From NCBI GenBank assembly GCA_020073145.1, contig JAIQFS010000052.1:1-64000 (forward strand): a DNA stretch of 64,000 nucleotides, given 5' to 3'. The notes beneath the pieces are model-generated. The model worked only from the letters and a program-made list of their open reading frames with translations, did not search any database and had not been told where the DNA came from. This document shows, one piece after another, positions 1 to 64,000 of this stretch. This DNA comes from Terriglobia bacterium (GTDB lineage: Bacteria; Acidobacteriota; Terriglobia; Bryobacterales; Bryobacteraceae). A program made the translations under genes and the position numbers. Each line of letters starts with the position of its first letter. Positions within the stretch are counted from its first letter, which is position 1.

Positions 1-276
1 TCGAATCGGCGGAGTAAACGTAGCGCCACAAAGCGATTCCAATGCTCCCTGAAGATGCGATTTAATCCATCGGGCGGTCCACAACGCACGGCGATAAGTC
101 CGCGAGACCTGGTCTCGTAGCCGGGCCGCCCCGCAACGCTACCGTTCTCTCCCTCTCCGCGCAGCCGACGTGTCTTTTCGTGCAGCCGCGTTTCAGAGGG
201 AAGGCTGCGAGGTTCTGCGTCCCGGGGATCGGGATACGCCGTGCCCTCTAGAAAACAACAGGAGTTAATAGATACG
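1..276. other. 5' non-coding stretch, no gene recognised
   Basis: No frame on either strand gives a recognisable protein. The only structure seen is a short perfect inverted repeat, CGAGACC-T-GGTCTCG at 103-117. Its one-base loop makes it more likely a DNA palindrome than an RNA hairpin. The last 30 bases contain the ribosome binding site (CAGGAG, near 259-264) of the small exported protein that follows. Confidence 0.4.
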
Positions 277-561
277 ATGAAGAAGCTGTTTGTACTCGTT
301 CTGCTTTGGGCAAGCCTGACTTTTGCCCAGTCGGATCCGCTCACTCTTTCGCAAGGTCCGGTCCTCCCGGCGGGCTGCAAACCCGGTGAGATCTTCGTGG
401 TCGTTGCGGGCAGCCCGGCAGCTGCGACCCCCATGTTTTGTCAGACCCAAAACCAATGGACTCCGTTCGTGCAAACCGTAAAGGTAAATGTCCAGGTGAA
501 CGCATCCACTGCCAATGCGTGGAACGATCTGACGAACACTACCTGGGACTCGTTAAAATAG
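277..561 (+). CDS. Small exported protein of unknown function
   Basis: This 94-residue protein starts with a clear signal peptide (MKKLFVLVLLWASLTFAQ), so it is probably secreted or periplasmic. I chose the ATG at 277 over the GTG 36 bases upstream because it places the Lys-Lys n-region at the very start and follows a CAGGAG box. The mature part holds two cysteines in the pattern LPAGCKPGE...MFCQTQNQW. That layout recurs at the ends of many acidobacterial surface and tail-fibre-like proteins and could form a disulfide. The protein ends shortly after an Asn/Thr-rich stretch. It precedes the membrane-tethered regulator by 46 bases on the same strand. No enzymatic motif is visible and I assign no function. 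Confidence 0.6.
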   Translation: MKKLFVLVLLWASLTFAQSDPLTLSQGPVLPAGCKPGEIFVVVAGSPAAATPMFCQTQNQWTPFVQTVKVNVQVNASTANAWNDLTNTTWDSLK

Positions 562-607
562 CCTCCGTGCCCGTCCAATTCTGCCGCTGTGATATGATTT
601 TTCCACA

Positions 608-1774
608 GTGGGACTCGAGGCGGAAGCAAACAGGGCTCAAGTCGATCGTATCCTTTCCAACAAAAACCTGCGGCTCTCCGAACTGCAGCGCCGGCTGCTT
701 TCCTATCTCGCCGACAAATCGCTCGCCGGCCAGGCCGATGAGTTGAAGGAATACGCCATCGGTGTGGATGCTTTCGGAAAGCCGCCCTCCTACGATCCGC
801 GGCAGGAATCCGTGGTCCGCATGCACGTCGCCCGCTTGCGCCAGAAACTGGCCGATTACTATCGCACCGAAGGCATCGCCGACCCCATTCTGTTGGACCT
901 GCCCAAGGGCGGCTTCAAAGTGACCTTCGCGCCCCGGCCCGCCGCGCCCAGTCCATCCGAAACCGCGGCCGCCGTGGAACCGCCCACGCCCCGATGGCGC
1001 CTCCGTGAGAGCGTGCTGGCGGCCGGCCTGCTGGTGGCGTTGGCCGGCGCCGTCTATCTGGCCGCGCGTCCGGCCGAAGCTTCCCGTTCCAACCCCGAGG
1101 CCGCGGCGGCCTGGAGCCCCGAACTGCAGCAGCTCTGGGAGCCCATTCTGAGCTCCAGCCGGCCTTTGGTGGTCTGCATCGCCACCCCCTCGCAAGGGGA
1201 GAGTGCCGCCGGCACCGCCAGCGGCGCTTTCCTCCTCGGCCAGTTCCTGTCCCCCATCCGGCAACACGTCATGCTGACTCGCGGCGACCTGCTCTCCATG
1301 CCGGAAATCGCCATGGACAACGTGGTCTTCATCGGTCCGGCCACTGGCAACCGTCAGCTCGAAGCCGTTCCGGTCGACCGCCAGTTCTCCCTCGAACCGC
1401 TGGGCATTCGCAACCTCAATCCCCGGCCGGGCGAGCCGGCTTTCCTGCCGGATCACGCAGCCAAGGATTCCCAAGGCCTCGAGGAGAGTCACGCGCTCAT
1501 CAGCCACATTCCCGGCCTCTACGGTAACGGCGAAATTCTGTACCTCTCCGGCAACCGCATCTCCAGCGTGTTGGCCGCCGTCCAGGCGCTGACCGATCCC
1601 GCGCTGGCTCGCACCCTGGTGGACAAGATGAAGGCGGCGGGCGGCGCCATGCCCCGCTACTATCAGGTCGTTTTGAAGGTGAAGTCGATGGACGATATGC
1701 CGGTCGACATTTCGTATCTGTTCCACCGCGAATTGTCCGGGGCCAAACCGGCGGCAACGCTCGCCAAACGGTGA
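608..1774 (+). CDS. Membrane-tethered winged-helix transcriptional regulator
   Basis: The N-terminal ~108 residues read as an OmpR/ToxR-type winged helix: a helical region around 22-45, then 'ESVVRMHVARLRQKLADYY' as the likely recognition helix, and 'LDLPKGGFKVTF' as the beta wing. One transmembrane segment follows at about residues 134-152 (ESVLAAGLLVALAGAVYLAA). About 235 residues then lie on the far side of the membrane, with no receiver domain. The architecture is ToxR/CadC-like, suggesting a one-component sensor that reads an extracytoplasmic signal. Translation starts at a GTG; the nearest upstream ATG (594) is out of frame. The stop lies three bases before the DUF6152 gene, so the two are probably co-transcribed. 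The ligand and target genes are unknown. Confidence 0.75.
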   Translation: MGLEAEANRAQVDRILSNKNLRLSELQRRLLSYLADKSLAGQADELKEYAIGVDAFGKPPSYDPRQESVVRMHVARLRQKLADYYRTEGIADPILLDLPKGGFKVTFAPRPAAPSPSETAAAVEPPTPRWRLRESVLAAGLLVALAGAVYLAARPAEASRSNPEAAAAWSPELQQLWEPILSSSRPLVVCIATPSQGESAAGTASGAFLLGQFLSPIRQHVMLTRGDLLSMPEIAMDNVVFIGPATGNRQLEAVPVDRQFSLEPLGIRNLNPRPGEPAFLPDHAAKDSQGLEESHALISHIPGLYGNGEILYLSGNRISSVLAAVQALTDPALARTLVDKMKAAGGAMPRYYQVVLKVKSMDDMPVDISYLFHRELSGAKPAATLAKR

Positions 1775-1777
1775 CTT

Positions 1778-2194
1778 GTGGTGGTCTTCTGGCGCAAGTG
1801 GCAACCCGGCTGGATGTTCGCGGCCCTGCTCGTGTCCGCGGCGCCGGCCCGGGCGCATCACGCCTTCTCCGCGGAGTTCGATAAGGATCGCCGCGCCACC
1901 TTCACCGGCGTGGTCACCAAGGTCGATTGGGCCAATCCGCACACGTACTTTTACCTGGATGTCCCGGGCAAGGATGGCCACACCGCCAACTGGATTTTCG
2001 AAGCCGCCGGCCCCCATCTGCTGTTCCGGCTGGGTTGGAGCCGCGACTCGCTCAAAGTGGGCGACCACGTGACTGTGGTCGGCTTTCTGCCCTGGAGCCA
2101 CGATGTCCGCGTGGCCTCGGCGCGCGTCGTCGTGCTCGCCGACGGGCGCAAAGTCTTCGCCGGCACGCCCAAGGACGGCGGTCCTCAGCCCTGA
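1778..2194 (+). CDS. DUF6152 family exported protein
   Basis: This 138-residue protein has an N-terminal hydrophobic signal segment ending near 'APARAHHAFSAEFD'. The H-H-A-F-S-x-E-F-D motif directly after the cleavage site is the hallmark of DUF6152 proteins, which are common in Acidobacteria and Proteobacteria. The remainder is a compact beta-rich domain ('FTGVVTKVDWANPHTYFYLDV', 'GDHVTVVGF') resembling an OB-like barrel. Its biochemical role is unknown. It starts at a GTG (or the next GTG three bases on), immediately after the regulator stop, so translation is probably coupled. It ends 13 bases before the convergent argS gene. Confidence 0.75.
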   Translation: MVVFWRKWQPGWMFAALLVSAAPARAHHAFSAEFDKDRRATFTGVVTKVDWANPHTYFYLDVPGKDGHTANWIFEAAGPHLLFRLGWSRDSLKVGDHVTVVGFLPWSHDVRVASARVVVLADGRKVFAGTPKDGGPQP

Positions 2195-2207
2195 CCCGCG
2201 GCCCGTC

Positions 2208-4136
2208 CTACATGTAGTCCGGCACCCGGATACCCAAGATGCCCGCTGTCCGCTCCAACTGGCGCCGGAAGAAATCCGTCATCCACAGCAGGAATACCTT
2301 CTTTTCCCGATCCTGCTCTTGCAGGATCGGGTACTGGTGATAGAAGTTGTTGAACGCCTGCGCCAGTTGAAACGCGTACTTGGCCACGTGTGCTGGTTCC
2401 CCGGCCGTGACCGCGCGCTCCACCGCCCAATCGGCTTTGGACGCCGCCAGCAGCACTTGCCAGAAGTCTTCGGACTGCAGCTGCCGGCCGAGGGCCTCCC
2501 CGCTCAGTTCGGCGCGGAAATCGGGAATCGCTTCCCCGCGCTCTTCCAGTTTGCGCAGAATGTTGCGCGCCCGCACCGCCGCGTACTGGACATACGGCCC
2601 GGTCTCGCCCTCGAAGCTCAGCGCCTCCTGCAGGTCGAACGCGATCACGGCATTGCGCGTGAACTTCAGCAGAAAATAGCGGAGCGCGCCGATGGCGATC
2701 TGGGTGGCCACCCGCTTTTGCTCCTCCGCCGAAGCCTCGGCGTGGCGCGATGCGACTTCTTCCAAGGCCTTGGCGATCAGCGAATCCATCAGGTCATCGG
2801 CTTTCACGCCCAGCCCCTTGCGCCCGGAAACTTCCACGTACGGGCGCTTGCGATCCTCCTCGGAGAGCGGGATGCCCAGGTCGGCGCAGCAGCGCGGCGA
2901 GAGCGCCACCATCTCATAGGAGAAGTGAACGGACTGCTCGGCTTGCTGCTCGTAGCCCAGGCCGCGCAGCCCCGCCGCCACCACGTCCTGCAGATAGGAT
3001 TGGCGCGCGTCGATCACGTTATAGACGCGCTCGCCGCGGCCGAACCGCGCGCTGGATTCCGAAGGCGTGTCCGTGGTCACCCACAGCGTGCGCCCGTCGG
3101 CGTAGGTCAGGAACGGCCGGTAATAGAAATCCTTGCCGAGCAGGCCGAACTTCCACAACTGGTAGGCGATGTCCTTGCCGACGTACGTGACGGTGCCATC
3201 GGAGCGGACAATCACCTTGCCTTCTTCCGAGAGTCCCGGCATGACCCAGCAGCCGGCGTTCTTGCCTTCGATCTCGAGGTAGATCGCCTTGCGCTGCTTC
3301 AGCAGCTCGAACGCCGAGGCCCAGAATTGCAGATGCAGAATCTCGCTCTCGCGCGGCAGAACGTCGTACTCCACATCGAGCCGCAGCATGGTGGCCAGGT
3401 GCGCCTCGACAATGGCGTCGGATACGCGGTGCGCCATCTCCGCCAGCTCTCCAACCCCGGCTTCGATGGCGTGCAGGGTTTCGGCGCGCCACGCGCGGGC
3501 CTCGGGATTCTCCCCGTAGTAGGCGGAGATGCGCGCATAGAGGTCCCAGCAATAGAAGTCGAAACGGACGGCGGGATCGGCGATCAGCGCCTGTACTTCG
3601 GCCGCGGTCTTCTTTTCCAGATAGTGGAACCCCACCACCACGTCGGCGACTTGCACGCCGGTGTTGTCGATGTAGTTCTGCACCTCCACCCGCTGCCCCA
3701 GCGCGCGCAGCATGCGCACAAAGGTGTCGCCCAGCGTGGCGTTGCGCAGATGGCCAATATGCGCCGCCTTATTGGGGTTGATGTTGGTGTGCTCGACGAT
3801 GACCTTGCCCGCGCCGCCGCCGGCCTCGGCCTCCACGCCGCCCAGCAACGCCGCGCCGTACGCGCCGCGGTCGAGCCGCAGGTTGAGGTAGCCGTTGCCG
3901 GCCACTTCCATCCGGGCCACGCCCTCGATCGGCCCGATTTCGTCCACCAGTTCCGCCGCGATCTTCTTGGGCGCTTGCCGCAGTTGTTTGGCCAGCTGAA
4001 AGGCTGCCGGCACAGCCATTTCGCCCAAGTCGCTTTGCTTGGGCTGCTCGACCACCACGGACAGATCGACGCCGTACCGCGCCTGAATGTGCGCGCGGAT
4101 GGCGCTCGAGACCTTCTTTTCAATGGAATGGAACAC
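2208..4136 (-). CDS. argS: Arginyl-tRNA synthetase
   Basis: ArgS charges tRNA-Arg with arginine in the cytoplasm. The 642-residue protein shows the full class Ia layout. An N-terminal Add-1 domain covers roughly residues 1-90. The HIGH signature is at 126-129 inside 'NKAAHIGHLRNATLGD', and the Rossmann core follows with 'IDNTGVQVADVVVGF'. The C-terminal DALR anticodon-binding domain opens with 'YVQYAAVRARNILRKL' and runs to 'GILGIRVPDYM'. As in other ArgS enzymes, a canonical KMSKS is not obvious; the region 'PYVEVSGRKGLGVKADDLMD' lies where it would be. Length is slightly above the 550-600 residues usual for bacterial ArgS. It is transcribed divergently from the kinase gene, with a 94-base gap that must hold both promoters. 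Confidence 0.95.
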   Translation of the reverse strand: MFHSIEKKVSSAIRAHIQARYGVDLSVVVEQPKQSDLGEMAVPAAFQLAKQLRQAPKKIAAELVDEIGPIEGVARMEVAGNGYLNLRLDRGAYGAALLGGVEAEAGGGAGKVIVEHTNINPNKAAHIGHLRNATLGDTFVRMLRALGQRVEVQNYIDNTGVQVADVVVGFHYLEKKTAAEVQALIADPAVRFDFYCWDLYARISAYYGENPEARAWRAETLHAIEAGVGELAEMAHRVSDAIVEAHLATMLRLDVEYDVLPRESEILHLQFWASAFELLKQRKAIYLEIEGKNAGCWVMPGLSEEGKVIVRSDGTVTYVGKDIAYQLWKFGLLGKDFYYRPFLTYADGRTLWVTTDTPSESSARFGRGERVYNVIDARQSYLQDVVAAGLRGLGYEQQAEQSVHFSYEMVALSPRCCADLGIPLSEEDRKRPYVEVSGRKGLGVKADDLMDSLIAKALEEVASRHAEASAEEQKRVATQIAIGALRYFLLKFTRNAVIAFDLQEALSFEGETGPYVQYAAVRARNILRKLEERGEAIPDFRAELSGEALGRQLQSEDFWQVLLAASKADWAVERAVTAGEPAHVAKYAFQLAQAFNNFYHQYPILQEQDREKKVFLLWMTDFFRRQLERTAGILGIRVPDYM

Positions 4137-4230
4137 GGGAAATACGAGTATATCAGGCGCGCTGCGGGAGCCCGAACCGGAACACCAACGCGCATCCGAG
4201 GCTCCGGTGCGATAAGATCGGGGGAATTCT

Positions 4231-5682
4231 ATGGCCTTGCCGGCGGGCGCTCAGCTCGGTCCCTACGAGATCCTTGCACCCATTGGAGCGGGCGGCATGG
4301 GGGAAGTCTATCGCGCGCGCGACACCAAGCTGCAGCGCGAAGTGGCCGTCAAAGTCCTGCCCGAAGTCTTCGCCACCGATCCGGACCGCATCGTTCGATT
4401 CACGCGCGAAGCGCTGCTGCTGGCGTCGTTGAATCATCCGGGCATCGCGCACATTTACGGCGTCGAAGACCGCGCGCTGGTGATGGAACTGGTGCCGGGC
4501 ACCACGCTGGCGGAACGCATCGCCATGGGGGCGGTTCCTTTGGACGAAGCCGTGCCGATCGCCGCCCAGATCGCCGAAGCCGTGGAGTATGCGCACGACC
4601 ACAACGTCGTCCACCGCGATCTGAAGCCCGCCAACGTCAAGATCACCCCCGAGGGAACGGTGAAGGTGCTTGATTTCGGCTTGGCCAAGGCCCTCGCCGA
4701 CGAGCCGGATACCAGCGACCCGCGCAACTCGCCCACCTTGACGATGACCGCCACCCGAGCGGGCATGGTGCTCGGCACGGCGGCGTACATGTCACCGGAG
4801 CAGGCCAAAGGCAAACCGGTAGACCGCCGGGCGGACATCTGGGCGTTCGGCGTGGTGCTGTACGAGATGCTGGCCGGCAAGCCGCTGCACGAAGGCGAGA
4901 CGGTCGCCGAGACCATGGCGTCGGTCCTCATGAAAGACGTCAAGCTCAACGTGCTGCCGGCAGCGACACCGCCGGCGATCCTCCAATTGCTCCAACGCTG
5001 TCTGGAAAAAGACCCGAAGCAGCGGCTGCAGGCGATTGGCGAGGCGCGTCTGGTGTTGCGCGGCCCCATGCTCGCGGAAGCAGCGCCGGCAAATCCCGCC
5101 GTCGCTCCGGCCCGCCGTCCCTGGGTGTGGATCGCGGCGGCAGCGCTTGCGGTTGCGTTGGGTGTGACCCTATGGGCGCCGTGGCGCACGCCGCCCGTGC
5201 CGGAGGTGGTGCGCTTCCAGGTGCTGGCGCCCGAGAAGATGAGCTTCGCGTTCACCGCGCCGCCGGCGGTCTCGCCGGACGGCCGCCAGCTGGCCTTCAT
5301 CGCCAACACCGATGGCGGCGCGATCGGTCAGGTGTGGGTTCGCTCGCTGGACACGCTCGAAGCGCGGGCACTACCCGGCACGGAGAATTCGGTAGGGGCG
5401 TTATTCTGGTCTCCCGACGGGCGCGTGGAACCGCGAGGGAGTGATTGTTCTGTCCAAGGGTGGACTGGCACGGGTTCCGGCGGGGGGCGGCGCCTGTTCG
5501 CCGTTGACCGTGCTGAACACTTCGCGAGGGGAGACGTTTCACCGGTATCCGTCCTTCTTGCCCGACGGGCACCATTTCATCTATCAACGAGTTTCCAGCC
5601 GCCCGGAAGTTGTGGGCCTCTACGTCGGATCGCTCGATTCCAAGCCGGAACAGCAAAGCACCCGGCGTCTGCTGGCGACTGA
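4231..5682 (+). CDS. Ser/Thr protein kinase, 5' part of a frameshifted kinase-propeller gene
   Basis: This is a Hanks-type kinase with every core motif: glycine loop IGAGGMGEVY (residues 18-27), catalytic Lys41 in VAVKVL, HRDLKPANVK with Asp130, DFG with Asp148, and MSPEQAKG. A single transmembrane segment lies at about 297-314, followed by the start of a TolB/PD40 beta-propeller (PAVSPDGRQLAF, LFWSPDGR). After residue 398 the frame becomes nonsense (VEPRGSDCSVQGW...). The expected 'WNREGVIVLSKGG' strand continues in the +1 frame from base 5423. Relatives carry roughly 30 more residues between 'SPDGR' and 'WNREG', so a deletion whose length is not a multiple of three probably occurred here. 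The kinase domain itself is intact; the last ~85 residues of this frame are spurious. Confidence 0.85.
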   Translation: MALPAGAQLGPYEILAPIGAGGMGEVYRARDTKLQREVAVKVLPEVFATDPDRIVRFTREALLLASLNHPGIAHIYGVEDRALVMELVPGTTLAERIAMGAVPLDEAVPIAAQIAEAVEYAHDHNVVHRDLKPANVKITPEGTVKVLDFGLAKALADEPDTSDPRNSPTLTMTATRAGMVLGTAAYMSPEQAKGKPVDRRADIWAFGVVLYEMLAGKPLHEGETVAETMASVLMKDVKLNVLPAATPPAILQLLQRCLEKDPKQRLQAIGEARLVLRGPMLAEAAPANPAVAPARRPWVWIAAAALAVALGVTLWAPWRTPPVPEVVRFQVLAPEKMSFAFTAPPAVSPDGRQLAFIANTDGGAIGQVWVRSLDTLEARALPGTENSVGALFWSPDGRVEPRGSDCSVQGWTGTGSGGGRRLFAVDRAEHFARGDVSPVSVLLARRAPFHLSTSFQPPGSCGPLRRIARFQAGTAKHPASAGD

Positions 5683-6793
5683 AACGGGCGCCGTGTATGT
5701 CCCGTCGCCCCAGGGCCGGGCAGGCTACTTGCTCTTTCTGCGGGAAGGCGCCCTGATGGCGCAACCGTTCGACGCCCGCCGGCTGGAACTGGCGGGCGAC
5801 GCCACTCCCGTTGCCGAGCACGTGGGCAACGGCCCCGCGGCCGTCGGCGGGTATTTCTCGGCATCCGGGAACGGCACGCTGGTTTACCGCACCGGACCTT
5901 CCTTGGGATCCGGGGGAGGCCTGGGGCTCACCTGGTTTGACCGGCAAGGCAAGTCGTCGATCGCCCCTGTTGATATGGGGCAGTACACCACTCCCGCAAT
6001 CTCTCCGGAAGGGGGGCGCGTAGCCTTCACCGCCGAGACTCAGGGGAATCAGGACCTCTGGATGTACGACGTAGCCCGGGGTTCCAGCACGCGCTTCACG
6101 TTCGATCCCGCCGTGGACATCGCCCCGGTATGGTCTCCGGACGGAACCCGCATTGCCTTTGGCTCGGAGCGCGATGGGCCGCGGAATCTCTACGTAAAGG
6201 TGGCGACCGGCGCCGGTAACGAGGAGCCGTTGTTCAAGTCGGGCCAGAACAAGACGCCCACCGACTGGTCGCGTGACGGGCGATTCCTGCTATTCACCAA
6301 CCACGATCCCAAAACCGGCGCGGACATTTGGGTGATGCCCATGACGGGGGACCGCAAGCCGGCGGTGTATCTACAGACCCAGTTCGACGAGAACGACGCA
6401 GTATTTTCTCCGGACGGCCGCTTCGTGGCTTACGACTCAAACGCTTCCGGCATGAGTGAAATCTATGTGCAGCCGTTCCCGAATCCCACGGGCGGCAAGT
6501 GGATGGTGTCGAAGCGGGGCGGCCAGGTGCCACGCTGGCGCGGCGACGGCAAAGAGCTCTACTACTTGGATCTTGCGGGCGTAAACCTGATGGCGGTGGA
6601 GGTGACGCCGGGCACGGCCTTCCAGGCCACCATCCCGCGTATGCTGTTTGCGAATCCGCCCGGCCCCAATCCTTACGATGCCAAAGCCGACGGCCAGCAA
6701 TTCGTCAAGTTCGCGGTGGCCGGGTCCACGCAGGACGGGCCGCCCACGCCCATCACAGTGGTGCTGAACTGGACCGCGGGGCTCCGGAAATAA
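5441..6793 (+). CDS. TolB/PD40 beta-propeller, 3' part of the frameshifted kinase gene
   Basis: This frame carries the rest of the extracytoplasmic propeller of the kinase gene just upstream. PD40/TolB blades recur: 'YPSFLPDGHHFIY', 'PAISPEGGRVAFTAE', 'APVWSPDGTRIAFGSERDG', 'DWSRDGRFLLFTNHD', 'AVFSPDGRFVAYDSNASG'. The C-terminal 'VPRWRGDGKELYYLDL...LMAVEV' block is typical of acidobacterial kinase-WD40 proteins. The GTG at 5441 is only an arbitrary in-frame start; homologous sequence begins at least at base 5426 ('WNRE'). There is no signal peptide and no convincing ribosome binding site, so the segment was probably part of one polypeptide with the kinase. If expressed alone it would be an unexported propeller. 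A sequencing or assembly error would restore a single gene only if about 30 missing codons were also recovered. Confidence 0.7.
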   Translation: MIVLSKGGLARVPAGGGACSPLTVLNTSRGETFHRYPSFLPDGHHFIYQRVSSRPEVVGLYVGSLDSKPEQQSTRRLLATETGAVYVPSPQGRAGYLLFLREGALMAQPFDARRLELAGDATPVAEHVGNGPAAVGGYFSASGNGTLVYRTGPSLGSGGGLGLTWFDRQGKSSIAPVDMGQYTTPAISPEGGRVAFTAETQGNQDLWMYDVARGSSTRFTFDPAVDIAPVWSPDGTRIAFGSERDGPRNLYVKVATGAGNEEPLFKSGQNKTPTDWSRDGRFLLFTNHDPKTGADIWVMPMTGDRKPAVYLQTQFDENDAVFSPDGRFVAYDSNASGMSEIYVQPFPNPTGGKWMVSKRGGQVPRWRGDGKELYYLDLAGVNLMAVEVTPGTAFQATIPRMLFANPPGPNPYDAKADGQQFVKFAVAGSTQDGPPTPITVVLNWTAGLRK

Positions 6794-6798
6794 GGCTC

Positions 6799-6930
6799 AT
6801 GCGGACTTCGATTTGGTGCGCGGCAGTCAGTTTGCTGTTCGGCGCGGCTATGCTTCGCGCGGCATCTTCCGGCGCCGTGATCACCGAGGGCATCGTGAAC
6901 GCGCCCGTCGCTGCCGTCCAGGCGAAGTAG
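6799..6930 (+). pseudogene. Truncated SRPBCC (START-like) protein remnant
   Basis: A 43-codon frame begins MRTSIWCAAVSLLFGAAMLRA, a good signal peptide, and continues 'VITEGIVNAPVAAVQAK' before stopping. 'VxAPVAAVW' is the opening strand and first helix of many exported SRPBCC/AHSA1-like proteins of acidobacteria, which normally continue for about 130 more residues. Here the reading frame ends right after that helix begins, and an unrelated minus-strand gene lies nine bases on. I read this as the stump of a deleted SRPBCC gene, five bases behind the kinase-propeller stop. A genuine 43-residue secreted peptide cannot be excluded. Confidence 0.45.
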
Positions 6931-6939
6931 GCGGGCCCG

Positions 6940-7161
6940 CTAGATCTCGTATTCCGGAGGCTTGGCACGTCCGAAGGAGATGCGCTCCCAGATCCGCTCG
7001 TGCAAGTAGTAGAGGCCGATCTTGGTGACCATATCGAGAGCGCCCGTGCCGATCGACAGCCCCAACTTACCCGAGAGCAGGAACACGATCAGCGCGGTGG
7101 CCGCCGACCCGAGAACACGGTAACTGATCGCTTTAAAGAGGCTACGGTAGTTGCTCTCCAT
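6940..7161 (-). CDS. DUF2061 family small membrane protein
   Basis: The 73-residue protein begins 'MESNYRSLFKAISYRVLGSAATALIV', the signature opening of DUF2061 membrane proteins. Two hydrophobic segments follow (about 13-30 and 35-52) with the conserved 'KIGLYYLHERIWERI' tail. Family members are small integral inner-membrane proteins of unknown role, sometimes found near sulfate or phosphonate metabolism genes. Nothing of that kind is nearby here. Confidence 0.85.
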   Translation of the reverse strand: MESNYRSLFKAISYRVLGSAATALIVFLLSGKLGLSIGTGALDMVTKIGLYYLHERIWERISFGRAKPPEYEI

Positions 7162-7255
7162 ACCCGAAAGAGCATTCTACCAGATTCCCATAGGGATTGT
7201 GGTGATTGCGGTGGAACGGCTTATGGGCGGTTTCGGAGAACAGCCCCACGACGAC

Positions 7256-7498
7256 TCAGTTGCCGGTGAGTGCCGAGAGTTTCGCGTCCAGGTCCGCCAG
7301 CGCCCGGTTCAGGAGAATGACGTATCGCGGGTTTTGAGCGGACTTCAGTTCGGTAACGATTCGGGTACGTGAAAGAAGGATGCTTTCCTTCTTGCGGATC
7401 AGATCCAGTGTTGCAGGATCGGGTACATTCGCGCCTGGGCGCACTTCGGCCTGCTCGGCCCGTACCACGGCCGACTTACTTGCCCAACCTCTGGCCAT
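7256..7498 (-). CDS. Small conserved hypothetical protein
   Basis: An 80-residue, mostly helical, soluble protein. It opens 'MARGWASKSAVVRAEQAEV', a start that resembles a small acidobacterial family I have met as 'RGWESKSVE' proteins. It ends with a charged helix (RALADLDAKLSAL). There is no signal peptide, membrane segment or catalytic motif. Its start is four bases after the aminotransferase stop on the same strand, so it is probably the second gene of that transcript. Function unknown. Confidence 0.6.
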   Translation of the reverse strand: MARGWASKSAVVRAEQAEVRPGANVPDPATLDLIRKKESILLSRTRIVTELKSAQNPRYVILLNRALADLDAKLSALTGN

Positions 7499-7502
7499 AG
7501 TC

Positions 7503-8687
7503 TCATTGTACGCTTCCGTCCTCCAGAAATCGAGTCGCGCGGGTCAGCCCTTCGCGGAAGACAACCGGTTCGGTCAATAGGCTGACGACGAGAAACGCCT
7601 CCGATTCAAAATCATAGAAGAAGCCCGGTTGGACCAGGACGCCGCACTGAGAAAGCAGGTCCAAGGTCCATTCCTCCTCGGTGCGCACGCGCGGCACCTG
7701 AAGCGTGAGGCACCAACCTCCTTCCACCGCGAGCGGCGTGGCGCAGGAATGGGCAAGCGTCTGGCGCGCGAACTGGAGGTTCTCCGAGGTCCGGCGGCGG
7801 ATCTGCTGCTGCACGGCTTCCCCGGCGGCCAGCAGGCGCGCGGCCGCGTGCTGCACCGGGGTACTCACGGACAGGTACGTATCGGCGATCCACTCCAGGC
7901 GTTCCCAGGCTTGGTCGCGGGGCTCGGCGGGGCCGCCGACCACCATCCAGCCCAGTTTCATTTGGGGAAGGCCCGCGATTTTGGAGAGACCGCTCAGGGA
8001 GAAGGTCAGGCATTCCTCTTCTCCGGCGAGCGTCGCGATCCGCTCCTGGTCGGGACCAAACGCGTAGTCGGAGAACACCTCGTCGGAGATGAGAGCGATG
8101 GTGCGCTCGCGGCACATCCGGGAGAGCAACTCCCATTCGGCGCGCTTGAGGTAGCTGCCGGTGGGGTTGTTCGGGTTGACCAGGATGAGGGCGCGGGTGC
8201 GGCCGGTGACGGCGGCGGCGAGCGCATCCAGGTCGATGGCCCACCGGCCGTGGTAGAAGAGCGGATAGGTACGCACGTCCACCGATTCCATGGAGGCGAG
8301 GCATTCAAACAGCGGGTAGGAAGGCCGCGGCGCCAGGACCTGGTCGCCCGGATCGGTCAGCAGTTTGAAGAGGTAGGCATAGGCTTCACTGGTGCTGGCG
8401 GTGAGGAGGATGCGTTCGGGATCGACGCGCCGTCCGCGCGCGGCATAGTATCCAGCCACGGCTTGCCGCGCCGCGCGCAAACCGGCCGGGGCCGGGTCGT
8501 AGCGCAGGACGTCCGGGTGGTCGAAGGAGCGCGCGATCTCGGGAGGATAGTCGAAGGCGGCGCGCGTGGGATTCGATACCGTGAGGTCGAGAATCGGCGC
8601 GCCTTCGCGGCGCCTGGCTTCCAGGGCGCGCGAGAGCCGGTTGGGCCGGAAATCGCGGGGGAAGCGGGCAGAGAACATATACGTCAT
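7503..8687 (-). CDS. PLP-dependent aminotransferase, class I/II
   Basis: A fold-type I aminotransferase of 394 residues. Visible landmarks are the substrate-side 'DLTVSNPTRAAF' strand, the PLP-contacting 'TASTSEAY' (about 97-104), 'NPNNPTGSYL' with Asn174, 'SDEVFSDYAF' with Asp202, and the Schiff-base Lys236 in 'FSLSGLSKIAGLPQMKLGW'. These place it with aspartate/aromatic-type transaminases, but the amino-acid specificity cannot be read from sequence. The start is an ATG in MTYMFSARFP; the ATG three codons in is also possible. It is divergent from the TetR-TolC gene, with 105 bases between the starts. Confidence 0.88.
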   Translation of the reverse strand: MTYMFSARFPRDFRPNRLSRALEARRREGAPILDLTVSNPTRAAFDYPPEIARSFDHPDVLRYDPAPAGLRAARQAVAGYYAARGRRVDPERILLTASTSEAYAYLFKLLTDPGDQVLAPRPSYPLFECLASMESVDVRTYPLFYHGRWAIDLDALAAAVTGRTRALILVNPNNPTGSYLKRAEWELLSRMCRERTIALISDEVFSDYAFGPDQERIATLAGEEECLTFSLSGLSKIAGLPQMKLGWMVVGGPAEPRDQAWERLEWIADTYLSVSTPVQHAAARLLAAGEAVQQQIRRRTSENLQFARQTLAHSCATPLAVEGGWCLTLQVPRVRTEEEWTLDLLSQCGVLVQPGFFYDFESEAFLVVSLLTEPVVFREGLTRATRFLEDGSVQ

Positions 8688-8754
8688 CTTACGGGTGTGC
8701 GACGCAAAAATGGAAAACCCGGTCTTCGTCTGAGGAGCCCATCGTACGGGGAGA

Positions 8755-8784
8755 TTGACAACCCAGAGTGGATTTTCCTATGTT
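8755..8784 (+). promoter_or_regulatory. Sigma-70-type promoter of the TetR-TolC operon
   Basis: A consensus -35 box TTGACA (8755-8760) and a -10 box TATGTT (8779-8784) are separated by 18 bases. Transcription would start near 8791, leaving almost no leader before the ATG at 8793. The mRNA would therefore be leaderless or nearly so. A GGAAGA at 8785-8790 is too close to the ATG, and too far upstream of the transcript start, to serve as a normal ribosome binding site. Confidence 0.55.
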
Positions 8785-8792
8785 GGAAGAAT

Positions 8793-10877
8793 ATGACTGA
8801 CCAGTCAGTCAGTGACAAGCGCGTCTTGATCCTGGATGCGGCACGCGCGGTATTCTCGCGCAAGAGCTACGCCGAAGCCTCGGTCGAGGATGTGGCCGAA
8901 GAAGCGCGCATCGGCAAAGGGACGCTGTATCTCTACTTCAAATCGAAAGAAGATCTGTACCTGGCCGCGCTGGCCAGCGACTTGCGGCGGATGTCGGCCG
9001 AGGCGCGCGCCGAAATGGAACGCGCCGAGAGTTTTGGCGACAAGCTGCGCGCCTTCCTGCGCGTGCGCATGGAGTTCTGCAAAACGCACGAGGACTTCTT
9101 CCGGATCTATCTGGCGGAGTATGGCAGCATGTTCGTGAAGACGCCGCTGAGCCGGGAACTGATGCAGCTGTTTCGGGAGAACATGCAGTATGTGGCGCGG
9201 GTGGTGGAACAGGCCTGCAAGCGGGGCGAGATTCGCCCGGTGCCGGCAGGCGCGGTGGCCGCGGCCCTGTTCGACATGTCGCGCGGGCTGCTGGAGAGGC
9301 GGCTCTTGAACTGGAAAGAATTCCGGGTGGCGGATGAAATCGAGTTCACGGTCAATCTATTGACCGAGGGGTTGGCGCGGCCGCGCCGAAGCGCGCTCGT
9401 CGCCGCGGCACGCCCGAGACGCCGGCTGCACCGGGCGGCTTTCCTGCTGCTGCTGGCGCTGCTGCCCGCGCTGATGCGGGCCCAATTCGAGACGCGCGGA
9501 GGCGGAGGGGAATCAGGCCGGGCCTCGCAGTTGCCGCTCTCCGGCCGTGTAGGCCAGCCACCGGCCGCCTACGAAGGCAGCGTGGGGCTGGCCCAGACGG
9601 CGGGCCCTCCGTTATCGCTATCGCTCGAGGAAGCGATTCGCCGCGGCCTGCAATACAACATGGGCGCCGCCGGATTTCAGCAAAGCATCCGCCGGGCGCA
9701 GGGGCAGCGCTGGAGCGAACTCGCGAACCTGATGCCCAACGTCAGCACCAGCCTGGCGCTCAACGAACAACAGACCGACCTGGCCGTGTACGGATTCAAA
9801 TTCTCGGCTCCGGGAATCAGCATTCCCAGCGTGGTGGGCCCGTATCACTACTTCGACCTGCGCACGAAGGTGACGCAGACGGTGGCCAACCTGACCACGC
9901 TGCGCAACTACCGCGCCACCGAACAAACCCTGAAGGCAACGCAGTTTTCCGCCCAGGATGCGCGCGACCTGGTGGTGCTGGCGGTGACCAGCGGATACCT
10001 GGCGGTTGCGTCTTCCGGAGCGCGCGTGGAATCGGTTCGGGCACAGGTGGTAGCGGCGCAGGCCACCTACCAGCAAGCCATGGATCGGCACGACGCCGGG
10101 CTGGCCGCGCGGATTGACGTGACGCGCAGCCAAGTGGAGCTCCAGACCCAACAACAACGGCTGACCGCGGTGGAAACCGATCTGGCCAAGGAAAAGATCC
10201 AGCTCGGCCGGGCCATCGGCCTGGCGCCGGGCCAGCAGTTCACCCCCACTGATGCCCTGCCCTACGCGCCGCTGACCGGCCTGACGCTCGAACAGGCGTT
10301 GGATCGGGCGAGCGCCAACCGCGCCGACTTGAAGGCGGCCCAAGCCCAACTGCAGGCGGCGGAACTGGTGCGGCGGGCCGCCGTGGCGGAACGCTATCCC
10401 ACCGCCGAATTTGCCGGCGACTACGGCGTGATCGGCCCCTCTCCCCAGAACTCGCACGGCACATTTACCGTGACCGGCTCGGTGCGCGTACCCATCTGGC
10501 AAGGGGGACGCGTCCGCGGAGATATCGAACAGGCCGATGCCGCCATCGAGCAGCGTCGGCTGGAATATCAGGATTTGCGGGGACGCGTGGACGCGGACGT
10601 GCGCCAGGCGTTCCTGGATCTGACCGCGGCCGCCAGCCAGGTGGCCGTGGCCGAGAGCAGCCGCAACCTGGCCCAGGACACGCTCACGCAGGCGCGCGAC
10701 CGTTTCGCCTCGGGGGTCGCCGATACGATCGAGGTCGTGCAGGCGCAGGAGGCCGTAGCCGGCGCCGAGCAGGATTACATCAACAGCCTCCTGGCGCACA
10801 ATCTGGCGAAGGCCAGCCTGGCGCGCGCCATGGGGCAGGCCGACCAGGGCATCCAGCAACTTCTGGGGAGACCATGA
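8793..10877 (+). CDS. TetR regulator fused in frame to a TolC-type outer-membrane efflux protein
   Basis: One open frame of 694 codons encodes two normally separate proteins. Residues ~1-60 form a TetR helix-turn-helix (ILDAARAVFSRKSYAEASVEDVAEEARIGKGTLYLYFKSKEDLY in two helices), and ~61-195 a helical ligand domain. At about 207-228 there is an Arg-rich stretch followed by a hydrophobic core ('RAAFLLLLALLPALMRAQ'), a signal peptide with a plausible cleavage site before Gln. A TolC/OEP domain follows (LSLEEAIRRGLQYN... to ...NLAKASLARAMGQ) with the paired repeats of that family. No stop or frameshift separates them. TTG codons at 9360 and 9372 could give a separate TolC start. The stop overlaps the adaptor start (ATGA). 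The arrangement implies either internal initiation or signal-peptidase cleavage that frees a cytoplasmic TetR. Confidence 0.8.
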   Translation: MTDQSVSDKRVLILDAARAVFSRKSYAEASVEDVAEEARIGKGTLYLYFKSKEDLYLAALASDLRRMSAEARAEMERAESFGDKLRAFLRVRMEFCKTHEDFFRIYLAEYGSMFVKTPLSRELMQLFRENMQYVARVVEQACKRGEIRPVPAGAVAAALFDMSRGLLERRLLNWKEFRVADEIEFTVNLLTEGLARPRRSALVAAARPRRRLHRAAFLLLLALLPALMRAQFETRGGGGESGRASQLPLSGRVGQPPAAYEGSVGLAQTAGPPLSLSLEEAIRRGLQYNMGAAGFQQSIRRAQGQRWSELANLMPNVSTSLALNEQQTDLAVYGFKFSAPGISIPSVVGPYHYFDLRTKVTQTVANLTTLRNYRATEQTLKATQFSAQDARDLVVLAVTSGYLAVASSGARVESVRAQVVAAQATYQQAMDRHDAGLAARIDVTRSQVELQTQQQRLTAVETDLAKEKIQLGRAIGLAPGQQFTPTDALPYAPLTGLTLEQALDRASANRADLKAAQAQLQAAELVRRAAVAERYPTAEFAGDYGVIGPSPQNSHGTFTVTGSVRVPIWQGGRVRGDIEQADAAIEQRRLEYQDLRGRVDADVRQAFLDLTAAASQVAVAESSRNLAQDTLTQARDRFASGVADTIEVVQAQEAVAGAEQDYINSLLAHNLAKASLARAMGQADQGIQQLLGRP
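8794..8811 (+). promoter_or_regulatory. TetR-type operator overlapping the start codon
   Basis: A perfect inverted repeat, TGACTGAC-CA-GTCAGTCA, starts at the second base of the ATG start codon. It matches the operator form seen upstream of many TetR-family efflux regulators (TGACTGACnnGTCAGTCA). It sits just downstream of the predicted transcription start, where a bound dimer would block RNA polymerase. Since the first gene encodes a TetR domain, autorepression is the obvious reading. The operator also encodes residues 1-7 of the regulator. Confidence 0.75.
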
Positions 10878-12106
10878 TGCAAGCCGAAGAAGTGAACCGG
10901 CCGGGACATTCGACGGGCGTTCCCGAACCGCCGCCATCGAGCGGGCGCTGGAAGGCAATTCTCGTAGTGTTGGCGATCGTCGCGGCACTGGGCACGGGCG
11001 GTTATTGGTACTGGAGCTACGCGCAAACCTTCGAATCCACCGACGACGCGCAGGTGGATGCGCACCTGAACAGCATCAGCGCGCTGATCGAGGGGCCGAT
11101 CATCAAAGTGAACGTGGACGTGAACCAGCGCGTGCAAGCCGGGCAAGTGGTGGCCGAGATCGACCCGCTGTACTATCAGGCGCAAGTGGCACAGGCCAAC
11201 GCGCAACACGCACAGAAAGAGGCCGAAGTACGGGTGCAAGACCCGACCGTCCAAATCACGGAGACCACCAGCCAGACCAGCATCGCGGCAGCCCAGGCAG
11301 CCATCCGCACCGGGGAAGCGGCGATTGCCTGGGCCGAGCAGGATTCGGCGGTAGCGGCGGCGCGGCTGCGCGAAGCGCAAGCCAACTACGCCAAGGCGCA
11401 GGCCGATGTGGCGCGCTATAAAGCTCTGGCCGACAAAGACGAAATTCCGCGCCAGGTCTACGATCAATCGGTAGCGACGTCCCAGGCGCTGAACGCGGCG
11501 GTGGATTCGGCGCGCGCCGCCGTGGATGCTTCCAAGAAACTGGTGGATCAGCGGCGGGCGCAAGTGGCCGAGTCCGAGAGCCGCCTGACGGAGGTTACCC
11601 GCAACGCCCCGCTGCAACTGGCAGTCCGGCGCGCCAACGTGGCGTCCAAGCAGGCCGATGTGCAGGCGGCCCGCGCGCAAGCGGAGAGCGCCATGATCGC
11701 GCTGGCCGACACCAAGATCATTGCTGCCATTTCCGGGATCGTGACCAAACGCAATGTCGAAATCGGCAACCACGTGCAGCCTGGGCAACAGTTGTTCCAG
11801 GTGGCGCAGATCGACGATTTGTGGGTGACAGCCAATTTCAAGGAGACGGAGCTGAAGCGGATCCGGATGGGCCAGAAAGCAACTATCTCGGTGGATGCGT
11901 TCGGGCAGGAGTTCCGGGGCTACGTGGAAAGCCTGCCCGCGGCCACCGGCACGGTGACCAGCCTGCTGCCGCCGGAGAACGCCAGCGGCAATTTCGTGAA
12001 GGTGGTGCAGCGGCTGCCGGTGCGCCTGCGGTTCGACAAGAACCAGGCCGGGCTGGAACGCCTGCGCCCGGGAATGTCGGTAGAGCCCAAAGTCTGGGTG
12101 AAGTAG
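10874..12106 (+). CDS. EmrA/HlyD-type membrane fusion protein
   Basis: A periplasmic adaptor of 410 residues that would link an inner-membrane pump to the TolC channel. It has a cytoplasmic N-terminus, one anchor helix at about 34-54 (AILVVLAIVAALGTGGYWYW), then the EmrA signature 'TDDAQVDAHLNSISALIEG'. The lipoyl half-motif is 'VDVNQRVQAGQVVAEIDP'. A long Ala/Gln-rich coiled-coil hairpin spans roughly 95-260. The second lipoyl part, 'GIVTKRNVEIGNHVQPGQQL', is followed by the beta-barrel 'LWVTANFKETELKRIRMGQ'. The start overlaps the TolC stop by four bases. Unusually, no MFS or ABC pump follows; the next gene is an AlkD-like repair protein. The missing pump must be encoded elsewhere. Confidence 0.9.
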   Translation: MMQAEEVNRPGHSTGVPEPPPSSGRWKAILVVLAIVAALGTGGYWYWSYAQTFESTDDAQVDAHLNSISALIEGPIIKVNVDVNQRVQAGQVVAEIDPLYYQAQVAQANAQHAQKEAEVRVQDPTVQITETTSQTSIAAAQAAIRTGEAAIAWAEQDSAVAAARLREAQANYAKAQADVARYKALADKDEIPRQVYDQSVATSQALNAAVDSARAAVDASKKLVDQRRAQVAESESRLTEVTRNAPLQLAVRRANVASKQADVQAARAQAESAMIALADTKIIAAISGIVTKRNVEIGNHVQPGQQLFQVAQIDDLWVTANFKETELKRIRMGQKATISVDAFGQEFRGYVESLPAATGTVTSLLPPENASGNFVKVVQRLPVRLRFDKNQAGLERLRPGMSVEPKVWVK

Positions 12107-12107
12107 C

Positions 12108-12815
12108 GTGGCCGCGCATCGCGGCTTGATCCGCGCGCTGCGCCAGGCTTTGCGCGCGGCGGCCGACCCGGCAAAAGGGCCGGCCATGCAGGCATACATG
12201 AAGTCGGACATGCCCTATTGGGGCGTGCAGGCGCAGCCGTTGCGGCGGATCACGAAGGCCGTGTTCGCCGAGCACCCTCTGGCGTCGTTCGAGGCGTGGC
12301 GCGACACCCTGCTCGCGATCTGGCGCGAGGCCGGCCATCGCGAGGAGCGCTACGCCGCCATCGAACTGGCCGGGGGTCCGGCCTACCGCGCCTGGCAGAC
12401 TCTGGACGCGCTGCCGATCTATGAGGAACTGATTGTTTCGGGCGCCTGGTGGGATACGGTGGACGCGATTGCCAGCCATCAGATCGGCGGCCTGCTGCGG
12501 GGCTACCCGGCCCAGATGAAGCCGGTGCTGCGCGCCTGGGCGAAGGGCGACGACATCTGGAAGCGCCGCACGGCGATTCTGGCGCAGCTCGGAAGCAAAC
12601 GGGAGACCGACCTCAAGCTGCTCTACGATTGCATTCGGCCCTCACTCCACCGTCCGGAGTTCTTCCTGCGCAAGGGCATTGGCTGGGCTTTGCGGCAGTA
12701 CGCCCATACCGATGCCGCGGAAATCGTGCGCTATGTGCGCCGGCACGAAGCGCTTCTCAGCCCGCTGAGCCGGCGAGAAGCGCTGAAGAATGTGGGACGA
12801 AACAACGGACGCTAG
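12108..12815 (+). CDS. DNA alkylation repair protein, AlkD-like HEAT-repeat glycosylase
   Basis: The 235-residue all-helical protein matches the AlkD family, whose members excise alkylated bases such as 3-methyl- and 7-methylguanine by HEAT-like repeats that grip the DNA backbone. The family's functional strings are visible: 'VSGAWWDTVDAIASHQIGGLL' holds the Trp-Trp-Asp motif with the catalytic Asp, and 'FFLRKGIGWALRQYA' holds the Arg/Trp pair lining the pocket. It starts at a GTG one base after the adaptor stop, so it appears to be the last gene of the TetR-TolC-EmrA transcript. Its 3' end overlaps the convergent YceI gene by four bases. Co-regulation with an efflux system hints at a shared alkylating or genotoxic trigger; that is inference. 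Confidence 0.85.
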   Translation: MAAHRGLIRALRQALRAAADPAKGPAMQAYMKSDMPYWGVQAQPLRRITKAVFAEHPLASFEAWRDTLLAIWREAGHREERYAAIELAGGPAYRAWQTLDALPIYEELIVSGAWWDTVDAIASHQIGGLLRGYPAQMKPVLRAWAKGDDIWKRRTAILAQLGSKRETDLKLLYDCIRPSLHRPEFFLRKGIGWALRQYAHTDAAEIVRYVRRHEALLSPLSRREALKNVGRNNGR

Positions 12816-13330
12816 GAAGCCGCGCGGGTCATCTCGACATCGAGGGTGATGTCGACCGCATCGCTCACCATGGCGCCGTCGGGATCGAAGGCCAGGCCGA
12901 ACTCTTTGCGGCTGACGCGCACGCTGGCGGCCACGCCGCGCCGCTGGAGCTTCCACATGTCGGTGACTTCGTCGGAGAGTCCTTCCACGGTGAGCGTGAC
13001 TTCCTTGGTGACGCCGCGAATGCTGAGATCGCCGGTGGCCTTGTAGTTCTTGCCGCCCGCAGGAGTGATCTTCTTGGAGCGGAACGTGATGGCTGGAAAC
13101 TTCTCGACATCGAAAAAGTCGGGGGTCTTGAGGTGCCCGTCGCGCTTGGCGTCGCCGGTGTGCAGGCTGTTGACGTCGATGGTGGCGTCAAAGCGCGCGG
13201 CGTCGGGTTTCGCCGAATCGAACTCCACCGTGCCGGAGACGGTGTCGAAAGTGCCCGAAACGTTCGCGATCATCATGTGCCGGACCTTGAACCGGGCGGA
13301 GCTGTGCATCGAATCGATCTGATAGGTCAT
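12812..13330 (-). CDS. YceI family protein
   Basis: A 172-residue lipocalin-like beta-barrel with the YceI pattern: 'YQIDSMHSSARFKVRHMMIANVSGTFD' at the N-terminus, 'SLHTGDAKRDGHLKTPDFFDVEKFPAITFRS' in the middle and 'GDLSIRGVTKEVTLTV' after it. Family members bind polyisoprenoid or long-chain amphiphiles. Most YceI proteins are exported, but this one starts directly with the first strand and has no signal peptide, so it should be cytoplasmic. It is the only gene of its strand between two unrelated units and ends four bases inside the AlkD-like gene. Confidence 0.9.
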   Translation of the reverse strand: MTYQIDSMHSSARFKVRHMMIANVSGTFDTVSGTVEFDSAKPDAARFDATIDVNSLHTGDAKRDGHLKTPDFFDVEKFPAITFRSKKITPAGGKNYKATGDLSIRGVTKEVTLTVEGLSDEVTDMWKLQRRGVAASVRVSRKEFGLAFDPDGAMVSDAVDITLDVEMTRAAS

Positions 13331-13339
13331 TCTTCTGTT

Positions 13340-15700
13340 CTACACGAGAAAACGCCCGCTGTCTTGACCCGCCGGCCGGCGAAACGCAAAAAAGGCGAGC
13401 AACGCCGCCGCCAGGAACGCCGCGGCGCTGAGGGCGGCCCCCAGGCGGAACGACGCAGGCCGATATTTCAGCGTGACGGCGCTGTCTCCGGCGGGCACGA
13501 CGATGGCTCGCAGCCCGCCATCCACTTTCCACACGGGAGCCTCCCGGCCGTTGACCGTCACCTGCCAACCGGGGTAGAACGGTTCGCTCAAGACGAGGAG
13601 GGCGCGGCTGGCCGCCCGCACGCTCACCTCGATTTGGGTTGGGGCGTATTCCCGAATATCCGCTACCTCCGCAGCGCCGGCGGGCGGGGGCTCCAAGCGG
13701 GTATCGAGCGGGACAGCGAGCAGGGCGGTTTTGTGAAAGTCGACGGTAGCATCGTCGATCTTCTTCCAAAGCTGCTCTGGATTCTTCACGACCGATCCGT
13801 CATGAACGAGCCAGGCCCTGGGATACGCGTTGTCGTTCTTGTAGATTTTCCAGGCGCCATCCTGATACACCGGATGCGGCTCGGCAGCCGCGGCCGGGCG
13901 CATGAGATAGCGCGCGTTGAGCAGATCGGGCTGCAGGGACAGGCGGCCAAAGTCCTCGAGAGCCGTCACACCGGCGCCCCCGGTGGTCTGAATCCCGAAA
14001 ACATCGCCCAGGCTCGGCGGCATGGGCGCCAGCACCTGAACGCGAAGCCGCCCGGGCTGCGCCCGGAGAAACGCGGCGGCTCCCCGGCAGCTCAGCAGGC
14101 GCTCCAGTTCATCGGTATGGCTGGCTTGGCTTTCGCGAACATTCCGAGAGGTCCAATCGAACGCATAGAGGTCAAACACGATCAATCCGATGACCAGGAA
14201 CTTCGCCCAAGGGCCGCGGTGACCCGCAACGAGGTATCGAAACAAGCCGTAGGACAGGAGCATCAGGAGGATCGAGAAAGAGGTCCAGGGGTTGAAATCG
14301 CTACGCCCCAGCAACGTGTAGTAACCGAGAACCACGGCGCAGGCAACGGCCATCCAACCGAGCACACGGACCGCTCGATGCCATGAGAACGCCGGGGCCG
14401 CGCGAAACACGGCGTCGGCACCGAAACCGGCCAATAGGGCGAGACCGAAGCCAATCAAGTAGGTGACCCGAGGCGCCTCGCGCGCCAGCCACAGCACCGG
14501 TGCGGCTTCATAGAGAAGGCCGTGCAGAATGGAAGGCGCGCCCAAGGCGTACAGAAACGCGATGGCGATCAGGCCGGCGCCGTATCGGACCCAAACGTGA
14601 GTCCACTGCTTCCAGACGCCGATGACCGCGAGCACGAGGGGGAAAACGCCCACATACGGGTTGAAGTACTCGGCCGAGCCGACGCCGCCCGGCAGATAGG
14701 AGACCAGCCACGTGACAAAACTGCTGGCGACAAGCCCCCCGCTGAGGCTGTCATAGGGAATCTTTTCGGTCGCCGGAAGCGCCTCGCTCCCGAGCCATCG
14801 CAGGGCCCGGTGGCTGTATTCCGCCGCGGGCAGCAGTTGGATCGCACCGCCCGCCAGGCCGATGGCGGCGAAAACCGCAAGCAGGAGCGCAGCCCGAAGA
14901 TAGTGAGCCTTTCGCGCAAGCGAAGGCTCCGGCTGCAGCTGGACGGTGTAGAAGACGAGGGCGCCCGCCGCTGCCAGCGCCTGGAGGATCACCAGGTGCA
15001 GCCCGCCGGCCAGCGTGGACAAAGCCAGGCAGAGCCCGCTGAACGAGGCGTAGGCCAGAGCCGCCAGGAGGCCCGCCGATCGCAGCGCCCGAATCAGGAA
15101 AAGAAGGATGAGGGGCAGCCAGATCGAACTCTGCAGCATATGCATCCAGTCCGACATCCGCCCGACAAAACCTCCCAAGGAGAAACAGATTCCGGCGATG
15201 AGCGCCGCAAAGAAACTAAGCGACAGTTCTCGCGCAAGCAGAACCATGAAGAAGGCGCAGAGGATATGGGTGCCCACGAAGAATACGTGATAGAAGCCGG
15301 GCGAGAGGATGCCGTGGTGGAATGGCACCAGGGCGAACAGCAAATAGAAAGGGTAGAACGCGCCGGTCTGCATTTCTCCGGCGAAGGGGAAGCCGGACCG
15401 GCTGAACGAATCCCAGATCGGGAAGGTCCCCTGCTTGAGCATCCTGGCCACGAAATTGAGCCAGGCGAACGCCTGATTTGCGCCTTCATAAGAGGTTAAC
15501 AGAGAGAATTGATGGCTCAGGATGCGCCAATAGAAGGGAACCGTCACCGCCGTGAGGAGAGCGAGGGCGCGCAGATTCTCCCGGATGGATGGCGATTTGG
15601 CCCACTGGTTGGGAAGCCGGTCAGGCTCACGAGGCCGTTCGGGAGCCGGCGAGCGTGGATCTCGGACAGGCGTTGCGGGAATGCTGCCGCGGCCGGACAT
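13340..15700 (-). CDS. YfhO-type multi-spanning membrane protein
   Basis: A 786-residue protein with about a dozen hydrophobic segments in its first ~550 residues (for example 'GILSPGFYHVFFVGTHILCAFFMVLLARELSLSF'). A soluble C-terminal domain and a final transmembrane helix (LGAALSAAAFLAAALLAFFAF) follow. The soluble part contains 'NARYLMRP', 'LVLSEPFYPGWQVTVNGREAPV' and 'VVPAGDSAVTLKYRP', the C-terminal signature of YfhO/GT-C-like proteins. YfhO in Firmicutes is linked to glycosylation of lipoteichoic acid; here a polyprenyl-linked sugar transfer is plausible but unproven. I chose the ATG 87 bases inside the longest frame because an AGGAGG-type box lies about eight bases upstream of it. Confidence 0.8.
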   Translation of the reverse strand: MSGRGSIPATPVRDPRSPAPERPREPDRLPNQWAKSPSIRENLRALALLTAVTVPFYWRILSHQFSLLTSYEGANQAFAWLNFVARMLKQGTFPIWDSFSRSGFPFAGEMQTGAFYPFYLLFALVPFHHGILSPGFYHVFFVGTHILCAFFMVLLARELSLSFFAALIAGICFSLGGFVGRMSDWMHMLQSSIWLPLILLFLIRALRSAGLLAALAYASFSGLCLALSTLAGGLHLVILQALAAAGALVFYTVQLQPEPSLARKAHYLRAALLLAVFAAIGLAGGAIQLLPAAEYSHRALRWLGSEALPATEKIPYDSLSGGLVASSFVTWLVSYLPGGVGSAEYFNPYVGVFPLVLAVIGVWKQWTHVWVRYGAGLIAIAFLYALGAPSILHGLLYEAAPVLWLAREAPRVTYLIGFGLALLAGFGADAVFRAAPAFSWHRAVRVLGWMAVACAVVLGYYTLLGRSDFNPWTSFSILLMLLSYGLFRYLVAGHRGPWAKFLVIGLIVFDLYAFDWTSRNVRESQASHTDELERLLSCRGAAAFLRAQPGRLRVQVLAPMPPSLGDVFGIQTTGGAGVTALEDFGRLSLQPDLLNARYLMRPAAAAEPHPVYQDGAWKIYKNDNAYPRAWLVHDGSVVKNPEQLWKKIDDATVDFHKTALLAVPLDTRLEPPPAGAAEVADIREYAPTQIEVSVRAASRALLVLSEPFYPGWQVTVNGREAPVWKVDGGLRAIVVPAGDSAVTLKYRPASFRLGAALSAAAFLAAALLAFFAFRRPAGQDSGRFLV

Positions 15701-15879
15701 AGAAAGCCTCCTCGGTTCTTGCGACCTCTGGAAACAGGCCGGCTGCTTGCGGGAGGCTTCCGGGAGGATGGAATCAAGCACCCTCAAAACTATCTAAGAC
15801 CCTCTTGCGGGGGACGGTCAAGAGAAAAGAAAAGCCCGGCCTGGCGGACGGTGCGGATTCATACCGAATTCAAACTTGA

Positions 15880-17085
15880 TCAATGCGGTGGGCGCAGCAC
15901 GGTGCAGACGCTGGCGCAGATGGGGCCGCCGATATTGAACGTGGCCGCCAGCTTGGGATCCTTCACCTGGGTTTCGGCGGGCGCTTTCCCCAACAACTGC
16001 AGCGCCGACCATCCGATCATCGCGATCCCGGTGGCTCCGATGGGGTGGCCCTTGGCAATGAGGCCGCCGGAGGTGTTGATGCCGCACTCGCCGTCGGGCC
16101 GGGCTTTGCCATCCACCCAATATTGGGCGCCCTGCCCCGGCTCGGCCTTGCCGATCACTTCAGTGCCGATCGCGCCCATCACGCTGAAACAATCGTGAAC
16201 CTCGGCCACGTTGACGTCTCGGGGCTTGGCGCCCGCCATTTCGTAGGCCGTCCCCATCGCTTTGTGCGCGCCGGCGGGGCGCAGCACGTCACGGCCAGCC
16301 TTGCGGATGGGATCGGTGGCTTGCGCCCAGCCCGCGATCTCGACGCACTCCGCTTTCGGCACGCCGAGTTTCGCCAAGCCGTCTTCCGTCGCCAGGATGA
16401 GCGAGGCATAGCCATCGGTGATTTGCGAGCAATCGTAGGTCTTCAGCGGCAGGCCTTCCACCACATAGCGGTTGAAGCCTTCGATCTGCAACACCTGCGC
16501 CAGGGTGATCTGCACCTTGTTCATTTGCGCGCAGGGGTTGAATTGGGCATTAGCGTACTCTTGCACGGGAATGGCGGCCAGGTCCATCTCGGTGACGCCG
16601 TGCTCATCCATGTAGGCCTGCATGACCTCGGCGAAGATGTGGGGGAAAACGAAGACCTTGCCTTCGCGCTCATCCGGATGGGAAAAATAGCCGAGCACCT
16701 TGCCAATGAGCTTGCCATCCATTTTCCCTTCGGCATCGCGCATCTTTTCGTAGCCCACGGCGATGCCGGTTTCACCGATGCCGAGCTGTAACTTGTGAAT
16801 CACGGAGAGCACCGCCTGCCCGCCCGAGGCGCAGGCGTTCTCGACCGCCTCGATGGGTTTGCCTTCCAGGCCCGGCGTCATGGCCATCAGACCGGCCAGG
16901 AGGCCTTGCTCATTGAGCGAGAAGTTGCAGGCAGCGCCGACGCTGCCCACATCAAGAGTCGAGGGGGGCACGCCGACCTCACGGCAAGCGCCCTGGATGG
17001 CGTTCTCGAGGATGGCGGGCACCGTCATGCCGAGCAGCTTGCCGAACTTGGACTGATGAAACGCGGCAATGTAGACGGGCTTCAT
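15880..17085 (-). CDS. Thiolase family protein (SCP2-type acetyl-CoA acetyltransferase)
   Basis: A 401-residue thiolase fold. The nucleophilic Cys85 sits in 'VENACASGGQAV', the family His in 'GLIAKGHPIGATG', and the second Cys region in 'NIGGPICASVCTVL'. 'VNVAEVHDCFSVMGAIGTE' and the SCP-x/SCP2-like spacing put it with non-specific lipid-transfer-type thiolases rather than classic FadA/AtoB enzymes. It would cleave or form a beta-ketoacyl-CoA in the cytoplasm. It lies 27 bases downstream of an SDR dehydrogenase on the same strand. The pair could catalyse consecutive beta-oxidation-like steps (hydroxyacyl oxidation, then thiolysis). Substrate unknown; they diverge from the gentisate-type operon. 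Confidence 0.88.
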   Translation of the reverse strand: MKPVYIAAFHQSKFGKLLGMTVPAILENAIQGACREVGVPPSTLDVGSVGAACNFSLNEQGLLAGLMAMTPGLEGKPIEAVENACASGGQAVLSVIHKLQLGIGETGIAVGYEKMRDAEGKMDGKLIGKVLGYFSHPDEREGKVFVFPHIFAEVMQAYMDEHGVTEMDLAAIPVQEYANAQFNPCAQMNKVQITLAQVLQIEGFNRYVVEGLPLKTYDCSQITDGYASLILATEDGLAKLGVPKAECVEIAGWAQATDPIRKAGRDVLRPAGAHKAMGTAYEMAGAKPRDVNVAEVHDCFSVMGAIGTEVIGKAEPGQGAQYWVDGKARPDGECGINTSGGLIAKGHPIGATGIAMIGWSALQLLGKAPAETQVKDPKLAATFNIGGPICASVCTVLRPPH

Positions 17086-17112
17086 GCTTTGATCTCCGCT
17101 ACTCCTATTCTC

Positions 17113-17865
17113 TCAGGTCCCCGTGACCACGCCGCCATCGACGCTGAGGACCGCGCCGCTGATAAACGATGCCGCGTCCGAAGCCAGCCAGAGATAGGCG
17201 TTGGCGATATCCTCCGGCTGCCCCATGCGGCCGAGCGGGGTGTGGTCGCGCATGGTCTGCAGGATCTTGTCCGGCATGGCTTTCACCATATCGGTGGCGA
17301 TGAAGCCGGGCGCCACGGCGTTGACGCGGATGCGGTGTTTGCCCAGCTCGCGCGCCCAGACCCGCGTCATGCCGATGACGCCCGACTTGGTAGCGACGTA
17401 GTTGGTCTGGCCGAAGTTGCCATACAGGCCCACCACGCTTGACGCGTTCAGGATCACGCCACCACCGCCCGCCACCATGTGCGGCGCCACGGCGCGGGTA
17501 CAGAGAAAGACGCCCTTCAGGTTCACGGAAATCACGGCGTCGAACTGCTCGTCGGTCATCGTGCCCAGGAGCGCGCCGTCCTTGAACTTCGCGAGTTGCC
17601 CGTCACGGAGAATGCCGGCGTTGTTGACCAGCACGTGGATGGCGCCCCAGCGATCCACCACTTCGCGGACCGCCTCATCCACCGAGAAGGAATTGCTGGT
17701 GTCCACCTTCTGAAAGATGCCGCCTTCTTCGGGGGCCGCATCGTGGAGATCCCAAGAGGCCACCCGGCAGCCTTCCTGCGCAAAGCGCCGCGCGGTGGCC
17801 TTGCCGATTCCGGCAGCGCCGCCGGTGACGATCACGACTTTGTCGCGCAAGCCGGTTTCAATCAT
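17113..17865 (-). CDS. Short-chain dehydrogenase/reductase (FabG-like)
   Basis: A classical 250-residue SDR. Cofactor motif 'TGGAAGIGKATARRF' (14-28), 'NNAG' (81-84), catalytic Ser142/143 in 'LNASSVVGLYG', and Tyr156-x3-Lys160 in 'TNYVATKSG' are all present. The C-terminus 'SDAASFISGAVLSVDGGVV' is typical of 3-oxoacyl-ACP/CoA reductases. An Asp at the end of beta-2 ('ASWDLHD') suggests NAD(H) rather than NADP(H). Its gene heads the two-gene unit with the thiolase and is divergent from the FAH/gentisate genes across about 98 bases. Confidence 0.88.
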   Translation of the reverse strand: MIETGLRDKVVIVTGGAAGIGKATARRFAQEGCRVASWDLHDAAPEEGGIFQKVDTSNSFSVDEAVREVVDRWGAIHVLVNNAGILRDGQLAKFKDGALLGTMTDEQFDAVISVNLKGVFLCTRAVAPHMVAGGGGVILNASSVVGLYGNFGQTNYVATKSGVIGMTRVWARELGKHRIRVNAVAPGFIATDMVKAMPDKILQTMRDHTPLGRMGQPEDIANAYLWLASDAASFISGAVLSVDGGVVTGT

Positions 17866-17963
17866 GACCTCATCTTAAACCCGCGCACGGCCGCCTCCCC
17901 GGATGGTTGTATGATGACCTTAATTGCTGCCGAGCCGGGTTTTCCGGAGCCAAGGAGACCGCG

Positions 17964-18851
17964 ATGCGATTTTGCCGATTTGGGGAAGGCCGGCTGGGAC
18001 TGGTGGAAGGCGCGAATGTGCGGGATGTGACCGCAGCGCTCGACGTGCTGCCCGGCTGCCGGTACCCCTTGCCCACCTATGATGTGCTGATCGCCAATCT
18101 GGAAGAAGTGGCCGAGCGCGCCCGCACGATCGCGGCAGCGCCGGTGCTGCCGTTATCCAGCCTGAAGCTGCTCAGCCCGGTAGCCAATCCGGGGAAGATT
18201 GTGGCGGCGCCGGTCAACTACGGAAAGCACGCGCAGGAAGTGCGCGACAATCCGGCGCTGCACAACAACAATCCCGCCCTGCTGAAATCCATCCACACCA
18301 TCGGCCTATTCTTGAAGGCCACCAGTTCCCTGACGGGCCCCGGCGAAGGCATTGCCCTGCGCATGCTGGACCGGCGGAACGATCACGAAGTGGAACTGGC
18401 GTTCGTCATCGGCAAGGAAGCGCGCCAGGTCTCGCGGCGCGACGCGCTGCAGTACGTGGCCGGCTATGCGATCGGTCTGGATATCACGATTCGCGGCCAG
18501 GAAGACCGCAGCTTCCGCAAATCGCCCGACACCTATACGGTGCTGGGTCCCTGGCTGGTGACGGCGGACGAGATTCCGAATCCGGGCGCGCTGGATCTCC
18601 AGCTTTCGGTGAATGGAGAATTGCGCCAGAAGTCCAATACGCGCGACATGATTCTGGGGGTGCCGGAGCTGATCGAACTGGCGTCGTCGTTTTACACCCT
18701 GTATCCAGGCGACGTGGTCATCACGGGGACTCCGGAAGGGGTGGGCCCGCTCGCGCCGGGCGACACCATCGAGGCTTTCGTCGAGAGCGTGGGCTCGATG
18801 GAAGTGAAGGTGCGCGCGGCGTCGGAAGCGCCGGCGGCCGGACACGCCTAG
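17964..18851 (+). CDS. Fumarylacetoacetate hydrolase family protein (probable acylpyruvate hydrolase)
   Basis: The 295-residue protein is a member of the FAH superfamily, metal-dependent C-C hydrolases. The metal-site strings are visible: 'PVNYGKHAQEV' at the start of the FAH domain, 'NDHEVELAFVIGKEARQV' with the acidic ligands, and 'YAIGLDITIRGQEDRSF'. 'TPEGVGPLAPGDTIEAFVE' near the C-terminus is also diagnostic. I start at the ATG of MRFCRFGEGRLGLVEG, preceded by AAGGAGA, rather than 57 bases upstream. Because the next gene is a gentisate dioxygenase, its likely substrate is maleyl- or fumarylpyruvate, giving pyruvate and maleate or fumarate. The dioxygenase gene starts nine bases later. 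Confidence 0.88.
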   Translation: MRFCRFGEGRLGLVEGANVRDVTAALDVLPGCRYPLPTYDVLIANLEEVAERARTIAAAPVLPLSSLKLLSPVANPGKIVAAPVNYGKHAQEVRDNPALHNNNPALLKSIHTIGLFLKATSSLTGPGEGIALRMLDRRNDHEVELAFVIGKEARQVSRRDALQYVAGYAIGLDITIRGQEDRSFRKSPDTYTVLGPWLVTADEIPNPGALDLQLSVNGELRQKSNTRDMILGVPELIELASSFYTLYPGDVVITGTPEGVGPLAPGDTIEAFVESVGSMEVKVRAASEAPAAGHA

Positions 18852-18859
18852 GAAGCCGC

Positions 18860-19918
18860 ATGGACGCCGCGTTCCACAGTAAGCTCGAGGGCACGGCCGA
18901 GCGGAGCGAGTTCTATCAGCGGCTGAACGAGAAGAGCGCGGCGCCGTTGTGGGAGGTGCTGGCGGAGATCGTGCGGACCGAGCCGCGCACGGCGTGTGTG
19001 CCGGCCCTGTGGCGCTATGAGGACGTGCGGCCGCTGGTCATGGAGTCGGGCAAGATCATCACGGCCAAGGAAGCGGAGCGCCGCGTCTTGATTCTGGAGA
19101 ACCCGGGACTTCGCGGCCAATCGCGCATCACCCAGAGCCTCTACGCGGGCATGCAACTGGTCTTGCCCGGGGAGATTGCGCCCAGCCACCGGCACACGGC
19201 TTCGGCGTTGCGCTTCATCCTGGAAGGCGACGGCGGGTATACGGCCGTGGACGGCGAGCGGACGACGATGCACGCCGGCGATTTGATCCTGACGCCGTCG
19301 TGGACGTTTCATGACCACGGCAATCCCAGCGATCGGCCGGTGGTGTGGCTGGACGGCCTGGACATTCCCACGGTCAACCACTTCGACACCAGCTTCGCCG
19401 AGCACCATCCGGAGGAGACGCAGCCGGTGACGCGCGGCGAAGGCGACGCGCTGGCCCGGTACGGCGCGAACCTGCTGCCGCTCGAATACACGCCGCGGAA
19501 ACTAGCGGCGCCCTTGCTGAGCTATCCGTACGCGCGCAGCCGCGCGGCCCTGGAACAGCTCCATCGGAACGGTCCGGCTCACCCGTGCCACGGCGTGAAG
19601 ATGCAGTACGTCAATCCGGCGACGGGCGGGTATCCCATGCCGACCATGGGGGCCTTTCTCCAATTGCTGCCCGCCGGGTTCCGCGGAGCGGCGTGTCGTT
19701 CCACAGACGCCACGGTCTATTGCTGCGTCGAAGGATGCGGCCACACGCAGGCGGGCGACCACTCGTTCGAGTGGAAGGAGCACGACGTTTTTGTGGTTCC
19801 TTCGTGGTGCCCCGTCTCCCATCGGGCGCACGAGGAAGCGGTGCTCTTCAGCTTCTCCGACCGCCCCGCGCAAAAGGCACTGGGGATCTGGCGGGAAGAC
19901 GGCCCGACCCCGAAATAG
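18860..19918 (+). CDS. Gentisate 1,2-dioxygenase-like bicupin
   Basis: A 352-residue bicupin. The first cupin carries the iron-binding 'PSHRHTASALRFILEGDGGYTAVDGER' region (two His and a downstream acidic residue) and 'LTPSWTFHDHGNP' with the third His. The second cupin is more degenerate ('EGCGHTQAGDHSFEWKEHDVFVVPSWCPVSHRA'). 'WLDGLDIP' and 'PYARSRAALEQL' are typical of gentisate/1-hydroxy-2-naphthoate dioxygenases. The enzyme would open gentisate with O2 to maleylpyruvate in the cytoplasm. It sits between an FAH hydrolase and an aromatic-acid-type MFS importer. Salicylate or 1-hydroxy-2-naphthoate activity is possible. Confidence 0.87.
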   Translation: MDAAFHSKLEGTAERSEFYQRLNEKSAAPLWEVLAEIVRTEPRTACVPALWRYEDVRPLVMESGKIITAKEAERRVLILENPGLRGQSRITQSLYAGMQLVLPGEIAPSHRHTASALRFILEGDGGYTAVDGERTTMHAGDLILTPSWTFHDHGNPSDRPVVWLDGLDIPTVNHFDTSFAEHHPEETQPVTRGEGDALARYGANLLPLEYTPRKLAAPLLSYPYARSRAALEQLHRNGPAHPCHGVKMQYVNPATGGYPMPTMGAFLQLLPAGFRGAACRSTDATVYCCVEGCGHTQAGDHSFEWKEHDVFVVPSWCPVSHRAHEEAVLFSFSDRPAQKALGIWREDGPTPK

Positions 19919-19923
19919 CCACC

Positions 19924-21195
19924 ATGAGTGAACTGACCCCAACCATCGAGGCCCCGGGCGCGCTGGGATGGGTGTCGGGCCTGACCCTGCGCGAACGGCG
20001 CGCGTTCGTGGCCTGCGTGGGCGGCTGGGCCCTGGATGCGATGGACGTTCAGTTGTACAGCTTCGTCATCCCGGCGCTGATCGCCACGTGGGGAATCACG
20101 CGCGGGCAGGCCGGAGTTCTGGGAACAGCGGCGCTGCTGGTATCGGCGATCGGCGGCTGGCTGGCCGGATGGTTCGCGGACCGCTTCGGCCGGGTCCGCA
20201 CGCTGCAGGTGGCGATCTTATGGTTCGCCGCGTTCACGTTTCTGTCGGGACTGGCGCAGAATTTTTCGCAGTTGTTCGCGGCGCGCGCGGTGATGGGGCT
20301 GGGCTTCGGCGGCGAATGGGCGGCGGGCGCTGTACTGCTGGGCGAAGTGATCCGGCCGCAACATCGAGGCAAGGCGCTAGGCATCATGCAGGCCGGCTGG
20401 GCGCTGGGCTGGGGGGCGGCCGCTCTGCTCTACGCCGGCTTCTTTTCCTGGCTGCCGCCGCAGACCGCATGGCGGGCGCTGTTCCTGGTCGGGATCGCGC
20501 CGGCCTTGCTGGTATTTTGGGTGCGCCGCTATGTGGAAGAGCCGCCGGTGTACCTGGAATCGCGCGCCCAGCTGGCGGCAAGCGGGGACCAGCCGGGGCT
20601 GCTCGAGATTTTCCGGCCGCCTCTGGTTCGGGTAACGCTTCTCGGCGCCCTGATGGGGACGGGAGCACAGGGCGGCTACTACGCAGTGACCACCTGGCTG
20701 CCCACGTTTCTGCGCACCGAGCGCAAGCTGTCGGTCCTCGACTCGGCCGGTTATCTGGCGGTGTCGATCGCCGGGGCGTTCTGCGGTTATCTGGCGGGCG
20801 GTTTTTTGGCGGACCGCATTGGGCGGCGGCTCACGTTTCTGGTTTTCGCGATCGGCGCGGGCGCGGTGGCCGTGATCTACACCATGGTTCCGTTTGGGGA
20901 CACAGCCATGCTGATCCTGGGCTTTCCGCTGGGCTTCTTCGCTTCCGGCGTGTTCAGCGCGATGGGCCCGTTCTTCACCGAGCACTTTCCGACTCGCGTG
21001 CGCGGCGTCGGCCAGGGGTTCGCGTACAATGCCGGGCGGGCAACGGGCGCGCTCTTCCCGACACTGGTCGGGGTTCTCTCGTCACGGGTGCCCTTGGGGG
21101 AGGCCATCGGGTTGTTCGCGGGGCTGGCCTACGCGACCATGGCCGTGGCCGCGTTTCTGCTGCCCGAAACCCGCGGCAAAGCCCTGACGGCGTGA
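19924..21195 (+). CDS. MFS transporter, aromatic acid:H+ symporter-like
   Basis: A 423-residue major facilitator protein with twelve predicted helices. Family marks include 'GWALDAMDVQLYSFVIPAL' in TM1 (the D-x-x-D/M motif of aromatic acid symporters), the loop 2-3 motif 'GWFADRFGRVRTLQ', 'GLGFGGEWAAGAVLLGE' in TM4-5, and a second 'GGFLADRIGRRLTF' between TM8 and TM9. It probably imports gentisate or a related aromatic acid, since it begins five bases after the dioxygenase stop. It ends the three-gene operon. Confidence 0.85.
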   Translation: MSELTPTIEAPGALGWVSGLTLRERRAFVACVGGWALDAMDVQLYSFVIPALIATWGITRGQAGVLGTAALLVSAIGGWLAGWFADRFGRVRTLQVAILWFAAFTFLSGLAQNFSQLFAARAVMGLGFGGEWAAGAVLLGEVIRPQHRGKALGIMQAGWALGWGAAALLYAGFFSWLPPQTAWRALFLVGIAPALLVFWVRRYVEEPPVYLESRAQLAASGDQPGLLEIFRPPLVRVTLLGALMGTGAQGGYYAVTTWLPTFLRTERKLSVLDSAGYLAVSIAGAFCGYLAGGFLADRIGRRLTFLVFAIGAGAVAVIYTMVPFGDTAMLILGFPLGFFASGVFSAMGPFFTEHFPTRVRGVGQGFAYNAGRATGALFPTLVGVLSSRVPLGEAIGLFAGLAYATMAVAAFLLPETRGKALTA

Positions 21196-21239
21196 AGCGC
21201 CCCGGCCGCGGCGGCGATGCCCTGGCATATAGTGGGGAT

Positions 21240-22523
21240 ATGAGACGCCGGGCCCTGTTGTTCCTGCTTGCGTGCGGCGCTGCTGCCACCGGGGCGCTGG
21301 CCGACCGGTTGGAAGACACGTTCTACGTTCCGCTGGATCATCCGGCCATCCGCTATGCGCAGGCTCCGAACGATCCGGTGGCCCGGCTCGAAAAGCGGCT
21401 GGAGAGCGGCCAGGCCAAGCTCGACTTCGCGGCCAACGGCTGGGGCTATCTCCCGTCGGTTCTCCAGCAGCTCGGCATCAACGCCGATTCGCAGATCCTG
21501 GTATTTTCGAAGACCAGCATTCAGCTTCCGCACATCTCGCCGCGCACGCCGCGCGCGCTTTATTTCAACGACGAGGTGGCGGTCGGCTACGTTCAGAATG
21601 GGGACGTGCTGGAGCTGACCTCGCTCGACCCCAAGCAGGGCGTCATACTCTACACGCTGGACACGGAAAAATCCGCGAGTCCCGAATTCACGCGCCGGGA
21701 CGATTGCCTCAAGTGCCACCAGGGGCCCGTCACTCTGGGAGTGCCGGGAATCCTGATCAGCTCAGTGCATCCGCGGTCCAGCGAGGCGGGGGACGGGCAC
21801 GGGAGCGCGTACGAAACCGATCAACGCATCGAGATCAAAGACCGTTGGGGAGGCTGGTACGTGACCGGCACGCACGGGGCGCAGACCCACTTGGGCAACA
21901 ACCCGGCGCTGATGGATCCGCTGCAGCCGGGAGGGCCGGCGGGCCCCGGGGCGCTGAATCTGACCAGCCTGGCGGGGCTGTTCGATACGTCCCGGTACCT
22001 TGCTCCCACCAGCGACATTGTGGCGCTTCTGACGATCGAGCACCAGGTGCGCATGACCAACCTGATGATCCGGATCGGCTGGGACGCGCGCATCGCGCAG
22101 CACGACAACACGCTGGGCACGGTGCGGCCGCAGCTCGATTCAGAGATCGAAGAGATGGTGGGCTATATGCTCTACGCCGACGAAGCGCCGCTCGGCGACA
22201 CCGTAGCCGGGGTCTCGACCTTCACGAAGACCTTCGCCGCGCGCGGGCCGCGCGACCGCAAAGGGCGGTCGCTGCGCGATTTCGACCTCCACACGCGCCT
22301 GTTCCGCTACCCGCTGTCTTATCTGATTTACAGCGCGGCGTTCGACGGCATGCCGGATCTGGTGAAGGAGCGCGTGTATCAACGCCTGTACGACGTGCTC
22401 TCGGGCAAAGATCAGAGCAAGCCATTCGCGCGGCTGTCCGCGGCGGACCGGGCCGCGGTGCTGGAGATCGTTCGCGAAACGAAGCCCAACCTGCCGGCCT
22501 ACTGGGCGGCCCGTACGCAGTAG
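21240..22523 (+). CDS. Exported protein with a single CxxCH haem-binding motif
   Basis: A 427-residue protein with a signal peptide (MRRRALLFLLACGAAATGALA). Around residue 160 it has 'DDCLKCHQGP', a CxxCH site for covalent haem c. Elsewhere the sequence is not like a small cytochrome c: it contains 'LVFSKTSIQLPHISPRTPRALYFNDEVAVGYVQNG', 'TDQRIEIKDRWGGWYVTGTHG' and 'SLAGLFDTSRYLAPTSDIVALLTIEHQVRMTNLM'. I have seen such proteins annotated only as hypothetical cytochrome-like proteins in acidobacteria and planctomycetes. It converges on cydB, and the two stop codons abut (TAG/CTA). A periplasmic electron-transfer or haem-dependent enzymatic role is plausible but not shown. Confidence 0.75.
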   Translation: MRRRALLFLLACGAAATGALADRLEDTFYVPLDHPAIRYAQAPNDPVARLEKRLESGQAKLDFAANGWGYLPSVLQQLGINADSQILVFSKTSIQLPHISPRTPRALYFNDEVAVGYVQNGDVLELTSLDPKQGVILYTLDTEKSASPEFTRRDDCLKCHQGPVTLGVPGILISSVHPRSSEAGDGHGSAYETDQRIEIKDRWGGWYVTGTHGAQTHLGNNPALMDPLQPGGPAGPGALNLTSLAGLFDTSRYLAPTSDIVALLTIEHQVRMTNLMIRIGWDARIAQHDNTLGTVRPQLDSEIEEMVGYMLYADEAPLGDTVAGVSTFTKTFAARGPRDRKGRSLRDFDLHTRLFRYPLSYLIYSAAFDGMPDLVKERVYQRLYDVLSGKDQSKPFARLSAADRAAVLEIVRETKPNLPAYWAARTQ

Positions 22524-23540
22524 CTACAACCGCACCTTGCCGGAAAAGCTGCGATAGGTGAAAACAAAGTAGCCGAGGGCCAGCGCGATGCCCGGCAGGA
22601 ACCACAGGATCCCCACTTCCAGGCCGTAGCGCGGGGCCGCCGCGTTGGTCACTGTCAAAGAAAGAGACGGGTCGCCAATGGAGGGCAACACGTCGGGATA
22701 AACGCCGAACACGACGCTGGTCAGCATCCCCACGAGAAAGGCGCACGACCCCAGAAACGCGCGCAGGCCTTTGGAGAATTTCATGAGCAGCAGGCCGGCG
22801 ATGGCCAGCAACGGAAATACGTACCCCCAGGGACGGTTGGCGAAGCTCTCGCCCAAGTGCGGCTGCACACGAAAGCTCACGATGGTGATCAGGATGACGG
22901 CGGCCGCCACGCTCCACCACAGCCCGGCGGCGGCCCGCCGCGCGCGCGTTTCGACCACGCCCTCGGTCTTGAGCGCCACCCAGAGCGCGCCGTGCTCGGC
23001 CAGGGTGAGAAACGCCGCCACCGCGATCAGCACGGTGTACCAGTCGAGGATGCCGGCGTTCGGCCCGGCGGAGAAGTCCGTCCACAGGGGCAAAAAGAAA
23101 TAGCCCGAAGCATCCAGCGGCACGCCGCGCACCACGTTGCCGAGCGCGGCGCCGAAGAAGATGGCCAGCAGCGCGCTGGCGCCCGAGAACACCACATCCC
23201 ACAGCGGCGCCCAGACGGGGCCTTCGATGTGATTGCGAAACTCGATGGCGATGCCGCGCAGAATCAGCAGCCACAGCACCATCATGAGCGGCAGATAGAA
23301 GCCGCTGAAGCTGGATGCGTAGAGCGCCGGAAAAGCGAAGTAGAGCGTGCCGCCGGCGGCCAGGAGCCACACTTCATTGCCGTCCCATACGGGGCCGATG
23401 GAAGCCAGAACGGCGCGCCGCTCCTCGGCCGTCCTGGCGACAAACAGGTGCAGGATGCCGGCTCCCAAATCGAAGCCGTCGAGCACCACGTAGGCCGCGA
23501 TCATGACGGCCACCGCGCAAAACCAGAACGTCTCCATCAT
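22524..23540 (-). CDS. cydB: Cytochrome bd-type quinol oxidase subunit II
   Basis: Subunit II of the bd-type terminal oxidase, which reduces O2 with quinol at the inner membrane without pumping protons. The protein of about 338 residues opens 'METFWFCAVAVMIAAYVVLDGFDLGAGIL', the canonical CydB start with the acidic pair of TM1. It continues 'GPVWDGNEVWLLAAGGTLYFAFPALYA', another family fingerprint. Eight hydrophobic segments are visible and the end 'YRSFSGKVRL' is typical. Its first ATG overlaps the cydA stop (ATGA); a second ATG follows directly. Confidence 0.93.
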   Translation of the reverse strand: MMETFWFCAVAVMIAAYVVLDGFDLGAGILHLFVARTAEERRAVLASIGPVWDGNEVWLLAAGGTLYFAFPALYASSFSGFYLPLMMVLWLLILRGIAIEFRNHIEGPVWAPLWDVVFSGASALLAIFFGAALGNVVRGVPLDASGYFFLPLWTDFSAGPNAGILDWYTVLIAVAAFLTLAEHGALWVALKTEGVVETRARRAAAGLWWSVAAAVILITIVSFRVQPHLGESFANRPWGYVFPLLAIAGLLLMKFSKGLRAFLGSCAFLVGMLTSVVFGVYPDVLPSIGDPSLSLTVTNAAAPRYGLEVGILWFLPGIALALGYFVFTYRSFSGKVRL

Positions 23541-24853
23541 TCCTCCGGCCCGTGGTCGATCTCGCGGTGCACCAGGAACAGGAACAAGATGGCCAGCAGC
23601 GTGTACATCCCCATGAAGCCGATCAGGGAGAACAGGGCGTTGCCCTCCGCCACGCGCGCCGACGTTCCGTCGGACGTGCGCAGGATGCCGTAGATCAGCC
23701 ACGGCTGCCGCCCGACTTCGGCGGTAATCCAACCGGCCGTGGTGGCAATGTAGGGGAATGGCAGCGCCAGCATCAGGGTCCACAGCATGGGGCGGGACCC
23801 GTACAGCGCTCCGCGCTGCAACTGGAAGGCCGCCACCAGCATGACGGCGATGAAGAGCGTACCCAGCCCCACCATGATGTGGTAGCTGTAATACAACAGC
23901 GGGATGTTATCCGGCCAGAGCTCCCGCGGGAAGTCGGCCAGGCCTCGCACTTCCGCCTTCCACCGCTGGTAGGTGAGGAAGCTCAGCGCATCCGGCACGG
24001 TCAGCGGATTATCCAGCCGCTGTTGCGCCATATCCGGCTGCCCCAGGATAGTCAGCGGCGCGCCCTGCTCGGTATGGAACAAGCCCTCCATGGCCGCCAG
24101 GGTCACGGGCTGATGAAAGGCGATGTTCTTGCCCTGCCGATCGCCGGTGGGAAAGAGCATCAAGCAGCAGGAGATCCCCCCGGCGATGACGCCGATCCGC
24201 ACGAATGTGCGCCCGAACGATTCATGGCGGCGGGAGAGCAGATAGAAGGCGCCCACGGAAGCCATCACGAAACTGGCGGTCACCAGCGCCCCGATCATGT
24301 TGTGCAGGTACTGCCAGAATACCCAGGGGTTCAGCAGCAGCCCCCAAATACTGGTGAGCAGGATTTCTCCTTTGGCGGTCAGCAGGTAGCCGGTGGGGTG
24401 CTGCATCCAGGCGTCGGTGGCGATGATGAAGAACCCGGAGAGCCACGAGCCCAGGAAGACCAGGAACGCCGCCACCCAGTGCGCCTTGGGGCTGAGGCGC
24501 TTCTCGCCGTAAATGAAAGCGCCCAGGAAGCTCGATTCCAGGAAGAACGAGAAGACGCCTTCCATGGCCAGCGTCTGTCCGATGACGCCGCCCGCGGCTT
24601 TCGAAAATCGTGCCCAGTTGGTGCCGAACTGGAATTCCATGGGAATGCCGGTGACCACGCCCATGGCGAAATTGACGGCGAAGATTTTGGCCCAGAAACG
24701 CGCCGCCTGATTGTAATGGGGGTTGCCGGTACGCAGGGCCAGGGTCTTCAGCACCACGATCAGCAGCGCCAGCCCCATGGTCAATTGAGGAAACAGATAG
24801 TGGAAGGTGATGGTGAAGGCGAAGTGGATGCGATGGACCGTCAGTGCGTCCAT
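23537..24853 (-). CDS. cydA: Cytochrome bd-type quinol oxidase subunit I
   Basis: Subunit I carries the haems and the quinol site. At 438 residues it is shorter than the E. coli enzyme (about 520), meaning a short Q-loop as in CioA-type oxidases. Visible landmarks are 'HRIHFAFTITFHYLFPQLTMG' with the His ligand of haem b595/d, 'FQFGTNWARFSKAAGGVIGQ', 'LEGVFSFFLES'-type residues in 'MEGVFSFFLESSFLGAFIYG', and 'GWITAEVGRQPWLIYG' with the conserved GRQPW. No cydX-like frame was found after cydB. The gene is 72 bases downstream of the ADOP permease stop on the same strand and may have its own promoter there. Confidence 0.94.
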   Translation of the reverse strand: MDALTVHRIHFAFTITFHYLFPQLTMGLALLIVVLKTLALRTGNPHYNQAARFWAKIFAVNFAMGVVTGIPMEFQFGTNWARFSKAAGGVIGQTLAMEGVFSFFLESSFLGAFIYGEKRLSPKAHWVAAFLVFLGSWLSGFFIIATDAWMQHPTGYLLTAKGEILLTSIWGLLLNPWVFWQYLHNMIGALVTASFVMASVGAFYLLSRRHESFGRTFVRIGVIAGGISCCLMLFPTGDRQGKNIAFHQPVTLAAMEGLFHTEQGAPLTILGQPDMAQQRLDNPLTVPDALSFLTYQRWKAEVRGLADFPRELWPDNIPLLYYSYHIMVGLGTLFIAVMLVAAFQLQRGALYGSRPMLWTLMLALPFPYIATTAGWITAEVGRQPWLIYGILRTSDGTSARVAEGNALFSLIGFMGMYTLLAILFLFLVHREIDHGPEE

Positions 24854-24925
24854 AAACTTCTGGACTTACACTTAGCACCTTTCGGGCACAGCTGTCTTTA
24901 TTCGCCGTCAGAAGTCCCGACGCAT

Positions 24926-27289
24926 TTATTCGGCACGGAGCGCGGCCGCCGGATCGCCCGATGCGACCTTCCACGCCGGGCGCGCGCTGGCGATTACGCC
25001 CATTCCGAGCAGGACTACAGCAGCTCCGATGTAGGTTAGCGGGTCGGTCGCTTTGACCTCGTAGAGGATACTTGCCAGCAGGCGCGAGACCAATAGCGCG
25101 CCCACGGCGCTCACGATCAGGCCTGCCGCAAGCGGAAGCATGGCGCCGCGCACGATCAATGCGGCGACTCCCCAGGGCGTGGCCCCGAGCGCGACACGAA
25201 TCCCGACTTCGCGCGCGCGCAGCGAGGTGGTGTATGCCACGACACTGTAGACGCCAACCGCCGTCAGGGCCAGGGCCAGCCCCCCGAGGACCGAAAACAG
25301 CCAGGCCGAGAAGCGCGGGCGCCAGATCGAATTGGCGATGATGTCGTCCATCATTTCCACCTTTACGATGGGCTGATCGGGATCGATGGCCCAGACTTCC
25401 TTCCGCAGGGTCGCGGCCAGCGCCATGGGATCGCGCGCCGTGCGGACGACCAGGGTCGAAAGAAAGACACCAAACATCACCTGCTGATAGGGCCGGTATT
25501 GTTCCGCCCTGGGCGGAGCCTCGTAGCTCATGGCGGGCGTATTCTTGACGACGCCAACGATCTTGATGCTGCTACCCGGAACGAATTGACCGACAGGGTC
25601 GCGGTTCGGAAAAAGCGCGCGCGCCATGAATTCGTTGATGATCACGACTAGCGGCGAATCCAGCGTGTCGGCGTCCGTGAAAGCGCGGCCCGCCAGAATC
25701 GGAATGCCCATCACGGCAAAATACTGCGAGCTAATGGTTCGCGCAGGGACAATGCCTTCGAGGCCGGGGATCTTGTCCGACAAGGATGTATTGACTCCCG
25801 AGAGCGGCAAGTTGTTCACGATGGCCACAGCATCGACGCCGGGGATGCGCTGGAGCCGCTCGACCAGTTGGCGATAATACGACATCTGGCGCGCTTTGGT
25901 GGCGTACCTGCCCCGCGGCACAACTTGCGTCAGGCTCCCGATGGGCACGCGCATGGTGAGCACATGCTCCGTGTGAAGCCCGTGGTCTGCCTCTTGCAGG
26001 CGGATCAGGCTGCGAACCATTAACCCGGAGCCGACCAGCAGCAAGAAGGCAAACGCCGTTTCGCAGGCGATGAGGATGGAGAACAGCCGGGAGGCGCCAC
26101 GCGGTCCGCTGGAGCGCTGGCCTGCTCGCAAGCCATCCTGCACATTGGTCCGCGCCGCAACGAGCAGGGGCGCCAGGCTGAAAATCGCGGCCATCATGAA
26201 GCAAGCCGCCGCGTTCACCGCGAGCACTCTTCCATTGATGGCGACTCGGCCAAAGTGCGGGAGGACGACGGGCATCATGGCCAGCTGCCGCGCCAGGAAG
26301 CGTAGCGTGAGCTGCGCGACACCAATTCCGGCGGCGCTGCCAGCGACCGCGAGCACCAGACTCTCCGCCAGCAATTGGCGGAGCAAGCGACCGAGCCCGG
26401 CGCCAAGCGCGGCGCGAACGGCGATTTCCCGCTGCCGCTGCACGGCCCGGCTCAACATGAGGCTCGAGACATCGGCGCAGGCAATGAGCAGCACCAAACC
26501 GACTGCCGCCAGGATCAACATCATGGTCTGTTCGTATTTGGCACCGATGTCGTCGCGCCACGGCGTAATGGCGATGCGCCAGGCGGGATACTTTTGGGGA
26601 TCGTCGTGCTGCCACTGGCGCGCTAACACGTCGAGAGCGCTCTGGGCCCTGGCGAACGAGATTCCCTCTCGCAGACGCACGGTGACCGTCTGGACGCCCA
26701 TCCCTCCGGGATTGACGCGAAGAGGGAGCCAGATCTCGACGTCCCCGTACGGGAAATCGAAATTCGGAGGCATCACGCCGACGATAGTGTACAACTCGTC
26801 CGAAATGGTGATGGCGCTGCCGAGTACTCTGGGATCGGCGTGGAACTTGCGGCGCCACAGACGATCGCTCAGTACGGCCTCATGATCCCCCTCACCGAGG
26901 GGGCGGCCCAGTTGGGCCTGCGAACCCAGGATCGGGAACAGGTCTTTCGTGACGCGGCGGCCGACTACTTGGTCCGGCTCGCCCGCGCCGTAAAGAGTGA
27001 CATCGTCCCTGGTGTGGGCGGCGATCTTCTCGAAAAGATCAGTTCGCCGGCTGAACGCCAGGAAGTCGTCCGCGAGGATCCGGCCTCCGGTATTGCGGGC
27101 GCTCGTCTCCTCGATGCGAGCCAGGCGCGAGGCGGCAGCGTAAGGAAGGGGTCGTAGCAAGACCGCGTCCACGATGCTGAAGATGGCGGTGTTGGCGCCG
27201 ATTCCGAGCGCCAGGATTGCGATAATGGCAGCCGCAAACAGAGGGTTGTGGCGAAGCCAGCGGAAAGCCCACAGAATGTCGCTGCGCAT
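24926..27289 (-). CDS. ADOP-type ABC permease (MacB/FtsX)
   Basis: A 787-residue 'acidobacterial duplicated orphan permease'. An N-terminal anchor helix ('FAAAIIAILALGIGANTAIFSIVDAVLLRPLPY') is followed by a periplasmic MacB core and an FtsX unit near 265-420. A second periplasmic core comes next, and a second FtsX unit lies at about 655-787, ending in the classic 'PAWKVASGDPAAALRAE'. No ATPase partner is encoded nearby, as usual for this family, and the substrate is unknown. Many such genes are preceded by a PadR regulator; none is present here, but a palindrome covers the start codon. Complete, with no frameshift seen. Confidence 0.88.
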   Translation of the reverse strand: MRSDILWAFRWLRHNPLFAAAIIAILALGIGANTAIFSIVDAVLLRPLPYAAASRLARIEETSARNTGGRILADDFLAFSRRTDLFEKIAAHTRDDVTLYGAGEPDQVVGRRVTKDLFPILGSQAQLGRPLGEGDHEAVLSDRLWRRKFHADPRVLGSAITISDELYTIVGVMPPNFDFPYGDVEIWLPLRVNPGGMGVQTVTVRLREGISFARAQSALDVLARQWQHDDPQKYPAWRIAITPWRDDIGAKYEQTMMLILAAVGLVLLIACADVSSLMLSRAVQRQREIAVRAALGAGLGRLLRQLLAESLVLAVAGSAAGIGVAQLTLRFLARQLAMMPVVLPHFGRVAINGRVLAVNAAACFMMAAIFSLAPLLVAARTNVQDGLRAGQRSSGPRGASRLFSILIACETAFAFLLLVGSGLMVRSLIRLQEADHGLHTEHVLTMRVPIGSLTQVVPRGRYATKARQMSYYRQLVERLQRIPGVDAVAIVNNLPLSGVNTSLSDKIPGLEGIVPARTISSQYFAVMGIPILAGRAFTDADTLDSPLVVIINEFMARALFPNRDPVGQFVPGSSIKIVGVVKNTPAMSYEAPPRAEQYRPYQQVMFGVFLSTLVVRTARDPMALAATLRKEVWAIDPDQPIVKVEMMDDIIANSIWRPRFSAWLFSVLGGLALALTAVGVYSVVAYTTSLRAREVGIRVALGATPWGVAALIVRGAMLPLAAGLIVSAVGALLVSRLLASILYEVKATDPLTYIGAAVVLLGMGVIASARPAWKVASGDPAAALRAE

Positions 27290-27304
27290 ACTAACGAATT
27301 AGTA
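27289..27304 (-). promoter_or_regulatory. Palindrome over the start of the ADOP permease gene
   Basis: TACTAA-CGAA-TTAGTA is a perfect six-base inverted repeat with a four-base centre. It begins at the first base of the start codon of the permease gene and reaches into the likely -10 box. Position and symmetry fit an operator. PadR-type regulators commonly control this permease family, but no regulator gene is adjacent, so its owner is unknown. Confidence 0.5.
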
Positions 27305-27331
27305 TACAGCCACCGATTGGGCAATTGTCAA
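27301..27331 (-). promoter_or_regulatory. Predicted promoter of the ADOP permease gene
   Basis: Read on the minus strand, TTGACA (27331-27326) is followed by TGTATA at 17 bases (27308-27303), or by TATACT at 19 bases (27306-27301). Transcription would start only a few bases before the ATG, giving a very short leader. The palindrome described for 27289-27304 overlaps the -10 region. Confidence 0.45.
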
Positions 27332-27426
27332 TCGTCCGGCGGCGTCGTGAATCAACCCACGGTTTCTTCCGACGAGCGAGTTCTTGCAGAGGCGTGTGTA
27401 AGGACGCGGCACGCGGCTCGATGACG

Positions 27427-28197
27427 CTAGCGGCGGCCGTCCCACGGGTCGATGCGGACCGAACGGACCCGGCCGTTGTCAAAGTTGACCGAGCAGGCGA
27501 ACTGGTACAGGTCGACGCGCCCGCGGCGGCCGCGCTGCACATCGAACGTGCCGATGACCCAGTCGTTGCGGCCGGGGTTGTCGTCCAGGGCAATCTTCCG
27601 GAAGTTGACGTCGTCGGTCCGGAAGCGGTCGGCAGCTTGCCGGCGCACTTCGTCACGGCAGACCTGCACGGCTTGGTCGGTGGTGAACCGGCCGCGGCGG
27701 CCGCCATCGCGATCGTGATCGCCATCGCGGTCATGGTCGCCATCGCCGTCATAGCGCTGGCCGGGATTCCGCGGGCCGCCGGACACCGCGCCGGCGGCGC
27801 CGCCGCCCCAGATCAAATCGAACGTATATCCTTCGGACCCGCCGTCCTTATCTTCGATGCGCACCACGGCCGCTCCGCCGTTGCGGGGGTCTCGAACCAA
27901 CTCCTGGCGCCCGCGGCCATCGATTCCCTTAAAGCGGAATTCGGCCGGACGATCGGGCAGGACGCCCTCGCACTCGAAGCGCCTCCATTGCGGCGGCTGT
28001 CCCCACAGGTTGCGCATGACCGCGCGGTCGCCGCGGACTTCGACCTCCACCGCGCCATCCACCACGACCTCAATCGTGCACTTCCCTTCGAAGGCTCCGC
28101 CGCCGCGCACGTTGGCGCGGAACGGAAGAGTCTGGGCGCCGGCCGCTGTCAAAGCCGCCGTTCCCGTGATCCACGCAAGAAGCAGATTCCGGTGCAT
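27427..28197 (-). CDS. Exported Asp-rich protein of unknown function
   Basis: A 256-residue protein with a signal peptide (MHRNLLLAWITGTAALTAAGAQ). The first ~130 residues form a beta-rich domain ('GGAFEGKCTIEVVVDGAVEVEVRGD') with 'RNGGAAVVRIEDKDGG'. A hydrophilic linker follows, built from imperfect Asp/Gly/His/Arg repeats around residues 148-165 ('DGDGDHDRDGDHDRDGG'). The C-terminal ~85 residues contain 'QAVQVCRDEVRRQAADRF' and 'SVRIDPWDGR'. The Asp-rich stretch could bind calcium or another divalent cation. The protein is not part of a family I can name. It is transcribed alone, with 162 bases between its start and the next minus-strand gene upstream. Confidence 0.65.
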   Translation of the reverse strand: MHRNLLLAWITGTAALTAAGAQTLPFRANVRGGGAFEGKCTIEVVVDGAVEVEVRGDRAVMRNLWGQPPQWRRFECEGVLPDRPAEFRFKGIDGRGRQELVRDPRNGGAAVVRIEDKDGGSEGYTFDLIWGGGAAGAVSGGPRNPGQRYDGDGDHDRDGDHDRDGGRRGRFTTDQAVQVCRDEVRRQAADRFRTDDVNFRKIALDDNPGRNDWVIGTFDVQRGRRGRVDLYQFACSVNFDNGRVRSVRIDPWDGRR

Positions 28198-28358
28198 CGG
28201 GAAACCGTCCTTTCACCCGCTATTGTGGCAGATGCGGAGCCGCGAAACGAGGTTACGAAGGTTAGCGGATTTTCATGGGGCGGTTAACCTTGGATGACCC
28301 GTGAGCGTATGATCAGGTGCTATTGGCTGCGATCCGCCCGCGATATTCCGCGAAGTCC

Positions 28359-28547
28359 CTACGCCTGCACCCCCAGCTTCTTCAGAAACGTCATCATCGG
28401 GCACCAATTGGTGAATGACGACTGAAACAGGTTCAGCCCCACGAACGCGGTGAATAGAAACCACGCCGGGTGCACCCAATAGCCCAGGGCCACGCTCAAC
28501 ATCACGAAGAAACCAGCGATCAAGCGAAGATAGCGGTCGATATTCAT
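28359..28547 (-). CDS. DUF2892 family small membrane protein
   Basis: A 62-residue inner-membrane protein with two closely spaced hydrophobic segments. It has the DUF2892 pattern: '[52 protein letters not shown]'. The 'NWCP' motif and the following short Lys-rich end are characteristic; in some relatives this domain is linked to a rhodanese. It is the last gene of the RND efflux operon, its ATG directly abutting the pump stop. A role in pump function is unproven. Confidence 0.85.
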
Positions 28548-31711
<3,164 letters not shown>

Positions 31712-31715
<4 letters not shown>

Positions 31716-32854
31716 GGCCGGACCTCGACGGGCGCGCCGTCGGCCAGCGTGACAGGCGGGGCCACCACCACGCTCTCGCCGGCGCTCAGGCCGGAGAGCA
31801 CTTCGAGCGCATCCTGGCGCCGGCCGCCCGCGGTAATGAGGCGCACGCGTGCGACGCCGTTCTCCACCACGAAGACAGACTGCAGTTGCCCGCGCTGCTG
31901 CAATGCCGCCGCCGGCACGGCCAATATCTGCCGGCCGCCCACGGGAAACGACGCCCTGCCAAACAGGCCGGACCGCAGGTCCTTCATCGCCGGCAGTTCG
32001 ATCTTGACGGTGTAGGCGCGCGACGCAGAGTCGACCTCCGGCACCACTTCGGAAACCTGCGCGTCGAAGCTGCACTCCAGCGCGTCGAGGGACACACGGG
32101 CGCTGCCGCCGGGGCGCACCGCCGCCAGCCTGGATTCGTCCACCTCCGCTTCCAGCCGGTACGACCCTTCCTGCTCGATGGTGAGTAGAGGCGCGCCTGG
32201 AGCCGCGAGATTGCCGGGCTCCACGGATTTCGCCGTCACCACGCCGGCGAACGGCGCCGCAATGGACGCGTAGCCGAGCGTGATGCGCGCCGCGCGCTGC
32301 TCCTGCTCCGCTTGCGCGATCTTCGACTGGATCTGCGCGCGCCTCGGCACCACCATTTCATAGTTGGCTTGCGCCGATTTCAGCCGCGCCGACGCTTCAT
32401 CGAACTCCTGACTGGAGATGGATTTCTTCTGGTCCAGATCCTGCATGCGCCGGAAGGTCGACTGCGCCAGGTCCAGGTTCGCCCTGGCCGCGGCGATCGC
32501 GTTCTCGACTTCCGGCACGGCGCTCTGCGCTTCGGCCAGCCCGGCTTCGGCGCGGCGGAGGTTGGCCTCCAGATCGCGCGCGTCGATGGTCACCAGCATC
32601 TGACCCGCGCGCACGCGGTCGCCCACGCGCGCGTCTACGCGCTGCACGTAGCCCATCACCCGGCTGGCCACAGTGGCCGTGGTGCGCGCCCGCACGGTGC
32701 CGGTCGCTTCGTACGATTGCGGCCAGCTCTGGAGCGAAGCTGCCACCACCTGGACGGCCACCGGCGCTGCCATGGAGACCGCCCCGCGACGCGGCTGCTC
32801 GCGCCCGCACGAGGCCAGCGTTACCACCGCCACCCACACGATCGTCGTTCGCAT
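31712..32854 (-). CDS. RND efflux membrane fusion lipoprotein
   Basis: The 380-residue periplasmic adaptor of the RND system. Its N-terminus '[20 protein letters not shown]' carries a lipobox (LASC), so it is a lipoprotein. The lipoyl halves are '[23 protein letters not shown]' and '[29 protein letters not shown]', separated by a coiled-coil hairpin (roughly 95-190). A beta-barrel ('[28 protein letters not shown]') and a membrane-proximal domain follow. It directly follows the TolC gene with no spacer and overlaps the pump gene by four bases. Confidence 0.88.
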
Positions 32855-34189
32855 TTAGTTCAGGACCTCCGAATCGGCGGAGAGCCGCCCCGCCGCGAAT
32901 TCCACCATCAGGGCTGCCACACGCTGGTCGTGCACGGCGGCCAGATAGCGCGTGCTGCTTTCCAACACCGCGGTTTCGGTGCGCAGCAGGTCGGTGACGT
33001 TGCTGATGCCGGCTTGGTAGCGGTTCTGTGTGATGCGGAGGCTCTCTTGGGCTTCCGCCACGGCGGCCTGGGCCACTTCGATGCGCTGTTCGGCGGACCG
33101 CAGGCCGGCATACGCTCGCCGCACCTGCAGCCGCACCGCTGAATCGGCGCGGGTGGCGTCCGCTGCGGCGCGGCGCACGGCGTGGGTGCTTTCTTCTATC
33201 CGTGCCTTGTCGGCCTCGCCGTTAAAAAGGTTCCAGCGCAGCGACAGCCCCGCCAGCCAGTTCGCCCCGCCTCGCGTTAGGAAACGCTGCCGGTCGGCCT
33301 CGAAGGCCGAATGAAAACTCACCTGCGGCAGCAGCCCCGAGCGCGCCGCCCCGGCCTGGGCTTCGGCCAGATTTACGGCCAGCCGCGTCTGCCGCGCTTC
33401 GGGCCGCTCGCGGGCGGCGTCCTGCTCGATTTCGTTCAGCTCGCGATCGGGCAAGGAGGCCGGCTGGAGCCCGCTGGTCAGGGTGTGCGCGGTCTCCAGC
33501 GGTAAGCCGAGCGCGTCGTTGAGCGCCGCCCGCGCCACATCGAGATTGGCGGCCCGCTGAATGCGCTGCTCGTTCACCGCCGCCAGGTGGACCCGGATCG
33601 AAAGCACGTCGACATCGGTGGACATGCCAGCCGCACGGACCGACTCGGCGCGCCGCAGATCGGCTTCCGCCGAACGCACCGCCTGCTCCGCGGTCTGCAG
33701 GCTCTCGCCGGCCAGCACCACATCGTAATAGGCCCGCGCTGCCGCCGCGATGGTCTCCATGCGCACGCGGCGCGCGTCTTCACCGGTCATTCGGCGGCCC
33801 AGGTTGGCCGCCTCCACCGCGTGCCGCGTCTGGCCACCGTCGTAGAGCGGCTGGTCGAGTGTCAGTTGCGATTGAAAGTTGTTGAGGGCGTCGGGCCGGT
33901 TGAGCGGGCCGAGGGCTAAGTTGTCCGCGCCGAACTGGTGCTGGGTCAGTAGCGAGCTGAAGACGTACACCGGGTTGTTGCCGCGAGTGAAGGACTCGGT
34001 GTAGTCGACTTTGGGGAGGTGTCCACTGCGGGCCTGGTTCACCCTCGCTTCGGCCGCCTGCACGCCTTCGGAGGCAGCGGTCATGGCCTGATTTTCGCGC
34101 AGGGCCAGCCGGACGGCGTCGCGCAACGCCAGCGGTGGCTGCCCCCACGCCGCCCCAACCGCCAGAAAAACAAGCACTTTCCTCATCAC
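32855..34189 (-). CDS. TolC-family outer-membrane efflux protein
   Basis: A 444-residue outer-membrane channel with signal peptide (MMRKVLVFLAVGAAWGQ) and two OEP repeats. The first opens 'PLALRDAVRLALRENQAM'; the second includes 'LSLRWNLFNGEADKARIEES'. Long helices such as 'LQVRRAYAGLRSAEQRIEVAQAAVAEAQESL' would form the periplasmic tunnel. It is the promoter-proximal gene of the operon TolC - adaptor - RND pump - DUF2892. Two start ATGs are adjacent. A perfect 9-base palindrome lies 25 bases upstream of the start and probably controls the whole operon. Confidence 0.88.
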   Translation of the reverse strand: MMRKVLVFLAVGAAWGQPPLALRDAVRLALRENQAMTAASEGVQAAEARVNQARSGHLPKVDYTESFTRGNNPVYVFSSLLTQHQFGADNLALGPLNRPDALNNFQSQLTLDQPLYDGGQTRHAVEAANLGRRMTGEDARRVRMETIAAAARAYYDVVLAGESLQTAEQAVRSAEADLRRAESVRAAGMSTDVDVLSIRVHLAAVNEQRIQRAANLDVARAALNDALGLPLETAHTLTSGLQPASLPDRELNEIEQDAARERPEARQTRLAVNLAEAQAGAARSGLLPQVSFHSAFEADRQRFLTRGGANWLAGLSLRWNLFNGEADKARIEESTHAVRRAAADATRADSAVRLQVRRAYAGLRSAEQRIEVAQAAVAEAQESLRITQNRYQAGISNVTDLLRTETAVLESSTRYLAAVHDQRVAALMVEFAAGRLSADSEVLN

Positions 34190-34213
34190 CGAAAGAGATG
34201 CGAAACTGCCGGA

Positions 34214-34232
34214 AAGGTGACAGTGTCACCTT
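34214..34232. promoter_or_regulatory. Operator-like palindrome between the RND operon and the OsmC gene
   Basis: AAGGTGACA-G-TGTCACCTT is a perfect inverted repeat of nine bases around a single base. It lies in the 73-base space between the divergent TolC and OsmC-like genes, 25 bases from the former start and 30 from the latter. Such symmetry fits a dimeric repressor that could act on both directions. No TetR, MarR or MerR gene is adjacent. I could not place convincing -35/-10 boxes around it. Confidence 0.6.
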
Positions 34233-34262
34233 CCGCGGCCGGCTGCATCTTCTGGAGTAGCT

Positions 34263-34667
34263 ATGGAAATCACGGTTCGGCACATCGGAGATGCCCAGTT
34301 TGAGGCGCAAGCGCGTGGTCACCACATCATCTGTGATCAGCCCCTCGACAACGGCGGCTATGACGAAGGCATGACGCCCCCCGAGTTCCTGCTGGTGTCG
34401 CTCGGCACCTGCGCCGGGTACTACGTCGCGCAATATCTCAGCGCGCACTCGCTGGTTTGCCCGGAACTCGAGATCAAAGTCGTGGCGGAAAAGGCCAAGG
34501 AACCCGCCCGCCTGGCTTCGTTTCGCATCGAGATCTTCGCGCCTTCGCTGGAGCCCCGGCATGAAGCCGGCGTCCTGCGCGCGGTCCACAAATGCCTCAT
34601 CCACAACACGTTGCTGCACCCGCCGGCGATTGAGACCGTGGTTCATTGCGCGGCGCTACAATCGTAG
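34263..34667 (+). CDS. OsmC/Ohr-family protein
   Basis: A 134-residue OsmC-like protein. The two redox cysteines are visible: one in 'PPEFLLVSLGTCAGYYVAQYL' and the other in 'AVHKCLIHNTLLHPP'. Together they form the thiol peroxidase site that detoxifies organic hydroperoxides in this superfamily. It aligns better with the YhfA-like general OsmC branch than with classical Ohr, because the first strand is short. The start follows a GGAG box. The ECF sigma factor gene begins one base after its stop. Confidence 0.85.
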   Translation: MEITVRHIGDAQFEAQARGHHIICDQPLDNGGYDEGMTPPEFLLVSLGTCAGYYVAQYLSAHSLVCPELEIKVVAEKAKEPARLASFRIEIFAPSLEPRHEAGVLRAVHKCLIHNTLLHPPAIETVVHCAALQS

Positions 34668-34668
34668 T

Positions 34669-35358
34669 TTGGACAAGCAGTCTGAAGTGGAGCTCGCGCG
34701 CGCGCTGTCGGCGGGAGAGCCGCAGGCTTTCGAGCGCTTCGTCGAGCACTTCCGCTCAAAGATCTTCCATTACAGTTGGATGATGTGCGGCCAGCGGGAC
34801 GACGCCGAAGAGGTGGCCCAGGAGACGCTGCTCAAGGTCTTCCAGAACTTCGACCAATTGCGCGAGCCGGAGCGGGTCCGCGCCTGGATCTTCCGCATCG
34901 CCAAGAACGCCTGCCTGATGCAGCGCCGGAAAAGCGTGTTTGCACCGGACCATGAGCTTTCGGTGGAAGAACTTCCGCCGGGGTCGGAAATCAGCGATGA
35001 CGGGCATCTTCCCGACGACCAATTGCAGCGCTCCGAGGTCCGGGCCGTGCTTCACCAGGTCATCACGGAATTGCCGCCCATTTACCGCGCGGTGGTATTG
35101 CTGCGCGATATCGAAGAACTCTCCACCGAAGAGACCGCCCAAGTCCTGGATCTGACCACCGATACGGTCAAGACGCGGCTGCACCGCGCCCGCCTGGCCA
35201 TGCGCCAGAAGCTGGATTGCTACCTGCATCAGCATTGCATTGAAGTGGAGCCCATCGCGAGCCCGGCGCCGCTGAGCGAACAGGCCTGGAATCAGCTGCA
35301 TGCCGCCTGGCGCAACCCGGTGACTTCGGTCACTGCCAGCCGGGAGCCCAAACGCTAA
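34669..35358 (+). CDS. ECF-type RNA polymerase sigma factor
   Basis: A sigma-70 family factor of about 229 residues. Region 2 spans roughly 20-90 ('HYSWMMCGQRDDAEEVAQETLLKVFQNFDQL', 'VRAWIFRIAKNACLMQRRK'). A linker with acidic residues follows. Region 4 is near 135-185 ('ELPPIYRAVVLLRDIEELSTEETAQVLDLTTDTVKTRLHRARLAMRQKL'). A C-terminal tail of ~45 residues holds 'YLHQHC'. No anti-sigma gene is next to it. The TTG start one base after the OsmC stop gives the full region 1.2-2; a GTG at 34687 is an alternative. Position suggests control of, or co-expression with, the OsmC and Fe-S genes. Confidence 0.85.
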   Translation: MDKQSEVELARALSAGEPQAFERFVEHFRSKIFHYSWMMCGQRDDAEEVAQETLLKVFQNFDQLREPERVRAWIFRIAKNACLMQRRKSVFAPDHELSVEELPPGSEISDDGHLPDDQLQRSEVRAVLHQVITELPPIYRAVVLLRDIEELSTEETAQVLDLTTDTVKTRLHRARLAMRQKLDCYLHQHCIEVEPIASPAPLSEQAWNQLHAAWRNPVTSVTASREPKR

Positions 35359-35380
35359 TCTAAGGGCAGAGGTAGCAGCA

Positions 35381-36433
35381 ATGCCCTCCGCCGTCGCCCA
35401 GCCCGCCGTCAGCCACCCCAAGAAGAAGCTGATTCGGCGCGCGACCCCGGACCATTCGCAGAGCCTGCGCCGCGCTTTTCAATGGGCCTTCCTGATGCTC
35501 AACGTCTGGATCGGCGTACAGTTCTATCTCTTTGTGCGCTATTACGAAACCGGCGGCCGAACCATCCAGGCCAGCCGGCCGCCAGGCGTCGAGGGCTGGC
35601 TGCCTATTGCCTCGCTCATGAACCTCAAGGTGCTGCTCTCGACCGGCGCCATGCCGCGCCCGCATCCGGCCGGGATGTTCCTGCTCATTGCCTTCCTGAC
35701 CATATCCTGGCTGTTGCGCAAGAGTTTTTGTAGCTGGCTGTGCCCGGTGGGGACGGTGTCCGAGTCTCTGTGGCGGCTGGGGAAGCAGACCTTCGGCCGC
35801 AACTTTTCCATTCCGCGACGGCTCGACCTGGCTCTGCGCAGCCTGAAATACATCCTGCTGGCCGTGTTCCTCTTTGCCGTGGGCGCCATGTCCGCCACGG
35901 CCATTGTCGCCTTTCTGGAGGGGCCGTACGGGGTGCTGGACGACGTCCAAATGCTCAACTTCTTCCGGTTCCTCAGCGTCACCGGCGCGGTTACGTTGGG
36001 GGTGCTGATTCTGGCCTCGGTCTTTGTGCAGAATTTTTGGTGCCGCTATCTGTGCCCCTACGGCGCGCTGCTGGGCCTGGTCTCGATGGCCAGCCCGCTG
36101 CGCATCCGGCGCTCGGAATCGCGGTGCATCGATTGCGGCAAGTGCGCCCAAGCCTGCCCGCCGGCACTGCCGGTGGACCGGCTGATTTCCATTCAGTCGG
36201 CCGAGTGCACCGGATGCCTGGAGTGCGTGGCGGCCTGTCCCGCCGCCGAGGCGTTGTGGATGTCCGCGCCGCGCCGGCGCGTGGTACCCGCCTGGGCTTT
36301 CGCAACAGCAGTGGCTCTCCTGTTCTTGGGCATTACCGGCTACGGTCAATGGACCGGCCACTGGCGTACCGACCTGCCCAGCCGGATTTACTTCGACCTG
36401 ATCCCCAACGCCAGCCAGTTGGCGCATCCGTAG
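35381..36433 (+). CDS. NapH/CcoG-like 4Fe-4S polyferredoxin membrane protein
   Basis: A 350-residue membrane protein with about five transmembrane segments. It has two CxxxCP motifs at membrane edges ('FCSWLCPVGTVSE' and 'WCRYLCPYGALLG') and two classical 4Fe-4S ferredoxin motifs ('CIDCGKCAQACP' and 'CTGCLECVAACP'). The layout resembles NapH, NosR C-terminal parts and CcoG/RdxA, which move electrons across the membrane or reduce metal centres. A final helix ('AWAFATAVALLFLGITGYGQW') and a short periplasmic tail end the protein. It lies 22 bases behind the sigma factor gene, so it probably belongs to the same transcript. Its partner is unknown. Confidence 0.83.
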   Translation: MPSAVAQPAVSHPKKKLIRRATPDHSQSLRRAFQWAFLMLNVWIGVQFYLFVRYYETGGRTIQASRPPGVEGWLPIASLMNLKVLLSTGAMPRPHPAGMFLLIAFLTISWLLRKSFCSWLCPVGTVSESLWRLGKQTFGRNFSIPRRLDLALRSLKYILLAVFLFAVGAMSATAIVAFLEGPYGVLDDVQMLNFFRFLSVTGAVTLGVLILASVFVQNFWCRYLCPYGALLGLVSMASPLRIRRSESRCIDCGKCAQACPPALPVDRLISIQSAECTGCLECVAACPAAEALWMSAPRRRVVPAWAFATAVALLFLGITGYGQWTGHWRTDLPSRIYFDLIPNASQLAHP

Positions 36434-37171
36434 ATTTTGCGCTTCTTCGTCTCGGCGGCTCGTCTCCACTGCCCGGTCGGCACGCCTGAGGTACGCAGCC
36501 GATAAAGGAAGAACCAAGAGAAACAGATGCCCACGAGTGACGCGCCAACTCGATCCCGGTTAAATCGGCGTAGTGTGGCCCTTGCCTTCGAACAGAACGA
36601 CGATTTGCCCCTCTTTCGACTAAGGCTCACCTCCACTGGCTCGGGGAGCCTTATAGCCCCATGGGTGGGGCATAACCTCACAACTGAGCCAAAAATCAAA
36701 AAGGTTCGACTGTGCTTTCGATCACAAAAACTGGGGCTTGATGGCAGAGGAGCGTGTAATTCACGAAAAATGTATCTTGACTGGATTCATAGAAACTAGT
36801 AATTTCTTTCATTCAAGGAACGTGCAACCACACGTTCTGACTTAGTGGGATTTCCCGATCAGCTCTAAGTAAGGCCGACGTTCATCACGCCTGAACCAGC
36901 GGCGGCGTAGTCGCGCGCCCGCGGCAGACACACGGTTCGCGCGGGTAGTGTGACTGGCAACTGGCGTGGCGCATGGCGCGAGTGTGCCGGCCCGCTTGTT
37001 AGAACGATCCAGCAGGTCCCCCGGTAGTTACTTCGGGAAGCAGACAGGAGAGGTGTGTCGGTGAGATGAAACGCGTAACCAGAGACCGCAGGCTGCAGGC
37101 CAGTCTCGTCGCGCTGTGTGCCTCAGGTGGCAATCTCCACGTGCGCTTCTTGAGGATCTGAGGAATCCTGT
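36434..37171. other. 738-base stretch without a recognisable gene
   Basis: Short frames exist on both strands (a 90-codon plus-strand frame at 36527-36799, for example), but none has family-like composition, a good ribosome binding site or sequence I recognise. The middle part (about 36680-36840) is clearly more AT-rich than its surroundings. The last ~40 bases hold the leader of the next gene, with GAGGA near 37158. No tRNA fold or clear terminator was found. It may be a decayed insertion or a boundary of the accessory region. Confidence 0.4.
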
Positions 37172-37417
37172 ATGGACGCCGAGGATCTTGAACTGCTTAA
37201 GGCTAGCATCGGGCGCGTGGTTGTCCTCCGTTGCACAGATGGCGAAGTGCTTGTAGCCGAAATCCACTCGGTCTCGGAAGAGGACCAGGACATCATCTAC
37301 GACGTGGTTACCTCAAACCGACCGGATACATATCGAAACACGGGCGAAAAAGCCGCGTATCTCATCCCCATCAGTGAAGTGATCTCTGTGGAGCCATGGC
37401 ACGGAGAGCAGCGATGA
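37172..37417 (+). CDS. Small conserved acidic protein of unknown function
   Basis: An 81-residue soluble protein rich in Asp and Glu ('MDAEDLELLKASIGRVVVLRCTDGEVLVAEI', 'VSEEDQDIIYDVVTSNR'). Its beta-strand pattern resembles an Sm-like or SH3-like barrel of the kind seen in small acidobacterial proteins. There is no signal peptide. It is preceded by GAGGA about eight bases before the ATG, and its stop overlaps the start of the TonB-TPR gene (ATGA), so the two are translationally coupled. Function unknown. Confidence 0.65.
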   Translation: MDAEDLELLKASIGRVVVLRCTDGEVLVAEIHSVSEEDQDIIYDVVTSNRPDTYRNTGEKAAYLIPISEVISVEPWHGEQR

Positions 37418-38304
37418 ATCTCGTGGTCACTCGGGTGGTCTTACTTGCGGCGATGTGCGCGATGTCATCGTCCGGCCAAGTAAGGATAGCGCCCGGAATA
37501 GCTGAAAATCTCTTGGCCGAGAAAAGCGATCCGGTTTATCCCGCGCTGGCGAAGCAGACGAAAACCCAGGGCACCGTCAAGATCGACATCACCGTATCCG
37601 AGACCGGCGCGGTTGTTTCGACGAAACTGATCGGCGGTCATCCGCTGCTGGTAACTGCCGCCATCGATGCTGTGAAGAAGCGGAAGTATACGCCGTACAT
37701 GGCGGGTGGAAAAGCGACATCTTTCGTCACGACGGTCGAGATCCCGTTTTCTGTGGGTATCCCGAAGGATGAATACGACCGCCAGCAGGCGGTGAGCGAC
37801 AGGTACTTCAAGCTGGAAGACAAATGCAGGGGCTTGCTCCAGGCGAGCAAATGGGAAGATGCTGAGCAGGCATGCAGAGATGCTCTCCCCTTGGCACAGC
37901 AACTCGGCGATCACCAGGGCCTAACCAAGATGGGTGCGTACGAGCATGTCGGCTATGCTCTGCTGGGCCAGCAGCGGTACGGGGACGCCCTGGAGTATTA
38001 TAGCCGTGCGTTCGAGTTTGCGCAGTCGAGCCTGAAGGAGACGGATGCTGAACTGGGCTACGCCTACCGGAATCTCGCGATGGCCAACCATGGTCTCCGC
38101 AACCTGGATAAGGCGCGGGAGTTGTACAGGAAAGCGGAGGCAATCTTGCAACTCGCCCATGAAAACATCGATAGCGCGGACCTGAAGCAGCGATACGAAA
38201 CCGCACTTAAGGAAATCCTCAAGTACCATCTGTTGGCCGCCGAAGAAGCGGGCGATTCAGCGGAGGTGCAAGATATCAAGAAGCGGCTGGAGACGAAGCC
38301 CTGA
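37414..38304 (+). CDS. TonB C-terminal domain protein with TPR repeats
   Basis: A 296-residue exported protein with signal peptide 'MNLVVTRVVLLAAMCAMSSSGQ'. A TonB-C domain covers about residues 35-110 ('DPVYPALAKQTKTQGTVKIDITVSETGAVVSTKLIGGHPLLVTAAIDAVKKRKYTPYM' in its strands and helices). A tetratricopeptide region lies at about 125-230 ('AYEHVGYALLGQQRYGDALEYYSRAFEFAQSSL', 'RNLAMANHGLRNLDKARELYRKAEAIL'). In acidobacteria such soluble TonB-C/TPR proteins are frequent and lack the membrane anchor of true TonB. I start at the ATG overlapping the upstream stop, not 18 bases earlier. Confidence 0.78.
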   Translation: MNLVVTRVVLLAAMCAMSSSGQVRIAPGIAENLLAEKSDPVYPALAKQTKTQGTVKIDITVSETGAVVSTKLIGGHPLLVTAAIDAVKKRKYTPYMAGGKATSFVTTVEIPFSVGIPKDEYDRQQAVSDRYFKLEDKCRGLLQASKWEDAEQACRDALPLAQQLGDHQGLTKMGAYEHVGYALLGQQRYGDALEYYSRAFEFAQSSLKETDAELGYAYRNLAMANHGLRNLDKARELYRKAEAILQLAHENIDSADLKQRYETALKEILKYHLLAAEEAGDSAEVQDIKKRLETKP

Positions 38305-38397
38305 AATCCGGTTCCCATGTGGGAGCCACAGTAGAATCAGTGCTCCCGCGAGAAAGCGCCGATGAGCAGTAGCGCCTCGGCGCTCCACCGGCCGCCG

Positions 38398-38703
38398 TCA
38401 CCGTCGCCAGGCCCGCACTTCGCAGGCATGGCAGCAGTACTGGCGATCGCTTCTGCCGTCGCTCCGCGGGAACCATCGCCCGCACTTCGGCGCCGGGCAC
38501 TTGGCGCAGGCGATCATGCCGGCGATCTCCTCGGCGAATCTCTGCCAGATGGCGTCGATGAGCCTCACGGGCCGGTGGCAGAGGGTGAACTGAGATAGTC
38601 CTTCGCCGGGCGGGGCGATCAGCTCGAAGCGGCCGCCGGCCATCTTTTCCGTTACCCTCCGGGCCAGATGTTCTCGCGCCAGGCGGAATAGCTCTCTGGG
38701 CAA
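38398..38703 (-). pseudogene. C-terminal fragment of a CGNR-like zinc-finger protein
   Basis: The frame gives 101 residues that end in a zinc-finger-like block: 'CAKCPAPKCGRWFPRSDGRSDRQYCCHACEVRAWRR'-type spacing of Cys residues in its last ~35 positions. It is preceded by 'LIDAIWQRFAEEIAGMIA', which resembles the helix before the finger in CGNR/abiEi-like and related acidobacterial proteins. Its apparent TTG start coincides with the point where an RHS gene fragment begins on the other strand. The N-terminal part of the gene therefore looks lost at that junction. I treat it as a truncated gene. Confidence 0.5.
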
Positions 38704-38704
38704 A

Positions 38705-39139
38705 ATGCACCTTCACCAGAACGTTTACTCGGCGGATACGTTCAACAACCTCACGGACACGTACGAGTATGACTACGGCGACACTACCGGCTCGCCGGGA
38801 CCGCTGCTGAAACACGTTCACACCAACTACGTGACGGACTCCGGGTACACGCAGACGCCGGTTCATCTGGAAAGTTTAGTATCCAGTCAGACCATCGATG
38901 GCGGCGGGGCGGTGCTCTCCCAGACCCAATACTGTCACGACGAGGCCACGCCCTCGGGCGGCACGGCATCGATCCCCAGTTGCGGCGCCGCCGGGTCGCA
39001 GCGCGGCAATGCCACAACCGTGCAGCGCTGGCGCAATATTGATGGGCTATGGCTGAACACCGCCACAAAGTACGATGCCAACGGGAATCCCATTTCCGTC
39101 CAGACTCCCCTCGGTCACACCACTACCAGCACCTACACC
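38705..39139 (+). pseudogene. Internal fragment of an RHS-repeat protein gene
   Basis: About 145 codons of RHS/YD-repeat sequence ('NNLTDTYEYDYGDTTGSPGPLLKHVHTNYV', 'GNATTVQRWRNIDGLWLNTATKYDANGNPISVQTPLGHTTTSTYT'). They match in pattern the stretch near residues 630-800 of the complete RHS protein encoded on the minus strand further right. The 5' side ends at the zinc-finger fragment and the 3' side is cut by the left end of an IS66 element (GTAAGCG... from 39140). It lacks signal peptide, core and toxin tip. It is the remnant of a second RHS gene on the opposite strand. Confidence 0.75.
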
Positions 39140-39196
39140 GTAAGCGTCTGAGGAACCCATCTTGAGCCGGTGCTGGAGATGGCCGAAGATGGCAGC

Positions 39197-39513
39197 ATGG
39201 GAAAAGAGACGGAGCGGTCTGCCGAGATGCGGCGGGTGTTGGAGGAGTACGCCGGCGGCGGATTGAGCCGGCGCGAGAGTTTTGTCAGCAGCGTGGCATC
39301 GCTTTGACGACCTTCGATTACTGGCGGCGGGCGCAGGCCGCCAAGCCGCGGAAGCAAGCGCGGCGGCCGCGCCTGGTGGCCGTTAAAGTGGCCGGCGCGG
39401 AAGCGGCGGCGGACTTCCGGCTGAGTCTGGCGAACGGACGGCGCATCGAATGCTCGTGGCGGTTTGCCGATGCGGAGCTGGCGCGTTTGATTCGGATCGC
39501 CGAAAGAGCCTGA
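39197..39513 (+). pseudogene. tnpA: IS66 TnpA, frameshifted
   Basis: The first frame encodes 'MGKETERSAEMRRVLEEYAGGGLSRRE' and then runs to a stop at 39307. The expected continuation 'FCQQRGIALTTFDYWRRAQ...' with 'RRIECSWRFADAELARLIRIAERA' is in another frame that ends at 39513. The break is at GAGAG (39275-39279): removing two bases restores 'SRREFCQQRG'. A two-base duplication is the simplest cause. TnpA is the small HTH-like accessory protein of IS66. Confidence 0.7.
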
Positions 39514-39863
39514 TGTTCGGGCTGGGGCTGGGGACCCGGATCTACATCGCGGTGGAAGGCGTCGACATGCGCAAGGGATTCGAAGGCCTGCACGGGTTGG
39601 TGCGCGATCATCTGGGCGAAGATCCGTTGAGCGGACACTTGTTCTTGTTCACCAATAAGACGAAGACGCGATTGAAAGCCCTGGTGTGGGACGGCAGCGG
39701 ATTATGGGTGTGCGCGAAACGTCTCGAAAAAGGGCGTTTTCGGTGGCCAGAAGCGGACAACGTGCGCAGCGTGACGATGCGGGCTGAAGAGTTGGCGATG
39801 CTGGTGAACGGGCTGGACTGGAAGCAAACCCAGCCGCGCGCATGGTATCGCAAGAACTCGTGA
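39513..39863 (+). CDS. tnpB: IS66 family TnpB accessory protein
   Basis: A complete 116-residue IS66 Orf2. It carries 'RIYIAVEGVDMRKGFEGLHGLVRDHLGEDPLSGHLFLFTNKTKTRLKALVWDGSGLWVCAKRLEKGRF' in the usual order. TnpB is needed for IS66 transposition, but its mechanism is unknown. Its ATG shares one base with the tnpA stop (TGATG), the standard coupling in this family. It is the only intact gene of the element. Confidence 0.9.
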   Translation: MFGLGLGTRIYIAVEGVDMRKGFEGLHGLVRDHLGEDPLSGHLFLFTNKTKTRLKALVWDGSGLWVCAKRLEKGRFRWPEADNVRSVTMRAEELAMLVNGLDWKQTQPRAWYRKNS

Positions 39864-39914
39864 AAAAGGTCTGGAACATTTTCGCGAGTTCGCGTACTAA
39901 GAGGCATCCCCTCT

Positions 39915-41150
39915 ATGGCGGCCTTCGATCCACAGGCGCACATTGCGGTGCTGGAACGCGAGTTGCAGTGGGCGCACCTGAAGATTCAAGTGCTCGAGGA
40001 ACGGCTGCGGCAACGGCGGATTCAGGTGTTGGGTCCGCGGAGTGAAACGCTGAGCGATCTGCAGCTGGAGCTGCTGGCCGAGGAAGAGCCCAGCGCCACG
40101 CGCGATGAAGTGGAGGCCGAAGCGGGGCGCGAACCGGTTCCACAAAGGCCCGCGCGCGAACGCAGACCGCATCCGGGGCGGCGCGCGTTACCGGAGAACC
40201 TGCCGCGCATCGAGCACGTGGTTCGGTGTGCCGAGCCGAACTGCAAAAGGTGCGGTGCGGAAACCTCGATCATCGGTTACGACGAGAGCGAAATGCTGGA
40301 TGTCGAACCGGCGCGCTACTTCGTGCGCGTCACCAAGCGCGAAAAACGCGCGTGCGGGAAGTGCGCCACGATGGCGATGGCGGAGTTGGCGCCGCGCATC
40401 GTGGAAAAGGGCTTGGCGAGCGACGTGGGGGTGGGCGAGTTACTGCAGCCGGTGGTCGCAGTCATGCGGCAGGACCTGCTGCGGGCCTCCTATTTACAGG
40501 CCGACGAAACCACCGTGCCGGTTCAAATGCACGACAAACGCGGCGCCGATCATCAGGCCTACTTGTGGCAATACGGCCAGCCGGGCGGCGAAACGGTCTT
40601 CGAGTTTCAGTTGGGCCGCGGACGCGAGGGTCCGCGCAAGTTCCTTGGTCAGCGGGAAGGCATATTGCAAACCGACGGCTATCAAGCCTATGACGATGTC
40701 GGCGGAGAGAAGCTGGTACACGTGGGCTGTTGGGCACACGCGCGGCGGAAGTTCGTCGATGCGGTGAAGGTCAATCCAAAAGATGCAGAGGCGATCAAGA
40801 TGGTCACACGCATGGACGCCTTGTTCCTGGTGGATCGTCAGGCACGCCAGCAGCAGTCGAGCGTCGAAGAGCGTCTGGCGTTACGCCGCGAGCACGCCGA
40901 CTCTTGGGCCACCGAGATTCATGACCAGTGCGTGTCCCTACGGAGAGCGGCGCTTCCGAAAAGCGCGCTGGGCCAGGCGGTGAACTACACCTTAAATATG
41001 TGGCCGAAACTGCGGCGCTGTTTCGACTATGCCGAAGTCGAGCTGTCCAACAACCTGGCCGAGAACTCGATGCGGCCGGTTGCGCTGGGCCGCAAGAACT
41101 GGCTGCACGTGGGCAGCGCCCCTGCGCGCTGGGCCGCCTCCCGAAACTAA
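39915..41150 (+). pseudogene. tnpC: IS66 transposase TnpC with internal deletion and truncated end
   Basis: At 411 residues this is about 100 shorter than normal IS66 transposases. An N-terminal coiled coil, the zinc-binding block ('CKRCGAE', 'CGKC') and the DDE core with Asp197 ('YLQADETTVPV') and Asp254 ('LQTDGYQAY') and Glu in 'LAENSMRPV' are present. Between 'EKGLASD' (170) and 'VGVGELLQPVVAVMRQ' the usual ~35-residue block with 'HLPLYRQ' and 'SRATMDGWV' is missing, in frame, near base 40425. After 'NWLHVGSA' the sequence leaves the family and stops. Probably inactive. Confidence 0.8.
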
Positions 41151-41164
41151 CCTGGGTTGGTCGG

Positions 41165-41275
41165 ACGGATACGCTGGAGAGCATTGAGAAACTGCCGCCC
41201 GGTCAGCAGACCGTGCTGCTGCGAACGATTGACACGTTCCTGGAGAACGCCGCGCTGAAGTCAGCGCGGCGGTGA
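41165..41275 (+). pseudogene. C-terminal remnant resembling an XRE-type regulator
   Basis: The frame following the broken IS66 end encodes 'DTLESIEKLPPGQQTVLLRTIDTFLENAALK' before stopping. This is a pattern common at the C-termini of small XRE-family helix-turn-helix regulators (conserved LPxxQQxxLLRxID). The helix-turn-helix itself is absent. The fragment was probably joined to the IS66 by the deletion that removed the right end of the element. Confidence 0.4.
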
Positions 41276-41364
41276 AGGGGGCGATTTCTCAGCGGGGATT
41301 ACGAGAGGACTGTCACCAGGATTCCAGTTTTGGGCTTCATTCCGTTCTGGCTCCTGCCATCTCC

Positions 41365-41640
41365 CTATGAAACGAAAAACCTGTCGATTAGTTCCTCCAA
41401 CATCTGTCCTTGCTCGTTTGGAGAGTAGTTCTTGTCAAAACCAACAGATGCCAGTTGTGTGGTTAAGCAATCCCTCAGTTGCTCAGCCTGGGCGCGACTC
41501 AGTCGGATGGTCACCCTGCGGCCAGGCTCGCCTTCCTGGATTCTGAGCGGGCCAGCGAGCGATTCGTCGCGCGAGACAAGTTCTTTGAGATATTTCAGCT
41601 CGTCCGCGGACAGCTGAAACTGGTGGGTTTCTTCCATCAT
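41365..41640 (-). CDS. Putative immunity protein for the adjacent RHS toxin
   Basis: A 91-residue soluble protein ('FQLSADELKYLKELVSRDESLAGPLRIQEGEPGRRVTIRLSRAQAEQLRDCL', 'ASVGFDKNYSPNEQGQMLEELIDRFF' in its helices and strands). It has no signal peptide and begins eight bases after the RHS stop on the same strand. Small, acidic-to-neutral, cytosolic proteins encoded directly behind an RHS or CDI toxin tip are usually its immunity protein. Similar small proteins with 'LSADEL...LRDCLT' layout occur behind other predicted secreted toxins. Function is inferred from context; I cannot name a Pfam family. Confidence 0.55.
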   Translation of the reverse strand: MMEETHQFQLSADELKYLKELVSRDESLAGPLRIQEGEPGRRVTIRLSRAQAEQLRDCLTTQLASVGFDKNYSPNEQGQMLEELIDRFFVS

Positions 41641-41648
41641 TGCTGTGC

Positions 41649-44600
41649 CTAATGCGCGCCTGCTCCTGACTCTGGATTCACAGAGACAATGTTACCGGTC
41701 TGTGGATTAACGATTACGCGGGCGTCCTTGCCCGTAAAGACTTGAAAGGGGCGCCCTTGTTGATCCACACCGCTTACGATCTTTTTGGGATTCCTAAGTG
41801 CGTCGAGGATGGCTTCAGGCCTGGTCCCAGCACGTTTCGCGCTGTCTCCGATTACCCTATCGATGCCGTGAGACGTGAAGCCATTAATCCTCGTGCCGTT
41901 CTGGGCAACGATGCCTCCCTCCTCCGCCGCTAATCCCGCTTCGCCCGGAGGTCCGATTGGGATAACCCCACACAAAACACCAGGAGCGCAAGGGCTCAGC
42001 GCTTCCTGGGCGACGCCTAAAAGGAACTTGGTAGCAGCGCGGTCCGCACTGATCACCTGCTGATCAGTCCCGTTCTTGGCGATCTCTGCTGGCGTCTGTC
42101 CATTGATGGTGAAGCCGTGCGCCTGTGCAAGGCTGCTCCTAGCATCATCAGCTTGTTCCTTTACCGTCTGAGTGAGTCCGATCGCATGCGCGGCGCACCA
42201 CAACCAGCCGTGCTCCTCTTTATCAACCGTGCAATGCCCGTCTGGATCAGATCCTCGGAGTGGGTTATTCCGGCCGTACGTATACAAGTTGAGTGTTTGC
42301 GGATTCGCAAAATCAGCGTACGGGACCGGCTGTGGAGTCGACGACCAGTCCGGGCTGGTAAATCTCCCCTGCGCGCCTGAGAAGTACCTGGCCCCGAAGT
42401 AATCGAGGCCCGTCTCGGCATCGCGTTCTTTGCCGGTAAACCGAATCCCCGAACTGTGAGCGGTCGGGTAGCAACTCGGCCGCCCATCCGTGCCGGCGAA
42501 CAAATCGCCTCCGAACGGCAGGTAGTCGAAACAATACTTCTGCGCACCCGAGTTGTCCGTTATCAGGCGTGTGGAACCGAGATGATCCACACTCACGTAC
42601 AGCGTGCCGGTATCCGTATTTTGCCCGCCATACTCGGCCGCCAGGTTACCCATGGCGTCGTACACATAGGTGGTGACCGTTCCGTTCACGTTCTTGCTCA
42701 CTCGATTCCCGTCGCCGTCATAGGCGTACGTCGTGGCCACGCCCAGCGCGTCCGTCTCCGACGTCATCCGGCTCTCCGCATCGAAGCACGAGGTCCTCAG
42801 CATCGCCACGCCCGGCATCGTGGTGGCCGCGCACGCCGCTCGCACGGTGCTCCCGGCTGAAGCGGGGATGCCGATCTCATTTCCCGCCCCGTCGTACGCC
42901 CAATTGTTGATTCGATTGTTCGCCGAAAACCAACTGGCTCCCTGCGGCGTTTCGATGGTCGGCGCGGAAATCCGGCTGGTGTCGTAGTAGGCCAAGTACC
43001 AGTTCCCATTCTGATCATAGCCGTAATTCTGCAGCGTGGCCCCGTTCTCCTGCAGGGCGCCTTGCGTGTTCGAAGGCCCCGCGAGGCGATTCAGCGCGTC
43101 GTACACGTAATTCTGCGTCCAGGTCTGGGACCCGCGCGTGATCGTCTGGCTCGCCAGGTTGCCGTTGTTCTGCCCGGTCGTGTATCCGAACCCCAGCGTC
43201 AATAGACCTCCGGCCTGCATTTGCAACGGTTGCAGTCGGTTGTTGTACATCCACGTCTCGGTCACGGTGTTGCCCAACCGCAGCGACGAAATGGCCGCGT
43301 GCGCCGCGTATTGGATCGGGTTCGAACACGTGTCGGGCTGCCCGCTCGAACAGGAGCCGCCGCCATACTGAGTCGTGGCGCCGTTCACTCCCATGACGCG
43401 CCCGCCAATCTCGAAGAAATACGAGATGCCTCGCCCGGATGGGTATGTTTCGCGCGTCAGCCCGTCCGCAAAATTGTACGTGTAGCCGAACGGGTAGGTC
43501 TGGCCTGCGGTGGTTTGGGTGCTGGAAAGGGTGCGGCCCAATTGGTCATACGTATAAGCGGTGCCGGATTCCGAGGAACTCACCGACGTGAGATGGCCAA
43601 TCGACGGGGCCGCCGGAGAGCCGCCGCACGGTCCGTCGTAGCAGTACGTCACGGTGGGCGTGCCGTCGCTGTAGCTCTTGGTCAGCACGCGATCCAAGAC
43701 ATCGTAAGTATACGTTGTCTGGATGCTGCTCGACGACTCGGCCGCGGCCACCTTGGTCGAGAGGTTCCCGTTGGCGTCATACGTGTAGCAAGCGCTGACC
43801 GGCCCCGGGCTGCCATTGCACGCCGCAATCTGGCCGACCTCCGGATTGCTTGCCCAGACCAATTCCTTTAGCGAATTGTACCCGAAGCTCCGTGCCTGTG
43901 AACCCCTGACGACACTGGTCAAATCGTCCTGTGCATCATATCCATAGGTAGTCGTCACCGGCGATCCAGTGGGATCTTCCACCACTTGCCGGATGCGCCC
44001 CAGCGCGTCCGCCTGTTGCTGCGTCTTCTTGCCCGCGGGGTCCGTGTGCAAGACCGTGTCGCCAGTCCAGACGAAGCTTTCCGCCGACCCATCCGCATAC
44101 GCGATGTTGACCTTCCGATTCTGCCCGTCGTAGCTGTAGGTAGTCACGTTCGAATCGGCGCCCCCGTAACCGGGATTATGGACCTTCCAGGCGCGGCCCA
44201 GTGCATCCAATTCAGTCAACGTGATGACGGTTCCTTGCGCCGTTGCGAGCTGGGTCTGCACGGTCCTCCCCAGCGCATCGGCGACCGAGGAGGAATGAAT
44301 CCCGTTAGAATCGTTGTCTCGATATTGATCCTTTTGAACGGAGACGGTCCGCGCATCGGGATACCCATAGGTCGTTTGGTTCTCAAGCCCGATACCTTGC
44401 GCCCGCACCAGCTGAGTCAGGCGGTTCAAGGGGTCGTTGAAACTAGGGGCTGTGACTGTGCCATTGGGGTCTTGGATCCGTGTCGGTTTTCCCAGATCGC
44501 AATCGTAGGTGTAGGTTGTCTGCTCATTGAGTGCATTCGTCACGGTGTGCGGGAAAGCGTACCGGCTCCCGCAACCGTCATAGGTAGCCACGGTCGAGTA

Positions 44601-46865
44601 CGTCCGCGGGTTCGTCATCTGTGTCGCGTTGCCGCCCTGATCGTACATCGTCGCGGTGGTAGCGGACGGTCCACCAATATTTCGCCATCGAGTGGCGCTG
44701 GTCGGATTGCCGCGGGCGTTGAACCCAGTCGAGTAGATGTTGTTGACGATACCCGAATTGGAAGACACGACCGTTCCGTCATATGAGTAGCTCGTCTGTG
44801 CCACCATGGTTCCGGTTGGACTATACGGCGTGCAGGAAGAAGCGGCGTAAACTGCCTGGTCCTGGATCAGGCTGAGCAAGTATACTGGGGGAGAACTGCT
44901 CAAATTGCTGTAACCATTGAGGTAGTCCATATGGGTCTGACGAAGCAAGGCGCCCAGCGAACCACTCGTGTTGCCAAAGTCGTATTCACAAAGATCTGAC
45001 ACGCTATTTGTACCATCGGAAGTGTAATAAATGGATTGCTGGGACAGTTTTCCGTTATCGATCACCGTATTCTTCTGAATCACCCGCGAACTGTTCTCCG
45101 GCTCGGGGCCAAGGGTGCCGCTCTCGCCGGCCTGCCACCAACTAGGTGCCTGCGGCTCCTGCCAGGTCTGGAGTTGTATCCGCTGGGGCGACGAGCGTTC
45201 CGTATGAAACTCCTTCCCTTCGACCCACCAGGAGTACCATCCCGGCTCTTGTGGAAATAGTCCCTGCGAAGCGGCCCCGTAAAAGTAGTGTACTTCGGAG
45301 GCTAACACGCCTAGCGTGGGATCAGTCTCGGTCACATTCACTTGCGTGCAATAGCTAATGCTGGCGCAGAGTGACAGCGGATCACCGCCGGGCACGTTGG
45401 TTCCAGGATTGAGCTCGGTTAGAGTATAGTTGGTCTTTCGTGTCCAGGAAAATGGATTGCTCGCGTCTGCGTATTCACGGCGCTCGTTCACTCGCCGATA
45501 GACGGCAAACAGCCTGCAGGCCGAATTCGGGCTACTCTCTACACCGTCCCAAATGGATGTGGCGAGGACTACGTTCGCGGCGGGGCACCCGGATAGCTGG
45601 TTGCCACTGCCGGGACCGAATGCCCAGTTGAATTCGTACGCGCCTCCAGTGGGAAGATCCACACGCGCAATCTCCCCGTACTCGTTGTAGTGAAATTGAT
45701 AGGAAGTGCTGTCGGGAAGAACGATTTTGCTGATCGCAAGATCGGACGCGAGTGATATAAACGAGGCGTACCCGCCGAACAATTGATATTCTGTCGGCCA
45801 GGTCGCATTTTGCAGAGAACTCATCCGATCGTGCCAATAGTCCCGCCGATAGACGGAATAGATGCGCGGCGCTGCGCCTGGACCTGTGGGAGAACTAATC
45901 TGATCGTACAAGCCAGTGCACGGACTCGAGCAACCCGCGGCCGGGTCTGTAAACTGATATGAACCCCCGATTTCCACGGTTGCGGTTCGACCAAGGGGAT
46001 CAGTGATCGAGAAGGCATACTGAAACCCGGAGGCCGGCGTCAGATTGTAGGTGAAGATGGTTTGGTTCCCGTTACGATCCGTAATCGAGTCGATCAGGTT
46101 GGCTGGCAACCCATTTTGCCCAACGTTCGATATATACGAAAAATGGTATTTCCTGCCGTCTCGAAAGTATAGTGTGCCGGTGAGCTGAACAGTGATTCCC
46201 TCGTTGTAGTACTCGTCATAGATATCGTTGTCCGCGATGAATGTGGCCGCAGATCCATCTACTGTGACCCAGGTCCTGCCCCGGTCGAACGCGCCGAAAT
46301 GGCCAGTGGGGTCGCTACAGGCCGCATTCAGGTCCGGATTTTGGTTCTCCATAAGTCCCTGGGTGGTGGCGTCGCGGAGCTCAATCTCTGTTCCGTTACC
46401 CAATCCAACTGTCAGCCGAGTCAGCGTACCGGTGTAGAAGGGCGTACCTGCACACAACCGCGGAGATTGCGGTACGACTGTGTTTTGATTAGCATGACGC
46501 AACGCGATTCCAGCAGGCCGATAACGGTAGTCCCAATTCGCCCAGCCTTGCTGAGAAAATACCCAGCACGTACCTCCCGTGCAGTTGCTGTCCTCGGTAC
46601 CCAGCCCGTTCCACTCGCCGGTGTATGGAACTTGGAGTGTATACCCGGCCTCTCCCCGACCGCCGATTTCGAGTAGCGGTACTGAAAAGTTCATTTTCCC
46701 GGCGTAGAGGTTGATTGTGTCGAGACTGCTCAGGGCGTAGGAGCCTGCCGGTGAACCGGGTTGGAGCCCTTGCGGCGTGAGGGCATCGAAGGCGCTGACC
46801 GAAGTTTGCGCAAAGACTGCGGGCGTCAATACCACTAGTCCTAGAAGGTAGTATGGAATTTTCAT
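41649..46865 (-). CDS. Secreted RHS-repeat protein with C-terminal toxin-like tip
   Basis: A 1738-residue protein beginning with a signal peptide (MKIPYYLLGLVVLTPAVFAQ), so export is Sec-type rather than through a PAAR/VgrG spike. An N-terminal ~450-residue region is followed by many YD/RHS repeats (e.g. 'YDALNRLAGPSN', 'YAYDGDGNRVSKNVNG'). The core-associated end is 'TGKERDAETGLDYFGARYFSGAQGRFTSPDW'. About 190 residues then form the variable tip. Its last ~75 ('GFTSHGIDRVIGDSAKRAG...ILDALRNPKKIVSG...VFTGKDARVIVNPQTGNIVSVNP') have His, Arg and 'VNPxTGxIVSV' placed as in small RNase-like (BECR/Ntox-type) toxin tips. The toxic activity is inference. It lies ten bases behind an exported protein gene and eight before a putative immunity gene. 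Confidence 0.85.
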   Translation of the reverse strand: MKIPYYLLGLVVLTPAVFAQTSVSAFDALTPQGLQPGSPAGSYALSSLDTINLYAGKMNFSVPLLEIGGRGEAGYTLQVPYTGEWNGLGTEDSNCTGGTCWVFSQQGWANWDYRYRPAGIALRHANQNTVVPQSPRLCAGTPFYTGTLTRLTVGLGNGTEIELRDATTQGLMENQNPDLNAACSDPTGHFGAFDRGRTWVTVDGSAATFIADNDIYDEYYNEGITVQLTGTLYFRDGRKYHFSYISNVGQNGLPANLIDSITDRNGNQTIFTYNLTPASGFQYAFSITDPLGRTATVEIGGSYQFTDPAAGCSSPCTGLYDQISSPTGPGAAPRIYSVYRRDYWHDRMSSLQNATWPTEYQLFGGYASFISLASDLAISKIVLPDSTSYQFHYNEYGEIARVDLPTGGAYEFNWAFGPGSGNQLSGCPAANVVLATSIWDGVESSPNSACRLFAVYRRVNERREYADASNPFSWTRKTNYTLTELNPGTNVPGGDPLSLCASISYCTQVNVTETDPTLGVLASEVHYFYGAASQGLFPQEPGWYSWWVEGKEFHTERSSPQRIQLQTWQEPQAPSWWQAGESGTLGPEPENSSRVIQKNTVIDNGKLSQQSIYYTSDGTNSVSDLCEYDFGNTSGSLGALLRQTHMDYLNGYSNLSSSPPVYLLSLIQDQAVYAASSCTPYSPTGTMVAQTSYSYDGTVVSSNSGIVNNIYSTGFNARGNPTSATRWRNIGGPSATTATMYDQGGNATQMTNPRTYSTVATYDGCGSRYAFPHTVTNALNEQTTYTYDCDLGKPTRIQDPNGTVTAPSFNDPLNRLTQLVRAQGIGLENQTTYGYPDARTVSVQKDQYRDNDSNGIHSSSVADALGRTVQTQLATAQGTVITLTELDALGRAWKVHNPGYGGADSNVTTYSYDGQNRKVNIAYADGSAESFVWTGDTVLHTDPAGKKTQQQADALGRIRQVVEDPTGSPVTTTYGYDAQDDLTSVVRGSQARSFGYNSLKELVWASNPEVGQIAACNGSPGPVSACYTYDANGNLSTKVAAAESSSSIQTTYTYDVLDRVLTKSYSDGTPTVTYCYDGPCGGSPAAPSIGHLTSVSSSESGTAYTYDQLGRTLSSTQTTAGQTYPFGYTYNFADGLTRETYPSGRGISYFFEIGGRVMGVNGATTQYGGGSCSSGQPDTCSNPIQYAAHAAISSLRLGNTVTETWMYNNRLQPLQMQAGGLLTLGFGYTTGQNNGNLASQTITRGSQTWTQNYVYDALNRLAGPSNTQGALQENGATLQNYGYDQNGNWYLAYYDTSRISAPTIETPQGASWFSANNRINNWAYDGAGNEIGIPASAGSTVRAACAATTMPGVAMLRTSCFDAESRMTSETDALGVATTYAYDGDGNRVSKNVNGTVTTYVYDAMGNLAAEYGGQNTDTGTLYVSVDHLGSTRLITDNSGAQKYCFDYLPFGGDLFAGTDGRPSCYPTAHSSGIRFTGKERDAETGLDYFGARYFSGAQGRFTSPDWSSTPQPVPYADFANPQTLNLYTYGRNNPLRGSDPDGHCTVDKEEHGWLWCAAHAIGLTQTVKEQADDARSSLAQAHGFTINGQTPAEIAKNGTDQQVISADRAATKFLLGVAQEALSPCAPGVLCGVIPIGPPGEAGLAAEEGGIVAQNGTRINGFTSHGIDRVIGDSAKRAGTRPEAILDALRNPKKIVSGVDQQGRPFQVFTGKDARVIVNPQTGNIVSVNPESGAGAH

Positions 46866-46874
46866 ATTTCGCGC

Positions 46875-47291
46875 CTACTGCACTCGAATCGTAATTAGCC
46901 ACGCAGGGTGATCATGATGGACCTCCCGAAGCCGATAGGTTCCGGGAGTCAACTGGACTGACTTTAAGAGCCGATTTTTCACCGCATCCACCGGCTCGGA
47001 AAAGGATTGCTGAGATGCCGTGCCGGCAATGCTGTTGCCCGGCATTTTCTCCAACGCCAACGCCAGATTCTGGAAACCACTGCGGTTGAGCATCGCAAAC
47101 AGGTAACGTCCGGCGGGCAACGAAATCGTTCGCGTCTCGAAGCCCTCCAGGCGAACGACAATCGAAATTGGCTGCGCCCGATTGGGATCTAAAGCGGGAG
47201 TCGACTGTGCGGCTTGCGACCAAACGGCCGAAATCAAAATGAGACAAGTGAGGTACGGTACTGCTACGATCCAAGATCTTCCCGATTGCAT
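46875..47291 (-). CDS. Small exported protein in the RHS operon
   Basis: A 138-residue protein with a signal segment ('SWIVAVPYLTCLILISAVWSQ'). The mature domain is beta-rich ('PISIVVRLEGFETRTISLPAGRYLFAMLNRSG', 'SVQLTPGTYRLREVHHDHPAWLITIRVQ') and looks like a small carbohydrate- or metal-binding cupredoxin-like or Ig-like sandwich. The His-rich 'EVHHDHPAW' is notable. I start at the second ATG of the longer frame because AGGAGA stands seven bases before it. It lies nine bases upstream of the RHS gene and probably travels with it. Similar small proteins occur before secreted RHS genes in acidobacteria. Function unknown. Confidence 0.65.
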   Translation of the reverse strand: MQSGRSWIVAVPYLTCLILISAVWSQAAQSTPALDPNRAQPISIVVRLEGFETRTISLPAGRYLFAMLNRSGFQNLALALEKMPGNSIAGTASQQSFSEPVDAVKNRLLKSVQLTPGTYRLREVHHDHPAWLITIRVQ

Positions 47292-47381
47292 CAGCCCTCT
47301 CCTAACAGCCTTCATAAGTCTGCGGTGACGTTAACGAATTGCAGGCGAGAAATCAGCGCACACCTGGGGCGTTCTAACGAA

Positions 47382-48110
47382 TTACGGTTTCCCCACCGTC
47401 CCCGTCACCTGCACGGTAATCGCCGGCGGACCCCCAACCGGCGCTGCGATCCCCGCCGCTGCCGCCGGCGGACCCGCCACCGGAATCTGCCCGCCAGCGC
47501 CCAGGGCGTTGCCCTTGGCGTCCGCCAGCGTAAACGAGGCGCTCGTCACCTTCAGGTTCAGCGGCAGTCCCGGCGGAACCACCAGCTTCATCGTCTTCCC
47601 CGTCGCGTCCCGCGCGTAGACCATGGCCGGGATGAAGGTCGATCTGCCGTACGAGGTCCCGACCCGCACGTCGTCGGCCGCCGCGTTGGCGAGCAAACCT
47701 TGGCCGTCCTGCACCCGGATCGAGAGTTCCACGCCTTGCGACATCACCACCGAAACCCCGCTCGCCGTGGCCCCCGCCTTCACATCCAGAGTCACCGGAA
47801 CCGTCCATAGGCACGGGTCCAGCAGCGTGCTTTCAGGCTTCTCCACGCACAGCGTGTACTTGCCTGCCGGCAGGTTGTCGATCTCGAAACCGCCCGTCGC
47901 CGTCGATGCGGCCACCGGCGGAAACGGGAAGAAGGGAGGCGCGCCGCCCGGGCCGGTCACCCCCGGTGAGACGCTCGACCGCAGGCTCGCCCGCACCGCC
48001 GCGCCCGCCACGGCCGCTCCACTGTCATCGGTGACAGTACCGGTAATCCGGCCCGTCTGGGCGAGCGCCCCCATCGTTACACCCAAGAAAACCACTGCAA
48101 GCTTTTTCAT
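47382..48110 (-). CDS. Exported protein with carboxypeptidase-regulatory-like domain
   Basis: A 242-residue exported protein with signal peptide 'MKKLAVVFLGVTMGALA'. It then shows the CarbReg (CNA-B/transthyretin-like) fold 'TGRITGTVTDDSGAAVAGAAVRAS', which is typical of surface proteins in acidobacteria. 'GGFEIDNLPAGKYTLCVEKPESTLLDPCLW' gives the second strand pair and two cysteines. The rest is Ala/Gly/Pro-rich with 'AAAAGIAAPVGGPPAITVQVTG'. I start at the ATG before the Lys-Lys, 39 bases inside the longest frame. No catalytic residues are visible; binding or structural function is likely. It lies between the PKD-repeat protein and the small exported protein on the same strand. Confidence 0.72.
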   Translation of the reverse strand: MKKLAVVFLGVTMGALAQTGRITGTVTDDSGAAVAGAAVRASLRSSVSPGVTGPGGAPPFFPFPPVAASTATGGFEIDNLPAGKYTLCVEKPESTLLDPCLWTVPVTLDVKAGATASGVSVVMSQGVELSIRVQDGQGLLANAAADDVRVGTSYGRSTFIPAMVYARDATGKTMKLVVPPGLPLNLKVTSASFTLADAKGNALGAGGQIPVAGPPAAAAGIAAPVGGPPAITVQVTGTVGKP

Positions 48111-48159
48111 GATCTTGTGCCTTTTCTCAAATTTCCTGCCCGGGTTCACTCACCGGGCA

Positions 48160-50307
48160 TCAGGGGCTCACCGTAAAGAAGACCGCATTCGATAACACAC
48201 CATTCGCAAACTGGACATACTCCTCCCAAGAGCCGATAGCCCCCGAGTCAAAAGGACCTGTGAGGTACCAGTACCCGCTGGATGGCATCGTGAAGCCATC
48301 CATACATCCCCAGAAGCTCCCGTTCTTGTAAGCGCACAGACTGAATGGCTGATTCAGTTGGTTCGAGTACATCCACATGTAATATGAGTCAGTGCTCTGG
48401 AATGACGTCCCCATATTGAGATTGGCGTACGGCGGAGGAGCGGAGACCGTGAACGAGATCGTGTTCGACTGCACCATACCCGAAGCAGGATTGAAGACGA
48501 CCCACTCCTGCCACGACCCATCCGTGCTCGGGTTAAAGTACCCGCTCTGCGACCAGTTACCGCCGGAATCTGTCGTGTAGTTCAGGCATCCCCAGAACGC
48601 CCCGTTCTGGTTAGCGCAGAACTGAAAGGGCGCATTGACCAGGTTCGTCGAGACCGTAACCAAGAACGGGTCGGTATCTTGGAAGGACTGGTTCGAGATT
48701 GAAATGAACGCGTACGGCACCACGACGATCAACCGGGATGACACGGCCGAAACGGCCGAGGGGTTCGTTGCCGAGCGAGCCTGCGCGGTAACCGAATAGT
48801 TGCCTCCCGATGGAAAGGTGAAAGAAGCTGTGCCGACTGGCAACCATCCGGAATTGCTGCCGTTGCCCCAGTAAAATATGTATTGGACCGGATTGCCCAG
48901 ATTGTCGACGGACCCGCCCGTACTATAGGTGGCTGTCCCCCCGACTGCGACTGGTGTAGGGCCGCTGGGGATCGACGGCGGCGAAACCGCTTCCGCAATC
49001 GTTACGTTCAACGAAGACGACAAAATGGATAGGATCGTCGGATTCGTGGCCGAGCGCGCTTGCGCGGTAACCGCGAAGCTGGTTCCGGACGACCAACTGT
49101 GAGAAGCGCTGACCGTGCCGGTTGTCAACCAGCCGGAGTTGCTGCCATCGCCCCAGTTGAACAGATATTGGATCGGGAAGCCAAAGTTGTCCGTAGACCC
49201 GCCCGTGCTGTACGTGGCTGGTGCGCCGGCCGTGACCGTGGCTGGCCCGCTGGGAGTCGACGGCTGTGAGACCGCTTCTGTGGTCGTCACGCTCAATGCG
49301 GACGACACGGTTGACAGGACAGACGGGTTGAAAGCCGAGCGAGCCTGAGCGGTAACCGCGAACGTGCCTTTGGATGGCCAGTTGTAGGAAGCGCTGGTGG
49401 TGCCCACTGGCAACCAACCGGAACTGCTGCCGTCGCCCCAGGTGAACAGGTATTGGACCGCGTTGCCTAGATTATCCGTAGACCCGCCTGTACTGTAGGT
49501 GCCCAGCGTTCCGCCCACGACCGTGCTGGGCCCGGCTGGAATCGTCGGCTGTGAGACGAATTCCCCGACTGCTACGTTCAGTGCCGATGACACCGCGGAC
49601 AAAACCGACGGGTTCGTAGCCGAGCGGGCCTGCGCGGTAACTGCGAAGCTGGTTCCGGAGGACCAACTGTGAGAAGCGCTGACCGTGCCGGTTGGCAGCC
49701 ACCCGGAATTGCTGCCGTCACCCCAGTCAAATTGGTATTGAACCGGGTTGCCAAAACTTGACGTAGACCCGCCCGTACTGTAGGTGGCTGACGCACCGGT
49801 CGCGACCGCGCCAGGGCCGCTGGGAGTCGACGGCTGCGAAACGGCCTCCGTAATTGTGTAGGTGGCGGACGCGATTCCGCTGTCCGCCATGCCGGTTTTG
49901 TAGGCAATCGCCTGAAGTGTCTCTGTACTGCTGACTGTTGCCGCGTTCCCCACGGTGCCGTTCGTTTCGCTGGGCGTGGTGCCATCGAGGGTATACCGGA
50001 TGATCGCGCCCGCAGTGACCGTGCTAATGTTGACCGTCATCGACGAATGATAAGTCCCCGCTGTCTGGTCGAAGGTCGGGGTGGCGACCCCGGGTGGGGG
50101 TGGATTCTCAATCGCCACCACACGGCCGCCGAGACGAATGTATTCCCGGCTCGGGTTCGATGGTTGCGCCGGGACAGCCTTGGCCACAAGCAGCAGAAGT
50201 ACGCAGGAAAGGCTACGGGATTTGCCATGCCAGTATTGGAGCCGAGACAATATGGCTTGATTTCCAAATCGAACTTCACACTTCACCGACGTCGCCCTCC
50301 CTCGCAT
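48160..50307 (-). CDS. Secreted PKD-like repeat protein
   Basis: A 715-residue exported protein with a hydrophobic signal region at about residues 31-48 after a polar N-terminus. Residues ~76-153 resemble a chitobiase/beta-hexosaminidase C-terminal (FN3-like) module ('GTYHSSMTVNISTVTAGAIIRYTLDGTTPSE'). Four near-identical ~95-residue PKD-like units follow (156-530), each with 'ATYSTGGSTDN', 'YLFNWGDGSNSGWL' and 'FAVTAQARSATNPSVLS'. Two ~85-residue units with 'CANQNGAFWGC'/'CAYKNGSFWGC' cysteine pairs end the protein. The composition suits a long, rigid cell-surface or secreted stalk. It heads the minus-strand block of exported genes that ends at the RHS protein. The true start could be slightly downstream. 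Confidence 0.75.
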   Translation of the reverse strand: MRGRATSVKCEVRFGNQAILSRLQYWHGKSRSLSCVLLLLVAKAVPAQPSNPSREYIRLGGRVVAIENPPPPGVATPTFDQTAGTYHSSMTVNISTVTAGAIIRYTLDGTTPSETNGTVGNAATVSSTETLQAIAYKTGMADSGIASATYTITEAVSQPSTPSGPGAVATGASATYSTGGSTSSFGNPVQYQFDWGDGSNSGWLPTGTVSASHSWSSGTSFAVTAQARSATNPSVLSAVSSALNVAVGEFVSQPTIPAGPSTVVGGTLGTYSTGGSTDNLGNAVQYLFTWGDGSSSGWLPVGTTSASYNWPSKGTFAVTAQARSAFNPSVLSTVSSALSVTTTEAVSQPSTPSGPATVTAGAPATYSTGGSTDNFGFPIQYLFNWGDGSNSGWLTTGTVSASHSWSSGTSFAVTAQARSATNPTILSILSSSLNVTIAEAVSPPSIPSGPTPVAVGGTATYSTGGSVDNLGNPVQYIFYWGNGSNSGWLPVGTASFTFPSGGNYSVTAQARSATNPSAVSAVSSRLIVVVPYAFISISNQSFQDTDPFLVTVSTNLVNAPFQFCANQNGAFWGCLNYTTDSGGNWSQSGYFNPSTDGSWQEWVVFNPASGMVQSNTISFTVSAPPPYANLNMGTSFQSTDSYYMWMYSNQLNQPFSLCAYKNGSFWGCMDGFTMPSSGYWYLTGPFDSGAIGSWEEYVQFANGVLSNAVFFTVSP
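48718..49842 (-). repeat. Four tandem PKD-domain coding repeats
   Basis: Four consecutive units of about 285 bases encode residues 156-530 of the PKD-like protein. At protein level the units share most residues ('VSQPSTPSGP...', 'TYSTGG', 'WGDGSNSGWLPTGT', 'AVTAQARSATNP'), and much of the DNA is also nearly identical. Units 1 and 3 are the closest pair; unit 4 has drifted most. The pattern points to duplication within the gene with later exchange. Confidence 0.75.
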
Positions 50308-50655
50308 CGTGGCGTCTCAGGTATTAACCCACTGCGACCCAGTGAGAAATAGGAACGATGGGACAAAGTGGGATTATCCTATAAGTTGTGAATTAGTCAA
50401 GATATATTTTCATGTATAGAATAGATTGTATTTTGGCTCACTTCATCGGAGGGAGTCGCGAATCGGAGGTTACAAAACAGAGGTTACAAGACAGAGAGTG
50501 TACTCGTTCCCGCTCATGCCTGCGGAGGAGTCGGGCGTCTGACGATTTCAGGCTGACGAGAAAGATCTCCAATGGGCCTTGCAAACACCACAGGCGCCTG
50601 TCCACGATCCCGTTACGGCAGATCGTCGAGCTGCGCAGGAAACGGTAAGGGAGAG
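50308..50655. other. AT-rich intergenic stretch
   Basis: About 350 bases upstream of the exported-protein block and downstream of the alpha-glucan synthase gene. The part at 50360-50440 is strikingly AT-rich for this genome (CCTATAAGTTGTGAATTAGTC, then TATATTTTCATGTATAGAATAG) and may hold the promoter of the PKD/RHS block. Short frames on both strands do not look like genes. Confidence 0.4.
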
Positions 50656-53600
50656 CTATGTCTTGCCTGGATAAGCCCTGGTCATCGAAGTCCCCGTTTC
50701 GGGATGGCCGGTGGCGATCAGGCTTTCGTAGAGGCTCAGGTAGTCGCGGGCGGAGTGGGTCCAGGAATAGTCGGCTGCCATGGCATTCTGCATCAGCGTT
50801 TGCCACTGAGCGGGTTGGTGGAAGGCCGCTACTGCGCGGTCCACCGCGTCCAGTAGCGCGGTGGGCTCGTATGCTTCGAAGAGGAAGCCGGTGCCGGTTT
50901 TCGCAGCCGGATCGAACTCCTGCACGCTGTCTTTCAGGCCGCCAGTGGCGCGCACGATGGGGATGGTGCCGTACTTCAGGCTGTAGAGTTGATTCAGGCC
51001 GCAGGGCTCATAGCGTGAGGGCATCAGGAAGAGGTCGGCTCCGGCTTCCACCTGGTGGGCCAGGCTTTCGTCAAACGCGATTCGGACCGACAGGTTTCCG
51101 GCGTGGCGCTTCGCGGCAGTCTGGAAGAGGTCCTCGTAGTGCTGGTCGCCTTTTCCCACCAAGAGTAACTGCACAGGGCGGTCGAGCAGATCGGGCAGAA
51201 CTTGCTCCAGCAGATCGAAGCCTTTTTGCGCGGCCAGGCGGGAGACCATGCCGATCAGCGGCACGTCCGGATCCACCGGCAGCCCGAAGGCGGATTGCAG
51301 ATCGGCCTTGCAAGCGCGCTTGCCGGAGAGATCGTTGGGGCCGTAGGGGGCGGCGATGAAGGAATCGGTCTGCGGGTTCCAGGCCTCGTAATCCACGCCG
51401 TTGAGGATGCCGACCAAGCGGGCGGCGCGCTCTTGGAGCACACCCTCCAAGCCGAAGCCGTGCTCCTTCGTCTGGATCTCGCGGGCATAGGTGGGGCTGA
51501 CGGTGGTGATGGCATCGGCGAAAGAGAGGCCGGCCTTGAGGTAGTTGATCTTGCCGTAGAACTCGAAGTGGCGCGGGGTGAACAAGCTGCTGTCGAGTCC
51601 CAGCAGCCGCCACTGGTCGGACGGAAAGAGGCCCTGATAGCCCATGTTATGCACCGTGAGGGCGGTGCGCACCGTGGACAGTCCGGGATAGCGCTCGGGC
51701 TGCGCCTTGAGGAACGCAATGGAGAGCGCGGCCTGCCAGTCGTGAGCGTGGAGCACGTGCGGGGCGCCGATGTGGCGCAACACTTCCAGCACGGCGCGGG
51801 CGAAGTAGGCGAAACGCTGGGCGTTGTCCGGGTAATCGCCTTCGGAGGTGCCGTAGGGGGCAGCGCGGTCGAAGTAGCGGTCGGCGCGGATGAAGTAGAC
51901 CGGGATGTCGCGGCCGAGGGTGGCGGTCAGGACGGCGCCTTCTTCGCGGCCGCCGGCCACGGGAACCTGGAGCTGCATGCCGGTTTCGCGCAGCGCGGAA
52001 CCCCTCTGGAGCACGCTGCGATAGGCGGGCATGATCAGGCATACCTGGTGGCCGAGCCGTTCCAGGGCGGCGGCGAGCGACGCCACCATATCCGCTAAGC
52101 CGCCGGTCTTGGCAAAGGGGACGATTTCGGAGCAGGCCATGACGATGCGAAGCGGCGTCTCGGGCGACCGGCGGGGTGGCGGGAGAGGCAGCAGGGCCTC
52201 GAGAGGAGCGGCGTTGGCGTCACTCGTGAACGCGGCTGCGGTGGGAATGTCGGCAAAAAGGTTGTCCTGGCCCTCTAGGGTCTGGAGCCAGGCTTCGTCA
52301 ATGGCGCCGCTTTCGATCTGCCCGCACAGGCGGTGCATCCGAAGCAGATGGCCTTTGACGCGGCGGATGGCGTAGTCCTCCATGGAGCCGGATTTGATCA
52401 TGAAGGTCCAGTCGCTGGCCTGGGCCAGCAGGAGCTCGCGGCCGGCCTGATTCAAGGCCCGCCGGGCGAGGCCGGTGGCGTTGGTGCGAGCGGCGCTCAA
52501 CTTCTCCATGGCGTCGGCGGCGGCATGCAAGTGGCGATAGACCCAGTCGTTTTCCCCGTTGAGCCAGACCTCGCTGAAGCCGTCCTGGCCCCAACTGGAG
52601 AGGCACGGAGTGGCGATTTGATTGTCGGGCCACTGGTCGAGGTACTCGGACAGGGTCACGAGGCGCACGGTATTCTGCTCGAGCGCGGTTTTGCGGATGA
52701 GGTAATCGAGCCAGCGCGGGCCTTCGAACCACCAGTGACCGAATAGCTCAGCGTCGTAGGGGGCCACGATGAGGGGCGGGCGGTCCATGCTGGCCGATAA
52801 CTCCCGGATCTGCTTGACGCGCTCGTCCAAGAAGTGTTCGGCGTGAGCGGCGGCCTTGCGCTCGGCCCACTCGGGAACGTACGGTTCCTTGCGGTCGCCC
52901 TTACCGGTGATGCGGTGATACTTCAAGCCGGTATCGATGCGGATGCCATCGGGGTGGATGTAGGGGCGGACGAGGTCGAGGTCGAGGTCGTGGCCGATAT
53001 CGCGGTAGAACTCGCGGTAATCGAAATCGCCGGGATAGCCGACGGCGGAACTCCAGACCTGGCGGGAGGAATCGGGATCACGGCCGAAGACGGCCAAGCC
53101 GGAGGGGCAAAAGACGGGGGCAAACACGCCGTAGCGAGGCCGGTGGTCGGCGCGGGTGACACCGTGGGTTTCCAGAATGGTGTAGCGAATGCCTTGCTCG
53201 CGCAAGAGCCGGTCGACGCCCGGGTAGTAGCCGCACTCGGGAAGCCAGAAGCCCTTGGGCTTGCGTCCGAACACTTGTTGGTAGTGCTGGACGCCGACGC
53301 CGATCTGGGCGCGCACGGCGGATTCATTGACGGAGAGCAGCGGAAGGTAGCCGTGGGTGGCGGCGCTGGCGATGACTTCGACCTTGCCGAGTTCCTGAAA
53401 GCGGCGGAACGCGCGCACCAGGTCGTTTCGGTACCGATGCACGAAGGCGTGACGCACGTCAGTCAAGAGGTGGTGGTACATGAGGGCCAGCGGGTGAAAG
53501 TCGGGAAGAGATTCGGTGCGGGCGATCTCCTTTTCGGCCAGCTCGATGGTGCGGTCGAGTTTCTTGAGATAGCGCTGCTGCAGCAGCGGATCGAGCAGCA

Positions 53601-53802
53601 TGGACGCCAGGGTGGGGGTGAGGGAGAAGGTGAGGCGGAAATCAATGCCGTCCTCGATGAGGCGCTCGAGAACCAGGAAGAGAGGAATATAGGTTTCGGT
53701 GATGGCCTCAAAGAGCCAGTTTTCTTCCAGGAATTCCTCGTGCTGGGGGTCGCGAACGTACGGAAGATGGGCGTGGAGGACGAGGGCCAGGAAGCCTTCC
53801 AT
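50656..53802 (-). CDS. GH57 branching enzyme fused to GT5 glycogen synthase
   Basis: A single 1048-residue protein holds two enzymes of alpha-glucan synthesis. Residues ~1-520 are a GH57 1,4-alpha-glucan branching enzyme: '[11 protein letters not shown]' at the start, nucleophile Glu189 in '[12 protein letters not shown]', acid Asp350 in '[18 protein letters not shown]', then the DUF1957 helical part. After a Pro-rich linker (~530-549), a GlgA-type glycogen synthase begins at ~551 ('[23 protein letters not shown]', with the ADP-glucose-binding Lys565-x-Gly-Gly). It continues with 'HAHDWQAAL', '[11 protein letters not shown]'-like '[15 protein letters not shown]' and '[23 protein letters not shown]'. 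Both active sites look complete. Fusion would let nascent chains be branched as they grow. The DUF4912 gene is four bases upstream in the same direction. Confidence 0.92.
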   Translation of the reverse strand: [1048 protein letters not shown]

Positions 53803-53806
53803 GGGA

Positions 53807-54856
53807 TCAACCGGCCGAGGTTTTCGACGCTGCGAGTCCCAGCAAAGATGAGGAGAAGCCTGGCGTAAACTGACTGTCGGCGAGTCCGGTCAAGTCGCCG
53901 GGGGCGTCCGGGCGGAGGGGGAGAGCAAGGTCGGCTGCGGTAGGCGCCGGCGCTCCCGCGGGCCGTTGCCGCCACCAGCGGAACGCGTACAGCTCGGTCA
54001 GCCTTTGGCGCAGGACTTCGGCGGCGTCCACCAGTCGGGGGATCGAGGGGACGGGCGGGACCGGCTCGGCAGGGATCGATAGCGCGTCCATCGGGATATC
54101 GGGCAATGGCGCAGCGAAGTTGGTCTCGATGGCGGTTACAGCCTGAACCGGGATTGCGTGCGAGAGGGGTAGGGTCGCAGGAGTTGCCGCGGATGCCGCT
54201 GCTGGAGCGGAGCTTGCCGGCCAGGGCGTGGAGGAGCGCAGGGGCGCCAGCGCGACTTCGATCGGCGGCACCGACTCGCCGACGCGGAGAAATCGCTCCT
54301 GCACTTCGGCGACCGGCCAGGCACGCGGGGTTTCGACCGAGTTGGAACGCGCCAGTGGAGCAAAGGCGCCGTCCTGGTTGAGGCCGAGCTCGGCGTGATA
54401 CTGCCGGGCCGGACCCCATAAATGCACATACCAGTTCTTGGCCGGGAGATTCACCGGCACATCGAACGAACTCGGCGGCTGCTCCGCTGTGGTGTCATGG
54501 AACCGCAGGCAGGCCGATGTGCCGGGGGCGCTGGCCGAGGCCTTGCCATCCAGATCCCAGTAGGCGTGCACCAGGTACGGGCTAACGACCATCAAGACGA
54601 CGCGGTTGTGGCCATAGGATTCGGGCAGGTCGCCATTTTCGGGCGCCTGATTTTGCGGAGGAGCGGCGTGTGGAGGCGTCTTCTCCTGCTCGCCCTCAGC
54701 GCTGCCGAGGAAGCGGCGAGGACGCCGCTTGGGCTTGCCGGCGTCACCGAGGGCTTCGGCGCGGACCGCCAGAACCGCCCACAGTCGCGTCATAAAAGAC
54801 CGCGGGGCGGCGAACCAATCCGCAACGAGATTCGCTGGCATCGCGGGCGTCGTCAT
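53807..54856 (-). CDS. DUF4912 domain protein
   Basis: A 349-residue protein with the DUF4912 opening 'DLPESYGHNRVVLMVVSPYLVHAYWDL' (about 76-102). This carries into a small beta-sandwich domain ('SSFDVPVNLPAKNWYVHLWGPARQYHAELGL'). DUF4912 proteins are often encoded beside GH57 and glycogen synthase genes and may bind glucan; that is by context only. The N-terminal 75 residues and the C-terminal ~120 residues are Ala/Pro-rich and probably disordered, apart from a helix 'AEVLRQRLTELYAFRWWRQRP'. The gene ends four bases before the GH57-GT5 gene. The GH57 gene upstream ends 111 bases away. Confidence 0.8.
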   Translation of the reverse strand: MTTPAMPANLVADWFAAPRSFMTRLWAVLAVRAEALGDAGKPKRRPRRFLGSAEGEQEKTPPHAAPPQNQAPENGDLPESYGHNRVVLMVVSPYLVHAYWDLDGKASASAPGTSACLRFHDTTAEQPPSSFDVPVNLPAKNWYVHLWGPARQYHAELGLNQDGAFAPLARSNSVETPRAWPVAEVQERFLRVGESVPPIEVALAPLRSSTPWPASSAPAAASAATPATLPLSHAIPVQAVTAIETNFAAPLPDIPMDALSIPAEPVPPVPSIPRLVDAAEVLRQRLTELYAFRWWRQRPAGAPAPTAADLALPLRPDAPGDLTGLADSQFTPGFSSSLLGLAASKTSAG

Positions 54857-54967
54857 GGTCTAAGTCCCGGCTGGTGCGTCTTCCATTGCAGGCGTCCGCT
54901 GCCGTTACGGAGTCGCTCTGTTTACGTTATAGCAACCGGACGGCGCCGGGCAAGCGGGAGACGGCGC

Positions 54968-56425
54968 TTAGAAATCGTGCTGCAGGATGGAGGTGGTTCG
55001 CCGGCACAGCTCCCGCGCGTAATCGGTCCAGACGCCGCTGCCCCAGTACCGGAAGCAACTGGTCTGGGTGACCAACAGGTAGAACAGCGCGTTGCGGTAG
55101 CGCGGCTCGGAGGTCCGGACCCCGCGCGTCTTTTCGGCGAACAGAGCGCTGACTTCCTCCATAGCGGTGAGCACGTGGCCGTATCCTTTCACCCACGAAA
55201 GGTTGTTGGTCCAACTCCCGCCGTCCATGTGAAAACGATTGTCTTCCTTGCGCAGATCTTCGATGACTTTTTCCAGAGCCTCGGGGCCGGTGCGTCCTTG
55301 GAGCCGGTCCCAGATCCGTTTCTGCATGATCGGCTGGATGGCGGGGAAGTCGGATTCGCGGACGCCCAAGGTATCGAGATACTCCAGGTATTCGGTGCCA
55401 TTGACCGGAGGCACGTCGGAATACGACGCCTCGCGCATGACTTCCAGGTACTTCGACGGAAACTCGTTCATCATGACGCCGCCGTTTTCCCCATCCGCGA
55501 TTTGTGACGTCAAGGCCGGAATCGAGCGGCCGGCCGCGTCCAGCCGATGGAGACCCTTGGCCTCATAATAGGGCTGCATCTGGGCGACGAGTTTGGTGTC
55601 GCTGCCCTGGGTTTTGATCAGGGCGGTGATGCTGGCCGTCTGCCCTTGGGAGTTGCGGGCCACGAAGCGGTGCGGGAGGTGCGGCTGGCGGAGGCCGCCG
55701 CCGTCTTCGACGCGCTCGACGGAGTGTTCCTGCACCAACACCCAGCGGTAGCCGCACTCTTTCAAGGTGCGGACGAATTCATAGGCCACGTCGGGGTGGT
55801 TGGGCAGAGCCATCTCGGCCGGCGAGAATCCGCGGATGCGGCCGACGGCCGCGAGGCCGAAAATCGCGGCGAAATGGTGCTGCCAGGCGCGCACGTGCAG
55901 GCGAAAATCCTGCACCGGGGTGGACGGCGCCACGGCATGGCCCCAGGTGTTGCCCAGCCACTCGACCGCCCGCCGGTAGTTGCGGTCGCAAGTGATCTTC
56001 TTGAGCGCGTCGATGACGTCGTTGTGGCCCATGGCGCGCAGGCCGTGCAGCAGCGTGCCGGAATAATCCAGCATGATGCGCGGCTGCTTGCCTTCGTGAA
56101 TTAATTCCGGGATGAACTCGCCCATGCGCTTGTAGCACCAGGCGAAGATGCCAGCGTTATAGCGCGCCTCGTCGTTGCCGCTGTCCCGCATGTACTGAAG
56201 GTTGCTGATGACGGCCGCCGTGCTGAGGTCGCCGCCGCCGGCCGGAATCAACGGCTGGTGCATGTGCAAGGCGTTGGCAAAGACGCTGCGCGCCCGGCCA
56301 AAGTCGATGCCCGACTCGGGAAGGTAAGCGGCGCCCGGCCGAGCCAGAGCCTCGGCGATCGCTGGTTCCGATCCGCAAATGTTCGGCAGCTCGCCGATGT
56401 ATTCCTGCAATTCAACGCTAGTCAT
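54968..56425 (-). CDS. GH57 family glycoside hydrolase
   Basis: A 485-residue GH57 (alpha/beta)7-barrel enzyme. 'SVFANALHMHQPLIPAGGG' provides the family's first active-site strand and His. Likely nucleophile Glu204 lies in 'IRGFSPAEMALPNHP' and a candidate acid, Asp311, in 'QIADGENGGVMMNEFPSKY'. It is closer to GH57 amylase-type proteins than to the branching enzyme fused to GlgA next door. An alpha-amylase, amylopullulanase or trehalose-releasing activity is possible; sequence alone does not decide. It is cytoplasmic, as no signal peptide is visible. It lies 46 bases downstream of the GT4 gene. Confidence 0.83.
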   Translation of the reverse strand: MTSVELQEYIGELPNICGSEPAIAEALARPGAAYLPESGIDFGRARSVFANALHMHQPLIPAGGGDLSTAAVISNLQYMRDSGNDEARYNAGIFAWCYKRMGEFIPELIHEGKQPRIMLDYSGTLLHGLRAMGHNDVIDALKKITCDRNYRRAVEWLGNTWGHAVAPSTPVQDFRLHVRAWQHHFAAIFGLAAVGRIRGFSPAEMALPNHPDVAYEFVRTLKECGYRWVLVQEHSVERVEDGGGLRQPHLPHRFVARNSQGQTASITALIKTQGSDTKLVAQMQPYYEAKGLHRLDAAGRSIPALTSQIADGENGGVMMNEFPSKYLEVMREASYSDVPPVNGTEYLEYLDTLGVRESDFPAIQPIMQKRIWDRLQGRTGPEALEKVIEDLRKEDNRFHMDGGSWTNNLSWVKGYGHVLTAMEEVSALFAEKTRGVRTSEPRYRNALFYLLVTQTSCFRYWGSGVWTDYARELCRRTTSILQHDF

Positions 56426-56470
56426 AACTCGATTCTTTCATTGTGGCGCAACCGGAGCCCATCGTCGAAT

Positions 56471-57628
56471 TCAGGAATAATAGACCGCCAGCGTCTGATC
56501 CGCGATGGTGTCCCAGGCGAAGGCGGTTTCGGCGGCAACACGGCCATTGCGCCCCATCCAGCGGGCCCATTCAAAGTCGGTGAACAGCGTGCCCAGACCC
56601 CATCCGATGGATTCGGGGTTGGCATATACTTTCAGTCCGTTTACAGTGTGCCAGATAAACTCCTGCGGTCCTCCGTTCACGGTGGATACCACCGGCTTGC
56701 CCGCGCTCCAGGCTTCCAGAATCACGATGCCGAACGGCTCGTTCCGGCTGGGCACGCAGACCACGTCGCAGGCCTTGTAGAGGTCGGCCAATGCGCCGTT
56801 GGCCTGGAAGCCCACAAAGCGCGTGGCATGGGCCACCCCCAGTTGATGCACGCGGCGTTCGATGGCTCCCCGCATATCCCCTTCGCCGGCAAACACGAAT
56901 TTGACTCGCGGGTAATACCGCACCAGACCCGGAATCGCCTCCACCAGCAGATCGGGGCCCTTCTGCTGCGACAGGCGCCCGGCGAACAGCACAGTCGGGT
57001 CGATCGGGCCGATGCCGTAGCGTCTGCGAACCGCGGCCGGATCGATGAACCCATCGAAATTGTGCGGATTCACCCCGTTATAAACCACCCGCACTTTCCA
57101 GTCCGGCACCTGGTACATCCACTGGACCTCACGCTTCAGGCTGTAGGATACCGTGATCACCCGCTCGGCCCACTGGGCGCCGGCGCGCTCCTGTTCGCGG
57201 ATGCGCGCCGACTGGCCGCCGTAGAAGTTGTTGCCGCAGCGCCCGTACTCCGTCGAATGGATGGTCATGATGCCGCGCCGCCGACGTCCCTGCTGGATCC
57301 AGATCATGGCGTTGGCCGCCAGCCAGTCGTGCGCGTGAACGATGTCGAACGCTCCGATGTAATTCTCGGTTTCGAACAGGTGATGCACGAAGGAACGGCA
57401 CATGCCGTTGATCTCGTCGATGAAGTCGCGCGTCAGGTTGAACGGACAGCGGTGATAGTGGACGCCGTCGAGCCGCTGGTAGTAGGGTTGTCCGTGCCCC
57501 ATGCGCGTGAATACGTGTACTTCGTGGCCTTTGCGGTCCAGTGCCGCGGCCAACTCGGTGACGTGCGCCGCCACGCCCCCCACCGGGATCGAGTGCAGCG
57601 ATTCCCAACTCAGCAGCGCGATTCTCAT
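56471..57628 (-). CDS. GT4 family glycosyltransferase
   Basis: A 385-residue GT-B fold glycosyltransferase. The N-terminal domain opens 'RIALLSWESLHSIPVGGVAAHVTELAAAL' and carries 'DIVHAHDWLAANAMIW'; the C-terminal donor domain has 'TVLFAGRLSQQKGPDLLVEAI' and the EX7E motif region 'SRNEPFGIVILEAWSAGKPVV'. Relatives include bacterial GT4 glycogen synthases (GlgM-like and Rv3032-like) and sucrose-phosphate-type transferases. Given the neighbours, an ADP- or UDP-glucose-dependent glucan or maltose-phosphate synthase is likely. It is the first gene of the minus-strand alpha-glucan block. Confidence 0.85.
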   Translation of the reverse strand: MRIALLSWESLHSIPVGGVAAHVTELAAALDRKGHEVHVFTRMGHGQPYYQRLDGVHYHRCPFNLTRDFIDEINGMCRSFVHHLFETENYIGAFDIVHAHDWLAANAMIWIQQGRRRRGIMTIHSTEYGRCGNNFYGGQSARIREQERAGAQWAERVITVSYSLKREVQWMYQVPDWKVRVVYNGVNPHNFDGFIDPAAVRRRYGIGPIDPTVLFAGRLSQQKGPDLLVEAIPGLVRYYPRVKFVFAGEGDMRGAIERRVHQLGVAHATRFVGFQANGALADLYKACDVVCVPSRNEPFGIVILEAWSAGKPVVSTVNGGPQEFIWHTVNGLKVYANPESIGWGLGTLFTDFEWARWMGRNGRVAAETAFAWDTIADQTLAVYYS

Positions 57629-58088
57629 AAACCTGCAACTGCATCAAACCGGGGCGGCGGCGGTTCCTGCCGTCGGAAACATCACGATGACCAGGCTAAC
57701 GGAAGGCGCAGGTTCGTCGGCGTGCCAGTTCCAGCAGTTCCGGCGCGGCGCTTTACGGGCAACCTCGCCTCCGGCTGCTCCCAGCCAAAGGTTGGACTTC
57801 TCGGCGCGCCGCGGCGTTGGAATCATCCACGATGGCCCTCACCGCGACAAAAACCACTTCGGGCGACGCCGAAGCCAAAGAACAGAATTTTTCCTAGCCT
57901 CACCTACAGGTTGCCGGCTGAATTGAATTCGATACTCGATGGTCCTCTTAATTCTAGTCTCCTCGCTTCGCCCGGGGCAATGGAGGAATCGAGATCTGTT
58001 GGGCGGAGCAGACCGGCATTTCGATGGCTCACGAGTTACGGGAACATTACGCTACAATGCGGTTCAGATCCCAACACAACCGGCCGAT
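57629..58088. other. Divergent promoter region of the alpha-glucan cluster
   Basis: The 460-base gap between the divergent GT4 and glgB genes contains no gene I can support. A TACAAT box at 58053-58058 could be the -10 element of glgB, but no good -35 box stands 16-19 bases upstream. The stretch at 57880-57960 is AT-richer than its surroundings. Apparent frames here are uncommon in codon use and have no ribosome binding site. Confidence 0.4.
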
Positions 58089-60368
58089 ATGACCGATCCC
58101 ATCGTAGCCACGGTTGGCGCGGAGGTTTCCGCCGGCGGCGCATTTGCCCCAACCCTGGATGCAGCCGCCATGGCGGCGATTGCCGGCGGCTACTTTAGCG
58201 CACCGTTCGACGTCCTCGGGATGCATCCGGTGATCCTGGGCGGACAGCCGGGGCTCGCGATCCGGACCTTCCAGCCGCAGGCTGTATCGTTGTCGGTGCA
58301 ACGGGACGGCCGGCAGTATCCGATGCAGCGAGTCCATCCGGAGGGGCTGTTTGAAGTTACGTTCCCGGGGGAGGGCGAATTCTTCCGATACCGCCTGTCC
58401 GTCACCCTGCCGGGAACCGAGGAATCGCCGGCAGGGGACCGTTATGAGATCGACGACCCGTACCGCTACCCGCCGGTGCTGACCGATTTCGACCTGCACC
58501 TGATTGCGGAGGGCAACCACTACCGGCTGTACGACAAGCTCGGGGCTCACCGCATCGAGCATGACGGGACGCGCGGCGTGTCCTTTGCCGTTTGGGCGCC
58601 AAATGCGGCGCGCGTCAGCGTGATCGGGAACTTCAACCAGTGGGATGGCCGCCGGAACCCGATGCGCCCGCGCGGATCGTCCGGCCTGTGGGAAATCTTC
58701 ATGCCCGGGCTGGAACAGGGCGATCTGTACAAGTACGAAGTGAAGACGCACTATCTGGGATACGTGGCGCTCAAGTCCGACCCGTGCGGCTTTCTGGCGG
58801 AAATGCGGCCGAACACGGCTTCGGTGGTGTGGGACCTCGAAGGCTATTCGTGGCACGACCGGCAATGGATGGCGGCGCGCAAGCAGCGCCAGAGCCTGGA
58901 TGCGCCCATCGCGATTTACGAAGCCCAACTGGGCTCCTGGAAGCGGGCGCCGCACCCGGAGTGGGGAACGCGCTGGTTGAACTACCGGGAACTGGCCGAT
59001 CAACTGGTGCCATACGTCAAGGAGATGGGCTACACCCACATCGAACTGCTGCCGGTCACCGAGTATCCGTACGACGGTTCTTGGGGGTATCAGACGGTCG
59101 GCTACTTCGCGGCGACGTCGCGCTTCGGGACGCCCGACGATTTCCGCCACTTTGTGGACACCGCCCATCAGGCCGGCCTGGGCGTGATCCTGGACTGGGT
59201 CCCCTCCCATTTCCCCAAGGACGGGCACGGCCTTTCCTTTTTCGACGGCACACACCTCTACGAGCACGCCGACCTGCGCAAGGGCGAGCACCAGGACTGG
59301 GGTTCGCTGATCTTCAACTACGGGCGCAACGAAGTGCGGGCGTTCCTGCTGTCGAGCGCGCTGTTCTGGCTCGACAAGTATCACATCGATGGATTGCGCG
59401 TGGACGCGGTGGCGTCGATGCTGTACCTGGACTACTCTCGCAATGAAGGCGAGTGGATTCCCAACGAGTTCGGCGGGCGCGAAAACCTGGAAGCCGTCTC
59501 GTTCTTGAAGCGCTTCAACGAGGTGGTGCATCTGGAATATCCCGATACGCTCACCTTCGCCGAAGAATCCACGGCCTGGCCCATGGTCTCGCGTCCCACC
59601 TATCTGGGCGGTCTGGGCTTTGACCTCAAGTGGAACATGGGGTGGATGAACGACACCCTCGAATACATCGAGAAAGAGCCGATCCACCGCAAGTATCATC
59701 AGAACAACCTGACCTTCTCGCTGCTCTACGCGTTTACCGAGAACTTCGTGCTGCCGCTCTCGCATGATGAGGTGGTGCACGGCAAGGGCGCGCTACTGTC
59801 GAAAATGCCTGGCGACACCTGGCAGAAGTTCGCCAATTTGCGGGTGCTGTATGGGTACATGTATGCGCACCCCGGCAAGAAGCTGCTGTTCATGGGCGGG
59901 GAGATCGGCCAGTGGAACGAGTGGAACGCGCATGATCAACTCCACTGGATGCTGTTGGATTTCGACTCGCATCGCCAGATCCAGGAATATGTGAAGACCT
60001 TAAATCGGATCTACACGGGCCAGCCGGCGCTGCACCAGGTGGACTTCAGTTGGGAAGGCTATCAGTGGATCGATTTTCACGACGTCGATAACACCATCCT
60101 TTCCTTTATGAGGCGGGCGCGGGATGCGAGCGACTTCGTGATTGTGGTGGCCAACTTCACGCCGGTGCCGCGCGAAGGATATCGAGTGGGAGTGCCGAAG
60201 GCCGGGTTCTACCGCGAGATCCTCAATAGCGACGCGGCCTGCTTCGGTGGCAGCAACCTGGGCAATGCCGGCGGTTTGCCCTCGGACCCCATGCCCTGGC
60301 AAGGCCAGCCCCATTCCATCCTGCTGACCGTCCCGCCCCTGGCCGTCGTGTACTTCAAGCCGGAGTAG
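58089..60368 (+). CDS. glgB: 1,4-alpha-glucan branching enzyme (GH13)
   Basis: GlgB makes the alpha-1,6 branches of glycogen. The 759-residue enzyme has an N-terminal CBM48-like pair: '[11 protein letters not shown]...[14 protein letters not shown]' and '[27 protein letters not shown]'. The GH13 barrel carries the catalytic set: '[25 protein letters not shown]', nucleophile Asp439 in '[14 protein letters not shown]', acid Glu492 in '[11 protein letters not shown]' and '[14 protein letters not shown]'. It ends with an all-beta domain. I start at the ATG of [10 protein letters not shown]; the longer upstream frame has unusual composition. With the GH57-type branching domain across the divergent promoter, this cluster encodes two different branching enzymes. 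Confidence 0.93.
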
Positions 60369-60450
60369 GATTCTTCAGCCGGATTCCAGGCTGCCGGCGA
60401 GACCTTTCCATCCCTCCACCGTCCAAGCCCAAGCAAGGGGGGAGCCAAGC

Positions 60451-61041
60451 GTGAAGATCATCGCAAGCATGGTAGCGGGGGTGTGGGCCGCGGCCGGGTT
60501 GGCCCAAGCGGCATCCTTGACGGAGGTGGAGCGGCAGCGCCTCGTCGCCCATTTCGAAATGACCGCGAGCTGGCTCGAGGACGAAACCTCCCACCTCTCG
60601 CGCGCTCAACTGGAGTATCATCCCGCGCCCGGCCGGTGGAGCATCCTCGAGGTGCTGGAACACCTGCGCCTGGCCGAGCCCACGTACTGGCAGGAACTGC
60701 GTGACGCATTGAAAGAACCTCCGTCGGGTAAGAAGCCTCCCGCCACCGATGCCGACGTCCTCTGGTACGGAATCGATCGCACCGTGCGGCAGAAGACCAC
60801 GCCCGATAAGGTGCCCGCGCACCCGCCGGCCGGCGTGCAGGCGCCTCTCGAGGCCTTCCGCAAACTGCACGCCGAGATGCTGGAGTACGCGCGCACCACC
60901 CAGGACGACCTGCGCGCCCATGTTCTGGAAAAGGAGGGAACCGACGCCTATCAGTGGCTGCTCGGGATCTCCACGCACGAACAACGCCACATCCTGCAGA
61001 TCCGGGAGATCAAGGCCGATCGCGGTTTCCCTAAGCCCTGA
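60451..61041 (+). CDS. Exported DinB-like protein
   Basis: A 196-residue protein with signal peptide 'MKIIASMVAGVWAAAGLAQA'. The mature part is a DinB/YfiT-type four-helix bundle with 'RLVAHFEMTASWLEDE' (helix 1), 'GRWSILEVLEHLRLAEPTYW' holding the first metal His, and 'GISTHEQRHILQIREI' holding the His pair. DinB-fold proteins bind a divalent metal and often act as thiol-dependent transferases (with bacillithiol, mycothiol or glutathione). Export is unusual for the family but recurrent in acidobacteria. Substrate unknown. It may follow glgB on the same transcript. Confidence 0.75.
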   Translation: MKIIASMVAGVWAAAGLAQAASLTEVERQRLVAHFEMTASWLEDETSHLSRAQLEYHPAPGRWSILEVLEHLRLAEPTYWQELRDALKEPPSGKKPPATDADVLWYGIDRTVRQKTTPDKVPAHPPAGVQAPLEAFRKLHAEMLEYARTTQDDLRAHVLEKEGTDAYQWLLGISTHEQRHILQIREIKADRGFPKP

Positions 61042-61070
61042 GCGGTGATTCTCCGGCGAGTCGCGTCGCT

Positions 61071-61727
61071 TCATCCTCCGCCGGAGCGGTCATCCGGCGA
61101 AGAAGTCTGGCCGTTACGGACGGCGGCCAACGCCTGATCGATGATCTCGGCCGCCGCCTCCTCGCCGATCGTCGAGTTGATCATGAGGTGAAAGACATGC
61201 CGGTCGGGCCACTCGATCCCGAAGTGCTCTTTGATGAAAGCGCTCCGGTCGCGGTCCACCGTTTCGGCCAGCTCCGCCGCGTCGTCGGGGCTCTTGCCCT
61301 CCTGTTGCAGCCGGCTCACTTTTTCTTCGAATGGCGCGTAGATAAAAACGTGAAAGGCGTCAGGGCGATCGCGCAGATAGTAGGCCGAACCGCGTCCCAC
61401 GATCACCGCTTGGCCATCAGCCGCCGCCCCCCTCACCAGCCGTTCGGTCATCTGCCGGATGCTCTCGGCGTCCGCGATTCCCATCCGCGGCGCATTCAGG
61501 CTCCCTTCAAAGCTGCCGCGCAGGAAGGCCTTGAAGAGGCGGTAGTGCAGCGGGTCTCTCCGCTCTTCGTGCCTCTCGACGTGCGCTTTCTGGCATTCCA
61601 GCCGGCGCGCGATCTCGTCCGTGAGCGACTGGTCCCACAAGGTCCAGCCCAGCTTTACCGCCACTCGCTGCGCGATGCCTGCCGCGCCGCTTCCGTATTC
61701 GCGCTCGATGGTCACAACCCGAATCAT
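61071..61727 (-). CDS. Cytidylate kinase-like protein
   Basis: A 218-residue P-loop kinase of the cytidylate kinase-like (Cytidylate_kin2) family. The Walker A-like loop is in 'TIEREYGSGAAGIAQRVAVKLGW'. 'GQAVIVGRGSAYYLRDRPDAFHVFIYAPFEEKVSRL' gives the Walker B strand and lid. It differs from housekeeping Cmk in length and loop, and its nucleotide substrate is not established. The MFS transporter gene lies 12 bases upstream on the same strand, so the two may be co-transcribed. Confidence 0.8.
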   Translation of the reverse strand: MIRVVTIEREYGSGAAGIAQRVAVKLGWTLWDQSLTDEIARRLECQKAHVERHEERRDPLHYRLFKAFLRGSFEGSLNAPRMGIADAESIRQMTERLVRGAAADGQAVIVGRGSAYYLRDRPDAFHVFIYAPFEEKVSRLQQEGKSPDDAAELAETVDRDRSAFIKEHFGIEWPDRHVFHLMINSTIGEEAAAEIIDQALAAVRNGQTSSPDDRSGGG

Positions 61728-61739
61728 GGATTCATCCCC

Positions 61740-63320
61740 TTATTCCGCAATCACGTGGCCGCCGGTCTTCGGATCGTTCTTCCGGATGATGAACGAGAGT
61801 AGAAACATGATGCTCGCGGCAACGGCCAGCACCATGAAGGTGTCGACATACGCCAGCGTTTGCGATTGAACCAGCAGCGACCGGTAGGCGCGCCCGAAGG
61901 CCTGTGCGTGCGCATCCGGCGCGCTGGCGCCCGCCTGGATCAGCCGCGCGCTGAGCCCTTGAACCTGGTTTCGGAACGCGGGAACGTAGTTCGTGGTGTG
62001 GTATGCCAGGGTGGATTGATGAAACTGCGCCCGCCGCGCCAGCAGGGTCGTCACCATCGAAGTCCCCACGCTGCTTCCGATGTTGCGCATGAAATTCACT
62101 AATCCCGCAACGTTGTTTCCTTTTTCCGCTGGAGTCCCGATGTACGCCGCCAGCGAGATCGGTACGAACAGAAAACCCAGGCCGAACGCTTGCGCGATCC
62201 GAAGCTGGCTCGCCGCTCGAAAGCTGATCAGCAAATCCAGCCGCCGCGTAGAATAATACATCCCCAACGCCATGCACAACCAGCCGAAGGCCATCAGGTA
62301 TTTCGCCGGGATCTTCGTGGTGAGCTGGCCGACCACCGGCATCTGAAACAGAATGACCAGGCTGGCGCCCGAAAGCACCAAACCGGCCGACTCGGCGGTG
62401 TACCCCATCAGCGTCTGCAGAAACTGCGGCATCATCACCAGACTGCTGAACAGCAGCACCCCCAGGCTGAACATCATCAGATTCGACGCGGCGAAGTTGA
62501 AGCTCCGGAACAAGCGCACGTCCACGATCGGCGCCTCGTGGCGCCATTCCCACACGATCAGGCAAACGAAACAGATTGCCGAGACCGCCGCCAGCGCAAC
62601 GATGAAATGAGAACCGAACCAGTCTTCTTCCTGGCCTTTGTCGAGCAGCACCTGGAGCGCCCCGACCGCCAGTGTCAGAAACGCAATCCCGATGTAATCC
62701 ACCCGGACGCCGGCTGACTTGCGGCGTGCCAGAGCGGGCGGATCCTCCACCATGCGAAAAACCAGCCACAGCGTCATAATCCCCACCGGGAGATTGATAT
62801 AGAAGATCCAGCGCCACGAGTAGTTGTCCGTCAGCCATCCGCCCAGCGTGGGGCCGATCGTGGGCGCCATCACCGCCGTCACTCCATACAGGGCAAAGGC
62901 CAGGCCTCGCTTTTCGGGCGGGAACGTGTCCGCCAGGATGGCCTGCGCCATCGGTTGCAGCCCTCCGCCGCCGGCGCCTTGAATCACCCGGAACAGAATC
63001 AACATCCCCAGGCTGGGAGCGATCCCGCACAACAATGACGACGTTGTGAACAAGAAGATGCAGGTCAGGAAGAACCGCTTCCGGCCGACGGTCGTCGCCA
63101 GCCAACCGCTGATGGGAAGAACGATCGCGTTGGACACGAGGTACGAGGTGAGCACCCACGTGCTTTCATCGTTGCTGGCCCCCAGGTCCCCCGCCAGGTG
63201 CGGCAAGGCGACGTTGGCAATGCTCGTGTCGAGCACCTCCATGAACGCCGCCAGCGCCACCACCACCGCGATCAGCCACGGGTTGTACTTCGGCTTCCAG
63301 ACTTCCAGCGCATCCGCCAT
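61740..63320 (-). CDS. EmrB/QacA (DHA2) MFS multidrug exporter
   Basis: A 526-residue MFS exporter with 14 predicted helices. The DHA2 signature is clear: 'FMEVLDTSIANVALPHLAGDLG' in TM1, 'GWLATTVGRKRFFL' as motif A, 'RVIQGAGGGGLQPMAQAILADTFPPEKRG' in TM4-5, and motif C 'ALYGVTAVMAPTIGPTLGGWLTD'. It would expel hydrophobic compounds through the adaptor encoded just upstream. The start ATG is four bases after the adaptor stop. It ends 12 bases before the cytidylate-kinase-like gene, in the same direction. Confidence 0.9.
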   Translation of the reverse strand: MADALEVWKPKYNPWLIAVVVALAAFMEVLDTSIANVALPHLAGDLGASNDESTWVLTSYLVSNAIVLPISGWLATTVGRKRFFLTCIFLFTTSSLLCGIAPSLGMLILFRVIQGAGGGGLQPMAQAILADTFPPEKRGLAFALYGVTAVMAPTIGPTLGGWLTDNYSWRWIFYINLPVGIMTLWLVFRMVEDPPALARRKSAGVRVDYIGIAFLTLAVGALQVLLDKGQEEDWFGSHFIVALAAVSAICFVCLIVWEWRHEAPIVDVRLFRSFNFAASNLMMFSLGVLLFSSLVMMPQFLQTLMGYTAESAGLVLSGASLVILFQMPVVGQLTTKIPAKYLMAFGWLCMALGMYYSTRRLDLLISFRAASQLRIAQAFGLGFLFVPISLAAYIGTPAEKGNNVAGLVNFMRNIGSSVGTSMVTTLLARRAQFHQSTLAYHTTNYVPAFRNQVQGLSARLIQAGASAPDAHAQAFGRAYRSLLVQSQTLAYVDTFMVLAVAASIMFLLSFIIRKNDPKTGGHVIAE

Positions 63321-63324
63321 CGGA

Positions 63325-64000
63325 TTACTCGAGCGAGACCGTCGGCCCCACCGACATGCCCGGCCGCAGCCGGTGGTCCTTGTTCTGCCCCGCGTCGAAA
63401 TTGATGCGCACCGGAATCCGCTGCACCACTTTGACGTAGTTGCCGGTGGCGTTCTCCGGCGGCAGCACGCTGAACCGCGAGCCGCTTGCTCCGCCCACCG
63501 CCACGATCCTCCCGGTGTAGGTTCTCCCGTTGGCATCCACCGTGATGCGAACCGTTTGTCCCGCCTTCATTCGGGCCAGTTGCGTCTCCTTGAAATTGGC
63601 CGTCACCCAGATGTCGTCCAGCGGAACCACAGCCATCAGTTGCTCGCCCGGGATGATATTCTGGCCCAGTTCCACCGTCTTTTTGCCGACGATTCCGGTT
63701 ACCGAGGCCACGATCGTGCAGTAGCTGAGGCTCAGCTTCGCCTGGTCCACCAGGGCCTTTTTCTCGGCCACTTGCGCCAGAGCCGACTTGGCGCGGGATT
63801 CGCTCACCGCGACTTGTTTGGGAGCGGTCAGCGCCGATTCGATCGATGCCTCAGCCTGCGCGATTCGCTGGTTCGCCTGCTCCACTCCGCTCTGCGCTAC
63901 CTCGATATTCTGCCCGGCCTCGCGCACCGACGCTTTGCGCGCATCCAGGGCTGCTACCGCCGCCGCCGCCGCCGACACCGCGGTGTCGTACTGCTGCCGG
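63325..64000 (-). CDS. EmrA/HlyD membrane fusion protein (5' part outside window)
   Basis: Partial: the reading frame continues past the window edge ('RQQYDTAVSAAAA' at the border), so the anchor helix and first lipoyl half are missing. Visible parts are the descending coiled coil, the lipoyl half 'GIVGKKTVELGQNIIPGEQLMAVV', the beta-barrel 'IWVTANFKETQLARMKAGQTVRITVDA', and the end 'PVRINFDAGQNKDHRLRPGMSVGPTVSLE'. It is the adaptor of the EmrB exporter directly downstream. It resembles the adaptor of the TetR-TolC operon in layout but is a different sequence. Confidence 0.88.
   Translation of the reverse strand, partial: RQQYDTAVSAAAAAVAALDARKASVREAGQNIEVAQSGVEQANQRIAQAEASIESALTAPKQVAVSESRAKSALAQVAEKKALVDQAKLSLSYCTIVASVTGIVGKKTVELGQNIIPGEQLMAVVPLDDIWVTANFKETQLARMKAGQTVRITVDANGRTYTGRIVAVGGASGSRFSVLPPENATGNYVKVVQRIPVRINFDAGQNKDHRLRPGMSVGPTVSLE

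Follow-up and report, generated by a model that had tools for sequence, protein, structure and literature searches.

The stretch of DNA analysed here (the window, 64,000 nucleotides of a Terriglobia bacterium) contains a single open frame of 694 codons on the forward strand (8793–10877; ATG at 8793, TGA at 10875–10877) that encodes a complete TetR repressor and a complete TolC channel, joined by a short basic linker and a signal-peptide helix, in that order. A preliminary description had reported a TetR domain, a signal-like segment and TolC in one uninterrupted frame: open reading frame analysis, Pfam, AlphaFold2 and Foldseek all bear this out. Neighbouring operon genes are often fused where their products act in the same place. 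Here the joined parts are bound for different compartments: a cytoplasmic DNA-binding repressor and an outer-membrane channel, intact in two species. Judged from its sequence, the arrangement is a variant of a known Emr-type operon, surprising for its compartment mismatch.

The TetR half (residues 1–194; 8793–9374, forward strand) is complete by Pfam/NCBIfam, structure prediction, structural search and substitution pattern. The N-terminal helix-turn-helix matches Pfam TetR_N (PF00440) at residues 13–59 (E 2e-16), TetR_C_24 (PF17932) scores slightly under the Pfam cut-off, and AlphaFold2 and Foldseek agree on the nine-helix, all-helical fold with ligand domain that is typical of the family. Foldseek matches are to FadR-type TetR structures (E ~3e-6, TMt 0.80–0.85). 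In the AlphaFold2 model, built on a 24-row alignment, the nine TetR helices occupy residues 3–194 and are followed by the disordered basic linker (195–211; 9375–9425, forward strand) and a lone helix (212–230); a second disordered stretch comes after residue 230 and then the full TolC fold at 274–690. Confidence is low (pLDDT <50) across residues 198–215. The mature channel corresponds to residues 231–694 plus the stop codon (9483–10877, forward strand), and Pfam OEP (PF02321, E 4e-42) matches it in two stretches, the best at residues 499–681. Both OEP repeats, with beta strands and long helices, are recovered by Pfam, AlphaFold2 and Foldseek, the closest structures being E. coli TolC (1ek9, E 2e-16) and also OprM and VceC.

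The distribution of the fusion was defined by searches with the fusion protein in 237 genomes of the same family and 396 from across the phylum, and with the TetR part in 399 genomes of the class (overlapping samples, different queries). TetR and TolC share one frame in just two of these: the window genome (G000) and G003, a metagenome-assembled genome of the same genus (REEB305, contig JAGWQP010000369.1), whose uninterrupted fusion is 74% identical over 691 residues. Other long open frames upstream of tolC, inspected and read in frame, held no TetR; the plasmids searched carried no such fusion, and the open-licence literature yielded no earlier report of one. The next-closest relatives, three in number, keep tetR and tolC as separate genes, and so do the other Acidobacteriota searched, mostly with an overlap of a few bases.

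The junctions of the three closest unfused relatives are informative. In G004 tetR ends in TAG and tolC starts at a GTG a few bases downstream; in G002 tolC begins, in a different frame, at a GTG that overlaps the tetR end; G034 has an ATGA overlap. The stop codon of tetR and the start of tolC in these relatives map in or near the linker of the fusion. Each separate tolC has a strong Shine-Dalgarno (SD) sequence (−11.7 kcal/mol in G004, −10.3 in G002, −9.5 in G034), and this ribosome-binding site is gone in both fused genomes. Across the class, 19 of 28 unfused TetR homologues overlap the following start (mostly that of tolC) as ATGA, GTGA or TTGA. Together with the relatives' junctions, this points to a coupled pair of overlapping genes as the ancestral state; overlaps this short link the translation of the two genes and are over-represented among partners required in fixed ratios (PMC10666635). 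Three further loci, in G132, G007 and G005 (L073, L026 and L027, respectively), have tolC closely preceded by a tetR-like gene that is in frame with it, a stop codon lying between them; there too, loss of the stop codon plus an open spacer could fuse the two.

Could the stop codon have been lost to a sequencing or assembly error? In favour of this, the window genome comes as a draft in 88 contigs, and close to the fusion the frame of a kinase-like gene may be interrupted at ~5440; yet the same in-frame fusion is present in G003, a separate assembly that differs by 26% in protein sequence; we regard an error as very improbable. On that gene itself: a Ser/Thr-kinase-like open frame (4231–5682) overlaps one in another frame (5441–6793), and the two (4231–6793) look like a single kinase plus WD40/TolB-like gene with a frameshift near 5440, either real or a sequencing indel. 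The preliminary description had proposed that conservation of the fusion be sought among related Acidobacteria, and that a stop and separate start in relatives would speak against it. The fusion is conserved in one sister species, G003, but in none of the other relatives found; most relatives do have the stop and separate start, which we read as the ancestral state and not as a sign of error, because G003 shares the fusion.

The two fused genomes group together in the TolC tree (support 100/99) and in the EmrA tree (82/88), while TetR is too short a sequence for its tree to resolve the five genomes. Where the coding sequences of the two fusions differ in length, they do so by whole codons. Synonymous divergence (dS) is ~1.3, near saturation by the simple method used. 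The ratio dN/dS is 0.126 over TetR residues 1–190, with 0.056 in the helix-turn-helix, and 0.109 over TolC residues 276–694. The linker (0.14) and the signal segment (0.27) also appear constrained, each on the basis of two sequences and about two dozen codons; taken alone, the dN/dS values fit one polypeptide or two alike. Purifying selection on both halves at this dS argues that the fusion is old, and sequence comparison, together with the emrB loss that both loci share (see below), suggests one ancestral loss of the stop codon, long kept. If the fusion was a single event, both halves have stayed functional since. These data bear directly on the notion of a decaying locus, in which a pump gene and a stop codon were lost and the fusion has little function. 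Such decay might account for the missing emrB at both fused loci (see below) and for the lack of a third fusion in the genomes searched, but both frames are intact in two species under the constraint just given, operator and promoter are conserved, and a dead gene would carry stops and frameshifts. We consider decay decidedly unlikely.

Upstream of the fusion lies a probable sigma-70-type promoter (TTGACA-18-TATGTT; 8755–8784, forward strand) that matches the consensus at 10 of 12 positions and ends 8 bases before the ATG. Similar −35 and −10 hexamers are found at the same place in G003, G004, G002 and G034, and all five tetR starts have a weak SD. A probable TetR operator, the 8-bp inverted repeat TGACTGAC-CA-GTCAGTCA (8794–8811), lies over the start codon and is identical in the five genomes. 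Its position there explains why the first codons of tetR (MTDQSV) are invariant in all five. Because the promoter ends so close to the ATG, the transcript probably has no leader or next to none, and is probably autorepressed by TetR at the predicted operator.

How the frame is expressed is the central question, and on balance we lean towards a single autorepressed polyprotein, fused by stop loss and cut between A230 and Q231 so that TolC is exported. The stop codon would have been lost between overlapping, probably translationally coupled genes at the head of an Emr-type operon (tetR-tolC-emrA-emrB). Transcription would start at or beside the ATG and be shut by TetR bound to the inverted repeat; each round of translation would give one TetR–linker–signal–TolC chain, of which TetR would fold first, in the cytoplasm. 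The internal basic and hydrophobic signal would meanwhile be taken by Sec in the N-in orientation, and signal peptidase I would cut A230|Q231, sending TolC to the outer membrane. TetR would remain on the cytoplasmic side, the signal helix forming its membrane tail, unless a protease afterwards trims TetR within the disordered linker.

Several features of sequence and predicted structure speak for this polyprotein. If TolC no longer has a start of its own, its strong ribosome-binding site should have vanished, as it has. The signal-like segment of the TolC half is internal, coming after ~211 residues, and forms a predicted signal-peptide helix (residues 212–230, LHRAAFLLLLALLPALMRA; 9426–9482, forward strand) that is kept in G003 and exceeds its counterparts in unfused relatives in both hydrophobicity and positive charge: core hydrophobicity is 2.77 (Kyte-Doolittle) against 2.27–2.32 in separate-gene relatives, and the charge before the core is +7 against +1 or +2, part of the extra charge being the basic TetR tail that unfused relatives also have. 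Counting against the polyprotein, a folded TetR dimer beside the signal might hinder export. Long cytoplasmic domains ahead of a cleaved signal are unusual.

It had been suggested at the outset that signal-peptidase cleavage before Gln231 would release both halves. The LMRA|Q motif is indeed kept in G000 and G003, but release of both does not follow from the cut by itself. A cut here would free TolC and leave TetR tethered by the signal helix, so that release of both needs a further trimming step. Stop codons in other frames are present near the end of TetR; inspection of the junction comparison revealed no conserved slippery site that might release TetR by frameshifting.

Alternatively there may be two products, with TolC started mainly inside the frame and the start at 8793 giving full-length TetR–TolC, as the repressor or as a by-product. 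The preliminary description had named TTG 9360 or TTG 9372 as internal starts; both are poor candidates, since the SD of the first is only −2.5 kcal/mol and that of the second touches the codon directly, and the aligned codons in G003 are CTT and CTG. TTG 9306 is more plausible: GGAGAGG (9293–9299) lies six bases ahead of the TTG (9306–9308), the whole candidate spanning 9293–9308 on the forward strand, and TolC started there would have a 59-residue leader. This combination, with an SD of −7.5 kcal/mol, is present in both fused genomes, while in place of the TTG the three closest unfused relatives have CTG; the AGG of the SD is the only AGG arginine codon in the window's fusion, and in unfused relatives tolC did have a start of its own. 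Against this, the SD is weaker than those of the separate tolC starts (−9.5 to −11.7 kcal/mol), neighbouring synonymous positions show no unusual conservation on inspection, and a background count, giving a rate that is not low, finds that similar SD-plus-start combinations arise by chance inside unfused tetR genes. TTG 9306, a post hoc candidate although a better one than the other two, is unproven, and was downgraded after this count; production of two proteins is a reading we hold as rather doubtful. The earlier expectation that repressor and channel would be made in fixed relation either way is valid for the single polypeptide and lapses if TolC starts internally.

Were the polyprotein to be made, it would be a natural test of two things: whether Sec can export an outer-membrane channel that follows a folded cytoplasmic domain of 200 residues, and whether cleavage of a signal peptide can create a membrane-tethered repressor. 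We raise, as a tentative extension, the possibility that it is self-regulating: repressor and channel would always be made one to one, and signal peptidase would leave a tethered TetR whose amount or activity reports export of the channel. A related proposal is that tethering itself was selected, the fusion, cut or uncut, holding TetR at the inner membrane in the manner of ToxR/CadC-type regulators so that TolC export or membrane state feeds back on transcription. The predicted topology – cytoplasmic DNA-binding domain, one hydrophobic helix, exported domain – is as this requires, and membrane-anchored DNA-binding regulators are an established precedent (PMC11856585). However, a TolC trimer sitting in the outer membrane cannot keep its link to a helix in the inner one, the cleavage motif is conserved, and this analysis gave no sign of sensing; selection for tethering appears unlikely.

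Gene order around the fusion is common to the window genome and G003: a divergent aminotransferase gene, the fusion, emrA, an alkylation-repair-like gene and a yceI-like gene. The antisense of the aminotransferase gene joins the open frame upstream of the fusion, giving a 1082-aa open reading frame (7629–10877) that was rejected as the gene. Adjoining the channel is the gene for an EmrA-type periplasmic adaptor (10874–12106, forward strand), as expected of EmrAB-TolC systems; it shares a 4-base ATGA overlap with the fusion and matches NCBIfam TIGR00998 (E 4e-64) with a score of 216.9, below the curated cut-off of 390.8. Directly after it comes a gene named from its sequence as DNA-alkylation-repair-like (12108–12815, forward strand), which sits where G002 has emrB. 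The MFS transporter gene emrB, retained in all the close relatives examined and placed directly after emrA in five (G002, G004, G034, G195 and G182), is absent from both fused loci, so that one member of the EmrAB-TolC operon is wanting; the loss is clean in both genomes, emrA standing next to the alkylation-repair-like gene (12106–12108 in the window).

A second, complete tolC-emrA-emrB set is found on the minus strand from ~61740 in the window to contig position 65945, beyond the window end. Its upstream neighbour is glycogen-phosphorylase-like, and no recognisable tetR adjoins it. The transporter for the EmrA and TolC of the fused locus could come from elsewhere in trans, for example from this emr locus at 61.7–65.9 kb.

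The locus invites comparison with several known systems. Its direct homologues are the tetR-tolC-emrA-emrB operons of G002, G004 and G034, which belong to the Acidobacteriota operons for MFS efflux of EmrAB-TolC type. Gene order, an operator over the start of tetR, adaptor and channel are held in common with these; they have separate, overlapping or adjacent tetR and tolC genes together with emrB, whereas here there is one frame and emrB is lost. The TetR half, nearest in fold to FadR-type structures, resembles the TetR-family autorepressors of efflux genes (AcrR, MtrR and EnvR type) in its complete helix-turn-helix and ligand domain and in the inverted-repeat operator at its own promoter. It differs from them in that its C-terminus runs on into a signal peptide and an outer-membrane channel. 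With the one-component regulators ToxR, CadC and TcpP the fusion shares the order of cytoplasmic DNA-binding domain, single hydrophobic helix and exported part. The DNA-binding domain of ToxR and CadC, however, is a winged helix of OmpR type, and here it is TetR_N; and where ToxR, CadC and TcpP have a permanent anchor and a periplasmic sensor, in the fusion the helix looks cleavable and what is exported is an outer-membrane channel.
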